This document shows positions 1 to 64,000 of a stretch of 64,000 nt of DNA, piece after piece (positions within the stretch are counted from its first letter, which is position 1; every line of letters begins with the position of its first letter). The notes below the pieces were generated by a model. That model was given only the letters and a program-made list of their open reading frames with translations, ran no database searches and was not told where the DNA came from. The stretch spans positions 62,001-126,000 of the forward strand of contig NZ_FSRE01000002.1 in the NCBI RefSeq assembly GCF_900141795.1. Reading direction: 5' to 3'. Made by a program: the position numbers and the translations under genes. Origin of the DNA: Sulfurivirga caldicuralii (GTDB taxonomy: Bacteria > Pseudomonadota > Gammaproteobacteria > Thiomicrospirales > Thiomicrospiraceae).

Positions 1-809
1 TGTTTCGCCTCTATCTGAGCTGGCAGGGCCTGGATCGCCGCATACAGCCCGGCGAGATCCGCCTCGATAGCCAATGGACCATGGCGCAACTGGCACAGGC
101 GCTGGTCAGCGGGCCCCGCGTCCAGTATCGAGTGACCCTGATTCCGGGCATGCGCTTCCGGGAAGCACTGCAGGCTATCCAGCACGCAGAAAAGGTCAAG
201 GTGACGCTCACGGATGCGAAAGCCATCGCAGCGCTGCCCGAACGGCTGGGGAGCGACAAGCCCATGGAAGGGCAGCTGTTGCCGGAAACCTATTTTTATA
301 CCGCCGGCACCAGCGATTTCGAGCTGGTCAAGCGTGCCTACGAGGCATTGTGGCGCTATCTCAATGCGGCCTGGCCCAGGCGGGATGCGGATCTGCCGCT
401 GAAAACGCCTTACGAAGCACTGATTCTGGCCTCCATCGTGGAAAAGGAGACGGGGCGTGCCGATGAGCGCACCCAAATTGCCGGTGTGTTTATCCGCCGC
501 CTGAAAAAGGGCATGCGCCTGCAGTCGGATCCAACGACGATTTATGGACTGGGCGAGGCGTTTGACGGCAATCTGACCCGTGCCGACCTGCGCCGCAAAA
601 CCCCGTACAATACCTATCGCATCAACGGGCTGCCGCCCACTCCCATCGCTCTGGCGAGCAAGGCCAGTATCGATGCGGTGTTGCATCCGGCACCCGGCAA
701 GGCACTCTATTTTGTTGCCAAGGGGGACGGCAGTCACGAATTTTCCAACACGCTCAGGGAACACAATCGAGCTGTGCAACGCTATCAGTTGAAAAGGTCA
801 CATCGGTGA
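1..809 (+). CDS. mltG: Endolytic murein transglycosylase MltG, 5' end cut off by the window
   Basis: MltG (YceG-like) is an inner-membrane lytic transglycosylase that cleaves nascent glycan strands and helps set their length. The frame is open from base 3, so the N-terminal membrane anchor and start lie outside the window. The catalytic-domain signature LASIVEKET is present, with the presumed catalytic Glu encoded at 441-443. It is followed by the family's RL..GM.LQSDPT and TPYNTYRI..LPP.PI blocks. The stop overlaps the next start by 4 nt, and mltG-tmk-holB-tatD is a common gammaproteobacterial order. Family assignment is firm; only the missing N-terminus is unknown. Confidence 0.95.
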   Translation, partial: FRLYLSWQGLDRRIQPGEIRLDSQWTMAQLAQALVSGPRVQYRVTLIPGMRFREALQAIQHAEKVKVTLTDAKAIAALPERLGSDKPMEGQLLPETYFYTAGTSDFELVKRAYEALWRYLNAAWPRRDADLPLKTPYEALILASIVEKETGRADERTQIAGVFIRRLKKGMRLQSDPTTIYGLGEAFDGNLTRADLRRKTPYNTYRINGLPPTPIALASKASIDAVLHPAPGKALYFVAKGDGSHEFSNTLREHNRAVQRYQLKRSHR

Positions 810-1423
810 GTCGCTTTCTGGTTCTGGAAGGCGTGGAAGGTGGGGGCAAGTCCACCGCGCAGCAGTTCATCGCTGACTGGCTGCGCGCCCGTGGCAAGGC
901 GGTGCTGACCACCCGCGAGCCCGGTGGCACCCCCATCGGCGAGCAGATCCGCGCCATTCTGCTGGATCCGGCCAATGCGGCCATGACGGTAGATACCGAA
1001 GCGCTGCTCATGTTCGCCGCCCGTGCCCAGCATGTGGAGGAAAAGATCAAGCCGGCACTGACGGCCGGGCAGTGGGTGGTGTCGGACCGCTTTGTGGACG
1101 CCAGCTATGCCTATCAGGGCGTAGGACGTGGGATGCCCTTCGAGCGTCTTGATGCCCTGGCCGACTGGACGCTGCAGGGATTCCATGCCGACATGACCTT
1201 CATCTTTGACCTGCCGCCGGAAGTGGGACTGGCACGCGTAGCCGCCCGGGGCGAAGGACACGACCGTTTTGAGCAGGAAAAGCTGGACTTTTTTGAGCGC
1301 GTACGCGAAGCCTACCTGCAGCGTGCGGCGCTGGCACCGCAACGCTATGCCATTATCGATGCCAGTCAATCCGTGGAGGACGTGCAGGCACAGCTGGTAC
1401 AGGTACTGGAGAGACTGCTGTGA
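806..1423 (+). CDS. tmk: Thymidylate kinase (dTMP kinase)
   Basis: Phosphorylates dTMP to dTDP with ATP for DNA precursor synthesis in the cytosol. The 205-residue product is of normal length. It has a P-loop at residues 8-17 (EGVEGGGKST), the TREPGGTP substrate loop at 37-44, and the D95-R96 pair within the VSDRF..ASYAYQG block. Translation starts at a GTG that overlaps the mltG stop (GTGA), which suggests translational coupling. The gene overlaps holB by 4 nt in the same way. Confidence 0.97.
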   Translation: MSRFLVLEGVEGGGKSTAQQFIADWLRARGKAVLTTREPGGTPIGEQIRAILLDPANAAMTVDTEALLMFAARAQHVEEKIKPALTAGQWVVSDRFVDASYAYQGVGRGMPFERLDALADWTLQGFHADMTFIFDLPPEVGLARVAARGEGHDRFEQEKLDFFERVREAYLQRAALAPQRYAIIDASQSVEDVQAQLVQVLERLL

Positions 1424-2319
1424 ACCTGCCGTGGCTTGAGCCCATTCTTACTCAGTGGCAGGCGGTGCAGCCGGCCCCGCAGAATACGCTGCTACACGGG
1501 CCTGCCGGCATGGGCGGGGTTGAACTGATGGAGGCGATGGCGCGCCAGCTGTTGTGTCCGCAGGGCGGCTGCGGCACGTGCCCGGCCTGTGCCATGCTTG
1601 ACGCCGGCACCCACCCCGACCTGCTGCGCTGCACGCCGGAGCAGGGCAAGAAGGACATTCGCGTCGAAACCATTCGCGATCTGAACACCTGGGTGTATGA
1701 AGCAGCGCATCAGAGCGGCGCCAAGGTGGTGCTGCTGTGGCCGGCTGAAGCCATGAACCGCTCGGCCGCCAATGCACTGCTGAAAACGCTGGAAGAGCCG
1801 CCGCAGGATACTCACTTCATTCTACTGACTCACCAGCTGGGTGCGCTGCTGCCTACCATTCGCAGCCGCTGCCAGCTGTGGCGCCTGCCACGTCCGGATG
1901 CAGCGACAGCGCTTGCGTGGCTGCAGCAGGCGATGCCGCAGGCAGAGCCTGAGCAACTGCAGACGGCGCTGGCAATTCACCACGGCATGCCATTGGCCGC
2001 CCGGGCATGGCTGGAAAACGAGGGCTGGAAAAGCTATCAGGCGTGGCGAGAGCAGATGAACGGCCTGCGCCGTGGTCAGAAGACGTTGGTGGACGTGGCC
2101 GAGGCGTGGTCCAAATGGGATGTGCCGCAGCAGGCGCTGGATTATTTTGAAATGTGGTGCACGCGCCAGCTGCACGCCCGCCCGCACGACATGGCGTTGC
2201 ATGGGCTCTATACCGCCATTCAGGAGGCGCGCACGGCACTGGCCGGAAACGCCAATGTGCAGCTGACCCTCGAGCGAGTGCTCATTCACTACCTGTATCC
2301 GCAAGAGGTGGACGCATGA
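1420..2319 (+). CDS. holB: DNA polymerase III delta-prime subunit
   Basis: The delta-prime subunit is part of the clamp loader that opens and loads the beta clamp. The 299-residue product has a degenerate P-loop (HGPAGMGG, residues 26-33) without the catalytic Lys, as expected for this non-hydrolysing subunit. It also has a zinc-binding Cys set at C46, C51, C54 and C57, and the SRC arginine-finger motif (IRSRC). It starts at GTG overlapping tmk and overlaps tatD by 4 nt. Many relatives have a pilZ gene between holB and tatD; it is absent here. Confidence 0.95.
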   Translation: MNLPWLEPILTQWQAVQPAPQNTLLHGPAGMGGVELMEAMARQLLCPQGGCGTCPACAMLDAGTHPDLLRCTPEQGKKDIRVETIRDLNTWVYEAAHQSGAKVVLLWPAEAMNRSAANALLKTLEEPPQDTHFILLTHQLGALLPTIRSRCQLWRLPRPDAATALAWLQQAMPQAEPEQLQTALAIHHGMPLAARAWLENEGWKSYQAWREQMNGLRRGQKTLVDVAEAWSKWDVPQQALDYFEMWCTRQLHARPHDMALHGLYTAIQEARTALAGNANVQLTLERVLIHYLYPQEVDA

Positions 2320-3098
2320 GAATTACCGACAGCCATTGTCATCTGAACACCATTCCCAAAAAGGCCGGAACGGTGGACGAAATCATTGCCCAGGCAGCCG
2401 AGCTGGACGTGACTCGCATGCTCTGCGTTGCCATTGAGCCAGCGCGCTGGCATGAGGTGATCGACATCGCCGAGCGATTCGACAATGTCTATGCCACTGT
2501 GGGTATTCATCCCACCACCGATCCGGCGGTGCAGCTGGACGAAACCCGTTTTCGCGAGCTGGCTGCCCACCCCAAGGTGATCGGCGTGGGTGAAATCGGA
2601 CTGGATTACTTCCACTTCAAGCCGGAAAAGGAGGATCTGAGCTGGCAGCACGAACGTTTCCGCCAGCAGATCCGGCTGGCGAAGGAAGTAAATCTGCCCA
2701 TCATCATCCACACGCGTGAATCCACGCCGGACCTGCTCGACATTATGGAAGAGGAGGACGCGGATGCCGTAGGGGGCATCATGCACTGTTTCGTGGAGGA
2801 TCTGGCCACCGCACAGCGGGCCATGGACATGGGCTTCTATATTTCCTTTTCCGGCATCCTTACCTTTAGCAGTGCAAAGGATCTGCAGGAAGTGGCGAAA
2901 GAGATCCCGGCAGAGCGGTTGCTGGTGGAAACCGACAGCCCCTATCTGGCGCCGGTGCCCTACCGCGGCAAGGTCAACCTGCCCGGCTACACCCGCTATG
3001 TGGTGGAAAAACTGGCCGAGCTGCGAGGTGAAGCGGCGCAAGCCATTGCCGAACAGACCTGGCAGAACTTCAACACCCTGTTTGGTTTGAGTGAATGA
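2316..3098 (+). CDS. TatD-family metal-dependent hydrolase (YcfH-like)
   Basis: Member of the TatD metallohydrolase family, a TIM-barrel group that includes 3'-5' exonucleases. The frame is open further upstream, but ATG 2316 is chosen because it forms an ATGA overlap with holB and gives the canonical N-terminus with H7 and H9 (DSHCHL). Other metal-ligand blocks are the Glu of GVGEIGLDY (90-98), His of IIHTRES near 131, MHCF near 156-159, and D207 in ETDSPYLAP. The length of 260 residues is typical. Physiological substrate cannot be read from sequence; position suggests the YcfH subgroup. Confidence 0.92.
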   Translation: MRITDSHCHLNTIPKKAGTVDEIIAQAAELDVTRMLCVAIEPARWHEVIDIAERFDNVYATVGIHPTTDPAVQLDETRFRELAAHPKVIGVGEIGLDYFHFKPEKEDLSWQHERFRQQIRLAKEVNLPIIIHTRESTPDLLDIMEEEDADAVGGIMHCFVEDLATAQRAMDMGFYISFSGILTFSSAKDLQEVAKEIPAERLLVETDSPYLAPVPYRGKVNLPGYTRYVVEKLAELRGEAAQAIAEQTWQNFNTLFGLSE

Positions 3099-4882
3099 AA
3101 CCCTATACCTGGTGGCGCATTTGGCAGCTGGTCAAGTCGCACCGACGTGAACTGATTATCGCCAATGTCATTGCGCTGGCGGCGGCGCTGGCTGCGGTGC
3201 CCGTGCCACTGCTCATTCCGCTGCTGGTGGACGAGGTGCTGCTGAATCAGCCCGGAACGCTGGTGGGGTGGATGAGTCAGCTGTTCCCCCCTGAGTGGCA
3301 CGGGCCGGTGCTCTACATCGGTTTTATTACCCTGGTGACCATCGCGCTGCGTCTGGCAGGGCTGGGGCTGGGCATCTGGCAGAACCGCAACTTCACCCTT
3401 ATCGGCAAGGATGTCACCTGGAAGATTCGTCAGGACCTGCTGGCGCGGCTGCGGCATGTCTCCATGGATGCCTATACGCGGCTGGGCTCCGGCTCCGTCA
3501 GCGCCACGCTGGTGAACGACGTCAATACGCTGGACGACTTTATCAGCACGACCATCAGCAAGCTGATCGTGGCGGTGCTGTCGCTCGTCGGCGTGTCGGC
3601 GGTGCTGCTGTGGCTCAACTGGCAGCTGGCGCTGTTCATTCTGCTGCTGAACCCGGTGGTGATCTATTTCACCATTGCGCTGGGGCGCAAGGTGCGCGAG
3701 CTGAAAAAACGCGAAAACACGGCGCTGGAGCTGTTTCAGCAGGCCGTGACTGAAACCCTGGATGCGCTGCAGCAGATTCGTGCAGCAGGCAAGGAGCAAC
3801 GCTTTTTTGACCGCCTGACGCTGCTGGCCCGCCAGGTGCGTGACTCCGCCGGGCAGTTCGTGTGGAAGTCGGATGCGGCAAGCCGGCTGTCTTTCATGGT
3901 GTTTCTGATCGGCTTTGATCTGTTTCGCATGCTCGGCATGCTGATGGTGCTGTGGTCGGATCTCACCATCGGCGAGATGATGGCCATCTTCGGTTATCTG
4001 TGGTTCATGATGGGGCCGGTGCAGGAAATCCTTTCCATTCAGTACGCCTATGCGGCGGCATCCGGCGCCCTGCAGCGCATCAACAGCGTGCTGGCGCTGG
4101 AACAGGAGCCGGAACCTGAGGGCCATGAAAATCCTTTCCAACGGTTGCCGGTCGGTATTCGCGTGGAGAACCTGACCTTCGCCTATGGTGACAACGAGCC
4201 GGTGCTGCGGGATCTGAGCTTTTCCATCGCGCCAGGTGAAAAGGTGGCGTTTGTGGGTGCATCGGGCGGCGGCAAGACGACACTGGTCAATCTGATGCTG
4301 GGCTTCTATACGCCCCAGTCGGGTTGCATCTGCTACAACGACGTGCCACTTGCGCGCATTGACCGTCAGCTGCTGCGCCAGAAGGTGGCGGTGGTCCTGC
4401 AGCAGCCGGTGCTGTTCGATGAAACGGTGCGCTTCAACCTCACGCTGGGCGAGGCGCTATCGGACGCGCAGCTATGGCAGGCGCTGGAAATGGCACAGGC
4501 GGCCGACTTCGTGCGCGAACTGCCGGACGGGCTGGAAACCCGCGTGGGCCGCAATGGCATCACCCTGTCCGGCGGCCAGCGCCAGCGCATCGCCATTGCC
4601 CGCATGATTCTGCAGGACCCGGCCGTTGTCATCATGGATGAGGCTACCTCGGCACTGGATGCGCAAACCGAGCGCCGCCTCTACGATGCGCTGGCGCCGT
4701 GGCTGGAAAGCCGCACGGCGCTCATCGTCGCCCACCGTCTCACCTCCGTGCTGCAGGCCGAGCGCATTATCGTCTTCGAAGACGGCCGCATCGTGGAGCA
4801 TGGCGACCACGCCGGTCTGCTGCGCCAGCAGGGCACCTACTGGCGTCTGTACGGCACCCTGGCGAAATCAACCTCGTTCTGA
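3095..4882 (+). CDS. ABC exporter, fused transmembrane and ATPase domains
   Basis: Type IV (MsbA/BmrA-like) half-transporter of 595 residues, expected to work as a homodimer in the inner membrane. Residues 1 to about 310 carry six predicted membrane helices. The nucleotide-binding domain has Walker A GASGGGKT at 388-395, signature LSGGQ at 491-495, and Walker B VVIMDE at 511-516 followed by ATSALD. Its ATG overlaps the tatD stop by 4 nt, so it is co-transcribed with the mltG operon. Substrate is unknown. MsbA itself usually sits beside lpxK, which is not here, so I do not use that name. Confidence 0.9.
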   Translation: MKPYTWWRIWQLVKSHRRELIIANVIALAAALAAVPVPLLIPLLVDEVLLNQPGTLVGWMSQLFPPEWHGPVLYIGFITLVTIALRLAGLGLGIWQNRNFTLIGKDVTWKIRQDLLARLRHVSMDAYTRLGSGSVSATLVNDVNTLDDFISTTISKLIVAVLSLVGVSAVLLWLNWQLALFILLLNPVVIYFTIALGRKVRELKKRENTALELFQQAVTETLDALQQIRAAGKEQRFFDRLTLLARQVRDSAGQFVWKSDAASRLSFMVFLIGFDLFRMLGMLMVLWSDLTIGEMMAIFGYLWFMMGPVQEILSIQYAYAAASGALQRINSVLALEQEPEPEGHENPFQRLPVGIRVENLTFAYGDNEPVLRDLSFSIAPGEKVAFVGASGGGKTTLVNLMLGFYTPQSGCICYNDVPLARIDRQLLRQKVAVVLQQPVLFDETVRFNLTLGEALSDAQLWQALEMAQAADFVRELPDGLETRVGRNGITLSGGQRQRIAIARMILQDPAVVIMDEATSALDAQTERRLYDALAPWLESRTALIVAHRLTSVLQAERIIVFEDGRIVEHGDHAGLLRQQGTYWRLYGTLAKSTSF

Positions 4883-5000
4883 TCGCGCGCCGTTTCCGAC
4901 CATACCCCCTGTTGCGACCGTCCGATGTGTTCTTGAGCGGACGTGCGCAGGAGGCTGTCGTATACTGACTTGAAAACACCTTGGTTGTGAAGGGGGCTTT

Positions 5001-6080
5001 ATGAAGGCACGCTGGTGGGCTCTTGCGCTCGTTGTGGTGGCACTCTCTGGTGCAGGCTGGCAGTATTGGCATCTGCACGCCGAGCAGCAGGATGACAGCA
5101 CGCTGCTGCTGAACGGTCGTATCGAGGGCGATCATCTGCTGGCCGCGGCCAAGCAGCCGGGCAGGGTGGTGGAACTGACCCGCCAGGAAGGCGAGGCGGT
5201 GAAAAAGGGGCAGGTGCTGGCGCGGCTGGACGACCGTCAGATTCGCAGCCGGGTGACGCAGGCGGCGTCGGCCTGGCATGCGGCGCAGGCGCAGTACGCG
5301 TCGGCGCAGACTGCCCTTGAAGTGCTGAAAAAGAGCGTCCCCCTTCAGGTGGAAACGGCGCAGGCAGCACTGAGCCATGCCGAGGCGCAGGCCAGCGCAG
5401 CGCAGGCGCAGCACGATCAGGCCAGGCGGGAGGCGGCGCGTCTTGCCGTGCTATATCGCAAGAAGCAGATAAGTCGCGATGCGCTGGAAAAGGCGCAGCT
5501 GGCGGAAAAGACCGCTCGAGCCCAGTGGCAGGTGGCGCAGGCTGCGGTGATTCAGACGCAAAAGGCCCTGAACGAGGCCAGGCTGGGCTATGAGCGCATC
5601 AGAAGCGAGGAGGCAAAGGTGAACGCGGCCCATGCGGCCATGCTGCAGGCCCATGCCGCGCTGGAAGAAGCCATGAGTGTGCTGGAGGACATGACCATTC
5701 GTGCACCCGGTGACGGTACCATCGTGCGGCGCCTCGCGCATGTGGGCGAGGTGCTGCCGGCCGGCTCGGTGCTGTATGAAATCGTCGATCTGGACGCGCT
5801 CTATTTTCAGGGCTATATCCCGGAGAAGGCACTGGGGCGTATTCAGCTAGGCAGCATCGCCCGCGTGAAGGTGGACGCCCTGCCCGGGCAGAGTGAAGAG
5901 GCGGTGCTGCGATTCATGAATCAGCAGGCAGAATTTACCCCCAAGGAAATCCAGACCCCGGATGAACGCATCAAGCAGGTATTCGCTGCCAGGTTTTACC
6001 TGAAGCGTAATCCTGGCCACCATTATCTGCCGGGCATGCCGGCGGATGCAGAGGTGCCACTTGCTGGCGGGCATGAGTGA
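5001..6080 (+). CDS. HlyD-family periplasmic adaptor subunit (YbhG-like)
   Basis: Membrane-fusion protein of a tripartite efflux ABC system, 359 residues. An N-terminal membrane anchor or uncleaved signal lies at about residues 4-24. A biotinyl-lipoyl-like half follows, then a long Ala/Gln/Glu-rich coiled coil (about 90-220), then the second lipoyl half (APGDGTIVRR) and a beta-barrel. The downstream double ATPase and two ABC-2 permeases complete a YbhGFSR-type set. Upstream, 4961-4966 (TATACT) could be a -10 element, but I see no well-spaced -35. In E. coli this family exports cationic drugs; here the substrate is unknown. Confidence 0.9.
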   Translation: MKARWWALALVVVALSGAGWQYWHLHAEQQDDSTLLLNGRIEGDHLLAAAKQPGRVVELTRQEGEAVKKGQVLARLDDRQIRSRVTQAASAWHAAQAQYASAQTALEVLKKSVPLQVETAQAALSHAEAQASAAQAQHDQARREAARLAVLYRKKQISRDALEKAQLAEKTARAQWQVAQAAVIQTQKALNEARLGYERIRSEEAKVNAAHAAMLQAHAALEEAMSVLEDMTIRAPGDGTIVRRLAHVGEVLPAGSVLYEIVDLDALYFQGYIPEKALGRIQLGSIARVKVDALPGQSEEAVLRFMNQQAEFTPKEIQTPDERIKQVFAARFYLKRNPGHHYLPGMPADAEVPLAGGHE

Positions 6081-8022
6081 CGTAGCAGCGCCCTCCGCAA
6101 AGATGGCGAGTGGCCAGACAGGCGCCATGGATTCTCAGCAGTCCGCCGCCATGATTCGCCTGCAGGGCGTGGTCAAGCGCTATCGAAAGACGACTGCGCT
6201 GCGAGGCGTTGACCTCACGGTGGCACGGGGGCAGCTGTTCGGGCTGATCGGCCCGGACGGGGCGGGAAAAAGCTCGCTGATGCACATTGTCGCCGGTGTG
6301 CTCGCGCAGGATGCCGGTGAGGTTGTTGTCAATGGCGTGGCCATCCGCGACGAGCGCAGCGCCGAGGCGGTCAAGGCGCAACTGGGCCTGATGCCGCAGG
6401 GGTTGGGGCTCAACCTGTATCCCACCCTCAGCGTCGAGGAAAACCTGCGTTTCTTTGCCGATCTGCACGCCATCCCGCCTGAAGTGGTCAGTCAGCGCAT
6501 TGAGCAGCTGCTGGCCATGACGCAGATGTCCCGCTTTCGCGATCGCCGCATGCAGCATCTCTCCGGCGGCATGAAGCAAAAGCTGGGGTTGATGTGCACC
6601 CTGATCCATGAACCCCAACTGATTATCCTCGACGAGCCCACTACCGGCGTGGATCCCATCTCCCGTCAGGCCTTCTGGGAGCTGCTCAATCAGCTGGTGC
6701 GCGAGCGCGCTCTGACTGCACTGGTGTCCACGGCTTACATGGATGAAGCGGCACGCTTCGATACGCTTGCACTCATGCACGATGGCCTGATCCTGGAGCA
6801 GGGTCCGCCCGATTCTCTTGCAGCCGGTCAGGCGGCGACGGTGCTCTGGTTCTCGGCCGCAGCACGGGATACGTTGCGTCCTTGTTTGCAGGATTTTTCT
6901 GCCATGCGTTTGCGTATGGAAGCCGGTCAACTGCGTGCCTGGCTGCCACAGACACAACGGGAGGCGCTGGTGCAGAAGCTGGACAGTCCGCCCGTACGAG
7001 AGACACCGCCCACACTGGAGGACCTGTTCATGGCAGCGGTCGGCGCGCCCCATGACCTGACCTTTGACTGGGCACCCCCACCGCCGGCGTCGGCTCCAGT
7101 GGAAATACGGGCCGATGGGCTGGTGCGTCGCTTTGGCGACTTTACCGCCGTGGATCATGTCTCTCTGCAGGTCCGCGCTGGAGAAATCTTTGGTCTGCTG
7201 GGCGCCAATGGGGCTGGCAAAAGTACGCTGATTCGCATGTTGACGGGGATTCTGCTGCCTACCGCAGGCAGCGGGGAGGTGGCCGGTCAGCCACTGGGCA
7301 AGGCCGCCCGGCAGGTCCGCCAGCGCATCGGCTACATGTCGCAGCAGTTTTCCCTCTATCCGCAGCTCTCCGTGCTGGAAAATCTCCGGTTGTTTGGACG
7401 CATTTATGGTTTGCGCCGCAGACAACTGCAGCAGCGCATCGAATGGGGGCTGGACTGGACAGGCCTGGTAACGGATAAAAACGAGGCGGCAGGCCGCCTG
7501 CCACTGGGAAAACGTCAGCGGCTGGCACTGCTTGCAGCTATCCTGCATGAGCCGGAAGTGCTGTTTCTGGATGAGCCCACGTCCGGCGTCGATCCTTTGG
7601 GGCGGCAGCAGTTCTGGGGGCTGCTGCACACGCTGGTGCGCAAAGAGGGTGTCGCACTGCTGGTCACGACCCATGCCATGAACGAAGCGGAAAATTGCCA
7701 CAATCTGGCCCTGATGCGCCAGGGCAGGGTGGTGGCCAGCGGTTCGCCCCGGCAGTTGCGCAGTACGGTGCGCAGCCGCTTCGGAGAGGTATATGCCCTG
7801 CGTGTGGACGATACCGCTCGGGCGCTGGCGACATTGCGGCAACGGGGCTGGCTGGCGTTCGCGCAGGGGCGCGAGGTGCACGTGTTTGTGGCCGGGGATG
7901 ACGCATCCCTTGGTCGGCTCAAGGCCCAATTGGACGAGGCGGGGTGTGTGATCAGTGCCATTGAACGCGTGGAACCCACCATGGAAGAGGTGTTCGTGAG
8001 CATGATCGAGGGAACAGCATGA
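6073..8022 (+). CDS. Double ABC ATPase subunit of an ABC-2 exporter (YbhF-like)
   Basis: Two ATPase domains are fused in one chain of 649 residues. Domain 1 has Walker A GPDGAGKS (60-67), signature LSGG (163-166) and Walker B ending LDEPTTGVDP. Domain 2 has Walker A GANGAGKS (377-384), a divergent signature LPLGK (476-480) and Walker B FLDEPTSGVDP. ATG 6073 is preferred because it overlaps the adaptor gene by 8 nt; in-frame ATGs at 6127 and 6151 would shorten only the unconserved leader. It supplies ATP hydrolysis for the two permeases encoded next. Confidence 0.9.
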   Translation: MSDVAAPSAKMASGQTGAMDSQQSAAMIRLQGVVKRYRKTTALRGVDLTVARGQLFGLIGPDGAGKSSLMHIVAGVLAQDAGEVVVNGVAIRDERSAEAVKAQLGLMPQGLGLNLYPTLSVEENLRFFADLHAIPPEVVSQRIEQLLAMTQMSRFRDRRMQHLSGGMKQKLGLMCTLIHEPQLIILDEPTTGVDPISRQAFWELLNQLVRERALTALVSTAYMDEAARFDTLALMHDGLILEQGPPDSLAAGQAATVLWFSAAARDTLRPCLQDFSAMRLRMEAGQLRAWLPQTQREALVQKLDSPPVRETPPTLEDLFMAAVGAPHDLTFDWAPPPPASAPVEIRADGLVRRFGDFTAVDHVSLQVRAGEIFGLLGANGAGKSTLIRMLTGILLPTAGSGEVAGQPLGKAARQVRQRIGYMSQQFSLYPQLSVLENLRLFGRIYGLRRRQLQQRIEWGLDWTGLVTDKNEAAGRLPLGKRQRLALLAAILHEPEVLFLDEPTSGVDPLGRQQFWGLLHTLVRKEGVALLVTTHAMNEAENCHNLALMRQGRVVASGSPRQLRSTVRSRFGEVYALRVDDTARALATLRQRGWLAFAQGREVHVFVAGDDASLGRLKAQLDEAGCVISAIERVEPTMEEVFVSMIEGTA

Positions 8023-9173
8023 ACCTGCGCCATATTCGCGCCTTGGCGCTGAAGGAGTCCCGCGAGATTCTGCGCGATCGCATTTATCTGGCGCTGGCCT
8101 TTCTGGTGCCCGTTCTGATGATGGTCGTGCTGGGTCATGGACTGGTGCTGGAGGTACGCCATGTGCCCATGGCGGTGTGGAATCAGGACAAGGGGCCACT
8201 GAGCCGCGATTTCGTGGATCGCTTTCGCCTGAGCGAGTATTTTGACTATCGTGGTGAACTGACGGGCGATCAGGCCGTGGAGCAGGCGCTCAAGCGCGGC
8301 GATGTGCGCTTTGTGCTCATCGTGCCGCCACATTTTTCCGAGCGGTTGTCCCGTGGTCTGACGGCACCGGTGCAGACGCTGATCGACGGCCAGTTTACCT
8401 ACCATGCCCGCGTTGCCAGCGGCTATGTGCAGGCGATTACGGCGCGCTTCAATCAGGATCGTATTCAGGACTGGCTGGTACGGCGTGAGGGGCTGCCGCC
8501 GCAGCGGGTTCAGCAGCAGCTGAGCCCGGTGAAGCTTGAGGTGCGCTACCTTTACAATCAGGCACTCAAGAGTGAGTGGTCCATTGCGCCGGGTTTGATC
8601 ATGCTGATCATGCTCATGGCGCCAGCCCTGCTGACCGCGCTGGGTGTGGTGCGCGAAAAGGAGAGCGGTTCCATCTTCAATTTCTACGCCTCCAACGTGC
8701 GCCGTGTGGATTTTCTCATCGGCAAGCTGTTGCCTTATGTGGCCATCTCCGCGATTAACCTGCTGGTGCTCACCGCCATGGCCCTGTGGGTGTATGGAGC
8801 GCCCTTCAAGGGCAGCGCGAGTGTGTATGCGGTAGCCAGCCTGCTGTACATTTTCGCGGCCGGCGGGATTGGCCTGCTGGTCTCCGTGCTGGTGCGCAGT
8901 CAGGCGGCGGCCGCGCTGATTACCATGCTGGGCACCATGATCCCAGGGTTCATGTTCTCCGGTCTGATGATGCCCATCAGCGCCATGAGCCCCGAAGCGC
9001 AGCGCGAAGCGCATCTGTTTCCCGCCATGCACGATCTTGAGGTGGTATGGGGCGTGTTTCTGAAAGGACAGGGCTGGGACTTTCTCTGGCCGCAGGTGGC
9101 CCTGATCGGGCTTTACGCCGTGGTGGTTCTGACGCTGGCGTGGGTTCTGTTTCACAAGCGGGTGAAGCGATAA
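8019..9173 (+). CDS. ABC-2 type permease (YbhS-like)
   Basis: Membrane subunit of the efflux system, 384 residues. A first helix (about 25-45) is followed by a large periplasmic domain and then five C-terminal helices, the usual ABC-2 layout. The conserved VREKESGSIFNFYAS block lies just before the helix cluster. It overlaps the ATPase gene by 4 nt and the next permease by 1 nt, so all four subunits should be made together. It probably pairs with the following paralogue as a heterodimer; that is inferred from E. coli YbhS/YbhR. Confidence 0.9.
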   Translation: MNLRHIRALALKESREILRDRIYLALAFLVPVLMMVVLGHGLVLEVRHVPMAVWNQDKGPLSRDFVDRFRLSEYFDYRGELTGDQAVEQALKRGDVRFVLIVPPHFSERLSRGLTAPVQTLIDGQFTYHARVASGYVQAITARFNQDRIQDWLVRREGLPPQRVQQQLSPVKLEVRYLYNQALKSEWSIAPGLIMLIMLMAPALLTALGVVREKESGSIFNFYASNVRRVDFLIGKLLPYVAISAINLLVLTAMALWVYGAPFKGSASVYAVASLLYIFAAGGIGLLVSVLVRSQAAAALITMLGTMIPGFMFSGLMMPISAMSPEAQREAHLFPAMHDLEVVWGVFLKGQGWDFLWPQVALIGLYAVVVLTLAWVLFHKRVKR

Positions 9174-10309
9174 TGTGGTGGCGTCAGCTGGCGGCACTGT
9201 GGTTCAAGGAGCTGCGCACGCTCTATCGCGACCCCTTTCTGCTGCTGGCGATAATCTGGTTCTTTACCGCCGAGATCTATATCGCCGGCACCGGCATTCG
9301 CCTGGAACTCAACAAGGCGCCCATGGGTGTGGTCATGGAAGAGAGCAGTGCCCCGGCGCGCGAGTGGCTGGCGGCGTTTCACCGCCCATGGTTCGATGTG
9401 CAGGGATCGGTCTTAGACATGCAGACGGGGCAGGCGCTGCTGGATTCCGGCAAACTGATGCAGGTGGTGGATCTGCCGCCGCGGCTGGACGAAGCCCTGT
9501 GGCGTGGACAGCCGGTGGCCATTCAGGTTTTCATGGATGGGAGCAATGTCACCCTGGGGAGCCTGATGGCCAGCTATACCCAGCAGATTCATGCACGTTA
9601 CAACACCGAGCAGATGCTGGAAAAACTGCACCGCAGTGCCGCGCAGCCATTGCCGGTGCCCCAGGTGGACAACCGCGTGCGCCTGCGCTTCAACGAAAAC
9701 AACGAGGACAGCTGGTTCATGTCGGTGACGGAGCTGTTCATGGTGATCACCGTGCTGGGCATGCTGCTGCCGGCTGCGCTGGCGGTGCGCGAAAAGGAGC
9801 GCGGTACCATTGAGCAGCTGCTGGTGACGCCGCTGGATACGACGCAGATCATGCTCGCCAAGATATTCGCCGTCATTCTGGTGATTCTGCTCGGGGTGAC
9901 CATCAGCCTGTTCTGTGTGATCGTGCCGCTGATCGGCGCGCCGCTACGGGGCGATCTGGGGCTGTTTTACGCCAGCGTGGCACTGTATGCCTTCAGCATC
10001 TGTGGGGTGGGATTGTTTATTGCCACGCTGGCGCGCAATCTGGGGCAGGTGATGCTGCTTACCTTCATGCTGATTCTGCCCATGCTGCTGCTAAGCGGGG
10101 CGTGGACGCCGCCAGAGGCCATGCCCGCCTGGGAGCGGGCTCTGATGGCGTTTACACCGCTGTATCACTTCAATATTATCGGCAACAGCATCCTATTCAA
10201 GGCGGCGACCCTGGCTGAACTGAAAACCCACCTGCTGGCGCTGGCTGCCATCGGTTTGGTGCTGTTTTCCTTCGGCGCGTGGCGTTTCCGTCGCCAATTT
10301 GCCGTCTGA
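9173..10309 (+). CDS. ABC-2 type permease (YbhR-like)
   Basis: Second ABC-2 permease, 378 residues, with the same architecture as its neighbour: an N-terminal helix, a periplasmic loop, VREKERGTIEQLLVTP before the helix bundle, and five C-terminal helices. The frame stays open about 126 nt upstream inside the previous gene. ATG 9173 is chosen because it overlaps the preceding TAA by one base and yields the family-type start (KELRTLYRDP). This is the last gene of the operon. It converges on the copper cluster, with a dispersed repeat and likely terminator in the 89 nt gap. Confidence 0.9.
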   Translation: MWWRQLAALWFKELRTLYRDPFLLLAIIWFFTAEIYIAGTGIRLELNKAPMGVVMEESSAPAREWLAAFHRPWFDVQGSVLDMQTGQALLDSGKLMQVVDLPPRLDEALWRGQPVAIQVFMDGSNVTLGSLMASYTQQIHARYNTEQMLEKLHRSAAQPLPVPQVDNRVRLRFNENNEDSWFMSVTELFMVITVLGMLLPAALAVREKERGTIEQLLVTPLDTTQIMLAKIFAVILVILLGVTISLFCVIVPLIGAPLRGDLGLFYASVALYAFSICGVGLFIATLARNLGQVMLLTFMLILPMLLLSGAWTPPEAMPAWERALMAFTPLYHFNIIGNSILFKAATLAELKTHLLALAAIGLVLFSFGAWRFRRQFAV

Positions 10310-10340
10310 GCGGCCTTTTCGCCACGTTTTTGCAGTGTGC

Positions 10341-10375
10341 AAAAAAAGGGGGCGCCGAAAAAGTCGGGGACCCCC
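10341..10375 (-). terminator. Putative intrinsic terminator of the copper operon, built on a dispersed repeat
   Basis: Read on the minus strand, GGGGG (10371-10375) can pair with CCCCC (10348-10352). An inner CCG/CGG stem lies between them, and seven T residues follow (10341-10347). It lies 24 nt past the stop of the PCu(A)C gene, where a terminator is expected. Folding was judged by eye. Confidence 0.6.
10358..10375 (+). repeat. Dispersed repeat copy R1 (core AAAAAGTCGGGGACCCCC)
   Basis: Exact 18 bp core, one of six copies in the window (others at 15578, 29519, 39021, 48880, 57174). It is preceded by GCAAAAAAA and a G-rich stretch; copy R6 has a similar upstream half. It lies between two convergent operons. 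Confidence 0.85.
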
Positions 10376-10398
10376 TTGTCCATTAGGGCTTTTGCGCC

Positions 10399-10872
10399 TT
10401 AGTGGTGATACATTTTCATGCCCATGCCGGCGTGAATCATTTTCACCGGTGCTGTCACCTGCTTGGTGCTGCCGTCCTTGAATGTTAGTGTCAGGTGAAC
10501 GGTGTCACCCGGCTTGAGCGGATGCTTCAGGTTGATGAGCATGATGTGGTAGCCACCGGGCTGCAGGGGGGTGGCCTTGTGAGCCGGCAGGTCAATCTTT
10601 TCTACCGGGCGCATCATCATCATGCCGTTCTTGTGAATGTGCGTGTGCAGTTCGGTCACCCTGGCGACGTCCGAATCGGCACCCACCAGCGCGGTGTCAT
10701 GGTCGCTGGTGTTTTTCAACACCATAAAGGCGGCACTGGCCGCTGCTGTGGGTGGAACAGCGCGGGCATAGGGATTGATGACCTTCACATGATCTGCATC
10801 GGCGGCGTGTACTTGCGCGAACAGAGAGGCAGTGGCCAGCATGCTGGCGCCAAACAGGGTCTTCAGGTTCAT
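10399..10872 (-). CDS. Periplasmic copper chaperone, PCu(A)C family
   Basis: Small secreted Cu(I)-binding protein of 157 residues that delivers copper toward the CuA site of cytochrome c oxidase, often together with Sco. A Sec signal peptide ends at about A23 (VHA). The family motif H-x10-M-x21-H-x-M is met exactly by H76, M87, H109 and M111. Extra Met and His residues (four consecutive Met at 84-87, MGMKMYHH tail) may add copper ligands. It overlaps the upstream sco gene by 4 nt, so the two are translationally coupled. Confidence 0.93.
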   Translation of the reverse strand: MNLKTLFGASMLATASLFAQVHAADADHVKVINPYARAVPPTAAASAAFMVLKNTSDHDTALVGADSDVARVTELHTHIHKNGMMMMRPVEKIDLPAHKATPLQPGGYHIMLINLKHPLKPGDTVHLTLTFKDGSTKQVTAPVKMIHAGMGMKMYHH

Positions 10873-11486
10873 GGTGTGGCTCCTTTCAGGGTCTTGTTAT
10901 ACAGGTCGGTAACGGCCTGCTGGAAGGCTTTCGGTGAGGTGCCATGGGGCAGTTGCGTGACCAGCTTGCCATCGGGATCGATCAAGTAGGTAAAGGCGGA
11001 GTGATCCACCAGATAGCCAATGGAGGCTTCCTTGACCGGTACCTTCCTGTACACGGCACCATAGCGATGAGCGATCTCTTTCAGCGTTTTGGGATCGCCG
11101 GTCAGGCCGATAATGTGCGCATTGAAAAAGTCCGTGTAGGCTTTCAGGCGCTCCGGCGTATCCCGCTCGGGATCAACGGAGACAAAAATGATCTGGGTCT
11201 TGTCGCGGATTTCAGGCGGCAGATTGCGCCATGCCACGGACAGGTTGCCCAGGTTCGTGGGGCAGATGTCCGGGCAGAAGGTGTAGCCAAAATAGAGCAG
11301 CACGATCTTGCCCTTAAAGTCGTGCAGACTCACCGGGCCATTGGCGCTCTGCAGGGTGAAGTCGCCGCCGGGGGGCGGACCAGACAGCACGGCATGACCT
11401 TCGCTGTGGCCACGCTGCCAGGCAAAGTAGCCGGCAGCTACTGCCGCCAGCAGCACGACAAGAATGGCCCAGACACTTTTGCGCAT
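10869..11486 (-). CDS. SCO1/SenC-family copper chaperone / thiol reductase
   Basis: Thioredoxin-fold protein of 205 residues anchored by an N-terminal helix (about 5-23) with its domain in the periplasm. Copper ligands are C71 and C75 in CPDIC and the distal H162 in VDHSAF, all retained. Family members load or reduce the CuA site of cytochrome oxidase. It lies between the TonB-dependent copper receptor and the PCu(A)C chaperone on the minus strand, which supports a copper-delivery role over a purely redox one. Confidence 0.93.
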   Translation of the reverse strand: MRKSVWAILVVLLAAVAAGYFAWQRGHSEGHAVLSGPPPGGDFTLQSANGPVSLHDFKGKIVLLYFGYTFCPDICPTNLGNLSVAWRNLPPEIRDKTQIIFVSVDPERDTPERLKAYTDFFNAHIIGLTGDPKTLKEIAHRYGAVYRKVPVKEASIGYLVDHSAFTYLIDPDGKLVTQLPHGTSPKAFQQAVTDLYNKTLKGATP

Positions 11487-11497
11487 GGCGAAATCCC

Positions 11498-13471
11498 TTA
11501 GAATCTGGCGCTGATTTTAGCCCATACGCTACGGCCGGGTTCGTTCACCTGATAGCTGGTGCCCTGGGTGGGATCCATCTTGCGGTTCAGATAGTCGGCA
11601 TAGGCGTGATCGAACACATTGTCCACGCCTGCGGCCAGCGCCCAGGTGCGGTTGATGCGCCAGTCGGCATAGAGGTCGAGGGTGGCCCAGCCGGGCGTCT
11701 TGCCGGTTTCATCCGGCGAAAGCGGATCGATATCCGACTTGTCTGTAGCCCAGTTGATCCGAGCACCATAGCGCCACGCTCCCTGCTCGCGGGAGAGCTC
11801 CGCAAAGCCGTGCCACGGGGCGATACCGGCCAGATTGCGGTGGTCGCTGTCATTGTAGCCGTAGGTATAGGTGGCGCTGACAGTCAGGTCGGTGCGGCTG
11901 TCCAGGGCCCAGTCGCCGGTCAGCGTGGCCCCGCGCAGCTGAGCATTTTTATTGACATAAATAACGCGGCCATCATTTGCAGCCACGCTGGCCTGGTTCA
12001 CTGCCCTGTCCTTGAGGATATAGTCGTCCACCCAGTCAGCCCACAGGTGTGCCTGCCACAAGGCGGCCAGCGCCCTGCCGGACAGATCCCACTGAATCTG
12101 ACGGTGGTTTTCCGCCTTCAGGTTCGGGTTCCCCACCCATGATTTGGCAGCGGCGCTTTTGGCCATATAGCGCTCGGTGGCATCGGGGGTGCGCCAGGTG
12201 CTCGAAAGGGTCCACTGACTGGTCCAGCTGCCCAGGCGGTGCTTCCAGCCTGCCAGCAGGTTGGTGTGGATGTCGTCGTGCTTGATGTCGGGGGTGGTGC
12301 CATAGGTGCTTTGATAGAGTGAGCGAGGCGTTCCGCTGGCCACGGCCCTATCTGCATCCTTGGCATCGGTGTGGATCTGATCCACGCGGGCGCCGAGCTT
12401 GAGCGTGCCGGCAGAGAAGGGGTGCGTCATTTCCGCAAAGGCACTGCGGCGTTCGTAGCGGGTATCCGGCCACATGAGCGACAGCGCTGCACCGTTGGCG
12501 GCATTTTCAAAGGTGGCGTTTTTCTTTTCGTAACGGGCGTCCACGCCATAGGTGAGCTGGGCAGGCCCGAACTGGCTGTGCAGGGTCAGGATGCCGCCGG
12601 TGGTATCGGTGTTGGTTGGCGTGCGCCGCTTCATCATTGGGTTAGCAGTACGCAGGGAGTAGTTGTCCATCAGATGATCGACGCTGGTGTGGTACAGCTC
12701 GACCTTGCCACCGTTCCAGGCATAGCCTGCGCTGAGACGGTTGGCTTCGGAGTAGGGAGAGTCCATCTTGGCACCGGGATAAAGCGCATCCTCGATGCGG
12801 CTGCGTTCGGCGCTGACGGTGGCGACACCGGAACCGATGCGCACGCCTGCCTTGGCACCGAAGGCTTTGCTTTCGTATTCGGCCTTGACGGTGTCACCGT
12901 TGCCATCCGTGTAGTTGTTCGCCTGGGTGTGGTTGCCAAAGACACGCAGTGTCGCGCGATCACCAGCCGCATTGACATTGACAGCCTCACTGTCCTGAAT
13001 TAAATGGGATTTTTTTACACTTGCGCGACCATGGATGCCGGGCGTCCAGTCGAGCTTGCGTTCAAGCAGCAGCGTGCCGCCGCTGGCGTTGTCCACGGGG
13101 CGGGTCAAGGTGGTGATGCCCAGCAGCGCAGTAACGGTATCGCTGCTTTCCAGATCCATGTAGCTGGTGGCCGGGTCCATGCGGTTGGGGCAGCCGGAAG
13201 CGATTTCGGCCCCATCAAGGCTCACGCGCACGCGGCTCGCCTTTTGACCATGCACCACCGGGTCAATGCCGTGGCCACCCATGCGGCTGCCCTCCACACC
13301 GGGCAGCTGTCGCAGCAGATCGCCCGTTTCACCCCTGGCGCTGTCGGTTAGCAGTTCGGCAGGCAGTGTTTCGGCTGTGGCCGTATCTTCCACCTGGATG
13401 GGGGCGAGGGTTTCTGCGTGAAGGGGCAGGGCGGCGGTTAGTGCGGCAGCAATGAGGGTCTTGCGGTACAT
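11498..13471 (-). CDS. TonB-dependent copper receptor (OprC/NosA-like)
   Basis: Outer-membrane beta-barrel receptor of 657 residues. ATG 13471 is chosen over an upstream in-frame ATG because it follows an AAGGAG ribosome site and directly begins a signal peptide ending near LHA. A plug domain follows with the copper-receptor blocks GGHGIDPVVHGQ and GCPNRMDP. The barrel ends in an aromatic residue (SARF), as outer-membrane proteins do. Known relatives import copper for NosZ or oxidases. It is followed after 11 nt by sco and then PCu(A)C, making an import-and-delivery cassette. No regulator is encoded beside it. Confidence 0.9.
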   Translation of the reverse strand: MYRKTLIAAALTAALPLHAETLAPIQVEDTATAETLPAELLTDSARGETGDLLRQLPGVEGSRMGGHGIDPVVHGQKASRVRVSLDGAEIASGCPNRMDPATSYMDLESSDTVTALLGITTLTRPVDNASGGTLLLERKLDWTPGIHGRASVKKSHLIQDSEAVNVNAAGDRATLRVFGNHTQANNYTDGNGDTVKAEYESKAFGAKAGVRIGSGVATVSAERSRIEDALYPGAKMDSPYSEANRLSAGYAWNGGKVELYHTSVDHLMDNYSLRTANPMMKRRTPTNTDTTGGILTLHSQFGPAQLTYGVDARYEKKNATFENAANGAALSLMWPDTRYERRSAFAEMTHPFSAGTLKLGARVDQIHTDAKDADRAVASGTPRSLYQSTYGTTPDIKHDDIHTNLLAGWKHRLGSWTSQWTLSSTWRTPDATERYMAKSAAAKSWVGNPNLKAENHRQIQWDLSGRALAALWQAHLWADWVDDYILKDRAVNQASVAANDGRVIYVNKNAQLRGATLTGDWALDSRTDLTVSATYTYGYNDSDHRNLAGIAPWHGFAELSREQGAWRYGARINWATDKSDIDPLSPDETGKTPGWATLDLYADWRINRTWALAAGVDNVFDHAYADYLNRKMDPTQGTSYQVNEPGRSVWAKISARF

Positions 13472-13624
13472 GGTTGTGCTCCTTGTAGATGATGTTTCGC
13501 ATATCTTAGGCAAAAGCCGAAATGGAACCCTGACGCAACCCTTGAAAAACTGGCTGAATTGTTACGAAACCCTTACGCACGCGTTAAAATGCGGGTCAAT
13601 TGACTTAACCTGGACGATACCCCC

Positions 13625-15154
13625 ATGCCTCAGGAATTGCTGCGTCGCGTGCTCTCCGTGCCGGTTTACGATGTGGCCACGGAAACGCCGTTTGAAAAGG
13701 CGCCGCTATTGAGCCGTCGGCTCAAGAATGACGTCTGGCTGAAGCGTGAAGACCTGCAGCCGGTGTTCTCCTTCAAGCTGCGCGGCGCCTACAACAAGAT
13801 GGTGCACCTGACCGAAGCGCAGAAGGAGGCGGGGGTCATCGCCGCCTCTGCTGGCAACCATGCGCAGGGGGTGGCACTGGCCGCGAGCCGCATGGGCATT
13901 GATGCGGTGATCGTCATGCCGCGCACCACGCCACCGATCAAGGTGAATGCGGTGCGACGCATGGGGGGTAATGTGGTGTTGGCGGGCGATACCTATGATG
14001 AGGCTGCAGCCCATGCGCGCCAGCTGGCTGAAGACAATGGTTATACCTTTATTCATCCCTATGACGATCTGGATGTGATCGCCGGGCAGGGCACAATTGG
14101 TCTGGAAATGCTGCGTCAGAAGCGCAGTCCACTGGATGCGGTGTTTATTCCGGTGGGCGGCGGTGGGCTCATTGCCGGTGTGGCGGCCGTATTCAAGCAG
14201 GTCTGTCCCAATACACGCATTATTGGTGTGGAGCCGGAGGATGCGGCCTGCCTGACCGAAGCGCTCAAGGCAGGTGAGCGCGTGGTACTGGATCAGGTGG
14301 GGCTGTTCGCCGATGGTGTGGCGGTGGCGCAGGTGGGTGAGCTGCCGTTTCAGTTCGCGCAGCAGTGTGTGGACGAGATGGTGACCGTCAATACCGATGA
14401 GATTTGTGCGGCCATCAAGGATATTTTTGAAGACACCCGCGCCATCGCCGAGCCGGCGGGCGCGCTGGCGCTGGCCGGATTGAAAAAGTGGCTGCAGCAG
14501 GACGAAGCGCGCCAGGGTATGCAGCTGTCCGCCATTGTCAGTGGTGCCAACATGAACTTCGACCGCCTGCGCCATATTTCCGAACGCACCGAGCTGGGCG
14601 AGAAGAAAGAGGCGATTTTTGCCGTCACCATCGATGAGCGCCCGGGCAGCTTCAAGCGCTTCTGCGAACTGCTGGGACCACGACGCATGATCACGGAATT
14701 CAATTACCGCTATGCGGATCCCAAGCAGGCAGTTGTGTTCGTCGGGGTGCGCACCGAGCAGGGCGAAAGCGAGAAGGAAGAGATTATCGAACAGCTGCGT
14801 GCCCACGACTATCCCGTGGTGGACATGTCCGACAACGAGCTGGCCAAGCTGCACCTGCGCCACATGGTGGGCGGCCATGCCCACGGGGTGAAGAACGAGG
14901 TGGTCTATCGCTTCGAGTTTCCGGAGCGGCCCGGCGCGCTGCTGCAATTTCTCAGCCACATGAGCGAGGAGTGGAACATCAGTCTGTTCCACTACCGCAA
15001 TCACGGTGCTGCCTATGGGCGTGTGTTGGTGGGTGTGCAGGTGCCGCCTGAACAGCGACAGGATTTCGAGATGTATCTGGAAAGCCTGGGCTACCCGTTC
15101 GTTAATGAACAGAACAACCTCGGCTATCAGCTGTTCCTGTGCCCGACCGACTGA
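13625..15154 (+). CDS. ilvA: Threonine dehydratase, biosynthetic
   Basis: PLP enzyme deaminating threonine to 2-oxobutanoate, the first step toward isoleucine. It has 509 residues. The PLP lysine is K51 in FSFKLRGAYNKM and the phosphate-binding loop is VGGGGLIAG near residue 177. Two ACT-like regulatory domains follow after about residue 330 (TIDERPGSFKRFCELLG and FEFPERPGALLQFL), the arrangement of the isoleucine-inhibited form rather than the short catabolic one. It is transcribed divergently from the copper operon across a 153 nt gap and stands alone. Confidence 0.96.
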   Translation: MPQELLRRVLSVPVYDVATETPFEKAPLLSRRLKNDVWLKREDLQPVFSFKLRGAYNKMVHLTEAQKEAGVIAASAGNHAQGVALAASRMGIDAVIVMPRTTPPIKVNAVRRMGGNVVLAGDTYDEAAAHARQLAEDNGYTFIHPYDDLDVIAGQGTIGLEMLRQKRSPLDAVFIPVGGGGLIAGVAAVFKQVCPNTRIIGVEPEDAACLTEALKAGERVVLDQVGLFADGVAVAQVGELPFQFAQQCVDEMVTVNTDEICAAIKDIFEDTRAIAEPAGALALAGLKKWLQQDEARQGMQLSAIVSGANMNFDRLRHISERTELGEKKEAIFAVTIDERPGSFKRFCELLGPRRMITEFNYRYADPKQAVVFVGVRTEQGESEKEEIIEQLRAHDYPVVDMSDNELAKLHLRHMVGGHAHGVKNEVVYRFEFPERPGALLQFLSHMSEEWNISLFHYRNHGAAYGRVLVGVQVPPEQRQDFEMYLESLGYPFVNEQNNLGYQLFLCPTD

Positions 15155-15454
15155 TTGGCTTGGCGGATTCCACAGTAGAAAGCCGTGGCCGCAAGAGCAG
15201 AGCAGATCCAGTGCGCTGCATTGAGAAGGGTGGCGTGTAGATCCAATCCGTCGGAAAGGCGGGTTATTCCTCCTCTTGCTCTGCCTGCTGCTGCATCCTT
15301 TATTGCCAGGCTGTGTCTGACCAGACCCTCCGTGATAGTGTGATCGCCTCGGCTTGAACCTGAAAGAGTGCGGCCCGGCATGCCGCGAGCCATTCCGGAA
15401 AACCATGTGGTGATTGACCTGGCATGAGACGTGCGCAATGCGGTGTGGAATGGT
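15155..15454. other. Intergenic region with no recognisable gene
   Basis: A 300 nt gap between the convergent ilvA and 5-formyl-THF cyclo-ligase genes. A minus-strand frame crosses most of it (15127-15438), but its translation has no domain I recognise and it overlaps the end of ilvA. I see no T-tailed hairpin, tRNA or clear repeat. It may be decayed sequence. Confidence 0.5.
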
Positions 15455-16072
15455 TCAGTTTTTGTGCGTAAAGCGTTGCACGCCGTTTTCCGTTATCACA
15501 CCATTCAGTGACACATCCCACGGCTGCGCCGGCAGTGCACCCACCTGCTGAAAGGCGTAGGCCCACCCTATCAGGAGGGGGGTCCCCGACTTTTTTCGCG
15601 TGCCAATTTTTCGGCATGCAAAGGTGCGGTCGTAGTAGCCGCCTCCCATGCCCAGACGTTGCCCCTGGGCATCGAAGGCTACCAGTGGGGTGATGACCAC
15701 ATCCAGTTGACACCCGTGGCGATACTGGCGGTTGATGGGCTCGAGAATGCCGTAACGGTTGGGCTTGAGCGGTTCATCTGGTGTCCAGTGCGCAAACAGC
15801 ATGGGATGGGGGAGCGGCTGCGCCAACACGGGCAGATAGAGTTGATGGCCGCGGGCATGCAGTGCCGCAATCAGCGGTTCGGTGGGTAGCTCACCATCGC
15901 TGGAGAGAAAAACGCCTACATGCGCCTTGCGTTGCAGCCAGGGCGCACGCAACAGATGATGGGTCGCACGGTTTGCAGCTTCGAGACGCTGTTTGGAGGA
16001 GAGCATGTTGCGCTGCTTGCGCAGGGTCTGGCGCAATGTGCGCAGGTTAGATGCATTCACGACAGGACTCAT
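15455..16072 (-). CDS. fau: 5-formyltetrahydrofolate cyclo-ligase
   Basis: Converts 5-formyl-THF to 5,10-methenyl-THF with ATP (YgfA family), 205 residues. The N-terminal LRKQRNMLSSKQR segment and the active-site loop LGMGGGYYDRTF at 140-151 are present. It follows the 6S RNA gene as in many gammaproteobacteria, where both come from one transcript. Residues 160-165 (KKSGTP) are encoded by a copy of the dispersed repeat. The stretch between YYDR and the conserved WDV block looks several residues longer than in E. coli, consistent with an in-frame insertion. Confidence 0.93.
   Translation of the reverse strand: MSPVVNASNLRTLRQTLRKQRNMLSSKQRLEAANRATHHLLRAPWLQRKAHVGVFLSSDGELPTEPLIAALHARGHQLYLPVLAQPLPHPMLFAHWTPDEPLKPNRYGILEPINRQYRHGCQLDVVITPLVAFDAQGQRLGMGGGYYDRTFACRKIGTRKKSGTPLLIGWAYAFQQVGALPAQPWDVSLNGVITENGVQRFTHKN
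15578..15595 (-). repeat. Dispersed repeat copy R2, inside the cyclo-ligase gene
   Basis: Exact match to the 18 bp core, reading AAAAAGTCGGGGACCCCC on the minus strand. Upstream on that strand is an imperfect hairpin (GCATGCC / GGCACGC around an A-rich loop, 15600-15620). The whole stretch is translated in frame. Confidence 0.85.
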
Positions 16073-16083
16073 GGGGCAGGAAA

Positions 16084-16247
16084 GGGGGCAGATCGGTCGC
16101 CCTTGGTCCCTGAACCCATAGGTTCAGGTGGCGGTCTCGAACATGGGCTTAGGCTGCCCGGACGAAAGCGGGCGGCTCACCACCCATGCCTCTGACCCCT
16201 AGATCATCGATCATCGGCACAGGGGCACTCGGACGAACCGATCTGCA
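16084..16247 (-). ncRNA. ssrS: 6S RNA (regulator of sigma70 RNA polymerase)
   Basis: 6S RNA mimics an open promoter and sequesters sigma70 polymerase in stationary phase. The termini pair perfectly over ten bases (GCAGATCGGT at the 5' end, 16237-16246, with ACCGATCTGC, 16088-16097). The apical part has the conserved GGTGAGC and CGTCCGGGCAGCCTAA-like segments. The 3' half has the CCTGAACC..GGGTTCAGGG hairpin seen in E. coli 6S. It lies between zapA and the cyclo-ligase gene, its usual home. Ends are estimated to within a few nucleotides. Confidence 0.92.
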
Positions 16248-16252
16248 CTTTC

Positions 16253-16280
16253 ATTATAGACCCTTTGGAAGGGCGTTCAA
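16253..16280 (-). promoter_or_regulatory. Sigma70 promoter of 6S RNA
   Basis: On the minus strand a perfect -10 TATAAT (16253-16258) follows a -35 TTGAAC (16275-16280) with a 16 bp spacer. The start would fall near 16246, matching the 5' end of the terminal stem. The -35 overlaps the last codons of zapA. Confidence 0.8.
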
Positions 16281-16588
16281 GCGCTATCGCTGCGCCTTTC
16301 CGGCGTGTCCGGTACATCCAGCGACATGGAAAGCTGTTGCATGACCTGTTCCAGGGTCTTGTCCACCTGCCGTGTGGTGGCGCGGCTGCGTTCCTTGACC
16401 AGCAGCAGGTCATAGGCCAGGTTCAGTGCCACCGTCAGTGCGCGCAGTTCCCCGGTGCGCCCCGGGGCTTCCTGAAGCTTTCTGTCCACCAGCGTGGCCG
16501 CTTCGATGAGGCGTGCTTCGTCCTCGGGTGCGACCGGCACGCGGAAGGTGTGGTTGTTGAGAATGATATCCAGCGTTTTCTGGCTCAT
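16277..16588 (-). CDS. zapA: Cell division protein ZapA
   Basis: Cytoplasmic FtsZ-bundling protein of 103 residues that stabilises the Z ring. The N-terminal half shows the family pattern (DIILNNHTFRVPVAPEDEARLIEAA) and the C-terminal half is a helical coiled coil. The frame is open far upstream, but residues before MSQKT are unlike the family and would run into ygfB on the other strand. ATG 16588 or the nearby ATG 16594 is the real start. It is divergent from ygfB. Confidence 0.92.
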   Translation of the reverse strand: MSQKTLDIILNNHTFRVPVAPEDEARLIEAATLVDRKLQEAPGRTGELRALTVALNLAYDLLLVKERSRATTRQVDKTLEQVMQQLSMSLDVPDTPERRSDSA

Positions 16589-16649
16589 GGGCATGAGTCC
16601 TGTGCAGCGATGGTGTAAGATTTGATGATAAAAGAAACAGAGGTCCGGT

Positions 16650-17237
16650 ATGAAAGAAATTTGTCCAACGGTGGAGCGCATTGTGCGCGAATGGCCCGAG
16701 CTGGAGTCGCCGGCCTTTCTGCACGGCATGCTCACAGGTGAGTTGTGCGGGGCTGAGAAGCTGGAGGTGGGCGATTTCATCAAGGGGCTGTTGCAGGAGA
16801 TCGGCGCCGAATCGGTGAAGGAGAAGGCGTTGCAGACCCTTTATGTGCTCTATGATGAGACTCTGAAAGGACTCACCAGCAGCGATTTCAGTCTTGAATT
16901 GTGTCTGCCGGACGAAGCGCGCCCCCTGATCGAACGCGCCCGTGCCGTGGGCCAGTGGTGCGAAGGGTTTCTCTATGGCTTTGGTCTGACCCATCCGGGT
17001 CGCGCGAAGTTGGGTGAAGAGGTAAAGGAGTACCTGGAGACGTTGCAGGATGTGGCCGACATCGACAGTGAAGCGCTGAAGGATGTTGAAGACGAACAGA
17101 TGAATGCCCAGCTGGAAGAGATCATCGAGTTTATCCGCATCGGTGCCATTGCCGTGTATGAAAACCTGCATCCGGCCGAGCGCAAGCCCATTGAGCTGGA
17201 CACCATTCCCGAACCCACACACAAGACTGTGCAGTAA
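16650..17237 (+). CDS. ygfB: UPF0149 family protein YgfB
   Basis: 195-residue UPF0149 protein with the family pattern SPAFLHGMLTGELCG near the start, GWCEGFLYG-like CEGFLYGFGL in the middle, and an acidic C-terminal helix region (DEQMNAQLEEIIEFIRIGAIAVYENL). In Pseudomonas, YgfB modulates expression of resistance genes, but a general molecular function is not settled. It is immediately followed by pepP with no spacer, the conserved ygfB-pepP-ubiH-ubiI order. Confidence 0.93.
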   Translation: MKEICPTVERIVREWPELESPAFLHGMLTGELCGAEKLEVGDFIKGLLQEIGAESVKEKALQTLYVLYDETLKGLTSSDFSLELCLPDEARPLIERARAVGQWCEGFLYGFGLTHPGRAKLGEEVKEYLETLQDVADIDSEALKDVEDEQMNAQLEEIIEFIRIGAIAVYENLHPAERKPIELDTIPEPTHKTVQ

Positions 17238-18545
17238 ATGGACATAACCCCTTTCAAGGCCAACCGTGCACGGCTGCTTGAGGCACTGCCACCCGCCAGT
17301 GCCGCGCTGGTGTTTTCAGGGCGGGAGCAGTTTCGCAACCGGGACGTGGACTATCCTTTCCGCGTGCACAGCGATTTTTACTATTTGACCGGGTTTAGCG
17401 AACCGGACAGCACGTTGCTGCTGATTCATGCCGAGGACGGCAGCACGCACAGCGTGGCATTTGTGCGCCCCCGCGACGAAAAGGCCGAAATCTGGACCGG
17501 CCGCCGCCTGGGCGTAGAGCGTGCTCCGGACGTGCTGGGCGTGGATGCCGCGTACAGCGGCGAAGAGTGGGATGCGCAACTGGTTGAGCTGCTCAAGGGC
17601 GTACAGCAGGTGCATGTCAGTTTCAGCGACAGCGCTTACTGGTGGCCGGTGCTGCAGCCGGTCTTTGCGGGCCTGAAAAAGCACATTCGCGAAGGCGTCG
17701 AGCCACCACAGGCACTGCAGGATCTGGATCGCATTCTGCATGAACAGCGCCTCATCAAGCAGCCCTGGGAGCTGGCGCATTTGCGCGAAGCGGCGCAGAT
17801 CAGCGTCAAGGGGCACCTCGCCGCCATGCAGGCGGCTCCTCGCGTGCAGACGGAACGTGAGGTGCAGCGGGCGCTGGAGTGTGCCTTCTACGAGGCGGGA
17901 GGGGATGACCTGTCGTTCAACCCCATCGTGGCATCCGGTGCCAATGCCTGTGTGCTTCACTATACCGAAAACGGTGCGCCACTCGATCGCAACGCACTGC
18001 TGCTGGTGGATGCGGGCGCGGAAAAGGCATTCTATGCGGGCGACATTACCACCACCTTCCCCGCCAGCGGCCGCTTCAGTGCCGAGCAGAAGGCGCTCTA
18101 CGAAGTGGTATTGGCGGCCCAACATGCGGCGCTGGCGCAGGTACGCCCCGGCATCCCCTATGACCGTCATCACCAGGCGGCTGTGCGTGTGCTGACAGAA
18201 GGGTTGGTGGATCTGGGCCTGCTGCAGGGCGAGGTGGATACGCTGATCGAAGAAAAGGCCTATACCCGCTTCTACATGCACAAGACCGGCCACTGGCTGG
18301 GGCTGGATGTGCACGATGTGGGTGCCTACCGTCTCAACGGCGCCTGGCGCCCTCTGGAAGAGAATATGGTGCTGACGGTGGAGCCGGGACTGTATGTGGC
18401 ACCGGATGATGACACCGTCGAGGCGCACTGGCGCGGCATCGGCATCCGCATTGAGGACGATGTGCGCGTCATCGCCGAGGGCTACGAAATCCTCACGCAT
18501 GGCCTGCCGCGCACGCCGGAGGAGATTGAGGCATGGATGAGTTAG
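17238..18545 (+). CDS. pepP: Xaa-Pro aminopeptidase (aminopeptidase P II)
   Basis: Dimanganese peptidase removing an N-terminal residue before proline, 435 residues. The N-terminal AMP-N domain (RARLLEALPPASAALVFSG) is followed by a pita-bread catalytic domain. Metal ligands are visible as the Asp residues of LLVDAGAE..YAGDIT, the His of HKTGHWLGLDVHD, and the Glu residues of TVEPGLY and RIEDDV. ATG directly follows the ygfB stop. The end overlaps ubiH by 13 nt. Confidence 0.95.
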   Translation: MDITPFKANRARLLEALPPASAALVFSGREQFRNRDVDYPFRVHSDFYYLTGFSEPDSTLLLIHAEDGSTHSVAFVRPRDEKAEIWTGRRLGVERAPDVLGVDAAYSGEEWDAQLVELLKGVQQVHVSFSDSAYWWPVLQPVFAGLKKHIREGVEPPQALQDLDRILHEQRLIKQPWELAHLREAAQISVKGHLAAMQAAPRVQTEREVQRALECAFYEAGGDDLSFNPIVASGANACVLHYTENGAPLDRNALLLVDAGAEKAFYAGDITTTFPASGRFSAEQKALYEVVLAAQHAALAQVRPGIPYDRHHQAAVRVLTEGLVDLGLLQGEVDTLIEEKAYTRFYMHKTGHWLGLDVHDVGAYRLNGAWRPLEENMVLTVEPGLYVAPDDDTVEAHWRGIGIRIEDDVRVIAEGYEILTHGLPRTPEEIEAWMS

Positions 18546-19705
18546 CCCGCTCAGCCGATCTGATTGTGGTTGGCGGCGGCCCCGTTGGGCTGGCGCTGGC
18601 CATTGGTGCCCGGCGGCAAGGGGTAAAAACCCTGCTGGTGGAACGCAGTGCCCCGGCCCAATCCGAGGGCACCTCGTTTGATGGGCGCATGCTGGCACTC
18701 AATCTGGCCAGCCAGCAGTTGCTGGAACGCATTGGTATCTGGGACGAGCTGGCGCCGTTGGCCACGCCGATTCGCCATGTGCATGTTTCCCAGCAGGGGC
18801 ACTTTGGCCTGACACTGATGCACGCCGAGGAGATGGGTGTGCCGGCACTGGGCTACAGTGTGCTGGGCGTCGATCTGGGCCGTGTCCTGTGGGCAGAAGC
18901 CGAACGCGCCGGTGTGCAGGTGCTGCGCCCGGCGCAGGTCGTGGATGTGGCGCTTGAGGAGACGCGCGTGGGGGTGCAGCTGCAGGACGGGACGTCCATT
19001 GAGAGCGTACTGCTGGCGGGCGCGGATGGCACCCACTCCCGCGTTCGCGAAGCCATGGGCTGGCCACTGCAGGAAAAGGATTATGGTGCCCATGCGGTGC
19101 TGGCGCAGGTGAAGACCCGTCAGCCCCACCATGGCTGGTCGTATGAACGCTTTACCCCCGACGGACCGGTGGCGCTGCTGCCGCACCGTACCCACCACCA
19201 CAAGGCGGTGTATGTCTGCCCTGATGAACAGCTGGATGCAGTGATGGCGTTGGATGACCGTGACTGGCTGGAGGCTTTCGCTGCACGAATCGGGCCGCGC
19301 TTGGGCGGTTTCGACGAAGTCGGTCCGCGCCTGGCCTACCCCTTGAAGGAGGTCTATGTGCCGCGGGTGGCGGAAGGGCGGGTGGCGCTGCTGGGCAATG
19401 CCTCGCATACCCAGCATCCGGTGGCGGCCCAGGGGCTCAATCTGGGCTTGCGCGATGTAGCCGACTATCTGGATGCGTTGCAGCAGCGGGACGCCTGGGG
19501 CACCGCGGTGTGGGCGCAGGCTTACGAGACAAAACGGCAGGCGGATCATCAGGCAGTGATGCGCATGACGGATTCTCTGGTGACTATTTTTCAATGCCGC
19601 TTGCCCGGTGCCGGCCATCTACGTGGCGCGGGGTTGGTGGCGACGCAGCTGATGCCGGGTCTGAAGCGGCGTCTGGCGCGCTTTTCCATGGGGCTGGAGT
19701 CATGA
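18533..19705 (+). CDS. ubiH: FAD-dependent ubiquinone hydroxylase UbiH
   Basis: 2-octaprenyl-6-methoxyphenol hydroxylase-type monooxygenase of ubiquinone synthesis, 390 residues. It shows the FAD Rossmann motif VVGGGPVGLALA near residue 10, the GADGTHSRVREAMG motif, and the UbiH-type GNASHTQHPVAAQGLNLGLRD block. The first gene position after pepP and the sequence of that last block favour UbiH over its paralogue. It is membrane-associated and oxygen-dependent, implying aerobic quinone synthesis. Confidence 0.92.
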   Translation: MDELARSADLIVVGGGPVGLALAIGARRQGVKTLLVERSAPAQSEGTSFDGRMLALNLASQQLLERIGIWDELAPLATPIRHVHVSQQGHFGLTLMHAEEMGVPALGYSVLGVDLGRVLWAEAERAGVQVLRPAQVVDVALEETRVGVQLQDGTSIESVLLAGADGTHSRVREAMGWPLQEKDYGAHAVLAQVKTRQPHHGWSYERFTPDGPVALLPHRTHHHKAVYVCPDEQLDAVMALDDRDWLEAFAARIGPRLGGFDEVGPRLAYPLKEVYVPRVAEGRVALLGNASHTQHPVAAQGLNLGLRDVADYLDALQQRDAWGTAVWAQAYETKRQADHQAVMRMTDSLVTIFQCRLPGAGHLRGAGLVATQLMPGLKRRLARFSMGLES

Positions 19706-20889
19706 GTCGAATCGTGGATACCGTAATTGTTGGCGGGGGCATGGTGGGTGCATCAGTGGCGCTGCGCCTGGCCGAAGCTGGTATGCAGGTGGCTGTGGTG
19801 GAGCGCGAACCCCCACCGGCAATTGAGGATGTGGCCCCCTGTGAAGTGCGTGTGAGCGCGTTGACACACGCCTCGGAACAATGGCTTGAGCAGCTGGGCG
19901 TGTGGAAGGCGCTGCTGGCGCAGGGTGCACACCCCTTTCGTGCCATGCATGTGTGGGCGGATGATGTGGACGGTGAGGTAGTGTTTGATGCTGCCTCGGT
20001 GGGCGAGGACAATTTGGGACATGTACTGCCGAACCGTCTGATTCAGGCCGCGCTGTGGGCGCGTATGACCGATCATGCCAATGTGACTGCTTGCTTTGAC
20101 AGTATCGAGGGATTTGAAACGGAAGCCAGCGGCGTGCATGTGGTGCTGGAGGGCGGAGACGTTTTGCACGCGCAGCTGCTGGTGGGTGCAGATGGTGCCT
20201 TTTCCCGCGTGCGCCAGCTGGCCAACATCCCTCTGGATGCGCACGAGTATGGCGAGGCCGCTATTGTCGGCTGTGTGCGCACCGAGCGGCCTCATCAGGA
20301 CGCCTGCTGGCAGCGTTATACCGCAGAGGGACCAGTGGCGTTTCTGGCTATGCAGGACAACCTTTCCTCGTTGGCGTGGTATTTGCCGCAGCACAAGCTC
20401 GACTGGGTGCTGTCTCTGGATGATGAGGCGTTTGCAGAAGCGCTGACCGAGGCCAGCGGCGGGCGTTTGGGGCGGATTGATTGGGTCGGTGAGCGTGCCG
20501 GCTTTCCGCTGGTGCGGAGGCATGCCCAGCGCTACCATGCCGAGCGGGTAGTGCTGGTGGGCGATGCCGCACATACCATCCACCCGCAGGCGGGGCAGGG
20601 TGTAAATCTGGGCTTTCTGGATGCACAGGTGCTGTGTGAAGAGGTGCTGACGGCTTTTGAAGCCAAGGCCCCCTTCTGGGTGCCGGCTGTGCTTAGCCGT
20701 TATCAGCGCCGCCGCTATATGGATAATCTGGCGGTGCAGCGCGCCATGGATGGTTTTGAGTGGCTGTTTGCCCACGACCTGCCGTGGAAGCGGCCGCTGC
20801 GGCAGCTGGTCATGTTGGCCGGGCGTCTGCGGCCGGCGACGCAGACCCTGACGCGTCTTGCGCTGGATGCACGACCGGGAAGCTATTGA
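19702..20889 (+). CDS. ubiI: FAD-dependent ubiquinone hydroxylase, UbiI/VisC type
   Basis: Paralogue of the preceding hydroxylase, about 395 residues. ATG 19702 gives an ATGA overlap with ubiH and the normal start MSRIVDTVIVGGGMVGASVAL. Motifs are the dinucleotide fold, LLVGADGAFSRVR, and VLVGDAAHTIHPQAGQGVNLGFLD. Order pepP-ubiH-ubiI matches E. coli, where UbiI performs C5 hydroxylation. Other family members (UbiF/UbiM) cannot be excluded by motif alone. Confidence 0.88.
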   Translation: MSRIVDTVIVGGGMVGASVALRLAEAGMQVAVVEREPPPAIEDVAPCEVRVSALTHASEQWLEQLGVWKALLAQGAHPFRAMHVWADDVDGEVVFDAASVGEDNLGHVLPNRLIQAALWARMTDHANVTACFDSIEGFETEASGVHVVLEGGDVLHAQLLVGADGAFSRVRQLANIPLDAHEYGEAAIVGCVRTERPHQDACWQRYTAEGPVAFLAMQDNLSSLAWYLPQHKLDWVLSLDDEAFAEALTEASGGRLGRIDWVGERAGFPLVRRHAQRYHAERVVLVGDAAHTIHPQAGQGVNLGFLDAQVLCEEVLTAFEAKAPFWVPAVLSRYQRRRYMDNLAVQRAMDGFEWLFAHDLPWKRPLRQLVMLAGRLRPATQTLTRLALDARPGSY

Positions 20890-20890
20890 A

Positions 20891-21910
20891 ATGCCCATTC
20901 AGAAGTTGAAAAAAAGCATCAACATCAACATGCGCGCGGTACTGGGCGTGGGCGGTGTGCCCGCCAGCGAGAATGCGCGTGCCCGCCGCTTTGGCGAGCT
21001 GATGGAAACGGCCGTGCTGATTGCATTGGCGCTGGTGTTCTTTCAGGTATTTGCGCAGATTTTCGGTGTTCAGGCCGAGTTCCGCTTCATTGATGTTCTT
21101 ATCTGGTTGGTCTTTGCGGTGGAATTCATCGGTTCCCTTTACCTCGTGGACGACAAGTGGCGCTATGTACGTTTTAACTGGATGAATGCCCTGATTGTGT
21201 TTCTGGCCTTTCCGCTGCTGCCGTGGTGGGAAGCCTATGCCATCATTTTCCAGTCGCTGCGTCTGGCACTGATCTTCCGCTTTACGGTTCACTTCTTTGG
21301 TACGGCGCTGGAAATTCTGCGCCGTAACCGCTTCGGTCAGGTGCTGGGCTTGGCCGCGTTGCTGGTGGTGTTTGCCGGAGCGCTGTTTGCCCATCTTGAG
21401 CATCGTACCATCGGTGACGGCATCTGGTGGGCACTGGTGACGGTGACTACGGTCGGCTATGGCGATGTGGTACCTGAAACGGAACATGGACGCCTGTTCG
21501 GCGGCGCCATGCTCCTGATCGGCGTCTTACTGTTCTCGCTGGTGACGGCGAACATCTCCGCCTTTCTGGTGGGCGAAGAGCAGTCCCGTATTGAGGAAGA
21601 GATTCTGCATACCGTGCGGGATACCAACGAGCGCGTGATTGCGCAGGAGCGGGCCCTGGCCCGCCATGTGGATGCGCTGTTGCAGCGGCTTGAAACCATC
21701 GAGGTGCGCAGTGCCGAGCAGTTGGAAAAAAGCGTGGAGCGGTTGGCGCAGGATATTGAGGTGCTGGCGCGTAATCAGGCGAGCATGCTGGAAAGGCTGG
21801 GAGATGAGGGCGGCCGGCGTGAAGTGGAAAGACTGGGTGCGGACATCAAGCGGGTGGAAAGCGCCGTGAGTCGTCTTCACCAGCTGATTGAGGAAAAGAA
21901 GAGTTCCTGA
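20891..21910 (+). CDS. Voltage-gated-type potassium channel protein with C-terminal coiled coil
   Basis: Inner-membrane ion channel of 339 residues. About six helices are visible in residues 30-230, including a weakly charged S4-like segment (QSLRLALIFRFTVHFF). The K+ filter TVGYGD is at 187-192 between pore helix and S6. After S6 a long charged region (about 235-335) looks like a coiled coil; no RCK/TrkA domain is present. ATG 20891, one base after the ubiI stop, is used; an in-frame upstream ATG lies inside ubiI. Co-transcription with the ubi genes is likely, functional linkage unknown. Confidence 0.85.
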   Translation: MPIQKLKKSININMRAVLGVGGVPASENARARRFGELMETAVLIALALVFFQVFAQIFGVQAEFRFIDVLIWLVFAVEFIGSLYLVDDKWRYVRFNWMNALIVFLAFPLLPWWEAYAIIFQSLRLALIFRFTVHFFGTALEILRRNRFGQVLGLAALLVVFAGALFAHLEHRTIGDGIWWALVTVTTVGYGDVVPETEHGRLFGGAMLLIGVLLFSLVTANISAFLVGEEQSRIEEEILHTVRDTNERVIAQERALARHVDALLQRLETIEVRSAEQLEKSVERLAQDIEVLARNQASMLERLGDEGGRREVERLGADIKRVESAVSRLHQLIEEKKSS

Positions 21911-22016
21911 AGTATTGCAAAAATATGACAGTCTCGATTAGGATTAGCCGTTATGATTTTTGCTCATGGGGCAATCAAAAAATTAAATTGAAACGTTCGG
22001 CAAAGGGAGGCCCTCA

Positions 22017-22985
22017 ATGGCCATAGTGGATCGCCGCCTGCAGGTCTTTTACACGGTTGCCAAGGTATTGAGCTTTACCAAGGCGGCTGAAACGCTGCAC
22101 ATGACGCAGCCGGCGGTAACCTTTCAGGTCAAGCAGCTGGAAGAGCAGTTCAACACCCGCCTGTTTGACCGCACGCACAACAAGATTTCCTTGACCGAAG
22201 CGGGCAAGATCGTTTATGGCTACGCCGAAAACATCCTCGAGCTCTATGAGCGCATGTACAACGAGGTGCTGGAAATTACCGGCGAGGTGTCCGGTTCGTT
22301 GCTGATCGGGGCTTCCACTACCATTGCCGAATACATGCTGCCGTGCCTGCTGGGTGCCTTCAAGCAGCAGTTCCCGGAAGTAAATATCCGCCTGCAGGTA
22401 GGCAATACCGACGCCATCGTCACCATGGTGGAAAACAACCTGGTTGACCTGGGGCTGGTGGAGGCGCCGGTATACAACAAGAATCTGGAAGTGGAGGTGT
22501 GCCGCATCGACGAAATGGTGTTGGCCGTGCCGCCAGATCATCCGCTGGTTTCCCGCAAGGAGGTCTCCGTGGAGGAGATCCGTCGCTACGAGTACATTAC
22601 CCGTGAAGAGGGCTCAGGTACCCGTGCGGTGATCGATCAGTACCTCAAGGAGCAGGGGATGAGCTACAGCGATCTGGACGTGGTGCTCGAGCTGGGCAGC
22701 CCCGAGGCCATCAAGATGGCCATCGAAGCCGGTGTGGGCATTGCCATCGTCTCGCGTACGACACTGCGCAAGGAGCTCAAGCTGGGCACGCTCAAGGCCA
22801 TTCCGCTCAACCCGCCGTTGACACGTCCCTTCTCTCATGTGCGCCAGAAGCACAAGTTCCGCAACAATGCGGTGGTCGAGCTACTCAATTTTGCAGTGGA
22901 TTACTGCAAGCAACGCGCCATTGAAGAAGGCTTTTCCGTGCCCGAACTGGAGGCGGTCCAGCAGGCCATGCGCAAGGGCGGTTGA
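22017..22985 (+). CDS. LysR-family transcriptional regulator (CysL/YeiE-like)
   Basis: 322-residue LysR regulator. The N-terminal winged HTH (residues 4-62, TLHMTQPAVTFQVKQLEEQFNTRLFDR) is followed by a linker helix and a periplasmic-binding-like effector domain from about 90 (GSLLIGASTTIAEYMLP). The effector pocket and HTH resemble CysL/YeiE regulators linked to sulfur or iron metabolism, but no target is divergent here: the neighbour upstream is the K+ channel in the same orientation. A GGGAGG-like ribosome site precedes the ATG. Ligand unknown. Confidence 0.88.
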   Translation: MAIVDRRLQVFYTVAKVLSFTKAAETLHMTQPAVTFQVKQLEEQFNTRLFDRTHNKISLTEAGKIVYGYAENILELYERMYNEVLEITGEVSGSLLIGASTTIAEYMLPCLLGAFKQQFPEVNIRLQVGNTDAIVTMVENNLVDLGLVEAPVYNKNLEVEVCRIDEMVLAVPPDHPLVSRKEVSVEEIRRYEYITREEGSGTRAVIDQYLKEQGMSYSDLDVVLELGSPEAIKMAIEAGVGIAIVSRTTLRKELKLGTLKAIPLNPPLTRPFSHVRQKHKFRNNAVVELLNFAVDYCKQRAIEEGFSVPELEAVQQAMRKGG

Positions 22986-23075
22986 GCCGCTCATTCAGTG
23001 TGCTTGCCCACATCATGGCGGGGCGGTCTCGTATAATATGCGTTTTCTGAAACCGCAACGCTCAAGAGGGTGCGC

Positions 23076-23768
23076 ATGCTGTCCGTGCTGAAACGCTATC
23101 TGATCGCCGGCCTGCTGGTGTGGCTGCCGCTTGGTGTCACCATCGCCGCCCTCATCTTCCTGGTCAATCTGTTCGACAAGAGCCTGCTTTTGCTGCCGCA
23201 ACACTGGCGGCCGGAATACTGGCTCGGTTTCAAGATTCCCGGCTTTGGCATTATCGTCTCGCTGACGCTGATTCTGGTGACAGGCATGCTGGTGGCCAAT
23301 TTTCTCGGCAACCGCCTCATGCGTCTGTGGGAAACCTTTCTTGAGCGTATTCCCTTGGTGCGGGGCATCTATTCTGCGGTCAAGCAGTTGACCGAAGCGG
23401 TGCTGGGGACCGGTGATCAGAGCTTTCAGAAAGTCTTTCTGGTGGAGTATCCCCGTCGCGGGCTGTGGACGCTGGGGTTTCAGACCAGCACCACTCGCGG
23501 GGAAGCCCAGTGCAAGACTGGAGTGGACGAGGTCGTCAACCTGTTTGTGCCGACGACGCCCAACCCTACGTCCGGTTTTTTCATCATTGCCGACCGCTCT
23601 GACATCATCGAGCTGGAGATGGGTGTGGATGAGGCACTGAAGATGGTGATTTCCGGCGGGGTGGTGGTGCCCCCCGTTGAATGTGACGCACAAGGGCGCC
23701 CGGCTGAAGCGCATCAGAATGACTCCCATGACGTTGACACAGAACATAAAAAATCGGAGAACCCATGA
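23076..23768 (+). CDS. DUF502 family membrane protein
   Basis: 230-residue inner-membrane protein of unknown function. Two predicted membrane helices lie at about 8-32 and 55-80. They are followed by the family block [25 protein letters not shown] and a soluble domain with [16 protein letters not shown] 23076 is preferred over GTG 23070 because an AGAGGG site sits 6 nt upstream of it. TATAAT at 23032-23037 may be its -10 element, though no good -35 is seen. DUF502 genes often precede aspS, as here with a 4 nt overlap. Confidence 0.88.
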
Positions 23769-25564
23769 GCAATACGACAGAACACGCCTACCGCAGCCAC
23801 TACTGCGGCACAGTGACTGAAAACCTGATGGATGAAACGGTCACCGTTTCCGGCTGGGTGCACCGCCGTCGCGACCATGGCGGGGTGATCTTTATCGACC
23901 TGCGCGACAGCAGCGGTCTGGTGCAGGTGGTGGTGGACCCGGATACACCGCAGGCGTTTGCTGCCGCCGAACGCCTGCGGGCCGAGTGCGTCATTCAGGT
24001 GACCGGCCGTGTGCGCGCCCGCCCGGAAGGGACCACTAACCCCAACCTGCCTACCGGCCAGATCGAAATCCTCGCCAAGGACCTGCAGGTGCTGAGCATG
24101 GCAGAGCCCATTCCATTCCAGCTGGACGAGAAGGTGGGCGAGGATGTGCGCCTGAAGTACCGCTACATCGATCTGCGCCGGGACGACATGCAGCGCAATC
24201 TCAAGCTACGCTATCAGGTCACCCGCGCCATGCGCAACTACCTGGACGACAACGGTTTCATGGAAATCGAAACCCCCATGCTGACCAAGTCCACCCCTGA
24301 AGGCGCGCGCGACTATCTGGTACCCAGCCGCACCCATCCGCACAAGTTCTTTGCCCTGCCGCAGTCGCCACAGCTGTTCAAGCAGCTGCTGATGATGTCC
24401 GGCTTCGATCGCTACTTCCAGATTACCCGCTGCTTCCGTGACGAGGACTTGCGTGCCGATCGCCAGCCTGAGTTCACCCAGCTGGATCTGGAAACCAGTT
24501 TCCTCACCGAAGAGGGCGTGATGGCGCTGATGGAGGGACTGGTGAAGCATATCTTCAAGGAAGGCATCGGCGTCGAGTTTAGCGAAGATTTTCCGCGCAT
24601 GACCTACGCCGAAGCGATTCGCAAGTATGGGGTGGATCGCCCCGACTTGCGTATTCCGCTGGAGCTGATGGATGTGGCTGACCTGCTTCAGGATATCGAC
24701 TTCAAGGTGTTCGCCGGCCCGGCCAAGGATCCGAAAGGCCGCGTGGCCGCGCTGAAGGTGCCCGGCGGTGCCAGGCTGACGCGCAAGGAGATCGACGAGT
24801 ACACCAAATTTGTCGGCATTTACGGTGCCAAGGGGTTGGCGTGGATCAAGGTTAACGATCTGTCCAGGGGCATTGAAGGGCTACAGTCGCCCATTGTGAA
24901 GTTTTTCCCCGATCAAGTGATGGAAATTATGGAACGGGTCGGTGCCCAGGATGGCGATATCGTCTTCTTCGGTGCGGACAAGGCCAAGGTGGTCAACGAG
25001 TCTCTGGGTGCGCTGCGCGTCAAGCTGGGCGAGGACCTGGGCATGCTGGAAGGTGAGTGGGCACCGGTATGGATCGTGGACTTCCCCATGTTCGAAGAGG
25101 ACGAGAAGACTGCACGCCTAACCGCGATTCACCATCCCTTTACCCAGCCCAAGGCGACCACCGAGGAACTCAGGGCGCTGGAGCAGGAAGAAAAGCACCA
25201 GCTGTTGTCCCGTGCCTACGATCTGGTTATCAACGGCATCGAAGTGGGCGGCGGTTCCGTGCGTATCCACGATTCGGCCATGCAGGCGGAAGTGTTCAAG
25301 CTGCTGGGCATTTCCGACGAGGAAGCGCAGGAGAAGTTCGGCTTCTTCCTCCAGGCGCTTAAGTACGGTGCACCGCCCCATGCCGGCATGGCCTTCGGTC
25401 TGGACCGTCTGGTGATGCTCATGGCCGGGTGTGACACCATCCGTGATGTCATTGCCTTCCCCAAAACCCAGTCGGCGGCGTGTTTGCTCACTGAGGCGCC
25501 AGGTGAAGTGGCGCCGGAGCAGTTGCGCGAACTGGGGCTGCGCTTCCGCGAGGCCGTCAAGTAA
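23765..25564 (+). CDS. aspS: Aspartate-tRNA ligase
   Basis: Class II synthetase charging tRNA-Asp, 599 residues, the bacterial long form. It has an N-terminal OB anticodon-binding domain ([22 protein letters not shown]), motif 2 ([18 protein letters not shown]), the bacterial GAD insertion (about 300-415), and motif 3 ([15 protein letters not shown]). Whether it is discriminating for tRNA-Asp versus tRNA-Asn cannot be decided here because gatCAB is not in view. It starts within the end of the DUF502 gene. Confidence 0.97.
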
Positions 25565-25566
25565 TC

Positions 25567-26631
25567 ATGACTGATACCACCCGGCTTCCTCAGGCATTGC
25601 AGCAGCGCATTGAGCAGCTGGCACAGCAGGCGCCGGCCGGGCCGATTCTGTCGCCGGAGCAGACAGCCGCGCTGAAAAGTGATATCAAGGCGCTGCTGAA
25701 GGAAAAGAATGCCCAGCTGGTGGCCCATTATTATGTGGATGCCGAGCTGCAGGCCCTGGCGGAAGAGACGGGCGGCGTGGTGGCCGACTCGCTGGAAATG
25801 GCCAACTTTGGCGCCAAATCCGATGCGGATATCCTCGTGGTGTGTGGCGTACGCTTCATGGGCGAGACCGCCAAGCTGCTGAGCCCGGGGAAAAAGGTAC
25901 TCATGCCCACGCTGGAGGCCACCTGTTCACTGGACCTCAGCTGTCCCCCGGATGCGTTCAGGGCTTTTATCGACGAACACCCTGATCATACGGTGGTGGT
26001 CTATGCCAACACCAGCGCAGAGGTGAAGGCCCTGGCAGACTGGACGGTGACCTCCGGCAATGCGCTGCATATCGTGCGCCACCTAAAGGCGCAGGGTGAG
26101 CGCATCATCTGGGCACCGGATCGCCACCTGGGCCACTGGATCGAAAAGGAAACCGGCGTAGACATGCTGGTTTGGCAGGGGCACTGTGTGGTGCATGACG
26201 AGTTCATGGCCTATGAGCTGGAAAAGCTCAGGGCCGAGCACCCCGAGGCGAAAGTGCTGGTGCACCCGGAATCGCCGGAGAATGTCATTGCCCTGGCGGA
26301 TGTGGTGGGATCCACCCGCGTGCTGATCGAAGCAGTGCGTACCCTGCCGGACAGGCAGTTTATCGTGGCCACCGACTATGGCATCTTCTACAAGATGCAG
26401 CAGGTGGCGCCTGACAAGGAGCTGATCGTGGCGCCAACAAGCAGCCGCGAGCGTCAGTGCAGCAGCTGCGCCCACTGCCCGTGGATGGCGATGAACTCGC
26501 TGGTCAATCTCAAGCGCGTTTTGGAAACGGAAGATCAGGAAATTGTGATCGACCCTGAATTGCGGGAGCGCGCCGTGCAGCCCATCGAGCGGATGCTGGC
26601 CTTTTCCCGTGAGCAGGGTCTGGTGAAATAG
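25567..26631 (+). CDS. nadA: Quinolinate synthase
   Basis: 4Fe-4S enzyme condensing iminoaspartate with dihydroxyacetone phosphate in NAD synthesis, 354 residues. Three pseudo-repeats are recognisable and candidate cluster cysteines occur in [21 protein letters not shown] and [12 protein letters not shown], the last being the C-terminal motif of the proteobacterial long form. It follows aspS after two bases and precedes yebC after eight. Confidence 0.96.
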
Positions 26632-26639
26632 GAGCGATT

Positions 26640-27389
26640 ATGGCTGGACACAGTAAATGGGCCAATATCAAGCACCGCAAGGCGGCACAGGACGCCAAGC
26701 GGGGCAAGATCTTTACCAAGCTGATCCGTGAACTGGTGGTGGCTGCCAAGATGGGGGGGGCCGTCATTGAGGATAACCCGCGTCTGCGCGCTGCCGTGGA
26801 CAAGGCGCTGCGCAACAACATGAAAAAGGACACCATCGAAAAGGCCATTGCACGCGGGGCCGGTCAGGACGAGGCGGACAACTACGAAGAGATCCGCTAC
26901 GAGGGCTATGGCCCGGGTGGCGTGGCCATCATGGTGGACTGCCTCACCGACAATCGTCAGCGCACCGTGTCTGAAGTGCGTCACGCTTTCAGCAAGCGGG
27001 GCGGCAACCTGGGTACGGATGGTTCCGTGGCCTACATGTTCAAGCGCGTGGGGCTGATCTCCTTTGAGCCCGGTGTGGGTGAGGATGCGCTGATGGAAGC
27101 GGCCATTGAAGCCGGGGCAGACGATGTGGTCGTCAACGATGACGGCAGTGTGGATGTCATCACCACACCGGAAAACTACATGGATGTGCTCACCGCGCTG
27201 GAAGAAACCGGGTTCAAGCCGGTGCAGGCGGACATTTCCATGGAAGCGGATGTGAAGGCGGAAATCACCGATCCCGAGCAGGCGCAGAAGGTAATGGCGC
27301 TGATCGACGCACTGGAAGATCTGGACGACGTACAGCGGGTCTATTCCAACGTGGATATCCCTGATGAAGTCATGGAGAAGATCGCCTGA
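26640..27389 (+). CDS. yebC: YebC/PmpR-family regulatory or translation-associated protein
   Basis: 249-residue YebC (TACO1/PmpR) protein with the invariant N-terminus [14 protein letters not shown] and the [17 protein letters not shown] block. Family members have been described as DNA-binding regulators and, more recently, as helping ribosomes at difficult proline stretches. It sits directly upstream of ruvC, a widely conserved yebC-ruvCAB order, and is probably co-transcribed. Confidence 0.95.
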
Positions 27390-27394
27390 AACCC

Positions 27395-27901
27395 TTGCGC
27401 ATTCTCGGCATTGATCCCGGCTCCCGCAAGACCGGCTTTGGCATTATCGAAATGGTGCGCCAGCAGCCGGTGTATGTGGCCAGCGGCGTGATTCGTGTCG
27501 AGAAGTTTCCTGCACCGCAACGGCTCAAGCGCATTTTTGAAGCTTTTGGCGAGCTGGTAAGGCAGTATGCGCCGGATCAGGTGGCGGTGGAAAAGGTGTT
27601 CGTGCACAAGGATCCGGTGGCGGCCATCAAGCTGGGTCAAGCACGCGGGGTGGTGCTGTGTGCGGCGGCGCTGGCCGAGTTGCCCATTTACGAATATACG
27701 CCCACGCGCATCAAAGGCGCCATCGTCGGTAAGGGCCATGCGCGCAAGGAGCAGGTGCAGTTCATGGTGCGCCAGCTGCTGCGCCTGTCGGAAACGCCGC
27801 AGGAGGATGCAGCCGATGCGCTGGCTTGCGCCCTGTGCCATGGGCGGCTGGCCGCACTGGGCGTTGACCTTTCCATCCTCAACAAGGGGGCGCGCTTTTG
27901 A
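27395..27901 (+). CDS. ruvC: Crossover junction endodeoxyribonuclease RuvC
   Basis: Resolves Holliday junctions as a dimer, 168 residues. Acidic residues of the RNase H-like active site are visible: D7 in LGIDPGSRKTG, the Glu of VAVEKVF, and the Asp residues of EDAADALACALCH. Translation appears to start at TTG 27395, 5 nt after yebC, because the conserved RILGIDPG begins at once and no ATG or GTG fits. It overlaps ruvA by 4 nt. Confidence 0.95.
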   Translation: MRILGIDPGSRKTGFGIIEMVRQQPVYVASGVIRVEKFPAPQRLKRIFEAFGELVRQYAPDQVAVEKVFVHKDPVAAIKLGQARGVVLCAAALAELPIYEYTPTRIKGAIVGKGHARKEQVQFMVRQLLRLSETPQEDAADALACALCHGRLAALGVDLSILNKGARF

Positions 27902-28509
27902 TTGGTGCACTCACGGGACAGGTTCTTAGCTGGCAGCCGCCAGTGCTGCTACTGGATGTGCAGGGGGTGGGCTACGAGCTGCACCTGCCCATGAATACCC
28001 CCGTGCAGCTGGATGCTGCGGCACAGCGGTTCTACACCCACATGATCGTGCGCGAAGACCAGATGCAGCTGTATGGCTTTGCCGATCAGGCCACGCGCGA
28101 TGTTTTCCGCACGCTGCTGAAGATCAATGGCGTCGGTGCCAAGATGGGGCTGGCCATTCTCTCCACCTGGTCCGTCAGTGAGCTGGTTGCCATCGTGTCG
28201 CAGGAAAACCTCAAGGCCTTGACCCAAATTCCGGGTGTGGGTAAAAAGACCGCCGAGCGACTGCTGGTGGAAATGAAGCATAAGCTCAAACAGCTGGGTG
28301 TCGAGGTGTCGGCTGGCCATGCGGCTTTGACGGGCGGTGCCACCTTGCCCCTGGCTGAAAACAGTATGACGTTGGCGCTGCAGGCGCTCGAGAGCCTGGG
28401 CTACAAGCCCGCCGAAGCGCAGAAGTTGCTGGATCAGGTACCAGATGCCGACGCGCTGGAGACACCTGAGCTGATCAAGGCCGCATTGAGACAGGCGCAG
28501 CAGCGATGA
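27898..28509 (+). CDS. ruvA: Holliday junction branch migration subunit RuvA
   Basis: Binds the four-way junction and recruits RuvB, 203 residues. An N-terminal OB domain is followed by helix-hairpin-helix motifs ([16 protein letters not shown] and [19 protein letters not shown]) and a C-terminal RuvB-binding domain (about 155-203). It starts at TTG within the TTGA overlap with ruvC and overlaps ruvB by 4 nt. Confidence 0.96.
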
Positions 28510-29510
28510 TCGAGACCGACCGCATTATCGGCAATCAGGCGCAGGAAGACGACATCTACTTGCCGCCGCGCATCCGTCCGCAGGCGCTGAACGAGTATGT
28601 GGGCCAGCAGGGCGTGCGTGAGCAGCTCACCATGTTCATCAAGGCGGCCCGTCAGCGGCAGGAAGCGCTGGATCACGTGCTGCTGTATGGTCCACCCGGG
28701 CTGGGCAAGACGACCCTTGCCAATATTATCGCCCATGAAATGGGCGCCAATCTGCGCCAGACCTCGGGGCCTGCACTGGAGCGTGCCGGCGACCTGGCCG
28801 CCATTCTCACCCGTCTCGAGCCCTTTGACGTCCTGTTTATCGATGAGATTCATCGGCTGTCGCCCGCGGTGGAAGAGGTGCTCTATCCCGCCATGGAGGA
28901 CTTCCGCATCGACATCGTCATCGGCGAGGGCCCTGCGGCGCAGAGCGTGCAGCTGGACATTCCGCCGTTTACCCTCGTGGGGGCCACTACCCGCGCCGGG
29001 CTGCTGACCATGCCGCTGATGGACCGCTTTGGCATTGTCCATCGCCTCGAGTTCTATTCCGTCGAGGAGTTGTCGCACATCGTGACCCGTGCGGCGCATA
29101 TATTGGGTGTCGATATTGAGCCGGCCGGGGCGGCTGAAATTGCCCGTCGAGCGCGCGGCACGCCGAGAATTGCCAATCGGCTGCTCAAGCGGGTACGTGA
29201 TTTTGCACAAGTAAAAGGTGACGGCGTGATTACAGCAGACCTGGCGGATGCCGCACTCAATTTGCTGGAAGTGGATCCCTGCGGTTTGGATAAAATGGAC
29301 CGTCGCCTGCTGGAGGTGATTATCACCCAGTTTGACGGTGGCCCGGTGGGCATCGACAGCCTTGCCAGTGCCTTGGGTGAAGAAAAGGGCACTATTGAGG
29401 AGGTGATCGAGCCCTATCTGGTGCAGCAGGGATTTGTCGTGCGCACGCCCCGTGGCCGTAGTGCGACGGATCTGGCATATGGGCATCTTGGGCTCACACG
29501 GCGGGACTGA
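28506..29510 (+). CDS. ruvB: Holliday junction branch migration ATPase RuvB
   Basis: AAA+ motor of branch migration, 334 residues. Walker [10 protein letters not shown] and Walker [10 protein letters not shown] are intact, with sensor 1 (LVGATTRAG) and the C-terminal winged helix ([16 protein letters not shown]). It is the last gene of yebC-ruvCAB. A dispersed repeat begins 8 nt after the stop, and the tol operon follows after 84 nt without the ybgC gene commonly found there. Confidence 0.97.
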
Positions 29511-29518
29511 TTGCAAGA

Positions 29519-29536
29519 GGGGGTCCCTGACTTTTT
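29519..29536 (-). repeat. Dispersed repeat copy R3
   Basis: 17 of 18 core bases match (one C/T change in the GGGGTCCCYGAC strand). On the plus strand GGGGT (29520-29524) can pair with ACCCC (29540-29544), with a T run beyond (29547-29551). It could therefore act as a weak terminator after ruvB. An A-rich copy of the upstream half (GCGAAAAATCGGGG) is also present on the minus strand. Confidence 0.75.
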
Positions 29537-29594
29537 GAAACCCCGATTTTTCGCCTGTTTTCGCAGGCATGAAAAACAGGACACTAGAGCAAAT

Positions 29595-30287
29595 ATGGAA
29601 GCAAAAGAACTCCTACATCTGATTTTGACCGCCTCGCCGGTGGTGCAGGGTGTGATCGTGCTGCTGCTGTTCATGTCAGTAGCCGCTTGGGCCGTCGGTT
29701 TTGCCAAGCGCGCCCAGCTGGGGCGCCTGGCTAAAGATACGCGTGAACTACGCGAGGACTTTGAAAAGAGTCCGGGGCTGCAACTTTATAACGTCTATAC
29801 GGCCAAGCCCTATGCAGACAGTCCGGTAGCTGGCATTTTTGCGGCGCCGGTGGAAGAGCTGCTGAAGCTGGACAAGATGGGGATTCGTAAACCGGAAGCG
29901 CTGGTGGAAGGGGCTGAGCGCGCCCAGGAAGCGGCCATGCGTGCCGCCCAGCCGGCTCTGGTGCAGATGCTGCCAACGCTTGCCATTGTGGGCTCGTCCG
30001 CCCCTTACATCGGTCTGTTCGGCACCGTGTGGGGGGTGATGCACGCCTTTGCCGGTCTGGCCAATGTGAAAACGGCCACCCTGTCTGCGGTGGCACCCGG
30101 GATTGCCGAAGCGCTTATCGCCACGGCAATCGGTCTGTTTGCCGCCATCCCGGCGGTGATTGCCTACAACCGCCTGTCCGCGCGGGCCAACCGTCTGGAA
30201 AGCGACTGGGAAGCGCTGGCCGAGCTGGTGATGACGCGGGTTCACCGTCAGGCGCGCAAGCTGGAACTGGACGGCGAGGGACGCTGA
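29595..30287 (+). CDS. tolQ: Tol-Pal system proton channel protein TolQ
   Basis: MotA/ExbB-family inner-membrane subunit of the Tol motor that uses proton flow to drive outer-membrane constriction, 230 residues. Three membrane helices are seen (about 16-38, 130-155, 168-195) with a large cytoplasmic loop between the first two. The GLFGTVWGVMHAF segment is diagnostic. The frame is open upstream through the repeat, but ATG 29595 matches the family start. TolR follows after one base, identifying it as TolQ rather than ExbB. Confidence 0.94.
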   Translation: MEAKELLHLILTASPVVQGVIVLLLFMSVAAWAVGFAKRAQLGRLAKDTRELREDFEKSPGLQLYNVYTAKPYADSPVAGIFAAPVEELLKLDKMGIRKPEALVEGAERAQEAAMRAAQPALVQMLPTLAIVGSSAPYIGLFGTVWGVMHAFAGLANVKTATLSAVAPGIAEALIATAIGLFAAIPAVIAYNRLSARANRLESDWEALAELVMTRVHRQARKLELDGEGR

Positions 30288-30288
30288 A

Positions 30289-30735
30289 ATGGCGCGCAAG
30301 CGGCGAGGATACCTGCGCAAGGCCCCGTTGATCGCCGAGATCAACGTGGTGCCTTATGTGGATGTGACCCTGGTGCTGCTGATCATTTTCATGGTCACTG
30401 CCCCCATTGTGCAGCAGGCCGTGTGGGTGGATCTACCGGCGACGCCGAAGGTAAAAAGCGCGCGTGCCGCCGCCAAGATCGAGCCCTTTGTGATTACCGT
30501 TACCAAGGAGGGGCTTTATCGCACCAGTGCTGATCCCGACCGTGCCCTCGCCCAGCAGGACCTTGCCCGACTGGTGGCAGAAACGGTGGCGCGGGCACAG
30601 GTGATGAAACAGCCTGTTTATATTCAGGGCGACCGTAATGCGCCTTATGGAAAAGTGGTCAAGCTGTTTGTCATTCTGCGTGCCAATGGCGTGGATAACG
30701 TGGCGTTGCTGACCCAGCCGGAGGATGCGCAGTGA
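30289..30735 (+). CDS. tolR: Tol-Pal system protein TolR
   Basis: ExbD-family partner of TolQ, 148 residues, with one N-terminal membrane helix. The essential membrane Asp lies in VPYVDVTLVLLIIFMVTAP. The C-terminal periplasmic domain is of the usual size. It overlaps tolA by 4 nt. Confidence 0.95.
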   Translation: MARKRRGYLRKAPLIAEINVVPYVDVTLVLLIIFMVTAPIVQQAVWVDLPATPKVKSARAAAKIEPFVITVTKEGLYRTSADPDRALAQQDLARLVAETVARAQVMKQPVYIQGDRNAPYGKVVKLFVILRANGVDNVALLTQPEDAQ

Positions 30736-31739
30736 TCCGCTTTGTGCTTAAGCACCCCGTGGCCACACTGGCTTCCCTGTTGGTGCACGGGGTGTTGTTG
30801 CTGTTATTGTTCGGCGTGTGGGAATCACAGCCCAAAACGCCCGGCGCTGTTGTGCAGGCTGAACCCGCGCCGACCGAGCCTGCGCCGAAAACAGCGCCGC
30901 TCAAGGAAATTCCCCCGCTGAAGACCTTTACCGTCGATGCGCAACTGGTGCAGCAGCAGATTGAAAGGGTGCGCGCCGAGCAGCAGCGTCGTCGAGAAGA
31001 GGCGCAGCGTCTGAAAGCACAGGCAGAGGCGGAAAAGCGCCGTCTGGCAGAGCTGGAACGCCGCAAGAAGCAGGCAGCCGAACAGGCCCGCCGTGCCAGG
31101 GAGCAGGCTGAAGCGCTCAAGCAGCAACAGCTGGCCGAACAGAAGCGACTGGCCGAGGCGAAGCGCAAGGCTGAAGAGTTGAAGAAAAAGGCTGAACTGG
31201 CAGCCAAAAAACGTCGCGAAGCGGAAGAAAAGGCCAGGCGTCTGCTGGCGGAGGCCGAAGCGAAACGCAAGGCGGAACTGGAAAAGAAAAAACGGCTCGA
31301 AAAAGAGCTGAAAAGAAAACTAGAAGAAAAGAAAAGACTTGAAGAGGCCGCGCGCAAGGCTCAGCTGGAGAAGGAGCGTCAGCAGCAGGCAGCGCTGTTG
31401 CAGCAGCAGTTGGCGGAAGAGGAAAAGCGCCGTCAGGCAGCTGAACGCGCAGCGCGCCTGAAAAAGCTGCGCCAGCTCTATATCAGCCAGATTGCTGCCA
31501 AGGTGAAGGAAAACTGGCGCACCCCAGCCAAGGTGGACCCGAACGCCCAGTGCGAGCTGCAGATCCAGCAGGACAAACAAGGCAAGATAGTCGATGTGCA
31601 GGTGCTCAACTGCAACGCCAGGGCGGACAAGATATTCCGCGATGCGGCAGAGCGCGCCGTGTGGCGCACCGGCACCCTGCCGCCGCCGCCTGATCCGGCG
31701 CTGTTTGAGCGTACCATTCGATTTGTATTCAAACCCTGA
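30732..31739 (+). CDS. tolA: Tol-Pal system protein TolA
   Basis: Spans the periplasm to couple TolQR to Pal and TolB, 335 residues. An N-terminal membrane helix (about 9-29) precedes a proline-containing linker and a very long Ala/Lys/Glu/Arg coiled coil (about 75-245). A TonB-like C-terminal domain ends with the REFxVR-like pattern FERTIRFVFKP. It starts at GTG overlapping the tolR stop. The long charged helix makes the DNA purine-rich, so exact helix length may differ among strains. Confidence 0.94.
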   Translation: MIRFVLKHPVATLASLLVHGVLLLLLFGVWESQPKTPGAVVQAEPAPTEPAPKTAPLKEIPPLKTFTVDAQLVQQQIERVRAEQQRRREEAQRLKAQAEAEKRRLAELERRKKQAAEQARRAREQAEALKQQQLAEQKRLAEAKRKAEELKKKAELAAKKRREAEEKARRLLAEAEAKRKAELEKKKRLEKELKRKLEEKKRLEEAARKAQLEKERQQQAALLQQQLAEEEKRRQAAERAARLKKLRQLYISQIAAKVKENWRTPAKVDPNAQCELQIQQDKQGKIVDVQVLNCNARADKIFRDAAERAVWRTGTLPPPPDPALFERTIRFVFKP

Positions 31740-31748
31740 GGACACCGC

Positions 31749-33059
31749 ATGTTGCAACGTGCTGTATTGACCCTTGTTTTGCTGATGCTCGCCTGGCAGG
31801 CGCATGCAGTACTGACCATCGAGATTGAAGAGGCTGAAACGCAGGCCACGCCGGTTGCCATTCTGCCGTTTCAGGGCGAGGCTGAAGCGCCGCAGAAGCT
31901 GTCCGAAATCGTGGGCTTCGACATGCGCCGCAGCGGCAAGTTCCGCGCCCTGCCTGTTGATCAGTTGCCGGAACTGCCGCTGGCGCCCGGGCAGATTCAC
32001 TTTGAGCAGTGGCGCGACAGCGGCAGTGATGTGCTGCTGATGGGCAAGATCGCGCACAATGTTGATGGGACGTGGCGCGTAGAAGCCACGCTGGTGGATC
32101 TGCTGCGTCGCAGTGTGCTGTTCGCTCGCGTGTGGCCGAGCGTCAAGACCAGGCAGCTGAGCCGCGTGGCTCATCAGATCAGTGACCGCATGTACGAAGA
32201 GCTTACCGGCATTCCGGGGGCTTTCGACACGCGCATTGCCTATGTGGTCAAACAGGGTGAAGGCAAGGCGCGCCGTTTCCTGCTGAACGTGTCGGACTCC
32301 GATGGCTTGAACGAGCAGACAGTGTTACGCTCCTATGAGGCGATCATGTCACCGGACTGGTCACCCGATGGCCGTAAGCTCGCCTATGTTTCATTCGAAA
32401 ACGGTCGCTCGGAAGTTTTTGTCCAGAACCTGTTTACGGGCAAACGCGAAAAGGTGGCCAGCTTCAAGGGCATCAATGGCGCGCCGGCGTGGTCGCCCGA
32501 CGGTCGCAAGCTTGCGTTCACTACCTCAAAGGACGGCAATGCGGAAATTTATATCCTCGACCTGGCTACCCGGAAGCTGCAGCGTCTGACCCGCAATCCA
32601 GCCATCGATACCGAGCCATGCTGGGCGCCCAATGGCCGCTCCATTTACTTTACCTCGGACCGTCGTGGCAAGCCGCAGATCTTTCAGGTGTTTCTCGATA
32701 CTGGTGAAACACGCCGCGTGACCTTTGAAGGCACTTACAACGCCACGCCGACCATTACGCCGGACGGTCGTTATCTGGCCATGGTCACCAGTGTCCCGGG
32801 CGTGGGCATGCATATCGGGTTGCTGGACCTGTACAGCAACGAATTCCGTATCCTGACGCGAACTTTTCTGGATGAGTCACCCAGTTTCGCCCCCAATGGC
32901 GATATGCTGATCTATGCCATGAACAAGGACAACCGCGGCATGCTGGCAGTGGTCTCCGTCGACGGTGGTGCATCGCAAATTCTGCGTGTGAAGGCAGGCG
33001 AAGTGCGCGAACCGGACTGGGGACCCTATATGGATCAAATCAAAGGAGCTGACAAATGA
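31749..33059 (+). CDS. tolB: Tol-Pal system beta-propeller protein TolB
   Basis: Periplasmic propeller that binds Pal and TolA, 436 residues. A signal peptide ends near A20 (QAHA). The N-terminal alpha/beta domain is followed by a six-bladed propeller with repeated SPDG(R/K)KLA motifs (MSPDWSPDGRKLAYVS, APAWSPDGRKLAF, PNGRSIYFTSDR). It overlaps pal by 4 nt. Confidence 0.96.
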   Translation: MLQRAVLTLVLLMLAWQAHAVLTIEIEEAETQATPVAILPFQGEAEAPQKLSEIVGFDMRRSGKFRALPVDQLPELPLAPGQIHFEQWRDSGSDVLLMGKIAHNVDGTWRVEATLVDLLRRSVLFARVWPSVKTRQLSRVAHQISDRMYEELTGIPGAFDTRIAYVVKQGEGKARRFLLNVSDSDGLNEQTVLRSYEAIMSPDWSPDGRKLAYVSFENGRSEVFVQNLFTGKREKVASFKGINGAPAWSPDGRKLAFTTSKDGNAEIYILDLATRKLQRLTRNPAIDTEPCWAPNGRSIYFTSDRRGKPQIFQVFLDTGETRRVTFEGTYNATPTITPDGRYLAMVTSVPGVGMHIGLLDLYSNEFRILTRTFLDESPSFAPNGDMLIYAMNKDNRGMLAVVSVDGGASQILRVKAGEVREPDWGPYMDQIKGADK

Positions 33060-33667
33060 AGCGAATGACGAAACTGTGGCCAGCGCTTCTGCTGGCCGGA
33101 ACACTGGCCGGATGTGGCGGTCAGCAGACCAAGCCTGAAACTGCGCCGGTCGAGCCCGTAAGCGAAGCGGAAAAGGCGCAGGGCGAACGCAATGGCTTGC
33201 CGATTCAATCGGGCGATCAGGCATCCGGCGTTGAAGTGATCCCCATTCAGTCGGATAGCGGCGAAGCGGTCGGTGCGGGGCTGAGCCCCGATGAAATGCA
33301 GGCTGGCGCTGAGCAGACTGATCAAGATATGCAGCCCGATGCGCCGGTGATCTATTTTGGCTTTGATTCCGATCAGGTGGACGAGCAGGGGCGCGAGACC
33401 ATCAAGTATTACGCCGAAAAGCTGCTGGACGAGCCCAATGTGCGCGTGCGCCTCGAGGGGCATACCGATGAGCGCGGCTCACCGGAGTACAACCTCGCCC
33501 TTGGCGAGCGCCGCGCCAAGGCGGTGGCACAAATCCTCGAGCTGTATGGCGTCACGCCGGATCGGATCGAGATCGTCAGTTATGGTGAAACCAAGCCGGC
33601 GGTGGATGGCAACGATGAGGCGGCGTGGGCGAAGAATCGTCGCGTCGAAATGGTGTTTATCCGATGA
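33056..33667 (+). CDS. pal: Peptidoglycan-associated lipoprotein Pal
   Basis: Outer-membrane lipoprotein tethering the envelope to peptidoglycan, 203 residues. Lipobox LAGC puts the acylated cysteine at C20. After a flexible acidic linker (about 25-95, longer than in E. coli), the OmpA-like domain shows IYFGFDSDQV, LEGHTDERGSPEYNLALGERRA and a final RRVE. It overlaps cpoB by 4 nt. Confidence 0.96.
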   Translation: MKRMTKLWPALLLAGTLAGCGGQQTKPETAPVEPVSEAEKAQGERNGLPIQSGDQASGVEVIPIQSDSGEAVGAGLSPDEMQAGAEQTDQDMQPDAPVIYFGFDSDQVDEQGRETIKYYAEKLLDEPNVRVRLEGHTDERGSPEYNLALGERRAKAVAQILELYGVTPDRIEIVSYGETKPAVDGNDEAAWAKNRRVEMVFIR

Positions 33668-34452
33668 AACGCTTGCTGTTTCTTTTCGTGGCGTTCACGA
33701 CGGGGACTGCGCTGGCGGCACCCGTGGTGGTGAGCGAATATGATCTGGAAAAGCGCGTCAGCCGCCTGGAGCGGATGATGGAAAACCCTGTTCTGCTGCA
33801 GCTCAGCGACCGACTGGCCGAGCAGCAGCGGGAAATTCAGGCGTTGCAGGATCGGGTGGATCGACTGGAGTATCGTTTGCGTCAGCAAAAGGCGGATGAA
33901 AAGCGCCAGCTCGACGCCTTGAAGGCACGCATCGACGAACTGGAGGCGCAGCTGCAGCGGCCAGCCCCTGCAGACAGTGCGGCGGTTGAGCAGGCTTCCG
34001 CAGAGGCGCCAGTCGAACGGAACGAGGCGGGTGGTTCGGAAAAGGGTCTCAAGCCGGCTGATACCGCGACGCAGTCGGAATACAGTGCCGCCTTTACCCT
34101 GTTGCAGAAAGCTCACTATGCAAAAGCGGCCAAGGCTTTTGAGGCTTTCCTGAAAAAACATCCGGATTCCGTGCTGGCACCCAATGCCGCCTATTGGGCC
34201 GGCGAGGCGTATATGGTGCTGCTGGATTACAAGTCCGCCTGGAACCGGTTCGAGCAGGTGATCAAGCAATACCCGGACAGCAGCAAGGTGCCGGCTGCCC
34301 TGTATCGGGGTGCGGCAGCGCTGGCCAAGCTGGGCCGCAAGCAGGAAGCCATCAAGCTGCTGCAGCGAGAAATCAAGGCCTACCCGGATGATACAGTCAC
34401 GCCGAAAGCCAGGGCGTTGTTGAAACAGCTGCAGGCGGGCAAGGCGAAATGA
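33664..34452 (+). CDS. cpoB: Cell division coordinator CpoB (YbgF)
   Basis: Periplasmic TPR protein that coordinates peptidoglycan synthesis with Tol-driven constriction, 262 residues. ATG 33664 (ATGA overlap with pal) gives a signal peptide ending near A18-A19. A trimerising coiled coil follows (about 28-100), then three TPR-like repeats in the C-terminal half ([50 protein letters not shown]). Last gene of the tol-pal operon, coupled to queC by 4 nt. Confidence 0.93.
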
Positions 34453-35126
34453 ACAGACCCGCGATTGTCCTGCTGTCTGGTGGGCTTGATTCCGCCACGG
34501 TACTGGCCATCGCCCGCGATCAGGGCTATGCGTGTCATACGCTGAGCTTTGATTATGGTCAGCGCCACCGCGCCGAACTGGATGCGGCGGCACGGATTTC
34601 CGAAGCATTGGGGGCCATCAGCCACCGTGTTGTGCGCATTGACCTGGGCACTATCGGCGGGTCCGCGCTGACCGATGATTCGCTGTCGGTGCCCACGGAC
34701 GGTGTTGGGGAATCCATCCCCATTACCTATGTGCCTGCGCGCAACATGACGTTTCTCTCCTTTGCCGTGGGGCTCGGGGAGGTGCTGGAGGCGCAGGATA
34801 TCTTTATCGGGGTCAATGCCGTCGATTATTCCGGCTATCCCGACTGTCGTCCCGAATTTATCGCTGCCTTAGAGCAGGCGGCCAACCTGGGCACCAAGGC
34901 AGGGGTGGGAGGGCATCCCTTCAAGATTCACACCCCGCTGATTCATCTTGCCAAGGCGGAAATCATCCGCACCGGACTCGCGTTGGGGGTGGATTACGGG
35001 CTGACGGTTTCCTGCTATCAGGCGGATGAACAGGGGCGGGCCTGCGGTGTGTGCGACAGCTGTCGGCTGCGTCGCAAGGGCTTTGAAGAGGCGGGGGTTG
35101 CCGACCCCACCCGTTATCAAAATTGA
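34449..35126 (+). CDS. queC: 7-cyano-7-deazaguanine (preQ0) synthase QueC
   Basis: Converts 7-carboxy-7-deazaguanine to preQ0 using ATP and ammonia in queuosine synthesis, 225 residues. The PP-loop is SGGLDS at 10-15. A zinc site is formed by C189, C199, C202 and C205. ATG overlaps cpoB, and its position after the tol operon is widely conserved. The preceding enzyme of the pathway, QueE, is encoded about 10 kb downstream. Confidence 0.96.
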
Positions 35127-35127
35127 G

Positions 35128-35155
35128 TTGCATTCGGCGGGTCGATTCGTATAAT
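35128..35155 (+). promoter_or_regulatory. Sigma70 promoter of the tRNA-Lys pair
   Basis: TTGCAT (35128-35133), a 16 bp spacer, and a perfect TATAAT (35150-35155), 17 nt before the first tRNA. The context TCGTATAATACCG recurs before tRNA-Ser at 44224. Confidence 0.75.
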
Positions 35156-35171
35156 ACCGCCTCATTGATTT

Positions 35172-35247
35172 GGGTCGTTAGCTCAGTTGGTAGAGCAGCT
35201 GGCTTTTAACCAGTTGGTCGAAGGTTCGAATCCTTCACGACCCACCA
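35172..35247 (+). tRNA. tRNA-Lys (anticodon TTT), first copy
   Basis: 76 nt cloverleaf with acceptor stem GGGTCGT/ACGACCC, D-loop AGCTCAGTTGGTAGAGC, anticodon loop CTTTTAA, T-arm GGTTCGAATCC and encoded CCA. It is identical to the copy 45 nt downstream. Confidence 0.98.
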
Positions 35248-35292
35248 TCCAGAATTGCGGAACATGGCACATGCGGTGTTCCACCCCCATCC

Positions 35293-35368
35293 GGGTCGTT
35301 AGCTCAGTTGGTAGAGCAGCTGGCTTTTAACCAGTTGGTCGAAGGTTCGAATCCTTCACGACCCACCA
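35293..35368 (+). tRNA. tRNA-Lys (anticodon TTT), second copy
   Basis: All 76 nt are identical to the first tRNA-Lys, including the CCA end. No separate promoter is seen in the 45 nt spacer, so both are probably cut from one transcript ending at the hairpin that follows. Confidence 0.98.
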
Positions 35369-35374
35369 TTGTTC

Positions 35375-35401
35375 AAAAGGCCCTGCAAAGGGCCTTTTTT
35401 C
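35375..35401 (+). terminator. Intrinsic terminator of the tRNA-Lys operon
   Basis: AAAAGGCCCT (35375-35384), loop GCAA, AGGGCCTTTT (35389-35398) and a continuing T run. It starts 6 nt after the second CCA. Confidence 0.9.
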
Positions 35402-35427
35402 ATTTGTGACAACATGGCGGATCCGGC

Positions 35428-35700
35428 GTGAAAAACAAACCCCAGAAACTGCCCTTTACCTGGCACTATTTTGCCATGGCCATCGGCGCGCTGGCCGCGG
35501 TCCTGTCGGCCCTGCTGGGTGCGTGGAGTGCCGCCGCGGCAGCCCTCGGCTTTGCCATCATTGCCCACCCGGGCCTGCGCTTTACCGGTCTGACGCGTCA
35601 GGTCATTCTGATTCTGTTCGCCATCATGTTCATCTTTGCATTCCCCTCCGATCCTCCTGCTGTTCAAACTGCACCACAGCAGGGCACAGAATCCCATTGA
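35428..35700 (+). CDS. Small hypothetical membrane protein
   Basis: A 90-residue product from a GTG start with two predicted membrane helices (about 14-48, possibly a hairpin rich in Ala, and 58-72) and a polar tail. I recognise no family. The ribosome site is weak, but the hydrophobic pattern, the lack of a competing frame, and the position between a terminator and the ntrB promoter support a real gene. The ntrB -35 hexamer overlaps its stop codon. Confidence 0.55.
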   Translation: MKNKPQKLPFTWHYFAMAIGALAAVLSALLGAWSAAAAALGFAIIAHPGLRFTGLTRQVILILFAIMFIFAFPSDPPAVQTAPQQGTESH

Positions 35701-35725
35701 GCAGCACGTTATAAGGCCTTATACT
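35697..35725 (+). promoter_or_regulatory. Sigma70 promoter of ntrBC
   Basis: TTGAGC (35697-35702), a 17 bp spacer, and TATACT (35720-35725). The predicted start near 35732 falls inside an NtrC-type dyad, so NtrC binding would block initiation. Confidence 0.7.
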
Positions 35726-35741
35726 GCACTTTTACGGTGCA
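35725..35741 (+). promoter_or_regulatory. Probable NtrC operator overlapping the ntrBC start site
   Basis: The 17 bp sequence TGCACTTTTACGGTGCA matches the known NtrC consensus (TGCAC-N7-GTGCA with a preferred GGTGCA half). Placement over the transcription start mirrors the autoregulatory site at the E. coli glnL promoter. Confidence 0.75.
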
Positions 35742-35755
35742 GGATGCGCTGCTAG

Positions 35756-36815
35756 ATGTACAAGATACCCCCTCAAGTCGCACAGGAACTGCTCGGTGGA
35801 CTGATGACGGCCGTGATGTGGTTTGACGCCGATCAGAAGCTGCAGTGGATGAACCTGTCTGCCTCTGAACTCTTTTTCTGTGGTCTGAACAAGGCGCGGG
35901 GCCGTCCTTTCAGCTGGTTCTTTCCCAAGACGGATATCGACTGGAAAGCGTGTGAACATATGCGCATGACGCTGCACGAGCAGGTACTGGAGCGGGACGA
36001 CGGACAGCAGCTGGAGGGACGGCTGGTGATTGCATCCTACGATATTCAGGGTGAAAACGGTTGGCTGGTGGAAGTCAACGAGACCCTGCGCGAGCGCCGT
36101 ATTTTGGAAGAGGAGGAGCGCTGGCATCAGTATGAAGCGGGTACGCAACTGGTGAAAACGCTCGCGCACGAGATCAAGAACCCTTTGGCCGGCATTTACG
36201 GTGCCACACAATTGCTCAAGCCGCAATTGCCGGACACCCGTCAGGCCCACAAGGCACTGTCGGTCATTCGCGATGAGGTGAAGCGCCTGCAGAACCTGGT
36301 GGATCGTATGCTGGGGCCGCGCAAGCTGCCTGAACTGGCGCCGCACAACATCCACGACGTGCTCGGCTATGTGCTGGAAGTTCTTGAGGGTGAGCGCCCG
36401 GCCAACATTTCCATCCGGCTGGACTATGACCCCAGCATTCCCGAATTTGCCATGGATTTCGAACAGCTGGTGCAGGCGTTCATCAACCTGGTACGCAACG
36501 CCTTTCAAGCAATGCATGCTCACGGTGGTGTGCTGACCTTGCGCACGCGGGTAGAGCATCGCTTTACTCTTGGGCAAAAGTTGCTGCCACAGGTCGTTGT
36601 GGTTGAGGTCATCGATGAAGGGGAAGGCATTCCACCCGAGCTGGCGGACGCCATTTTCTATCCGATGGTGACCAGCAAGCCGGACGGCACGGGGCTGGGT
36701 TTGCCGGTTTCTCAGGCCGTTGTGCGCCAGCACGGTGGCCTGATTACGACGGAAAGTGAGCCGGGGCACACCTGTTTCAGCGTGATCCTGCCATTGCCAA
36801 GAGAGCGAGAAGCCC

Positions 36816-36826
<11 letters not shown>
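35756..36826 (+). CDS. glnL: Nitrogen regulation sensor kinase NtrB (GlnL)
   Basis: Cytoplasmic histidine kinase/phosphatase that phosphorylates NtrC under nitrogen limitation and is controlled by PII, 356 residues. An N-terminal PAS domain (about 10-115) is followed by the H box with H138 in TLAHEIKNPL, then N (LVRNAFQAM), G1 (EVIDEGEGIP) and G2 (DGTGLGLPVSQ) boxes. It overlaps ntrC by 11 nt. No glnA is adjacent; upstream lies the tRNA-Lys region. Confidence 0.95.
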
Positions 36827-38249
<1,423 letters not shown>

Positions 38250-39020
38250 ATGCTGGCCGAGTGGTTGCAGTACTGGACCACCTGGCCGGCGGTCCCTCAG
38301 GCCCGTTCACTGGGCTATCTTTATGAAGCCATCGCGTTGCAGGCACGGCGCCACCGCTGTGCAGGGGCATGGAGTGCTCACTACGCCCGGTGTCGGCAGG
38401 CCATGGAGGCGCTGAATGCTCAGCCCGGTTCACGCTGGCTGATTCTTGGCGGCGGTCTGCTGGAAGATATCCCGTTGGAATGGCTGGACCGCCAGGGCGT
38501 GCGGGTGGATGTGGTGGATATCGTTTTTCTGCGCAGGGCGCGTCGGCGCTTGCGGGGTTATAAACAGGTGCATCTGCTCGAGCGGGATGTGACCGAGCAT
38601 CTGCACCAGCTGGTGCAGGGAGATTTCACACCGCCTGTGCCCAGCTGGGGACTGGACCGGGGCTACGATGTAGTGGTGTCGCTCAATCTGGCCACGCAAC
38701 TGCCGCTGCTGCCCGCACAATACCTGTTGAAACAGGGAATTAAGGACGACGCCATTGATGCCTACGGCCGCGCATTGATGCGTGCCCACCTGACTTATCT
38801 GCAGCGTTTCCCGGGTGCTGAGGTGCTGCTGATTGCCGACCGGCATATTGAATCGCTGGATCGCGGCGGGCGTGTCGTGGATGAGATTGATCCTTGGTGG
38901 GGCGAAACGCCACCACCCGCAGAGACGCATTGGCAGTGGGAGGCGGTGCCGCTGCGCGAAGGCGGCGGACGCGGTCGCCGCGTGCATACGGTTGGCGTAT
39001 CCCGCTGGCGCAATCCGTAA
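38250..39020 (+). CDS. Hypothetical protein, possibly methyltransferase-like
   Basis: 256-residue soluble protein directly following ntrC with no spacer. Residues about 61-95 read like a Rossmann SAM site: WLILGGGLLEDIPLE followed by VDVVDIVFL, where an acidic residue ends the second strand. A later segment (YDVVVSLNLATQLPLL) resembles motif IV of class I methyltransferases. No named family is recognised and no substrate can be suggested. Its stop is followed immediately by repeat copy R4. Co-transcription with ntrBC is likely; involvement in nitrogen control is not shown. Confidence 0.65.
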   Translation: MLAEWLQYWTTWPAVPQARSLGYLYEAIALQARRHRCAGAWSAHYARCRQAMEALNAQPGSRWLILGGGLLEDIPLEWLDRQGVRVDVVDIVFLRRARRRLRGYKQVHLLERDVTEHLHQLVQGDFTPPVPSWGLDRGYDVVVSLNLATQLPLLPAQYLLKQGIKDDAIDAYGRALMRAHLTYLQRFPGAEVLLIADRHIESLDRGGRVVDEIDPWWGETPPPAETHWQWEAVPLREGGGRGRRVHTVGVSRWRNP

Positions 39021-39038
39021 GGGGGTCCCCGACTTTTA
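39021..39038 (-). repeat. Dispersed repeat copy R4
   Basis: 17 of 18 core bases match (GGGGGTCCCCGACTTTTA on the plus strand). It begins at the first base after the TAA of the preceding gene and sits next to the cytochrome b561 terminator, between convergent genes. Confidence 0.75.
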
Positions 39039-39044
39039 CAGACC

Positions 39045-39078
39045 GAAAAAAAGTGCCCCGGCAAAAAACCGGGGCACT
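39045..39078 (-). terminator. Intrinsic terminator of the cytochrome b561 gene
   Basis: Perfect 10 bp stem AGTGCCCCGG (39052-39061) / CCGGGGCACT (39069-39078). On the minus strand it is followed by a T tract (39046-39052 as A residues on the plus strand). It lies 26 nt past the stop. Confidence 0.9.
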
Positions 39079-39104
39079 GGGTCTGTCAGGGCGTTCAGAT
39101 AGAC

Positions 39105-39656
39105 TTATTCAGGGCGTTTGCGACCCAGCATGCGCAACAGCACATCGTCCTTGTCAATAAAGTGATGTTTCCACGCAGCGGCCATGTGCAGCACCACAAT
39201 GGCCATCAGGGTCCACGCCAGAAATTCGTGCGTCTCTTCAAAGAACTCGTGCAGCTCTTCGTTTTCGCCGATCAGAATGGGCATTTCAATGCCGAAGAAG
39301 ATGGGGTGGTAACCCTTGGTGGTGACCGTCAGGTAGCCCGCGATGGGGATCAGCAGCAGAAGCAGGTTCATGCCTTTTTTCACTGCGTTGGCGAACTGCA
39401 CTTCCCAAGGCCCCATGTGCGAGGGGGGCATGGGTTCAGGCTGAATCCGGCTCAGAGGAATGCGAATCAGCGTCAGTAGAAAGACCAGCATGCCAACGGA
39501 CTGGTGCAGGGCGAACAGCTGCTTGCGCAACGGATCGGTCTTGTCCAGTTCGCCCATGTAGAGTCCCACGAAAAAGAGGGCAAAGAACAGCAGGGCGATG
39601 CCCCAGTGGAACAGGCGGGTAATCAGGCCATAGCTTTCGCGGGTATTCCATAACAT
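39105..39656 (-). CDS. cybB: Cytochrome b561 family protein
   Basis: Di-haem inner-membrane cytochrome of 183 residues with four predicted helices. Candidate haem-ligand histidines occur in RLFHWGIA, ALHQSVG, ETHEFLAWT and VLHMAAAWKHHF. Family members oxidise quinol; some act on superoxide. The region between helices 3 and 4 carries an acidic Glu-rich insertion (IGENEELHEFFEETHEF). It stands alone with its own terminator, so redox partner is unknown. Confidence 0.88.
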   Translation of the reverse strand: MLWNTRESYGLITRLFHWGIALLFFALFFVGLYMGELDKTDPLRKQLFALHQSVGMLVFLLTLIRIPLSRIQPEPMPPSHMGPWEVQFANAVKKGMNLLLLLIPIAGYLTVTTKGYHPIFFGIEMPILIGENEELHEFFEETHEFLAWTLMAIVVLHMAAAWKHHFIDKDDVLLRMLGRKRPE

Positions 39657-39741
39657 GGGCAGCAGCTCCTGTATATGCGTGGGATGTGTTGTTTTGCTTA
39701 TGCGTGCCGATAAATTGTATTAGTTTGCCGGCGGTTACGCA

Positions 39742-40551
39742 TTAGACATCTGCTGCAAGGGCCAGGAACTGCTGCAGCAGTTCGGGGGATGCGGCTGCCA
39801 CGGCGCTGCGTTTGTTCAGGGTGCCGTTAAAAACGGCTTCGCCGTCCAGCGTTGCCGAGACGCCGCCCGCTTCATGCAGAATCAGGTGTCCCGCCGCATA
39901 ATCCCACAGCCCCTGGCCGCCGTGGGCATAGATTTCAGCACGCCCGGCAGCGATCCAGCACCAGTCCAGCACCACCGCGCCGATATTGCGCTGCGAGGCA
40001 TAGGGTGCCTCGGTGGCGAGGCGGGCCGCCAGCGGCTTGGGCAGGCGCTTGAAGTCGATCAGCGCCAGTGTCTCCTTAAGCTGATCGACCGCGGTGTTGA
40101 CCCGGATGGGGGTGTCGTTCAGTGTGGCGCCCTGACCCTTGCGTGCGGTAAAGAGTTCATCGCGGACGGGGTCGTACACCAGCCCAAGCACGACTTCACC
40201 TCCCTGCACTAGCGCCAGCGAGGTGGCGAACAGCGGGCAGCCGTGGGCAAAGTTGGTGGTGCCATCAAGGGGGTCGAGTACCCAGCAACCGGTATCCGAC
40301 TGCAACGCCGCCTGTTGTGCCGCCGGGGTGGATTCCTCCCCCACAAAGGCGAGTTGGGGCCAGTTGTCGTGCAGAAAGCGCTGGCAGGCACGCTGCATGG
40401 CGCCGTCCGCTTCGGTGAGCAGGGAGCCATCGGCCTTTTTTTCCGCCGTCACATGGCGAAAGCGGGGCAGCAATTCTGCCTGTGCCAGGCGGCGCAGTTC
40501 GTCCTGCAGGAGTTGCCAGTCGGCATCGGATTCGTAGGGTGTGGGGTGCAT
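39742..40551 (-). CDS. Inositol monophosphatase family protein
   Basis: Mg2+-dependent phosphatase of 269 residues. Metal-binding motifs are intact: GEES near residue 75, the DPLDGTTNF signature, and WDYAAGHLILHEAGG near the C-terminus. Relatives include SuhB, HisN-type histidinol phosphatase and CysQ; the sequence alone does not decide among them. It overlaps the upstream CorC-type gene by one base, so the two are co-transcribed on the minus strand. Confidence 0.88.
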   Translation of the reverse strand: MHPTPYESDADWQLLQDELRRLAQAELLPRFRHVTAEKKADGSLLTEADGAMQRACQRFLHDNWPQLAFVGEESTPAAQQAALQSDTGCWVLDPLDGTTNFAHGCPLFATSLALVQGGEVVLGLVYDPVRDELFTARKGQGATLNDTPIRVNTAVDQLKETLALIDFKRLPKPLAARLATEAPYASQRNIGAVVLDWCWIAAGRAEIYAHGGQGLWDYAAGHLILHEAGGVSATLDGEAVFNGTLNKRSAVAAASPELLQQFLALAADV

Positions 40552-41846
40552 CAGTCCTCCGTGCGTTCTTCGCTGTTGTTGGATGCTGGCGTGATCCTGA
40601 CCTGCTCGATGGCGTTTTCGCTGGTGGAAACCACTTCGAGAATCCAGTTGCCGATCTTGAGCGCGGTGCTCGGTTGCGGCATGGTTTCCAGCACTTCCTG
40701 AATCAGGCCGTTGATGGTTTTCGGACCGTCCACCGGCAGATCCAGGCCATACTCCCGGTTCAGATCGCGAATAAAGGCACCGCCTTCCACCAGCAGTTCG
40801 CCACCTTCGGCCTGAATGACCGGACTGCGTTCCTGAGGGGTGCCGCGTTTGTCGTGGGTCAGTTCACCGACGATTTCTTCAAGCAGGTCTTCCATGGTGA
40901 GCAGACCGATCAGATCGCCATACTCGTCCACCACCAGCGCCATACGACGGCGGTGCTTGCGAAATTCCGCCAGCTGCTTGTTCAGTGGGGTGGTGTTGGG
41001 GACGAAATAGGCTGGGCGAGACTGCTTGATGATGTCCTTCAGGGTGATTTCGTGACAGCCCATCAAAATCGGCAGGGCGCGGCGAATATTGATGATACCG
41101 ATCAGGTCCTCGTCCAGCGAGCCACGATACAGCGGAATGCGCGTGTAGGGTGATTTCTTGATCGCTTCCAGAATCCTGTCCATGGGCTCGTCCACATCGA
41201 TGGCGTAGATGTCGGACTTGGGCACGATGACATCTTCCACCGTGACCTCTTCCATGCGCAGGATGCTCTTGAGCATGTCGCGGTACTGCTTGGGGATCTG
41301 TGGTGAGCTTTCGATAATGGCTTCCAGCTCCTGCGGTGTGAGGAGATCACTATCGTTTTTCACCAGCTTGACGCCGAGCAGACGCAGGAAGTTGTTGGCC
41401 ACGAAGTTGACCATGAGCACCAGCGGCGACAGCACCTTCAGCAGCGGCTCGAGGAAATAGGTGGCCGGGAATGCGATCTTTTCCGGATACATGGCCGCCA
41501 AGGTTTTCGGTGCCACCTCGGAGAAGATGAGTACGACCAGCGTCAGGATACCCGCGCCGATGGCGATACCCGGCTCGCCGGCGATACGCATGGCAATAAT
41601 GGTGGCAATGGAAGAGGCGAGGATATTAACGAAGTTGTTGCCCAACAGGATGACGCCCAGCAGGCGATCCGGGTGTTCCAGCAGGCGCAGGGCGCGGATG
41701 GCGGGCTTGTAACCTTCTTTCGCAAGTGCCTTGAGGCGATAGCGGTTCAGTGCCATCATGCCAGTTTCGGAGCTGGAAAAGATGGCGGACATGAGCAGAA
41801 GCAATCCCAGGATGGCAAACAGCAGGGACAGCGGCATATCGTTCAT
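40551..41846 (-). CDS. HlyC/CorC-family protein (CNNM domain, CBS pair, CorC domain; YfjD-like)
   Basis: 431 residues. An N-terminal DUF21/CNNM membrane domain with four helices (FSSSETGMMALNRYRLKALAKEG) is followed by two CBS domains (VIVPKSDIYAIDVDEP and MALVVDEYGDLIGLLTMEDLLEEIVGEL) and a C-terminal CorC/HlyC domain. Relatives are linked to Mg2+ or other cation export. In E. coli the same gene (yfjD) lies beside ypjD and ffh, and that cluster is preserved here. Confidence 0.9.
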   Translation of the reverse strand: MNDMPLSLLFAILGLLLLMSAIFSSSETGMMALNRYRLKALAKEGYKPAIRALRLLEHPDRLLGVILLGNNFVNILASSIATIIAMRIAGEPGIAIGAGILTLVVLIFSEVAPKTLAAMYPEKIAFPATYFLEPLLKVLSPLVLMVNFVANNFLRLLGVKLVKNDSDLLTPQELEAIIESSPQIPKQYRDMLKSILRMEEVTVEDVIVPKSDIYAIDVDEPMDRILEAIKKSPYTRIPLYRGSLDEDLIGIINIRRALPILMGCHEITLKDIIKQSRPAYFVPNTTPLNKQLAEFRKHRRRMALVVDEYGDLIGLLTMEDLLEEIVGELTHDKRGTPQERSPVIQAEGGELLVEGGAFIRDLNREYGLDLPVDGPKTINGLIQEVLETMPQPSTALKIGNWILEVVSTSENAIEQVRITPASNNSEERTED

Positions 41847-41894
41847 GGGTGTGAAATCTCCATGTCAAAAAATGTTGTGACAAAAAAGCTCTGA

Positions 41895-42695
41895 TTAGGG
41901 GCGGGGCAGAAGAAATTCAAGTACGATGGAGGAGCCGACATAGCCCAGCATCAGCAGAACGAAGGCCCACAGGGTGAGGCGGGCTGCCTTGCGCCCACGC
42001 CAGCCGCGGCGGAAGTGCCCCCACAGCAGCAGACCATAGAGCAGCCAGGCCAACAGAGAGAAGAAGGTCTTGTGGGCCAGATGCTGGGCAAACAGATCTT
42101 CCACGAAAAAGAAACCGGTGATCAGTGCAAAGGTGAGGGTGATGAAGCCCAGAACCAGCAACTGGTAGAGGGTTTTTTCCATCAGCTGAAGCGGCGGCAG
42201 AGCCCCGAACAGACTGCCCAGTTTATGGGAGCGGAAGCGCTGTTCCTGAATGAGGAACAGAATCGCCTGGGTGGCAGCAAGGAAGAACAGGCCATAGGCG
42301 AGAATGGCCAGCACGATATGCGCCCCGTATTCCACCGGCAGTGGGTGCGTGTCGGTAATGACCAGCGGCGCCAGTGCCAGCAGGCCGGCAAAGGGAAAGA
42401 TGATCAGGCCGAGCATTTCTGTCGGCTTGGTGAGCATGCCGATCCATAGCGCTACGGCAGCACTCCAGCCGATCAGCGAAAGGGCGATGCCGAAGCCGAA
42501 CACCCACTGATCCTGCTGCCGCATGGCCAGCCAGATACTGATGGCGTGAGCGATGAGGCCGATGAGGGTGTAGGCAATCAGCTGCGGACGACGGTAACCT
42601 GCCTCCAGGTCAAACCGCAGGCGTGCAACCACAATCAGCCAGTTGTTCAGGTAGAGAATGAATGCGATAAGGCTTGCAAAGCCGAAACCGGACAT
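41895..42695 (-). CDS. ypjD: CcsA-like integral membrane protein YpjD
   Basis: 266-residue multi-helix membrane protein of the cytochrome c assembly (CcsA/CcmC-like) superfamily with about eight predicted helices. The weak tryptophan-rich or His-bearing stretch (PVEYGAHIVLAILAYGLFFLAATQAILFLIQE) is typical. ATG 42695 is preferred; a TTG at 42701 would add two residues. It is divergent from ffh, the conserved arrangement in this class. True haem-handling activity is not demonstrated by context. Confidence 0.85.
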   Translation of the reverse strand: MSGFGFASLIAFILYLNNWLIVVARLRFDLEAGYRRPQLIAYTLIGLIAHAISIWLAMRQQDQWVFGFGIALSLIGWSAAVALWIGMLTKPTEMLGLIIFPFAGLLALAPLVITDTHPLPVEYGAHIVLAILAYGLFFLAATQAILFLIQEQRFRSHKLGSLFGALPPLQLMEKTLYQLLVLGFITLTFALITGFFFVEDLFAQHLAHKTFFSLLAWLLYGLLLWGHFRRGWRGRKAARLTLWAFVLLMLGYVGSSIVLEFLLPRP

Positions 42696-42759
42696 GGGCA
42701 AAAGGTCATAGTCGTAAAGCCGCTATAATAGCGTAAAATCGCCTGAAATGGAGCAAGGC

Positions 42760-44184
42760 ATGTTTGAGAATTTAACCGATCGATTGAACAAGACCCTGCG
42801 CAGTCTGACCGGGCAGGGCAAGCTGACCGAAAGCAATATTCAGGACGCCCTGCGCGACGTGCGTCGTGCCCTGCTGGAGGCGGACGTGGCGCTGCCGGTG
42901 GTCAAGCAGTTTATCGATCGTGTCCGTGAGCGCGCCATCGGTCAGGAAGTCAGCAGTGCCCTGAATCCGGGGCAGGCGTTCATCAAGATCGTCAATGAAA
43001 CGCTGACCGAGGTGATGGGCGGTGCGGCTGAACCGCTCAATCTGAATGTGGAGCCGCCAGCAGTCATTTTGATGGCTGGTCTGCAGGGTGCGGGCAAGAC
43101 CACCACCGTCGGCAAGCTAGCCAAGTACCTGAAGGAGCGCGAGAAGAAAAAGGTGATGGTGGTGTCGGCGGACGTCTATCGCCCCGCGGCCATCAAGCAG
43201 CTGGAAACGCTTGCCGGGCAGGTGGGTGTGGACTTCTTCCCCAGCTCGCCCGAACAGGATCCTGTTGAGATTGCGCAGCAGGCGGTGGCGGCGGCGCGCA
43301 AGGCGTTTGCCGATGTGCTGATCGTGGACACCGCCGGTCGTCTGCACGTGGACGACGAAATGATGGCCGAGATCAAGCGCCTGCATGCGGCGCTGAATCC
43401 GGCGGAAACCCTATTTGTGGTGGACGCCATGACCGGTCAGGACGCAGCCAATACGGCCCGGGCATTTCACGATGCGCTGCCGCTCACTGGCGTGGTGCTC
43501 ACCAAGGCGGACGGTGACGCGCGCGGCGGTGCGGCACTTTCTATCCGTGAAATTACCGGCAAGCCGATCAAGTTCATCGGTACGGGTGAGAAGCTGGACG
43601 GGCTGGAGCCGTTCCATCCGGATCGCATGGCCAGCCGTATTCTCGGCATGGGCGATGTGCTCTCCCTGATCGAGGAAGCTGAAGCCAAGATCGACAAGAA
43701 AAAGGCGGAAAAGTTCGCCAGAAAGGTCCAGAAGAGTGGACAGTTCGATCTGGAAGACTTCCGCGAGCAACTGGGGCAGATCCACCGCATGGGTGGAATT
43801 GGCGGCCTGATGGGCAAATTGCCCGGTATGGGCGGGCTGGCCAATCAGGTGGATCCTGCCGTGGCGGAAAAGGAGTTCAAGCGCATGGAGGCAATCATTA
43901 ACTCCATGACGCCGCAGGAGCGTCGTCATCCCTCCATTATCAAGGGTTCGCGCAAGCGCCGCATCGCTAAGGGGGCGGGTGTGCAGGTGCAGGATGTGAA
44001 CCGACTGCTCAAGCAGTTCGAGCAGATGCAGAAGATGATGAAAAAGCTCTCCAAGGGCGGCATGAAAAACCTCATGCGCGGGCTGGGCGGCAAGCTGCCG
44101 GGCGGAATGGGCGGACCTGGTGGCGCCGGCGGTATGGGCGGTCTGCCGGGCCTCGGTGGCGGCTTGCCATTTGGGCGCAAGTAG
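42760..44184 (+). CDS. ffh: Signal recognition particle protein Ffh
   Basis: SRP54 GTPase that targets membrane proteins co-translationally, 474 residues. N domain, then G domain with GLQGAGKTTT, DTAGRLHVDDEM and TKADGDARGG, then a Met-rich M domain and a Gly/Met tail. The upstream ATG 42748 is in frame, but ATG 42760 has a GGAGCAAGG site just before it and gives the canonical MFENLTDRL. TATAAT at 42724-42729 may be the -10; no good -35 was found. Confidence 0.97.
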   Translation: MFENLTDRLNKTLRSLTGQGKLTESNIQDALRDVRRALLEADVALPVVKQFIDRVRERAIGQEVSSALNPGQAFIKIVNETLTEVMGGAAEPLNLNVEPPAVILMAGLQGAGKTTTVGKLAKYLKEREKKKVMVVSADVYRPAAIKQLETLAGQVGVDFFPSSPEQDPVEIAQQAVAAARKAFADVLIVDTAGRLHVDDEMMAEIKRLHAALNPAETLFVVDAMTGQDAANTARAFHDALPLTGVVLTKADGDARGGAALSIREITGKPIKFIGTGEKLDGLEPFHPDRMASRILGMGDVLSLIEEAEAKIDKKKAEKFARKVQKSGQFDLEDFREQLGQIHRMGGIGGLMGKLPGMGGLANQVDPAVAEKEFKRMEAIINSMTPQERRHPSIIKGSRKRRIAKGAGVQVQDVNRLLKQFEQMQKMMKKLSKGGMKNLMRGLGGKLPGGMGGPGGAGGMGGLPGLGGGLPFGRK

Positions 44185-44203
44185 CTGCAGATAGGCCTCG
44201 CGC

Positions 44204-44231
44204 TTTACAAGCCCGTTCGTTTTCGTATAAT
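44204..44231 (+). promoter_or_regulatory. Sigma70 promoter of tRNA-Ser
   Basis: TTTACA (44204-44209), a 16 bp spacer, and TATAAT (44226-44231), 14 nt before the tRNA. Same TCGTATAATACCG context as the tRNA-Lys promoter. Confidence 0.78.
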
Positions 44232-44245
44232 ACCGGCCTCAACGC

Positions 44246-44336
44246 GGTGAAGTGGCCGAGAGGCTGAAGGCGCTCCCCTGCTAAGGGAGTATGGGCCAAA
44301 AGCCCATCGAGGGTTCGAATCCCTCCTTCACCGCCA
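44246..44336 (+). tRNA. tRNA-Ser (anticodon GCT)
   Basis: 91 nt class II tRNA with acceptor stem GGTGAAG/CTTCACC, anticodon GCT in CCTGCTAAGG, a long variable arm (TATGGGCCAAAAGCCCATC), T-arm GGTTCGAATCC and encoded CCA. Reads AGC/AGT codons. Confidence 0.97.
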
Positions 44337-44360
44337 TTTTTATTTGAGTGTGAAAATTAT

Positions 44361-44389
44361 TTGACAATGCGGTTGCCAATCCGCATAAT
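44361..44389 (+). promoter_or_regulatory. Sigma70 promoter of tRNA-Arg
   Basis: Consensus -35 TTGACA (44361-44366), a 17 bp spacer, and CATAAT (44384-44389), 18 nt before the tRNA. The inner GCGG..CCGC sequence also forms a small dyad. Confidence 0.85.
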
Positions 44390-44407
44390 TCGCACCCATC
44401 AATTTCA

Positions 44408-44484
44408 GCGCTCGTAGCTCAACTGGATAGAGTACCTGGCTACGAACCAGGCGGTTGGAGGTTCGAGTCCTCCCGAGCGCGCCA
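44408..44484 (+). tRNA. tRNA-Arg (anticodon ACG)
   Basis: 77 nt tRNA with acceptor stem GCGCTCG/CGAGCGC, anticodon ACG in CTACGAA, T-arm GGTTCGAGTCC and encoded CCA. The A34 is expected to be converted to inosine, reading CGT/CGC/CGA. Confidence 0.97.
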
Positions 44485-44495
44485 TACACCTCCCG

Positions 44496-44534
44496 GCCCT
44501 GCAAGGTTCCCCCTCCTCCTTGCGGGGCTTTTTT
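44496..44534 (+). terminator. Intrinsic terminator after tRNA-Arg
   Basis: GCCCTGCAAGG (44496-44506) pairs with CCTTGCGGGGC (44518-44528) with one G-T pair, followed by six T residues. It ends the tRNA-Arg transcript. Confidence 0.88.
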
Positions 44535-44695
44535 ATTTCAAGTTTTTTCGTGCTTCCTATTCTCCAGAGCGTATTGGCGCGCTCAATGGATGGCGCCCCC
44601 CACTTGGTTGGTCGGCCGTCGGAATTTGTCTTTTCCATTTGGGGGCAGGTCGGGCTTGAGTGGCAGGGGTAGTCAGTGGATTCGGGATTCGCCGG

Positions 44696-45328
44696 TCAGT
44701 CGATCCCAAGCAGCTTGTGAGTCTGCAGGCTCAGGCGCCATTGCGGGTGCTTGAGGCAGTAGTTTAGGGTCTTGCGCAGGTTGGCCTGCTGGTTGGGCCC
44801 GTCCATGGGTTGCAGATAGAACAGTTTGAATTCGAGGTGTGCCACTTTCTCTGGCGGCAGATCAGCCTGCGGATATACCAGCTTGAGCTCGTCGCCCCAT
44901 GTCTGAATCAGCGGCGCACCGGCCTTGGGGCTGACTGTCAGCCAGTCGATGCCGCCCGGCGCCTTGATGGTGCCGTTGGTTTCCACCGCGATCTCAAAAC
45001 GTTGCCGTTTGAGCGCCTTGAGCAGGGCGGTATCCACCTGCAGCAGGGGTTCGCCACCGGTCAGCACCACGAAAGGGGGTACGCTGATATCTGGCCAGAA
45101 GCGAATGAGGTGTTCAACCAGTGCCTCGGCCGTGTCGAAACGGCCACCATTTTGTCCGTCGGTGCCCACGAAATCGGTATCACAGAAGCGGCACACCGCA
45201 GTGGCGCGATCTTCCTCCTTGCCCGTCCAAAGGTTGCAATGGCTGAAGCGACAGAAAATGGCGGGGCGACCGCTGTGGGCCCCTTCGCCCTGCAGTGAAT
45301 AGAAGACTTCCTTGATGCGGTAGGCCAT
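44696..45328 (-). CDS. queE: 7-carboxy-7-deazaguanine synthase QueE
   Basis: Radical SAM enzyme of queuosine synthesis making CDG from 6-carboxytetrahydropterin, 210 residues. The cluster cysteines follow the CX14CX2C pattern of the proteobacterial type: C31, C46, C49. The SAM motif TGGEPLLQ is present. Its product feeds QueC, encoded at 34449. The 161 nt between its stop and the tRNA-Arg terminator holds no recognisable gene. Confidence 0.94.
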
Positions 45329-45361
45329 GGGCAGCGTCCGAAATTAAAAAGGTTATTTTAC

Positions 45362-45632
45362 GGCACCTCCGCAAAACCTCTGAACGGTCGCGACAGTGGC
45401 GATTCCGGTTCAAGGCAAGACGCACCGAACGTGGCATGGTCATTCCGTGCGAGTGAGGTGCAACACCGCATTGGGCCGGAATCGCCCTGTCCCTTCGGGT
45501 TGCGGCGGGACGGCAGCATCTTCTGCGTTGCGCGGCTTGCCTTTGGCGCCAACAAAAGCTGCGCCGTGCGCCTTGAATCTGCTGCCCTCGCGCCAGCAAC
45601 GCGAGCGCATTCAGAGGTTTTGCGGAGGTGCC
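45362..45632. mobile_element. MITE-like non-coding element with perfect 23 bp terminal inverted repeats
   Basis: The left end (45362-45384, starting GGCACCTCCGC) is the exact reverse complement of the right end (45610-45632, ending GCGGAGGTGCC), giving a 271 bp element. A second perfect 11 bp inverted pair lies inside (GGCGATTCCGG at 45398-45408, CCGGAATCGCC at 45476-45486). A TTCAAGG motif also occurs inward of both ends in opposite orientation, so the homology of the arms extends imperfectly. No transposase is encoded and I see no target-site duplication. It fills the queE-leuC gap, whose start codons it separates. Confidence 0.75.
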
Positions 45633-45682
45633 TTGCTGCTATAATGGCAAGATTATTTCTATCGGATATCGACGAGCGGATC

Positions 45683-47098
45683 ATGGCAGGAAAAACCCTC
45701 TACGACAAGCTCTGGGGCGAGCATGTGGTGCGTCAGGATGAGGATGGCACCGCATTAATCTATATCGACCGCCACCTGTTGCACGAAGTGACCTCGCCGC
45801 AGGCGTTTGAAGGCCTGCGTCTGGCCGGGCGCAAGCCGTGGCGCGTGGATGCCAATCTGTGTACCCCGGATCACAATGTGCCCACCACCGAAGTGGAAGG
45901 GGGGCCGGAGAACATCGAAGACCCCATCTCGCGCATTCAGGTGCTGACCCTGGACAAAAATGCGCAGGAATTTGGCATTCTCGAGTTCCCCATGGGGGAT
46001 CCCCGTCAGGGCATTGTCCATGTGGTGGGCCCAGAGGAGGGGGCCACCCTGCCAGGCATGACTGTGGTCTGCGGCGACTCCCATACTTCCACCCACGGTG
46101 CGCTCGGTTGTCTGGCGCATGGTATCGGTACCTCGGAAGTTGAGCATGTGCTGGCCACTCAGTGCCTGATCCAGAAGAAAATGAAGAACATGCTCATCAA
46201 GGTGGATGGGCAGCTGCAGCCGGGCGTGGGTCCCAAGGATGTCATTCTGTACATTATCGGCCAGATCGGTACTGCTGGCGGAACCGGTTATGCCATCGAG
46301 TTCGGCGGCCAGGTGTTCCGCGACATGTCCATCGAAGGGCGCATGACAGTGTGTAACATGGCCATCGAAGCGGGCGCCCGCGCCGGTATGGTGGCCGTGG
46401 ATGACAAGACCATCGATTACGTAAAAGGGCGCCCGTTTGCCCCCACCGGCGAGCTGTGGGACCGTGCGGTTGAGCATTGGAAGACTCTGCACTCCGATCC
46501 GGATGCCGACTTCGATGTGGTGCTGGAGTTTGACGGCAGCCAGATCGAACCGCAGGTGACTTGGGGGACGTCCCCGGAAATGGTGATTCCCATTACCGGC
46601 AAGGTGCCGAATCCCGATTATGAAACGGATCCGGTACGCGAGGCCGGCATGCGTCGCGCGCTGGAATACATGGGGCTGGAGGCTGAAACGCCGGCGACCG
46701 AAATTCCGGTGGACTATGTCTTTATCGGCTCCTGTACCAACTCGCGCATCGAAGACCTGCGTGCCGCTGCGGAAATCGTCAAGGGACGCAAGGTGTCCGA
46801 CCGCGTGGAGCAGGCGTTGGTGGTGCCCGGTTCCGGTCTGGTGAAGATGCAGGCGGAAAAGGAAGGGTTGGACAAGATCTTCAAGGAGGCCGGGTTCCAG
46901 TGGCGCAACCCGGGCTGCTCCATGTGTCTGGCCATGAATGCCGACCGTCTGCCGCCGAAAAAGCACTGCGCCTCCACCTCGAACCGCAACTTCGAGGGGC
47001 GGCAGGGCGCTGGCGGGCGCACGCACCTGGTCAGCCCGCAGATGGCCGCTGCAGCAGCCATTGCCGGGCATTTCGTTGATGTACGTGAATTTCTGTAA
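45683..47098 (+). CDS. leuC: 3-isopropylmalate dehydratase large subunit
   Basis: 4Fe-4S isomerase converting 2- to 3-isopropylmalate with LeuD, 471 residues. Cluster cysteines are in GSCTNSR and PGCSMC, and the substrate blocks [13 protein letters not shown] and [12 protein letters not shown] are intact. The frame is open 84 codons further upstream through the inverted-repeat element, but ATG 45683 gives the family N-terminus ([10 protein letters not shown]). TATAAT at 45640-45645, eight bases beyond the element, may be its -10. Confidence 0.96.
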
Positions 47099-47110
47099 GG
47101 AGGGCGGCAG

Positions 47111-47785
47111 ATGGAACAGTTTGGACGCTTGACCGCCATCGTGGCGCCGCTGGATCGCGCCAATGTGGATACCGACGCGATTATTCCAAAGCAGTTTCTG
47201 AAATCCATTCAGCGTACCGGCTTCGGCCCCTATCTGTTCGATGAATGGCGCTATCTGGATGTGGGGCAACCGGGGCAGGACTGCAGCAACCGACCGGTCA
47301 ACCCGGAATTTGTGCTCAACCAGCCCCGCTATCAGGGCGCCAAGATTCTGCTGGCGCGGGAAAACTTTGGCTGCGGCTCCAGCCGTGAGCACGCGCCCTG
47401 GGCGCTTAAGGATTATGGCTTTGATGTCATCATCGCGCCCAGCTTTGCGGAAATCTTCTTTAACAACAGCTTCAAAAACGGCATCCTGCCCATCGTGTTG
47501 GACGAGGTCACCGTCGATCAGCTGTTCAAGGAGGTGCAAGCGCAGGAAGGCTATCAGCTGACGGTGGATCTGGAGGCGCAGACCATTACCAAGCCCAATG
47601 GTGAGGTGATTCATTTTGAAGTGGACCCCTTCCGTCGTCATTGCCTGCTGCAGGGGCTGGATGACATCGGCCTGACGCTGCAGTATGCGGCTGAAATTCG
47701 CGCCTATGAAGAACGCCGCAAGCAGGAAGCCCCCTGGCTGTTCATGCACCTGCACGAAATTGCGGAAAAATTTGACCAGATCTGA
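47111..47785 (+). CDS. leuD: 3-isopropylmalate dehydratase small subunit
   Basis: Swivel-domain partner of LeuC, 224 residues. It shows [13 protein letters not shown] near the start and the [15 protein letters not shown] signature. A ribosome site (GGAGGGCGG) precedes the ATG 12 nt after leuC. The C-terminal extension after residue about 195 is typical of the proteobacterial form. Confidence 0.96.
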
Positions 47786-47794
47786 GGAACGAAC

Positions 47795-48868
47795 ATGAGC
47801 AAGAAAGTACTGGTTCTGCCGGGTGACGGTATTGGCCCCGAAATTACCGAACAGGCGGTCAAGGTGCTCAAGCGCCTGAGCGACGAGGGCGCCATCGATA
47901 TCGAAATGGAAGAGGCGCTAGTGGGCGGGGCTGCATACGACGCCGAGGGCTCGCCGCTGCCGGAATCCACCATGCAGCTGGCACGCGAGGCCGATGCCAT
48001 TCTGCTGGGTGCCGTGGGCGGTCCACAGTATGACGACCTGCCCCGGGACAAGCGTCCGGAAAAAGGCCTTCTCGGGCTGCGTTCCGGGCTGGGGCTGTTT
48101 GCCAACCTGCGACCAGCCATGCTTTATCCGCAGCTGGCGCACGCCTCGTCGCTCAAGCCTGAAGTGGTCAGCGGACTGGATATTCTTATCGTGCGCGAGT
48201 TGACGGGCGGAATTTACTTTGGCCAGCCCCGCGGGATTCGCACCCTGGAAAATGGCGAGCGTGAAGGCTTCAACACCTACGTCTATTCCGAATCCGAAAT
48301 CAAACGAATTGCCCATGTGGCCTTCCAGGCAGCGCAGAAGCGCAATAAAAAGGTGACCTCCATCGATAAGTCCAACGTGCTGGAAGTCACCGAGCTGTGG
48401 AAGGAAGTGGTCACCGAGGTGGCGAAGGACTATCCGGATGTTACGCTGGAGCATATGCTGGTGGACAATGCCGCCATGCAGCTGGTGCGCTGGCCCAAGC
48501 AGTTTGATGTGATGCTCACCGGCAACATGTTCGGTGACATTCTTTCGGATGAGGCCTCCATGCTGACCGGCTCCATCGGCATGTTGCCCTCTGCGTCTCT
48601 GAATGAAGAAAACAAGGGTATGTACGAGCCGTCCCACGGTTCGGCGCCAGACATCGCCGGGCAGGATATTGCCAACCCGCTGGCCACCATTCTATCTGCC
48701 GCCATGATGTTGCGTTACTCCCTCGGCGCCGAGGACCAGGCGGCGCGTATCGAGCAGGCGGTCAGCAAGGTGCTCGATCAGGGCCTGCGTACAGCAGATA
48801 TCTGGACAGAAGGCACGCAAAAGGTCTCCTGCAGCGCCATGGGCGATGCCGTTGTCGCGGCGTTGTGA
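47795..48868 (+). CDS. leuB: 3-isopropylmalate dehydrogenase
   Basis: NAD-dependent oxidative decarboxylase of leucine synthesis, 357 residues. GDGIGPE lies near the start, the substrate-arginine block ([21 protein letters not shown]) follows, and the metal-binding [10 protein letters not shown] and [10 protein letters not shown] motifs are intact. It completes leuCDB. A repeat copy sits immediately after the stop. Confidence 0.97.
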
Positions 48869-48879
48869 AACCGACTTTA

Positions 48880-48897
48880 AAAAAGTCGGGGACCCCC
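48880..48897 (+). repeat. Dispersed repeat copy R5
   Basis: Exact 18 bp core, 11 nt after the leuB stop. Here the preceding CCGACTT (48871-48877) pairs with AAGTCGG inside the core, making a small hairpin. No T run follows on the plus strand. Confidence 0.85.
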
Positions 48898-48919
48898 GTA
48901 TTCAGCGGCTGACCTTAGC

Positions 48920-49885
48920 ATGAAAAACCGCTTTACCATCACCATCAGTGACGTCCATGGGGTGCGTCACTACACCTTTAACCAGCTGGTCAAGCGATTT
49001 TTCTGGTGGGTGGTGATGGGGCTGGTGATACTGGCTGCCATTTCGCTGGCGCTCATCTGGGGGTTGCGGCAGGAAGTGCAGCTGCTGCAGCAGAAACGTG
49101 CCGAAGCGTTGGCTCGGTACGAGCAGCTGCTCGAGCAGCGGGCAGGGGAACTGTCTGCCTATCAGGCTGCCACGCAAAAGTTGCAGCAGGAGTTGGACGC
49201 CAAGGGGCAGCATCTGGAAAATCTGGATGCAGCCGTGGCTGCACTCGAGGCCATGCTCGGTGCCGAACCGGAAGATGACACCGCGCCACTGGCGCAGCGG
49301 GTGGAAAACCTCAAGCTGACCATGGGCGAGAAACGCTATCTGCTGCAGGTGATTCCGTCAGGGCGTCCGGTGCAGACCTTCAAGGGAGTGAGCTCCAGCT
49401 TCGGTTGGCGCAAACACCCGGTGACCAGCAAGCGCGAATTCCACAAGGGCATTGATTACCGCGGGAAACTCGGTGACAAGATCATTGCCACGGCCGACGG
49501 GGTGGTGGAATATGCCGGCTATCACAAGAGCAGCGGCTACGGTAATATGGTGCTGATTGATCATGCCTTTGGTTTTCGCACCCTGTATGGCCATTTGAAA
49601 AAGGTGCTGGTTAAAAACGGCCAGGTGGTCAAAAAGGGTGATGTCATTGCCCTGATGGGGAATACCGGCCTGTCCACGGGGCCGCACCTGCATTATGAGA
49701 TTTCATTCATTCAGCGCTCGCTCAATCCGGCCCCCTTTGTGGCGTGGGATCTGAAGCACTACGACGCGATTTTCAAAAAGGCGAGGCACGTGCCATGGGA
49801 CTCTTTGGTGGAAAGGGTAAAACAGTACATTCAGGCGGTGGCGCCACCATCATTGCCGGCGATGTCCACCTCAAGGGCGAACTGA
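48920..49885 (+). CDS. M23 family metallopeptidase (LytM-like)
   Basis: Membrane-anchored peptidoglycan endopeptidase candidate of 321 residues. One membrane helix (about 28-50) is followed by a periplasmic coiled coil (50-115) and an M23 domain with FHKGIDYRG and the HLHYE motif, so zinc ligands are retained. Its last 91 nt overlap, in another frame, the start of the bactofilin gene. M23 peptidase-bactofilin pairs are known in several proteobacteria and act in localised wall remodelling. Confidence 0.92.
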   Translation: MKNRFTITISDVHGVRHYTFNQLVKRFFWWVVMGLVILAAISLALIWGLRQEVQLLQQKRAEALARYEQLLEQRAGELSAYQAATQKLQQELDAKGQHLENLDAAVAALEAMLGAEPEDDTAPLAQRVENLKLTMGEKRYLLQVIPSGRPVQTFKGVSSSFGWRKHPVTSKREFHKGIDYRGKLGDKIIATADGVVEYAGYHKSSGYGNMVLIDHAFGFRTLYGHLKKVLVKNGQVVKKGDVIALMGNTGLSTGPHLHYEISFIQRSLNPAPFVAWDLKHYDAIFKKARHVPWDSLVERVKQYIQAVAPPSLPAMSTSRAN

Positions 49886-50256
49886 CGGGTCTCAACGCGC
49901 CGCTGTACGTTGAGGGCATTGTGGAAGGCCGTATCGACTCCAGCGCCGAGGTCATCATTGGCCCCAAAGGCAAGGTGCTGGGTACGCTGCGCGCCCGACA
50001 GGTGGTGGTGAACGGCTACATGGAAGGCGATGTGGTGTGCCAGCAGCTGGACATTATGGTGTCCGGTACGCTGCAGGGCACCGTGGTGGCACCCACCTTC
50101 ACCATTGAGCAGGGGGGTCGCTTTGTGGGGCAGAGCTTCGATCAGGGCGAGCAGGCGCAGATCAATATCGTGCAGGTCAATCTCGAACCGGCCCGAACCG
50201 AGCCGGGGCCTGCGTTGGAAATCAATCAAGACAAACAGAAGGATGAAGTGCAATGA
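49795..50256 (+). CDS. Bactofilin family protein
   Basis: Polymerising cytoskeletal protein of 153 residues with the short beta-helix core (ATIIAGDVHLKGELTGLNAPLYVEGIVEG, then repeated KGKVLGTLRARQVVVNGYMEGDV units). The frame is open upstream, but ATG 49795 gives the typical short N-terminal tail MGLFGGKGK. Any later start would cut into the core, so the 91 nt overlap with the M23 gene seems real. It ends with an ATGA overlap to asd. Likely a scaffold for the adjacent peptidase. Confidence 0.9.
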   Translation: MGLFGGKGKTVHSGGGATIIAGDVHLKGELTGLNAPLYVEGIVEGRIDSSAEVIIGPKGKVLGTLRARQVVVNGYMEGDVVCQQLDIMVSGTLQGTVVAPTFTIEQGGRFVGQSFDQGEQAQINIVQVNLEPARTEPGPALEINQDKQKDEVQ

Positions 50257-51275
50257 GACCTGAAGGGTATGATGTCGCAGTTGTCGGCGCGACCGGTGCA
50301 GTCGGCGAAACCATTTTGCGCGTTCTGCAGGAGCGCAAGTTTCCGGTACGCAATCTCTATCCCCTGGCCTCCAGCCGCTCCGCCGGCAAGAAGATCGAGT
50401 TCAACGGTCAGTGGGTGAAAGTCCAGGACTTGGAAACCTTCGACTTCTCCAAGGTGCAGATCGGCCTGTTTTCCCCCGGCGCCAGTGTCTCCAAAATCTA
50501 TGCGCCCAAGGCGGCCGCAGCGGGCTGTGTGGTGGTGGACAACACGTCCCAGTTCCGCTATGACGACGACATCCCGCTGGTGGTGCCCGAAGTGAATCCC
50601 GAGGCGGTGGCCGGCTACAAAAATCGCGGCATTATCGCCAACCCCAACTGCTCCACCATTCAGATGCTGGTGGCGCTGAAGCCCATTTATGATGCTGTGG
50701 GCATCGAGCGCATTAATGTGGCCACCTATCAGGCAGTGTCCGGCTCCGGCAAGGAAGCCATCGAGGAGCTGGCGACACAGACGGCGAACCTGCTCAACCT
50801 CAAGCCCATCGAGTGCAATGTCTATCCCAAGCAGATCGCCTTCAACTGCATTCCGCAGATCGATGTGTTCATGGATAACGGCTACACCAAGGAAGAGATG
50901 AAGATGGTGTGGGAGACCAAAAAGATCATGGGTGACGACAGCATTGTGGTGAACCCCACCGCGGTGCGGGTGCCCGTGTTCTATGGCCACAGTGAAGCCG
51001 TGCATATCGAAACGAAGGAAAAGATCACGGCCGAGCAGGCGCGCGAGATACTGGCAAAAGCCCCCGGCATCGTGCTGATGGACGAGCGCAGGGACGGCGG
51101 CTATCCCACCGCCATCGATGCGGCCGATACCGATCAGGTCTATGTGGGCCGCATTCGCGAGGATATTTCCCATCCGCGCGGGCTCAACCTGTGGGTGGTG
51201 GCTGATAATGTGCGCAAGGGCGCGGCGACCAATACCGTGCAGATTGCTGAGCTGCTGATTGAAAAATACATCTGA
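50253..51275 (+). CDS. asd: Aspartate-semialdehyde dehydrogenase
   Basis: NADPH-dependent branch-point enzyme toward lysine, threonine, methionine and diaminopimelate, 340 residues. The dinucleotide motif is GATGAVGE near residue 11, and the catalytic cysteine is C133 in NPNCSTIQ. The short (non-enteric, Pseudomonas/Vibrio Asd2-like) length is typical. Following leuB-asd, many relatives have fimV before truA; here truA comes next after 7 nt. Confidence 0.95.
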
Positions 51276-51282
51276 TTCTTCC

Positions 51283-52071
51283 ATGCGCATTGCGCTGGGC
51301 ATCGAATACGACGGCAGTGCCTACTGCGGCTGGCAGCATCAGGATCACTGCGACGCGGTGCAGACCCACGTGGAGGCGGCGCTCTCCTTTGTGGCTGATC
51401 ATCCCATCGAAGTGGTCTGTGCCGGACGTACTGATACCGGAGTACATGCCCTGAATCAGGTGGTGCATTTTGACACCACGGCGGAACGCCCGCTGCGGGC
51501 GTGGGTGGAAGGGGTGAATACCCGTCTGCCCGATGCCATTCGTATCCATTGGGTCAAACCCGTGGCAGAGGACTTCGATGCCCGTTTCAGCGCGGTGGCA
51601 CGTCGTTACCGTTATGTCATTCATAACGTACCCACACGCTCCGCGCTCCTGCGCCAGCGAGTGACCTGGGTGCGTGAACCGCTGGATGCGGCGGCCATGG
51701 ACAAGGCCGCGCAGGCACTGGTGGGAGAGCAGGACTTTTCCAGCTTTCGCGCTGCCGGCTGTCAGGCGCGCCACCCCATGCGCGAGGTGCAGCGGGTTCA
51801 CGTGCACCGTCAGGGCAACATGGTGCTTGTGGACATTCAGGCCAATGCCTTTTTGCACCACATGGTGCGCAATATTGTCGGCAGCCTGCTCAAGGTGGGC
51901 CAGGGCGAACGCCCAGTGGAATGGATCGCTGAATTGCTGGCGGCAAAAGACCGGACGCAGGCAGCGGAAACGGCACCGGCGGCCGGCCTCTACTTTGTGA
52001 CCGCAGTCTATCCGCCAGCACTGGGCATTGCGGAACGTGAACCCGACTGCGTCGTATGGAGGTGTGCATGA
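51283..52071 (+). CDS. truA: tRNA pseudouridine(38-40) synthase TruA
   Basis: Modifies U38-U40 in the anticodon arm of tRNAs, 262 residues. The catalytic aspartate lies in [10 protein letters not shown], with [11 protein letters not shown] and [15 protein letters not shown] blocks following. ATG 51283 is chosen; a TTG at 51259 is in frame but overlaps asd and adds unlike residues. No strong ribosome site is visible before either, which is unusual. It overlaps trpF by 4 nt. Confidence 0.95.
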
Positions 52072-52688
52072 CCCGTGTGAAAATCTGCGGCATTACCCGT
52101 CCCGAGGATGCGCTGGCCGCTGCAAATGCCGGTGCTGATGCCATTGGGCTGGTGTTCTATCCCGACAGTCCGCGGGCCATTGACATCGCCACCGCCTGGG
52201 AGATCCTCGAGGTGGTGCCGCCGTTTGTCACCACGGTCGGCCTGTTCGTGGATGCAGACCCGGAGTGGATCGAGGAGATTCTGGTAGAAGTGCCGCTGGA
52301 TGTCCTGCAGTTTCATGGCAATGAATCGCCGGAGCAGTGCGAACAGTTTGCTCATCCTTATATCAAGGCAATCCGCATGCGGCCCGATACGGATCTGTCT
52401 GCCATTGCGAAGCGCTATGCCGATGCGCAGGGCCTGCTGCTGGATACCTATCGCCCCGGTGTGCCCGGCGGCACCGGCGAGGTCTTTGACTGGTCCCTGG
52501 TCCAGCAGCCGTGCGACAAGCCGATCATCCTCGCCGGTGGTTTGACGCCTGATAATGTGGCAGATGCCATTGCGCAGGTTCAACCATGGGCGGTGGATGT
52601 AAGCGGTGGCGTGGAAAAGGAAAAGGGTCTCAAGGATTCGAGTAAAATTAACGCTTTTATGGCAGCCGTCAAAGCAGCAGATCAATGA
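52068..52688 (+). CDS. trpF: Phosphoribosylanthranilate isomerase
   Basis: TIM-barrel enzyme of tryptophan synthesis, 206 residues. The catalytic Cys lies in [12 protein letters not shown] and the general acid Asp in LLLDTYRPG; the phosphate site is [11 protein letters not shown] 52068 is preferred over 52056 because GGAGG sits 5 nt upstream and it makes an ATGA overlap with truA. TrpF is separate from TrpC, unlike the enteric fusion. Confidence 0.95.
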
Positions 52689-53890
52689 CCATCGATTACA
52701 GCAAGTTTCCCGACGCGCGCGGCCATTTCGGGCCCTACGGCGGCATTTTCGCCCCGGAAACCCTCATGGCTGCACTGGAAGAACTCAAGCAGCAATATCA
52801 CACCCTCAAGGCGGATCCGGCCTTCTGGGCCGAACTGGATGCCGATCTGGCCGACTATGTGGGGCGTCCATCGCCGCTCTATCTGGCCGAACGTCTGACC
52901 GAAGCCTATGGCGGCGCCAAAATCTACCTCAAGCGGGAAGACCTGAACCACACCGGTGCCCACAAGATCAACAACACCATCGGCCAGGCACTGCTGGCCA
53001 AGAAGCTGGGCAAGACGCGCATCATTGCCGAGACCGGCGCAGGGCAGCATGGCGTAGCGTCAGCTACCGTGGCTGCTCGTCTGGGGCTGGAGTGCGTGGT
53101 CTACATGGGCGCCGAAGACGTGGCGCGCCAGGCGCCCAATGTGGCGCGCATGAAGATGCTGGGCGCGGAAGTGATCCCGGTCACCTCCGGAACGCGCACC
53201 CTGAAGGACGCCCTCAACGAGGCTATGCGCGACTGGGTCACCAATGTGGATGACACCTTCTACATTATCGGCACCGTTGCGGGACCACACCCCTATCCGG
53301 AGATGGTGCGCGACTTTCAGGCCATCATCGGCCGCGAAGCCCGTACGCAGATTCTCGACAAGGCCGGTCGTCTGCCGGATGCGCTGGTGGCGTGTGTGGG
53401 CGGCGGCTCCAACGCCATCGGACTGTTCTACGAGTTTCTGCCTGACGAGGATGTGGCCATCTATGGGGTCGAGGCGGCAGGCCGCGGCCTGGAAACCGGC
53501 GAGCACGCCGCACCGCTGTGTGCTGGCAAGCCGGGCGTGCTGCATGGCAACCGCACCTATCTGATGCAGGATGAAAACGGCGAGATTATCGGTACTCACT
53601 CCATTTCCGCCGGGCTGGACTATCCTGGTGTAGGGCCGGAGCATGCCTGGCTCAAGGATATCGGTCGTGCCAACTATGTGGCGGTGACCGACGAGGAGGC
53701 GCTGGACGCATGCCGCGACCTGACCCGTCTGGAGGGCATTCTGCCGGCGCTGGAGTCCAGTCATGCGCTGGCTTATGCCAAAAAACTGGCGCCTGAACTT
53801 GGCGAAGACAAGATCATGATTGTGAACCTGTCGGGCCGCGGGGACAAGGATATGGCCACGCTGGCCCGCATCGAGGGGTTTGAATACTGA
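52685..53890 (+). CDS. trpB: Tryptophan synthase beta chain
   Basis: PLP enzyme condensing indole and serine, 401 residues. The PLP lysine is K94 in HTGAHKINN, the phosphate loop is VGGGSNAIG, and [12 protein letters not shown] and the COMM-domain [10 protein letters not shown] are present. It overlaps trpF by 4 nt and trpA by 1 nt. Confidence 0.97.
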
Positions 53891-54720
53891 TGAGCCGCAT
53901 TGGACAGACTTTTGACCGCCTGAAGGCAGCCGGTCGCACCGCACTGGTGCCCTATATCACCGCAGGCGACCCGCACCCCGATTACACCGTGGAGATGATG
54001 CACGCGCTGGTGGAGGCGGGCGCTGACATGCTGGAGCTGGGCGTGCCGTTTTCCGATCCCATGGCTGACGGCCCGGTGATTCAGAAGGCCACCGAGCGGG
54101 CCTTGGCCCACGGCACCAGTCTGGCGCAGGTGCTGGAGATGGTCGAGCAGTTCCGCCAGCGGGACGACGCCACGCCGGTGATTCTGATGGGTTATGCCAA
54201 TCCCATTGAGGCCATGGGCTATGTGCCCTTTGCCGTGCGCGCCCGCGAAGTGGGCGTGGACGGCGTGCTCACCGTGGATATTCCTCCGGAGGAAGCCGAG
54301 GACGGCTACTACGAGGCACTGGCGTCCGAGGGACTGGACCGCGTCTTTCTGGCGGCACCCACTACACCGGTGTCGCGACTGGCGCAGATCGAACGCCTGG
54401 GCAGCGGCTTTGTCTACTATGTGTCCCTGAAGGGCGTTACCGGTGCGGATCAGCTGGATGCAGAGGATGTGGCGACCCATGTGGCACAGCTGCGCGAGCA
54501 TGTTTCCCTGCCGGTGGGTATCGGGTTTGGCATTCGCAATGGCGAGCGGGCCGAGGCCATGGCGCGTCTGGGGGATGCCGTTATCGTGGGCTCGGCGCTG
54601 GTGAATGAAATTGAAGCGGTTTGGCATGCAGACAAGGCCGCGGTGATCGAACGTCTGCGTGCGGCCATGGCACCGTTCAGAGCCGGGGTGGACCGTGCGG
54701 ATAAGGAGAAGCAGGCATGA
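53890..54720 (+). CDS. trpA: Tryptophan synthase alpha chain
   Basis: Cleaves indole-glycerol phosphate to indole, channelled to TrpB, 276 residues. Catalytic E49 ([11 protein letters not shown]) and D60 (SDPMADGP) fall at the same numbers as in Salmonella. It overlaps accD by 4 nt. No attenuator is seen in this group; trpE, trpG, trpD and trpC must lie elsewhere. Confidence 0.97.
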
Positions 54721-55571
54721 ACTGGTTTGAACGTATTCTGCCCAGCATCAAGGGCGTGGCGCAACGCAAGAAGTCAGTCCCCGAAGGGCTGTGGATCAAG
54801 TGCCCTGAATGTGAAGGCGTCCTCTACAAGGCGGAACTGGAACGCAACCAGTATGTGTGTCCCAAGTGCGGTCATCACATGCGCATCGGTGCGCGCCAGC
54901 GTCTGAATTACTTCTTTGACGAGAACACTGCGCAGGAGTTTGCGCAGAACGTAAGGCCCATCGATATTCTTGGGTTCAAGGATCAGAAGCGTTACAAGGA
55001 CCGCATTACTGCCGCACAGAAGAGCACCGGTGAAAACGATGCGCTGGTGACCATGGTGGGCGAAATTGAAAAATTGCGCGTCGTGGCTGCGGCCTTTGAG
55101 TTCAAGTTTATGGGCGGTTCCATGGGTTCGGTGGTGGGCGAGAAATTCGTGCGTGCCGTCAACAAGGCCATCGAGCTGGATGCGCCCCTGATCGTCTTTG
55201 CTGCTTCGGGCGGCGCGCGCATGCAGGAGTCGCTGTTCTCGCTGATGCAGATGGCGAAGACGTCGGCAGCGCTGGGCAAGCTGCGGGAAAAGGGCCTGCC
55301 GTTTGTGTCCGTGTTGACGGATCCCACCATGGGTGGTGTCTCTGCCAGCTTTGCCATGCTGGGTGACATCAACGTGGCCGAACCCAAGGCGCTGATCGGT
55401 TTTGCAGGTCCGCGCGTCATCGAGCAGACCGTGCGCGAAAAGCTGCCTGAAGGCTTCCAGCGCAGCGAATTCCTGCTGGAGCACGGCGCCATCGACCGTA
55501 TCATCGACCGGCGTGACATGAAGCACGAGCTGGCGCTCATGTGCCGCATGTTCCTCAATCAGCCGGCCTGA
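54717..55571 (+). CDS. accD: Acetyl-CoA carboxylase carboxyltransferase subunit beta
   Basis: Transfers the carboxyl group from biotin to acetyl-CoA together with AccA, 284 residues. The N-terminal zinc ribbon has C29, C32, C48 and C51. The crotonase-like core shows SGGARMQES and [15 protein letters not shown]. It lies in the conserved accD-folC order. Confidence 0.97.
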
Positions 55572-55581
55572 CCCGTTTAGC

Positions 55582-56841
55582 ATGCACCCGCACAAGGACT
55601 GGTCGCTGACACAGTGGCTTGATTACCAGCAGCGGGTGCACCCCAATGCCATCGAGCTGGGTCTGGAGCGCGTGCGCACCGTGGCCGAGCGCATGGAGCT
55701 GCTACCGCTCAAGGCACCCGTAGTAACCGTTGCCGGCACCAATGGCAAGGGCTCCAGCGTGGCCATGCTGGAAGCCATTCTCGCTGGCGCCTATCGTATC
55801 GGCACCTATACCTCTCCGCATCTGCTGCGCTATAACGAGCGCATCCGTCTGTCAGGCGAACCAGTGGATGACGACACCCTCATTGCGGCGTTCAACCGCA
55901 TCGAAAACGCCCGCGGTGATATTCCGCTGACCTTTTTTGAGTATGGCACACTGGCCGCGCTGTCAATCTTTTCGGCGCAGCATCTTGACTTGATCGTGCT
56001 TGAAGTCGGTCTGGGCGGACGCCTGGATGCCGCCAATATTGTCGATGCCGATATCGCCCTTGTCACCGCGGTTGATGTGGATCATGCGCAGTGGCTGGGG
56101 AATGACCGTGAAGCCATTGGGCGCGAGAAGGCGGGTATCTTTCGTCCGCAGCAAAAAGCCGTTGTCTCCGACCCAAACCCACCGAAAAGTGTGCTGGAGC
56201 ATGCTGAAGAACTGGGTGTGCACCTTAAGCGGCTGGGGGCGGATTTTTCCTATCGCACTCACGGGACAGGTTGGGATTACCACGGCGCAGCCACGCTGAA
56301 ACATCTGCCGCGACCGGCGCTGCGGGGGGATTTTCAGCTGCAGAACGCGGCGGGTGTCCTCGCCGTACTGGAACAGCTGCCAGCCTATTTTTATCTGCCC
56401 CGCCGCCTGATCGAAAGGGGGCTGACGCAGGTGCGCAATCCCGGTCGATTGGAACATCGCGAGGTCAAGGGGCAGTCCTGGTGGGTCGATGTGGCGCATA
56501 ATCCGCAGGCCATGGCCGAGGTGGTTGCCTATTTGGCGCCGCAGCGCCCTCTGCAGGTGATTTTGGGTATGATGGCAGACAAGGCCATTGCAGACACGCT
56601 GCGTGTGCTTGCGCCGCTGGCTGCCGTGTGGGACCTGGCGCCGTTGCCTGGCGAGCGTGCGCTTTCGCCCCAGGCGCTGGGCCAGCAGCTGGTGCAGCTG
56701 GGGGTGCCGGACTCTGCGATTCATTTCCATGACAGCATGGCAGCAGCGGTGGCCGCGGCACAACAGAGGACACTGCCCGTGTTGGTGACCGGTTCCTTTA
56801 TTACCGCAGGTGAGGCCCTGCAGCAGATCGAGCATGGATGA
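55582..56841 (+). CDS. folC: Folylpolyglutamate synthase / dihydrofolate synthase
   Basis: Adds glutamate to dihydropteroate and folates using ATP, 419 residues. The P-loop is GTNGKGS at 52-58; SPHLLRYNERIR, the DVDHAQWLGND block and DVAHNPQA (DxAHNP) motif are present. It overlaps the SPOR-domain gene by 8 nt. Confidence 0.95.
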   Translation: MHPHKDWSLTQWLDYQQRVHPNAIELGLERVRTVAERMELLPLKAPVVTVAGTNGKGSSVAMLEAILAGAYRIGTYTSPHLLRYNERIRLSGEPVDDDTLIAAFNRIENARGDIPLTFFEYGTLAALSIFSAQHLDLIVLEVGLGGRLDAANIVDADIALVTAVDVDHAQWLGNDREAIGREKAGIFRPQQKAVVSDPNPPKSVLEHAEELGVHLKRLGADFSYRTHGTGWDYHGAATLKHLPRPALRGDFQLQNAAGVLAVLEQLPAYFYLPRRLIERGLTQVRNPGRLEHREVKGQSWWVDVAHNPQAMAEVVAYLAPQRPLQVILGMMADKAIADTLRVLAPLAAVWDLAPLPGERALSPQALGQQLVQLGVPDSAIHFHDSMAAAVAAAQQRTLPVLVTGSFITAGEALQQIEHG

Positions 56842-57523
56842 GAAGCTACGCAATCAACTGACCGGCGCGATCATCTGGTTTGTGCTGCTCATTGTGGTGG
56901 TGGGGCACTGGTACAGCCATCCGGTCAATTTTGATCCGGACAGTGCGGTGCCGGCTGCGCCGCAGGCAGACAAGGCCGTGATCGTGGCACAGCCCCTGCG
57001 TGTGAGTGATGCGAAGCAGACGGATGCCCAACCTCATGCCAGCCCGACCAATGAAAGGGGATCGGATACAACAAAACCTGAAAAAACACGCAAAAATGAG
57101 GCGCAAGCAGCTGATTTGACAAAAAAACCGGCTTCAGTAACGTCTTCTGCAGAGCGCAAAAAAGAGGCTGCTGAAAAAGTCGGGGACCCCCCTGTTGCAC
57201 AGGGGAAAAAACAGGCTGACAGCTCGGATCAGGGTATGGAATCAGCGAAGCGGGCTGTCAAGGCATCCAATCACGCGCAACGCTGGCTGGTGAAGGTGGC
57301 GGCCTACTTTACCGCCCGTCAGGCCAACGATCTGGTGGCCACGCTCAATGAACAGGGGTATGACGCCACCTACAGGAAATTCATGAACGCCAAGGGGCAG
57401 ACGGTCTATTCCGTGCGCCTGGCCCCGGTGGACTCGAAAGAGGAAGCCTTGAGACTGAAGCGGATCGTGGACAAGCGCTTCCATACCAACAGTATTATTG
57501 AACCCTTACCACCTCAATCATAG
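56834..57523 (+). CDS. SPOR domain membrane protein (DedD-like)
   Basis: 229-residue single-pass inner-membrane protein. A helix at about 10-27 is followed by a low-complexity charged linker (30-150) and a C-terminal SPOR domain (about 152-229) that should bind denuded septal glycan strands. Its place after folC is that of dedD. Residues 114-120 (EKVGDPP) are encoded by an in-frame copy of the dispersed repeat. The cvpA gene usually found between this gene and purF is missing. Confidence 0.87.
57174..57191 (+). repeat. Dispersed repeat copy R6, inside the SPOR-protein gene
   Basis: Exact 18 bp core translated within the linker. Upstream GCGCAAAAAAGAGG resembles the flank of R1 (GTGCAAAAAAAGGG). 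A following CCCCTGTTGCACAGGGG hairpin (57187-57203) adds secondary structure. Confidence 0.85.
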
Positions 57524-57533
57524 GAAACGGAAC

Positions 57534-59042
57534 ATGTGCGGAGTTATCGGCATCGTCCATACCGACGAAACCCTGGTCAACCAGTCCATTTATGACGGTC
57601 TGACCATCCTGCAGCACCGCGGTCAGGATGCGGCCGGGATTGTGACCTGTCATAACGGACGCTTTTTCCAGCGCAAGGACAACGGACTGGTCAAGGATGT
57701 CTTCCGGACACGCCACATGCGTGAACTGATCGGCAGCATGGGGATCGGCCATGTGCGTTATCCCACCGCTGGTACCTCATCCAGCGCCGAGGCACAGCCA
57801 TTTTACGTCAATGCGCCCTATGGCATCGCCATGGGACACAACGGCAATCTGACCAACGCACAGCAGCTGCGCAAGGAGATCTATACGCAGGATCTGCGTC
57901 ATCTCAATACCAATTCCGACTCTGAAGTGCTGCTGAACGTGTTTGCCCATGAACTGATGCAGCAGCACAAGCTCAAGCCGGAGCCGGCGGATATTTTTGC
58001 CGCCATCCGCCGCGTCCACGAGCGTGTGCGTGGTGGCTACGCTACGGTGGGCATGATCGCCGATATAGGCGTGTTTGCCTTCCGCGATCCCTACGGCCTG
58101 CGTCCGCTGATTGTGGGTGAGCGGGAGAATGCACAGGGCAAGAAGGACTATATCGTTGCCTCCGAAAGCGTGGCCCTGGATGGCCTCGGATTCAAGGTGG
58201 TGCGCGATGTGGCGCCGGGCGAGGCGGTGGTAATGACCCAGGACGGCGAACTGCTGTTTGAGCAGTGTCATGATAACCCTCAGTATGCCCCCTGTATTTT
58301 CGAGTTCGTCTATTTTGCCCGGCCGGACTCCATGATCGACGGCATTTCCGTCTACAAGGCACGCCTGCGCATGGGACGCAAGCTGGGTGAGAAAATCCTG
58401 CGCGAATGGCCCGACAACGACATCGATGTGGTCATCCCCATTCCTGACACCAGCCGCACCAGTGCCCTGCAGTTGGCAGAAACCCTCGGCAAGCCCTATC
58501 GGGAAGGCTTTATCAAGAACCGCTATATTGGCCGCACCTTTATCATGCCTGGCCAGCAGCAGCGCAAGAAGTCGGTTCGTCAGAAACTCAACCCCGTGGG
58601 GCTGGAGTTCGAGGGCAAGAACGTGCTGCTGGTGGATGACTCCATCGTGCGTGGCACCACCTCGGGCGAAATCGTGCAGATGGCGCGGGATGCCGGTGCC
58701 AACAAGGTCTATTTCGCTTCCGCTGCGCCACCGGTGCGCTACCCCTATGTGTACGGCATCGACATGCCGGCCGCATCGGAACTGATCGCCAATGGCCGCA
58801 CGGTTGACGAGATCGCCGCGTTCATCGGCGCAGATTGCCTCATCTATCAGGATCTGGATGATCTGGTGGACGCGGTCCGTGAGGGCAACAAGGTGATTCC
58901 CTGTTTCGACACCTCCTGTTTCAGTGGCGAATATGTCACCGGCGACATCACGCCCGAGTATCTGGCGGAGCTGGAGCGCAGCCGCCACGGCAACCAGCCG
59001 GTGGGTGACGAGCCGGTTGGCATGACCAACGTGGGAGAATAG
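57534..59042 (+). CDS. purF: Amidophosphoribosyltransferase
   Basis: First committed enzyme of purine synthesis (PRPP plus glutamine to phosphoribosylamine), 502 residues. ATG 57534 exposes the nucleophilic Cys2 (MCGVIGIVH) and follows an AGGAAACG site. An upstream in-frame ATG would bury the cysteine. The PRPP loop is [14 protein letters not shown]. metZ follows after one base. Confidence 0.97.
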
Positions 59043-59043
59043 G

Positions 59044-60219
59044 ATGACCTGGTCTGAAGAAACCTTTGCGATTCACGGCGGCTACCGGCGCACACCGGAA
59101 GGGGAGAACAGCGAAGCGATTTTTCCCACATCCAGTTTTGCGTTTGATTCTGCTGCGCAGGCCGCGGCTCGTTTCAGTGGAGACGAGCCGGGCAATATCT
59201 ATTCCCGTTTTACCAATCCTACCGTGCGCACCTTCGAGCAGCGCCTTGCGGCCATGGAAGGGGGGGAAGCCTGCGTGGGCACGGCCTCCGGTATGAGCGC
59301 GATTCTGTCGCTGATGCTCGGCATGCTGGAAAGCGGTGATCACATTGTCTCGTCCCAGAGCATTTTTGGCACCACAAAGGTGCTGTTTTCCAAGTATCTG
59401 GGCAAGCTGGGCATTGACACCACCTACGTGCCGTTGACCGACTACGATGCGTGGGCTGCCGCCATCCGCCCCGAAACCAGAATGCTGTTTCTGGAAACGC
59501 CCTCCAATCCCATGACGGACGTGGCCGATATCCAACGCCTGGCGGAGATTGCACACGCCCATGACTGCCTGCTGGTGGTAGATAACTGTTTCTGCACGCC
59601 GGCGCTGCAGCAGCCGCTCAAGCTGGGCGCGGACCTTGTCATCCATTCTGCTACCAAGTTTCTGGATGGGCAGGGGCGCTGTGTCGGCGGTGCGGTCGTG
59701 GGCCCGGAATCACTGGTCGAGGAACACGTGCGCGGTTTCCTGCGCACCTGTGGTCCCAGCATGAGCCCGTTCAATGCCTGGGTGTTCTTCAAGGGGCTGG
59801 AAACGCTGCATGTACGCATGCAAGCGCATTCAGCTAATGCACTGGCATTGGCGCAGTGGCTCAGCGACCATCCCGCAGTGGAGCAGGTGTTCTACCCGGG
59901 GCTGCCTTCGCACCCACAGCATGAGCTGGCCATGCGTCAGCAGAAAGCGGGTGGCGGACTGGTCAGTTTCCGTATCAAGGGCGGGCGAGGGGATGCCTGG
60001 AAGGTGGTGGACAGCCTGGAGATGATTCACATTACCGCTAATCTGGGCGATACCAAGACGCTGATCACCCATCCCGCGACCACGACCCATTCTCGTGTGG
60101 AGCCCGAGGCACGCCTTGCCGCCGGCATTACTGACAATCTGCTGCGCGTTTCGGTGGGGCTCGAATCCATCGAGGATATCAAGGCAGACCTGGGGCGCGG
60201 ACTGGATCAGATTCGCTGA
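59044..60219 (+). CDS. metZ: O-succinylhomoserine sulfhydrylase
   Basis: PLP enzyme of the Cys/Met metabolism family, 391 residues, with PLP lysine K205 in HSATKFLDG. Position after purF and the EAIFPTSSFAFDSAAQAAARF start resemble pseudomonad MetZ, which makes homocysteine directly from O-succinylhomoserine and sulfide. Distinguishing it strictly from MetY or MetB needs a tree, so the substrate is inferred. Confidence 0.9.
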   Translation: MTWSEETFAIHGGYRRTPEGENSEAIFPTSSFAFDSAAQAAARFSGDEPGNIYSRFTNPTVRTFEQRLAAMEGGEACVGTASGMSAILSLMLGMLESGDHIVSSQSIFGTTKVLFSKYLGKLGIDTTYVPLTDYDAWAAAIRPETRMLFLETPSNPMTDVADIQRLAEIAHAHDCLLVVDNCFCTPALQQPLKLGADLVIHSATKFLDGQGRCVGGAVVGPESLVEEHVRGFLRTCGPSMSPFNAWVFFKGLETLHVRMQAHSANALALAQWLSDHPAVEQVFYPGLPSHPQHELAMRQQKAGGGLVSFRIKGGRGDAWKVVDSLEMIHITANLGDTKTLITHPATTTHSRVEPEARLAAGITDNLLRVSVGLESIEDIKADLGRGLDQIR

Positions 60220-60224
60220 CGGCT

Positions 60225-60527
60225 TCAGCGGAGCTGGGCAAAGTCGCTGTCCTTTTTCTCCGGATTGCGGCGGAAGAGCACAAACACCTTGCCGATGCTT
60301 TGCACCAGTTCTGCGCCGGTGGCGTTTACGACGGCTTCAATGATCGCCTTGCGTTCTTCGCGATCGCCCTCGTTGATCCTGATCTTGATCAGCTCGTGAT
60401 GATCCAGCGTGCTGTTCAGCTCATCCATCAGGGCGTCGGTCACCCCTTTGGCGCCGATCTGAATCACCGGGTTGAGATGGTGGGCCAGGCCACGCAGGGC
60501 CTTTTTCTGCTGAATGGTCAACGCCAT
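60225..60527 (-). CDS. yhbY: YhbY-type CRM-domain RNA-binding protein
   Basis: 100-residue single CRM domain protein associated with pre-50S ribosomal subunits. Signature blocks are LRGLAHHLNPVIQIGAKGVT, with its GxxG-like loop, and a final VLFRRNPEKK. The open frame runs far upstream antisense to rlmE; ATG 60527 with an AAGGAG site gives the family start (MALTIQQKKALR). It is divergent from rlmE across 39 nt, a common pairing. Confidence 0.93.
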   Translation of the reverse strand: MALTIQQKKALRGLAHHLNPVIQIGAKGVTDALMDELNSTLDHHELIKIRINEGDREERKAIIEAVVNATGAELVQSIGKVFVLFRRNPEKKDSDFAQLR

Positions 60528-60566
60528 ATATAATGCTCCTTTCCAAATTGAGACACATTGTAAGTC

Positions 60567-61184
60567 ATGGCTCGAAGCAAATCCTCGAAACGCTGGCTCA
60601 AGGAACATTTCGACGACTATTACGTCCAAAAGGCGCAGCGCGAAGGCTGGCGCTCCCGTGCGGTCTACAAGTTGCAGGAGATCGACGAGAAGGATAAGTT
60701 GTTCAAGCCGGGCATGACCGTAGTGGACCTGGGAGCGGCCCCGGGGGGGTGGTCGCAGTGGGTCACCCATCGTATTGGCGAAAAGGGGCATGTGTACGCG
60801 CTGGATATTTTGCCGGTGGAGCCCTTTGCCGGCATCACCTTTATTCAGGGGGACTTTCGAGAAGACGAGGTCTATCAGAAGCTGCTGGATGCCCTGGATG
60901 GTCGTGAAGTAGATCTGGTCATGTCGGACATGGCCCCCAATATGAGTGGCAATACTGCAGTGGACATTCCACGCGCTATGTATCTGGCCGAGTTGGCCAT
61001 GGACTTCGCCGATCAGGCATTGAAGCCCGGCGGCGATCTGCTCATGAAGGTGTTTCAGGGGGAAGGCTTCGATGAATTGCACCGTGCCCTGCGCGAACGC
61101 TATGGCAAGGTGATCACGCGCAAGCCCAAAGCCTCCCGTCCACGCAGTCGCGAGGTCTATCTGCTTGCGCGTGGCAAAAAGTAA
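60567..61184 (+). CDS. rlmE: 23S rRNA 2'-O-methyltransferase RlmE (FtsJ)
   Basis: Methylates U2552 of 23S rRNA, 205 residues. SAM motif I is GAAPGG at 56-61, followed by SDMAPNMSG and LMKVFQGEG; the K-D-K-E catalytic residues are present in these blocks. TATAAT at 60529-60534 may be its -10. It leads into ftsH after 95 nt, the conserved yhbY/rlmE-ftsH-folP cluster. Confidence 0.96.
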
Positions 61185-61279
61185 AGTTTATAAGCGTTTT
61201 AGTTTTGTTTATTTTGCGCTGGCATTTTCTCTCTGCTTGCAGTAAAGTTGTGTGTCAAACCACTAAAAGTTGATAGCGT

Positions 61280-63271
61280 ATGGCAAACCCACCAAACAAC
61301 AATAATAACAACGACTTGATCAAGAATCTAATCATCTGGACCGTGCTCACTGTTGTGCTGCTGACCGTGTTCAATCACTTTGGCAGCCAGAACATGGGCA
61401 CGACCCATCGACTGGACTATACCCAGTTCATTCAGGATGTGCGCAGCGGCCGGGTCGCTCAAGTGGAAATCCAGGGCAATCTGATTCGCGGTGTCTATAC
61501 GGATGGCAAGACCTTCTCCACCTACAACCCAGGTGATCCGGGTCTGATGGGGGATCTGCTCGATAACAACGTGCGCATTGTGGCGCGTCCACCCGAGCAG
61601 CAGAGCGTATTGATGCAGATCTTCATTTCCTGGTTCCCCATGCTGTTGTTGATTGCGGTGTGGCTGTGGGCCATGCGCGGCATGGCCAACGGCGGCATGG
61701 GCGGCAAGGGCGGTCCCTTCTCGTTTGGCAAGTCCAAGGCGCGCATGCTGACGCCGGAGCAGGTGAAGGTCACGTTTGATGATGTGGCAGGCGCTGAGGA
61801 AGCCAAGGAGGAAGTGAAGGAGGTCGTTGATTTCCTCAAGAATCCGGAAAAGTTCCAGAAGCTGGGTGCCAAGATTCCCAAGGGTGTACTCATGGTGGGG
61901 CCGCCGGGAACGGGTAAGACGTTGCTGGCCAAGGCGATTGCCGGCGAAGCCAATGTGCCGTTCTTCAGCATTTCCGGCTCGGACTTCGTGGAAATGTTCG
62001 TGGGCGTGGGTGCGTCTCGCGTGCGCGACCTGTTCGAGCAGGCCCGTGCCAACGCGCCCTGCATCATCTTCATCGACGAGATCGATGCGGTGGGTCGCAG
62101 CCGCGGTGTCGGCATTGGCGGCGGCAATGACGAGCGTGAGCAGACCCTGAACCAGCTGCTGGTGGAAATGGACGGTATTGAGGGCAGCGAAGGTATTATC
62201 GTTATCGCCGCGACCAACCGTCCCGATGTCCTGGATCCGGCGCTGCTGCGTCCGGGTCGTTTCGACCGTCAGGTCACGGTTGGTCTGCCGGATGTGCGCG
62301 GCCGTGAACAGATCCTCAAGGTGCACATGCGCAAGATTCCGGTGGGCGAGGATGTGGATCCTGCGGTTATCGCGCGGGGGACGCCCGGTTTCTCCGGCGC
62401 TGATCTGGCCAACCTGGTGAATGAGGCGGCACTGATCGCGGCCCGTGAAAACTCCGACAAGGTCTACATGCGCCACTTCGAAAAGGCGAAGGACAAGATC
62501 CTCATGGGCGTGGAACGCAAGACCATGGTCATGAGCGAGGAAGAGAAAAAGCTTACGGCCTATCACGAGGCGGGGCATGCCATTATTGGCTATCTGATGC
62601 CCGAGCATGATCCGGTGTACAAGGTCAGTATCATCCCGCGCGGCAAGGCGCTGGGTGTGACCATGTATCTGCCGGAAGAGGACAGCTGGAGCTATTCCAA
62701 GACCAAGCTGGAAAGCCAGTTGTGCTCCCTTTATGGTGGACGCATAGCGGAAGAGTTGATTTTTGGTCCGGAAAAGGTCACCACGGGCGCCAGCAACGAT
62801 ATCGAGCGAGCCACCAAGCTGGCGCGCAACATGGTAGCGAAGTGGGGGCTGTCCGAGCGCCTCGGTCCACTGCTCTACGAAGAGGAAGAACAGAATGGTT
62901 TCCTCGGCAGTGGTGGTATCGTGAGCTATGTATCCGATGAAACCAAGGAGCTGATCGACGAAGAGGTGCGGCGCATCATCGACACCAACTATGCGCGTGC
63001 CAAGAAGATCCTTGAGGACAATATGGACAAGTTGCACGCCATGGCACAGGCCCTGCTCGAATACGAGACCATTGATGCCGAGCAGATCAAGCGCATTATG
63101 GAGGGCAAGGACCCGGGTCAGCCCAAGGACTGGCAGGACAGTCAGGACAAGACGCCACCCGCTGAGACGGCACCTGCTGACACCTCGGCAGAGGCGACCG
63201 AGTCAAAGGGGGATGCCGACAAGGATGCGCCGAGCGGTGCAATTCCGGATGGCGCACCGAAGTTGCAGTAG
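61280..63271 (+). CDS. ftsH: ATP-dependent zinc metalloprotease FtsH
   Basis: Hexameric membrane AAA+ protease degrading unassembled membrane and regulatory proteins, 663 residues. Two helices (about 10-30 and 110-130) flank a small periplasmic domain. Walker A GPPGTGKT is at 207-214, the pore loop is FVEMFVG, and the zinc site HEAGH at 429-433. The C-terminal tail (after about 615) is Asp/Ala/Pro-rich and poorly conserved. I see no convincing heat-shock promoter in the 95 nt leader. Confidence 0.97.
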
Positions 63272-63296
63272 TGCGATAAGATAGCGATTTTTTGAG

Positions 63297-63320
63297 CCCC
63301 TGCCGAGCAGGGGTTTTTTT
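63297..63320 (+). terminator. Intrinsic terminator after ftsH
   Basis: Perfect 7 bp stem CCCCTGC (63297-63303) / GCAGGGG (63307-63313), loop CGA, then seven T residues. It separates ftsH from folP. Confidence 0.93.
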
Positions 63321-63382
63321 ATGTCTTGCCGCTTTATTTTAGGTATGACTTGGTTCAGCTAAACGGGTCGAGGAGGAATGTC

Positions 63383-64000
63383 TTGAATCGCTTTCAGGCA
63401 CTGTTGCGGAGTGAACCGCTTGATCGTGCGCTGGTCATGGGTATTCTGAACGTGACGCCAGACTCCTTTTCGGACGGTGGTCGCTGGACCCACGAGGCGG
63501 CGATTCGCCAGCATGCGACCGAAATGGCTGCCGCTGGGGCTGACCTGATCGATATTGGTGGCGAGTCAACCCGCCCTGGCGCTGAACCGGTTTCGCTCGA
63601 GGAGGAGTTGGCGCGTGTTATTCCAGCCATCAAGTGGGTGCGTGCGGAAACGAATCTGCCCATATCCGTGGATACCAGCAAGCCGGAGGTGATGGCGGCT
63701 GCGCTGGAGGCCGGTGCAGACATGATTAATGATGTAAATGCCCTGCAGGCACCGGGGGCACTGGATGTTGTGCGTGAAGCAATGGTGCCTGTTTGTCTGA
63801 TGCACCGACAGGGCACGCCGCAGACCATGCAGGACAATCCGGTCTACACGGATGTGGTGGCTGATGTGGAAGCCTTTTTGCTTGCCCGGGCGCAGGCGGT
63901 GCAGGCGGAAACCGGTCTGGATTCCAGTGCCATCTGGCTTGACCCCGGGTTTGGCTTTGGCAAGACGCTTGAGCACAATCAGGCACTCTTTTCGGAACTG
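63383..64000 (+). CDS. folP: Dihydropteroate synthase, 3' end beyond the window
   Basis: Condenses p-aminobenzoate with hydroxymethyl-dihydropterin diphosphate in folate synthesis. The first 206 codons are visible: MGILNVTPDSFSDGG, DIGGESTRPGAEPVS, the SVDTSKPEV strand, MINDVNAL, and LMHRQGTPQTMQ, ending in WLDPGFGFGKTLEHN. The start appears to be TTG 63383, 6 nt after AGGAGG (63371-63376), because the nearby ATG 63378 meets a stop after two codons. The ftsH-folP order is conserved; glmM would be expected next. Confidence 0.95.
   Translation, partial: MNRFQALLRSEPLDRALVMGILNVTPDSFSDGGRWTHEAAIRQHATEMAAAGADLIDIGGESTRPGAEPVSLEEELARVIPAIKWVRAETNLPISVDTSKPEVMAAALEAGADMINDVNALQAPGALDVVREAMVPVCLMHRQGTPQTMQDNPVYTDVVADVEAFLLARAQAVQAETGLDSSAIWLDPGFGFGKTLEHNQALFSEL

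Follow-up and report, generated by a model that had tools for sequence, protein, structure and literature searches.

A mobile element upstream of leuC in Sulfurivirga caldicuralii carries an inverted pair of conserved hairpins that probably act as folded single strands

We describe the Y-element, a 271-bp non-coding element upstream of leuC in a 64,000-nucleotide stretch of the Sulfurivirga caldicuralii genome (contig NZ_FSRE01000002.1, positions 62,001 to 126,000; hereafter, the window). In our reading, to which we assign a probability of about 0.7, it is a non-autonomous transposon that would be moved in trans and that carries an inverted pair of conserved, single-strand-acting hairpins, probably binding a host factor. 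MITEs are usually viewed as the passive and short-lived leftovers of a single insertion sequence (IS). Here, at least two classes retain a core of the same layout on mobilising ends that change, and this core bears a signature of selection on the folded single strand.

Results

Position and anatomy of the element

The preliminary description of this DNA, made from its letters, had claimed a 271-bp non-coding element with perfect 23-bp terminal inverted repeats (TIRs) filling the queE–leuC gap, and each part of this claim was borne out (Table 1). The two TIRs are exact over 23 nt and spaced 225 nt apart, and the element occupies most of the gap between the two divergent genes (queE, 44696–45328, − strand; leuC, 45683–47098, + strand; both above curated cut-offs). 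No family above cut-off was found in Pfam for 8 open frames from the leuC element and related elements, nor in NCBIfam for 5 open frames. The internal inverted pair noted at 11 bp is present, but proved slightly longer and imperfect (45398–45416 with 45468–45486; 19 nt, 84% complementary), and the TTCAAGG motifs seen in both arms correspond to the CAAGGC loop motif of each. Beyond these features, we found a 4-bp target duplication, and the two inner hairpins turned out to be inverted copies of one another.

Table 1 Features of the Y-element and its flanks (positions in the window).
Feature	Position	Strand	Basis or remark
Y-element, 271-bp non-autonomous mobile element	45362–45632	none	TIRs, genome copies, empty sites
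Left TIR, GGCACCTCCGCAAAACCTCTGAA	45362–45384	+	Exact reverse complement of right TIR
Right TIR	45610–45632	−	23-nt exact reverse complement of left arm
Target duplication, left copy, TTAC	45358–45361	+	Single copy at congener empty site, ATTTTAC followed by TGCTATAAT
Target duplication, right copy, TTGC (one change)	45633–45636	+	Alignment with congeners
Arm 1, sense-oriented hairpin module	45392–45491 (bounds approximate)	+	Fold, alignments, class-wide data
Arm 1 loop motif, 5′ side, CAAGGC	45411–45416	+	Near-invariant class-wide
Arm 1 loop motif, 3′ side, CAACAC (consensus CAACGC)	45461–45466	+	
Inter-arm linker, CCCTTCGGG	45491–45499	none	Class consensus CCCt.cGGGcg
Arm 2, the hairpin module inverted (sense on − strand)	45495–45604 (bounds approximate)	−	Fold, alignments
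Arm 2 loop motif, 5′ side, CAAGGC	45570–45575	−	
Arm 2 loop motif, 3′ side, CAACGC	45525–45530	−	
TATAAT, likely −10 of leuC	45640–45645	+	7 bp beyond element end; conserved in congeners; promoter function inferred

The left TIR occurs in 27 copies at up to 3 mismatches in the host genome, against 0 for the reversed control pattern, and 100 shuffles of the window gave 0 TIR matches at the same threshold. The single-strand fold of the leuC element was far better than those of shuffled sequences on both strands (z of −12.3 and −9.7).

The leuC element had no Rfam match at the gathering threshold and none at E ≤ 1, and its relatives gave scattered sub-threshold matches only (such as M23, SAM_alpha and miRNA families). 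A known RNA family was rejected, as no Rfam match appeared even at relaxed thresholds; a coding element, or one with the DUF1658-like peptide found in QMITE1 of Coxiella, was rejected for want of any protein-family match. The literature searched, which covered few subscription journals, held no earlier description of the Y-element. Judged from Rfam, Pfam, NCBIfam and this literature, the superfamily is apparently uncatalogued, which agrees with the earlier failure to recognise a named family.

Mobility and present state in the host genome

The host genome (G000; 1.67 Mb, 99.99% complete) holds about 26 dispersed copies of the element, located on both strands and on all large contigs, with approximately 70–90% identity; some are internally deleted, yet keep both ends. 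Exact 4-bp duplications flank L004 (TTAT), L006 (CTTA), L015 (TTTA), L017 (CTGA) and L018 (TTAG), and those of other copies have decayed. All host copies examined are intergenic, with gene orientation assigned by codon scoring placing them in 10 divergent, 10 convergent and 6 tandem gene pairs.

A joined-flank query revealed that the queE–leuC site is contiguous and without the element in 3/3 congeners (78–80% identity). A second host insertion site is also empty in 3/3 congeners, and two further sites are empty in one congener each. In the alignment with two congeners, the pre-insertion sequence ATTTTAC followed by TGCTATAAT has become ATTTTAC-element-TTGCTGCTATAAT, from which it follows that the insertion duplicated TTAC, directly upstream of the conserved TATAAT of leuC; this TATAAT is also found at the empty site in congeners G001 and G002. 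The leuC element is a MITE by its mobility, as the preliminary description had proposed, with common ends, internal deletions, 4-bp duplications and empty orthologous sites. A single copy, identical at orthologous loci in all relatives, had been named as the mark of an ordinary regulatory leader; we found a multicopy element and empty congener sites instead.

Several copies (the leuC one, L011, L015 and L020) end 0–7 bp before a TATAAT. The element may often insert at AT-rich −10 regions, possibly replacing the −35 of the following gene.

No match to PF05598 or PF01609 was found in the host genome, which suggests that the host family has probably lost its transposase. Considering this lack of an IS5-type transposase domain and the divergence of the copies, the family looks dead in this genome, a fossil. 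Since the copies there have also lost the wobble bias described below, selection on structure has probably ceased to act on the leuC copy itself.

Relatives across the family, class and phylum

A covariance model built from 22 copies (R1) detected relatives in 25/63 genomes of the taxonomic family. These are about 260 bp long and keep the fold with different ends (GGGCACCTCGAATAACCCC, GGAATCTCTGATTAA and GGAACCTCTGATTGAATC); their consensus fold, built from a clean set leaving out truncated and foreign-ended copies, comprises 99 pairs, 44 of which have changes on both sides. Genome G012 carries dozens of copies with nearly identical ends, together with single-armed derivatives flanked by clean 4-bp duplications (GAAT, AATA and ATTA), indicating a young population; the contig breaks of this genome are young Y-elements.

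A second covariance model (R2) was used for class- and phylum-wide searches, in which only about five candidates were scored per genome. It gave full-length matches in 72/369 sampled Gammaproteobacteria (58/271 genera), many with E below 1e-30, and matches in 30/398 genomes of the phylum sample, including another class (several genera of family f207, and f208). As many as 74 arms were found in one genome. The one relative queried by BLAST against plasmids and phages, L130, had no match there. The superfamily spans at least two classes and swaps its ends.

Further observations were made among the relatives. L076 and some 20 other copies in G051 match the model over its inner part alone and have GGTTCCCTAGGGTCTGTTGACAATTCATAATTAG as left flank, which suggests that yet another kind of end is joined to this core. 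At L123 (1302–1499) and L131 (2002–2090), a second and shorter copy, of Y type or single-armed, lies less than 1 kb from a full element, so the elements sometimes cluster. At L216 (G348:C1, 1–127), a single-armed element adjoins a stretch that matches, below gathering, the model for archaeal SRP RNA (E 7.8e-10); in this stretch a bacterial SRP RNA gene probably ends. A short palindrome resembling ACCAGGCCTGGT recurs beside genes at L143 and at L095, L100 and L103 (G012, G056), and is perhaps a regulator binding site.

Ends and candidate transposases

Several relatives combine an IS5-type TIR with a CTAG (YTAR) duplication; the leuC copy has TTAC, and a TIR without a matching host IS. A complete IS in G183 (L156:1273–2459) has CTAG on both sides, the TIR GGAACCTCTGATCAATC and an IS5-family transposase (NF033581), and the same TIR type also caps Y-elements L114, L080 and L066 of genomes G118, G016 and G022, the complete IS5 thus sitting in a genome other than those of the Y-elements it resembles. 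In G207, CTAG-GGAACCTCTGCACGAACCG adjoins a decayed IS5-type gene and equals the Y-element TIR of that genome but for one change.

The Y-elements of G183 have another TIR, CTAAGACAAACGATAAC, with TA on both sides in 19/22, and no long partner was found. The TA flanks without a long partner suggest as their mover a transposase akin to IS630/Tc1 that targets TA; the flanking TA may, however, belong to the TIR itself. No intact IS with the host genome's own TIR was found. The search of the taxonomic family for an autonomous partner by its own TIR likewise gave none, the long-spaced TIR pairs of G012 that were examined having no transposase.

A shared fold of two inverted hairpins

The full-length sequences inspected all fold as the same general Y, consisting of a terminal stem, an arm, a short CCC-GGG linker and a second arm. 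Taking one element per locus (44 in all), we found 92.9% of the 4338 cells to be paired and 91/99 pairs to have double-sided changes, in alignments that were fitted to the structure and hence favour it; when partners were slid by 1–3 columns, 38–42% of cells were paired. These slid controls, along with the free variation of the stem sequences, make the pairing result robust.

R2 matches both strands of every full element. A single-armed form of about 157 bp also exists separately, and arm 1, arm 2 (on the opposite strand) and this form align with few gaps. The arms have in common a nearly fixed internal loop, with CAAGGCG on its 5′ side and AACGC-G on its 3′ side, and a 7-bp inner stem of free sequence. 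Using a single-arm model (R3), we observed the same arm order in 55/55 two-arm loci, with each strand bearing one arm. In 130 arms, 93.9% of cells were paired, against 55.6% in shuffled controls, with a covariation score of 0.974 against 0.227; stem sequences vary freely with the pairing kept, and compensatory changes occur in every pair. The two arms are one hairpin module of about 85 nt, the second being inverted. Covariance analysis, proposed at the outset as a check on the fold, shows it to be kept by compensatory changes beyond the controls.

Strand on which the arms are selected

We then compared G.T with A.C mismatches in the stems. A G.T mismatch is an A.C mismatch when read on the opposite strand, so the two are expected in equal number in duplex repeats or homogenised palindromes. 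Read in the CAAGGCG sense, the arms had a G.T:A.C ratio of 182:35 (60 loci against 4), from matches chosen and aligned by G.U-crediting models, which could inflate the bias; among loci outside model building, 45 had the G.T bias against 2. Both arms exhibited it (arm 1, 36:5; arm 2, 50:22); since they lie on opposite strands, it cannot stem from a strand bias in mutation. The ratio in the terminal stem was 32:32, which is what transposase sites recognised as duplex DNA should show. A large effect of the models is unlikely given this terminal-stem control and arm 2, whose bias opposes the preference of R2.

The bias of the arms, together with its absence from the terminal stem, suggests that the arms are selected as single-stranded structures. 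In active lineages, selection probably acts on the arms in folded, single-stranded form, for which RNA is the simplest candidate; single-stranded DNA also tolerates G.T better than A.C, so RNA is not proven by this comparison. The arms of 15 copies in the host genome gave 62:65, indicating that the constraint is gone there. The preliminary description had offered a mobile structured RNA or DNA repeat as its other reading; the compensatory changes across genera and the strand-specific wobble asymmetry of the arms uphold this as well.

Discussion

The mechanism we propose combines two modes of recognition. A DDE transposase would recognise the TIRs and move the element in trans, and the terminal stem would be kept as double-stranded transposase sites. 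Each arm would function in folded, single-stranded form (RNA being the simplest case), with an internal loop read by a widely conserved host factor that the hairpin probably binds. Because the arms are inverted, a transcript from either direction would carry one sense hairpin, making the orientation of insertion irrelevant. Our guess is that such binding may favour the survival or spread of the element, for example by making insertions less costly or by protecting transcripts.

A bolder version of this proposal would make the RNA module, rather than the transposon, the unit: a class-spanning selfish structured RNA that borrows the TIRs of unrelated transposases (IS5-type with CTAG, and TA-target) and, whichever way it is inserted, acts on a conserved host factor. 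We put this forward tentatively, at somewhat less than even odds. If the module is RNA, it represents a large, abundant and apparently uncatalogued family (up to 74 arms per genome) whose partner is directly searchable. The wobble-asymmetry test separates RNA-like strand selection from selection on double-stranded repeats, and it also reveals that copies can lose the single-strand constraint after the death of their family.

The arms might instead act as single-stranded DNA or cruciform hairpins in replication or transposition; owing to the inverted layout, either strand would present one sense hairpin when serving as the lagging template. We consider this unlikely, even though the two-fold layout suits DNA strands as well as transcripts and DNA hairpins likewise tolerate G.T above A.C. 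IS5-family transposases act on double-stranded ends, and the arms are retained even where the ends have switched from one transposase type to another, which implies that they are not tied to one transposase.

An ordinary IS5-type MITE with a functionless folded core, in which palindromes arose once and were held perfect by template switching or gene conversion between the arms, mimicking compensation, is improbable. Its TIRs and duplications would be those observed, the host-genome arms do drift without wobble bias, and quasi-palindrome correction is a known process. Such correction, however, would not account for the conservation among genera of unpaired loop letters and of constant loop and stem lengths, nor would it give 182:35 with the same sense in both arms and 32:32 in the terminal stem.

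A regulatory leader of leuC (whether a structured 5′ region or a promoter) that has adapted to leucine synthesis is very improbable: the element does lie 51 bp upstream of leuC, and a TATAAT follows it at a distance of 7 bp, but the empty orthologous sites in 3/3 congeners, which keep the same TATAAT, led us to reject a host leuC leader, and some 26 copies are dispersed beside unrelated gene pairs and show no remaining wobble bias.

Comparison with known systems

The Y-element resembles IS5-derived MITEs in being short, non-coding, multicopy and intergenic, with IS5-matching TIRs and 4-bp CTAG-like duplications. The cores of ordinary MITEs are lineage-specific remnants, whereas that of the Y-element is conserved over dozens of genera, shows strand-specific selection on its fold and is found with more than one end type. 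IStrons and the guide RNAs of IS200/IS605 likewise place a structured nucleic acid on a transposon; the Y-element differs in having no coding gene, intron core or Rfam match, and in that its module is an inverted pair.

Correia elements/NEMIS, ERIC, REP-BIME and REPINs are also dispersed intergenic palindromic repeats, and REPINs and BIMEs pair hairpins in inverted orientation; by description, all are set apart from the Y-element in size and motifs. We know of none among them with the 260-bp Y fold and the CAAGGCG/AACGC-G loops. REPs measure 20–40 bp and are linked to a REP-associated tyrosine (HUH) transposase (PMC3733652, PMC3116915).

QMITE1 and QMITE2 of Coxiella burnetii are 150–400 bp long, with TIRs of about 21–29 nt and strongly folding transcripts, some giving small RNAs; QMITE1 was described as having no orthologues in other genomes, and QMITE2 has 7–11-nt repeats and a GTAG REP (PMC5896051). 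Compared by description, these are, like the Y-element, gammaproteobacterial MITEs with TIRs and strong folding. The MITEs of Candidatus Thiomargarita nelsonii (Thiotrichales) occur in many copies and form large hairpins, one type having TATA-like ends and being compared with IS630, and its hupL MITE has 10-bp direct and 19-bp inverted repeats, with no parental IS found (PMC4853749). They share with the Y-element, again by description, their multicopy and hairpin-forming character, and the repeats of the hupL MITE differ. By kind, the Coxiella QMITEs and the Thiomargarita MITEs are the nearest described relatives of the Y-element.
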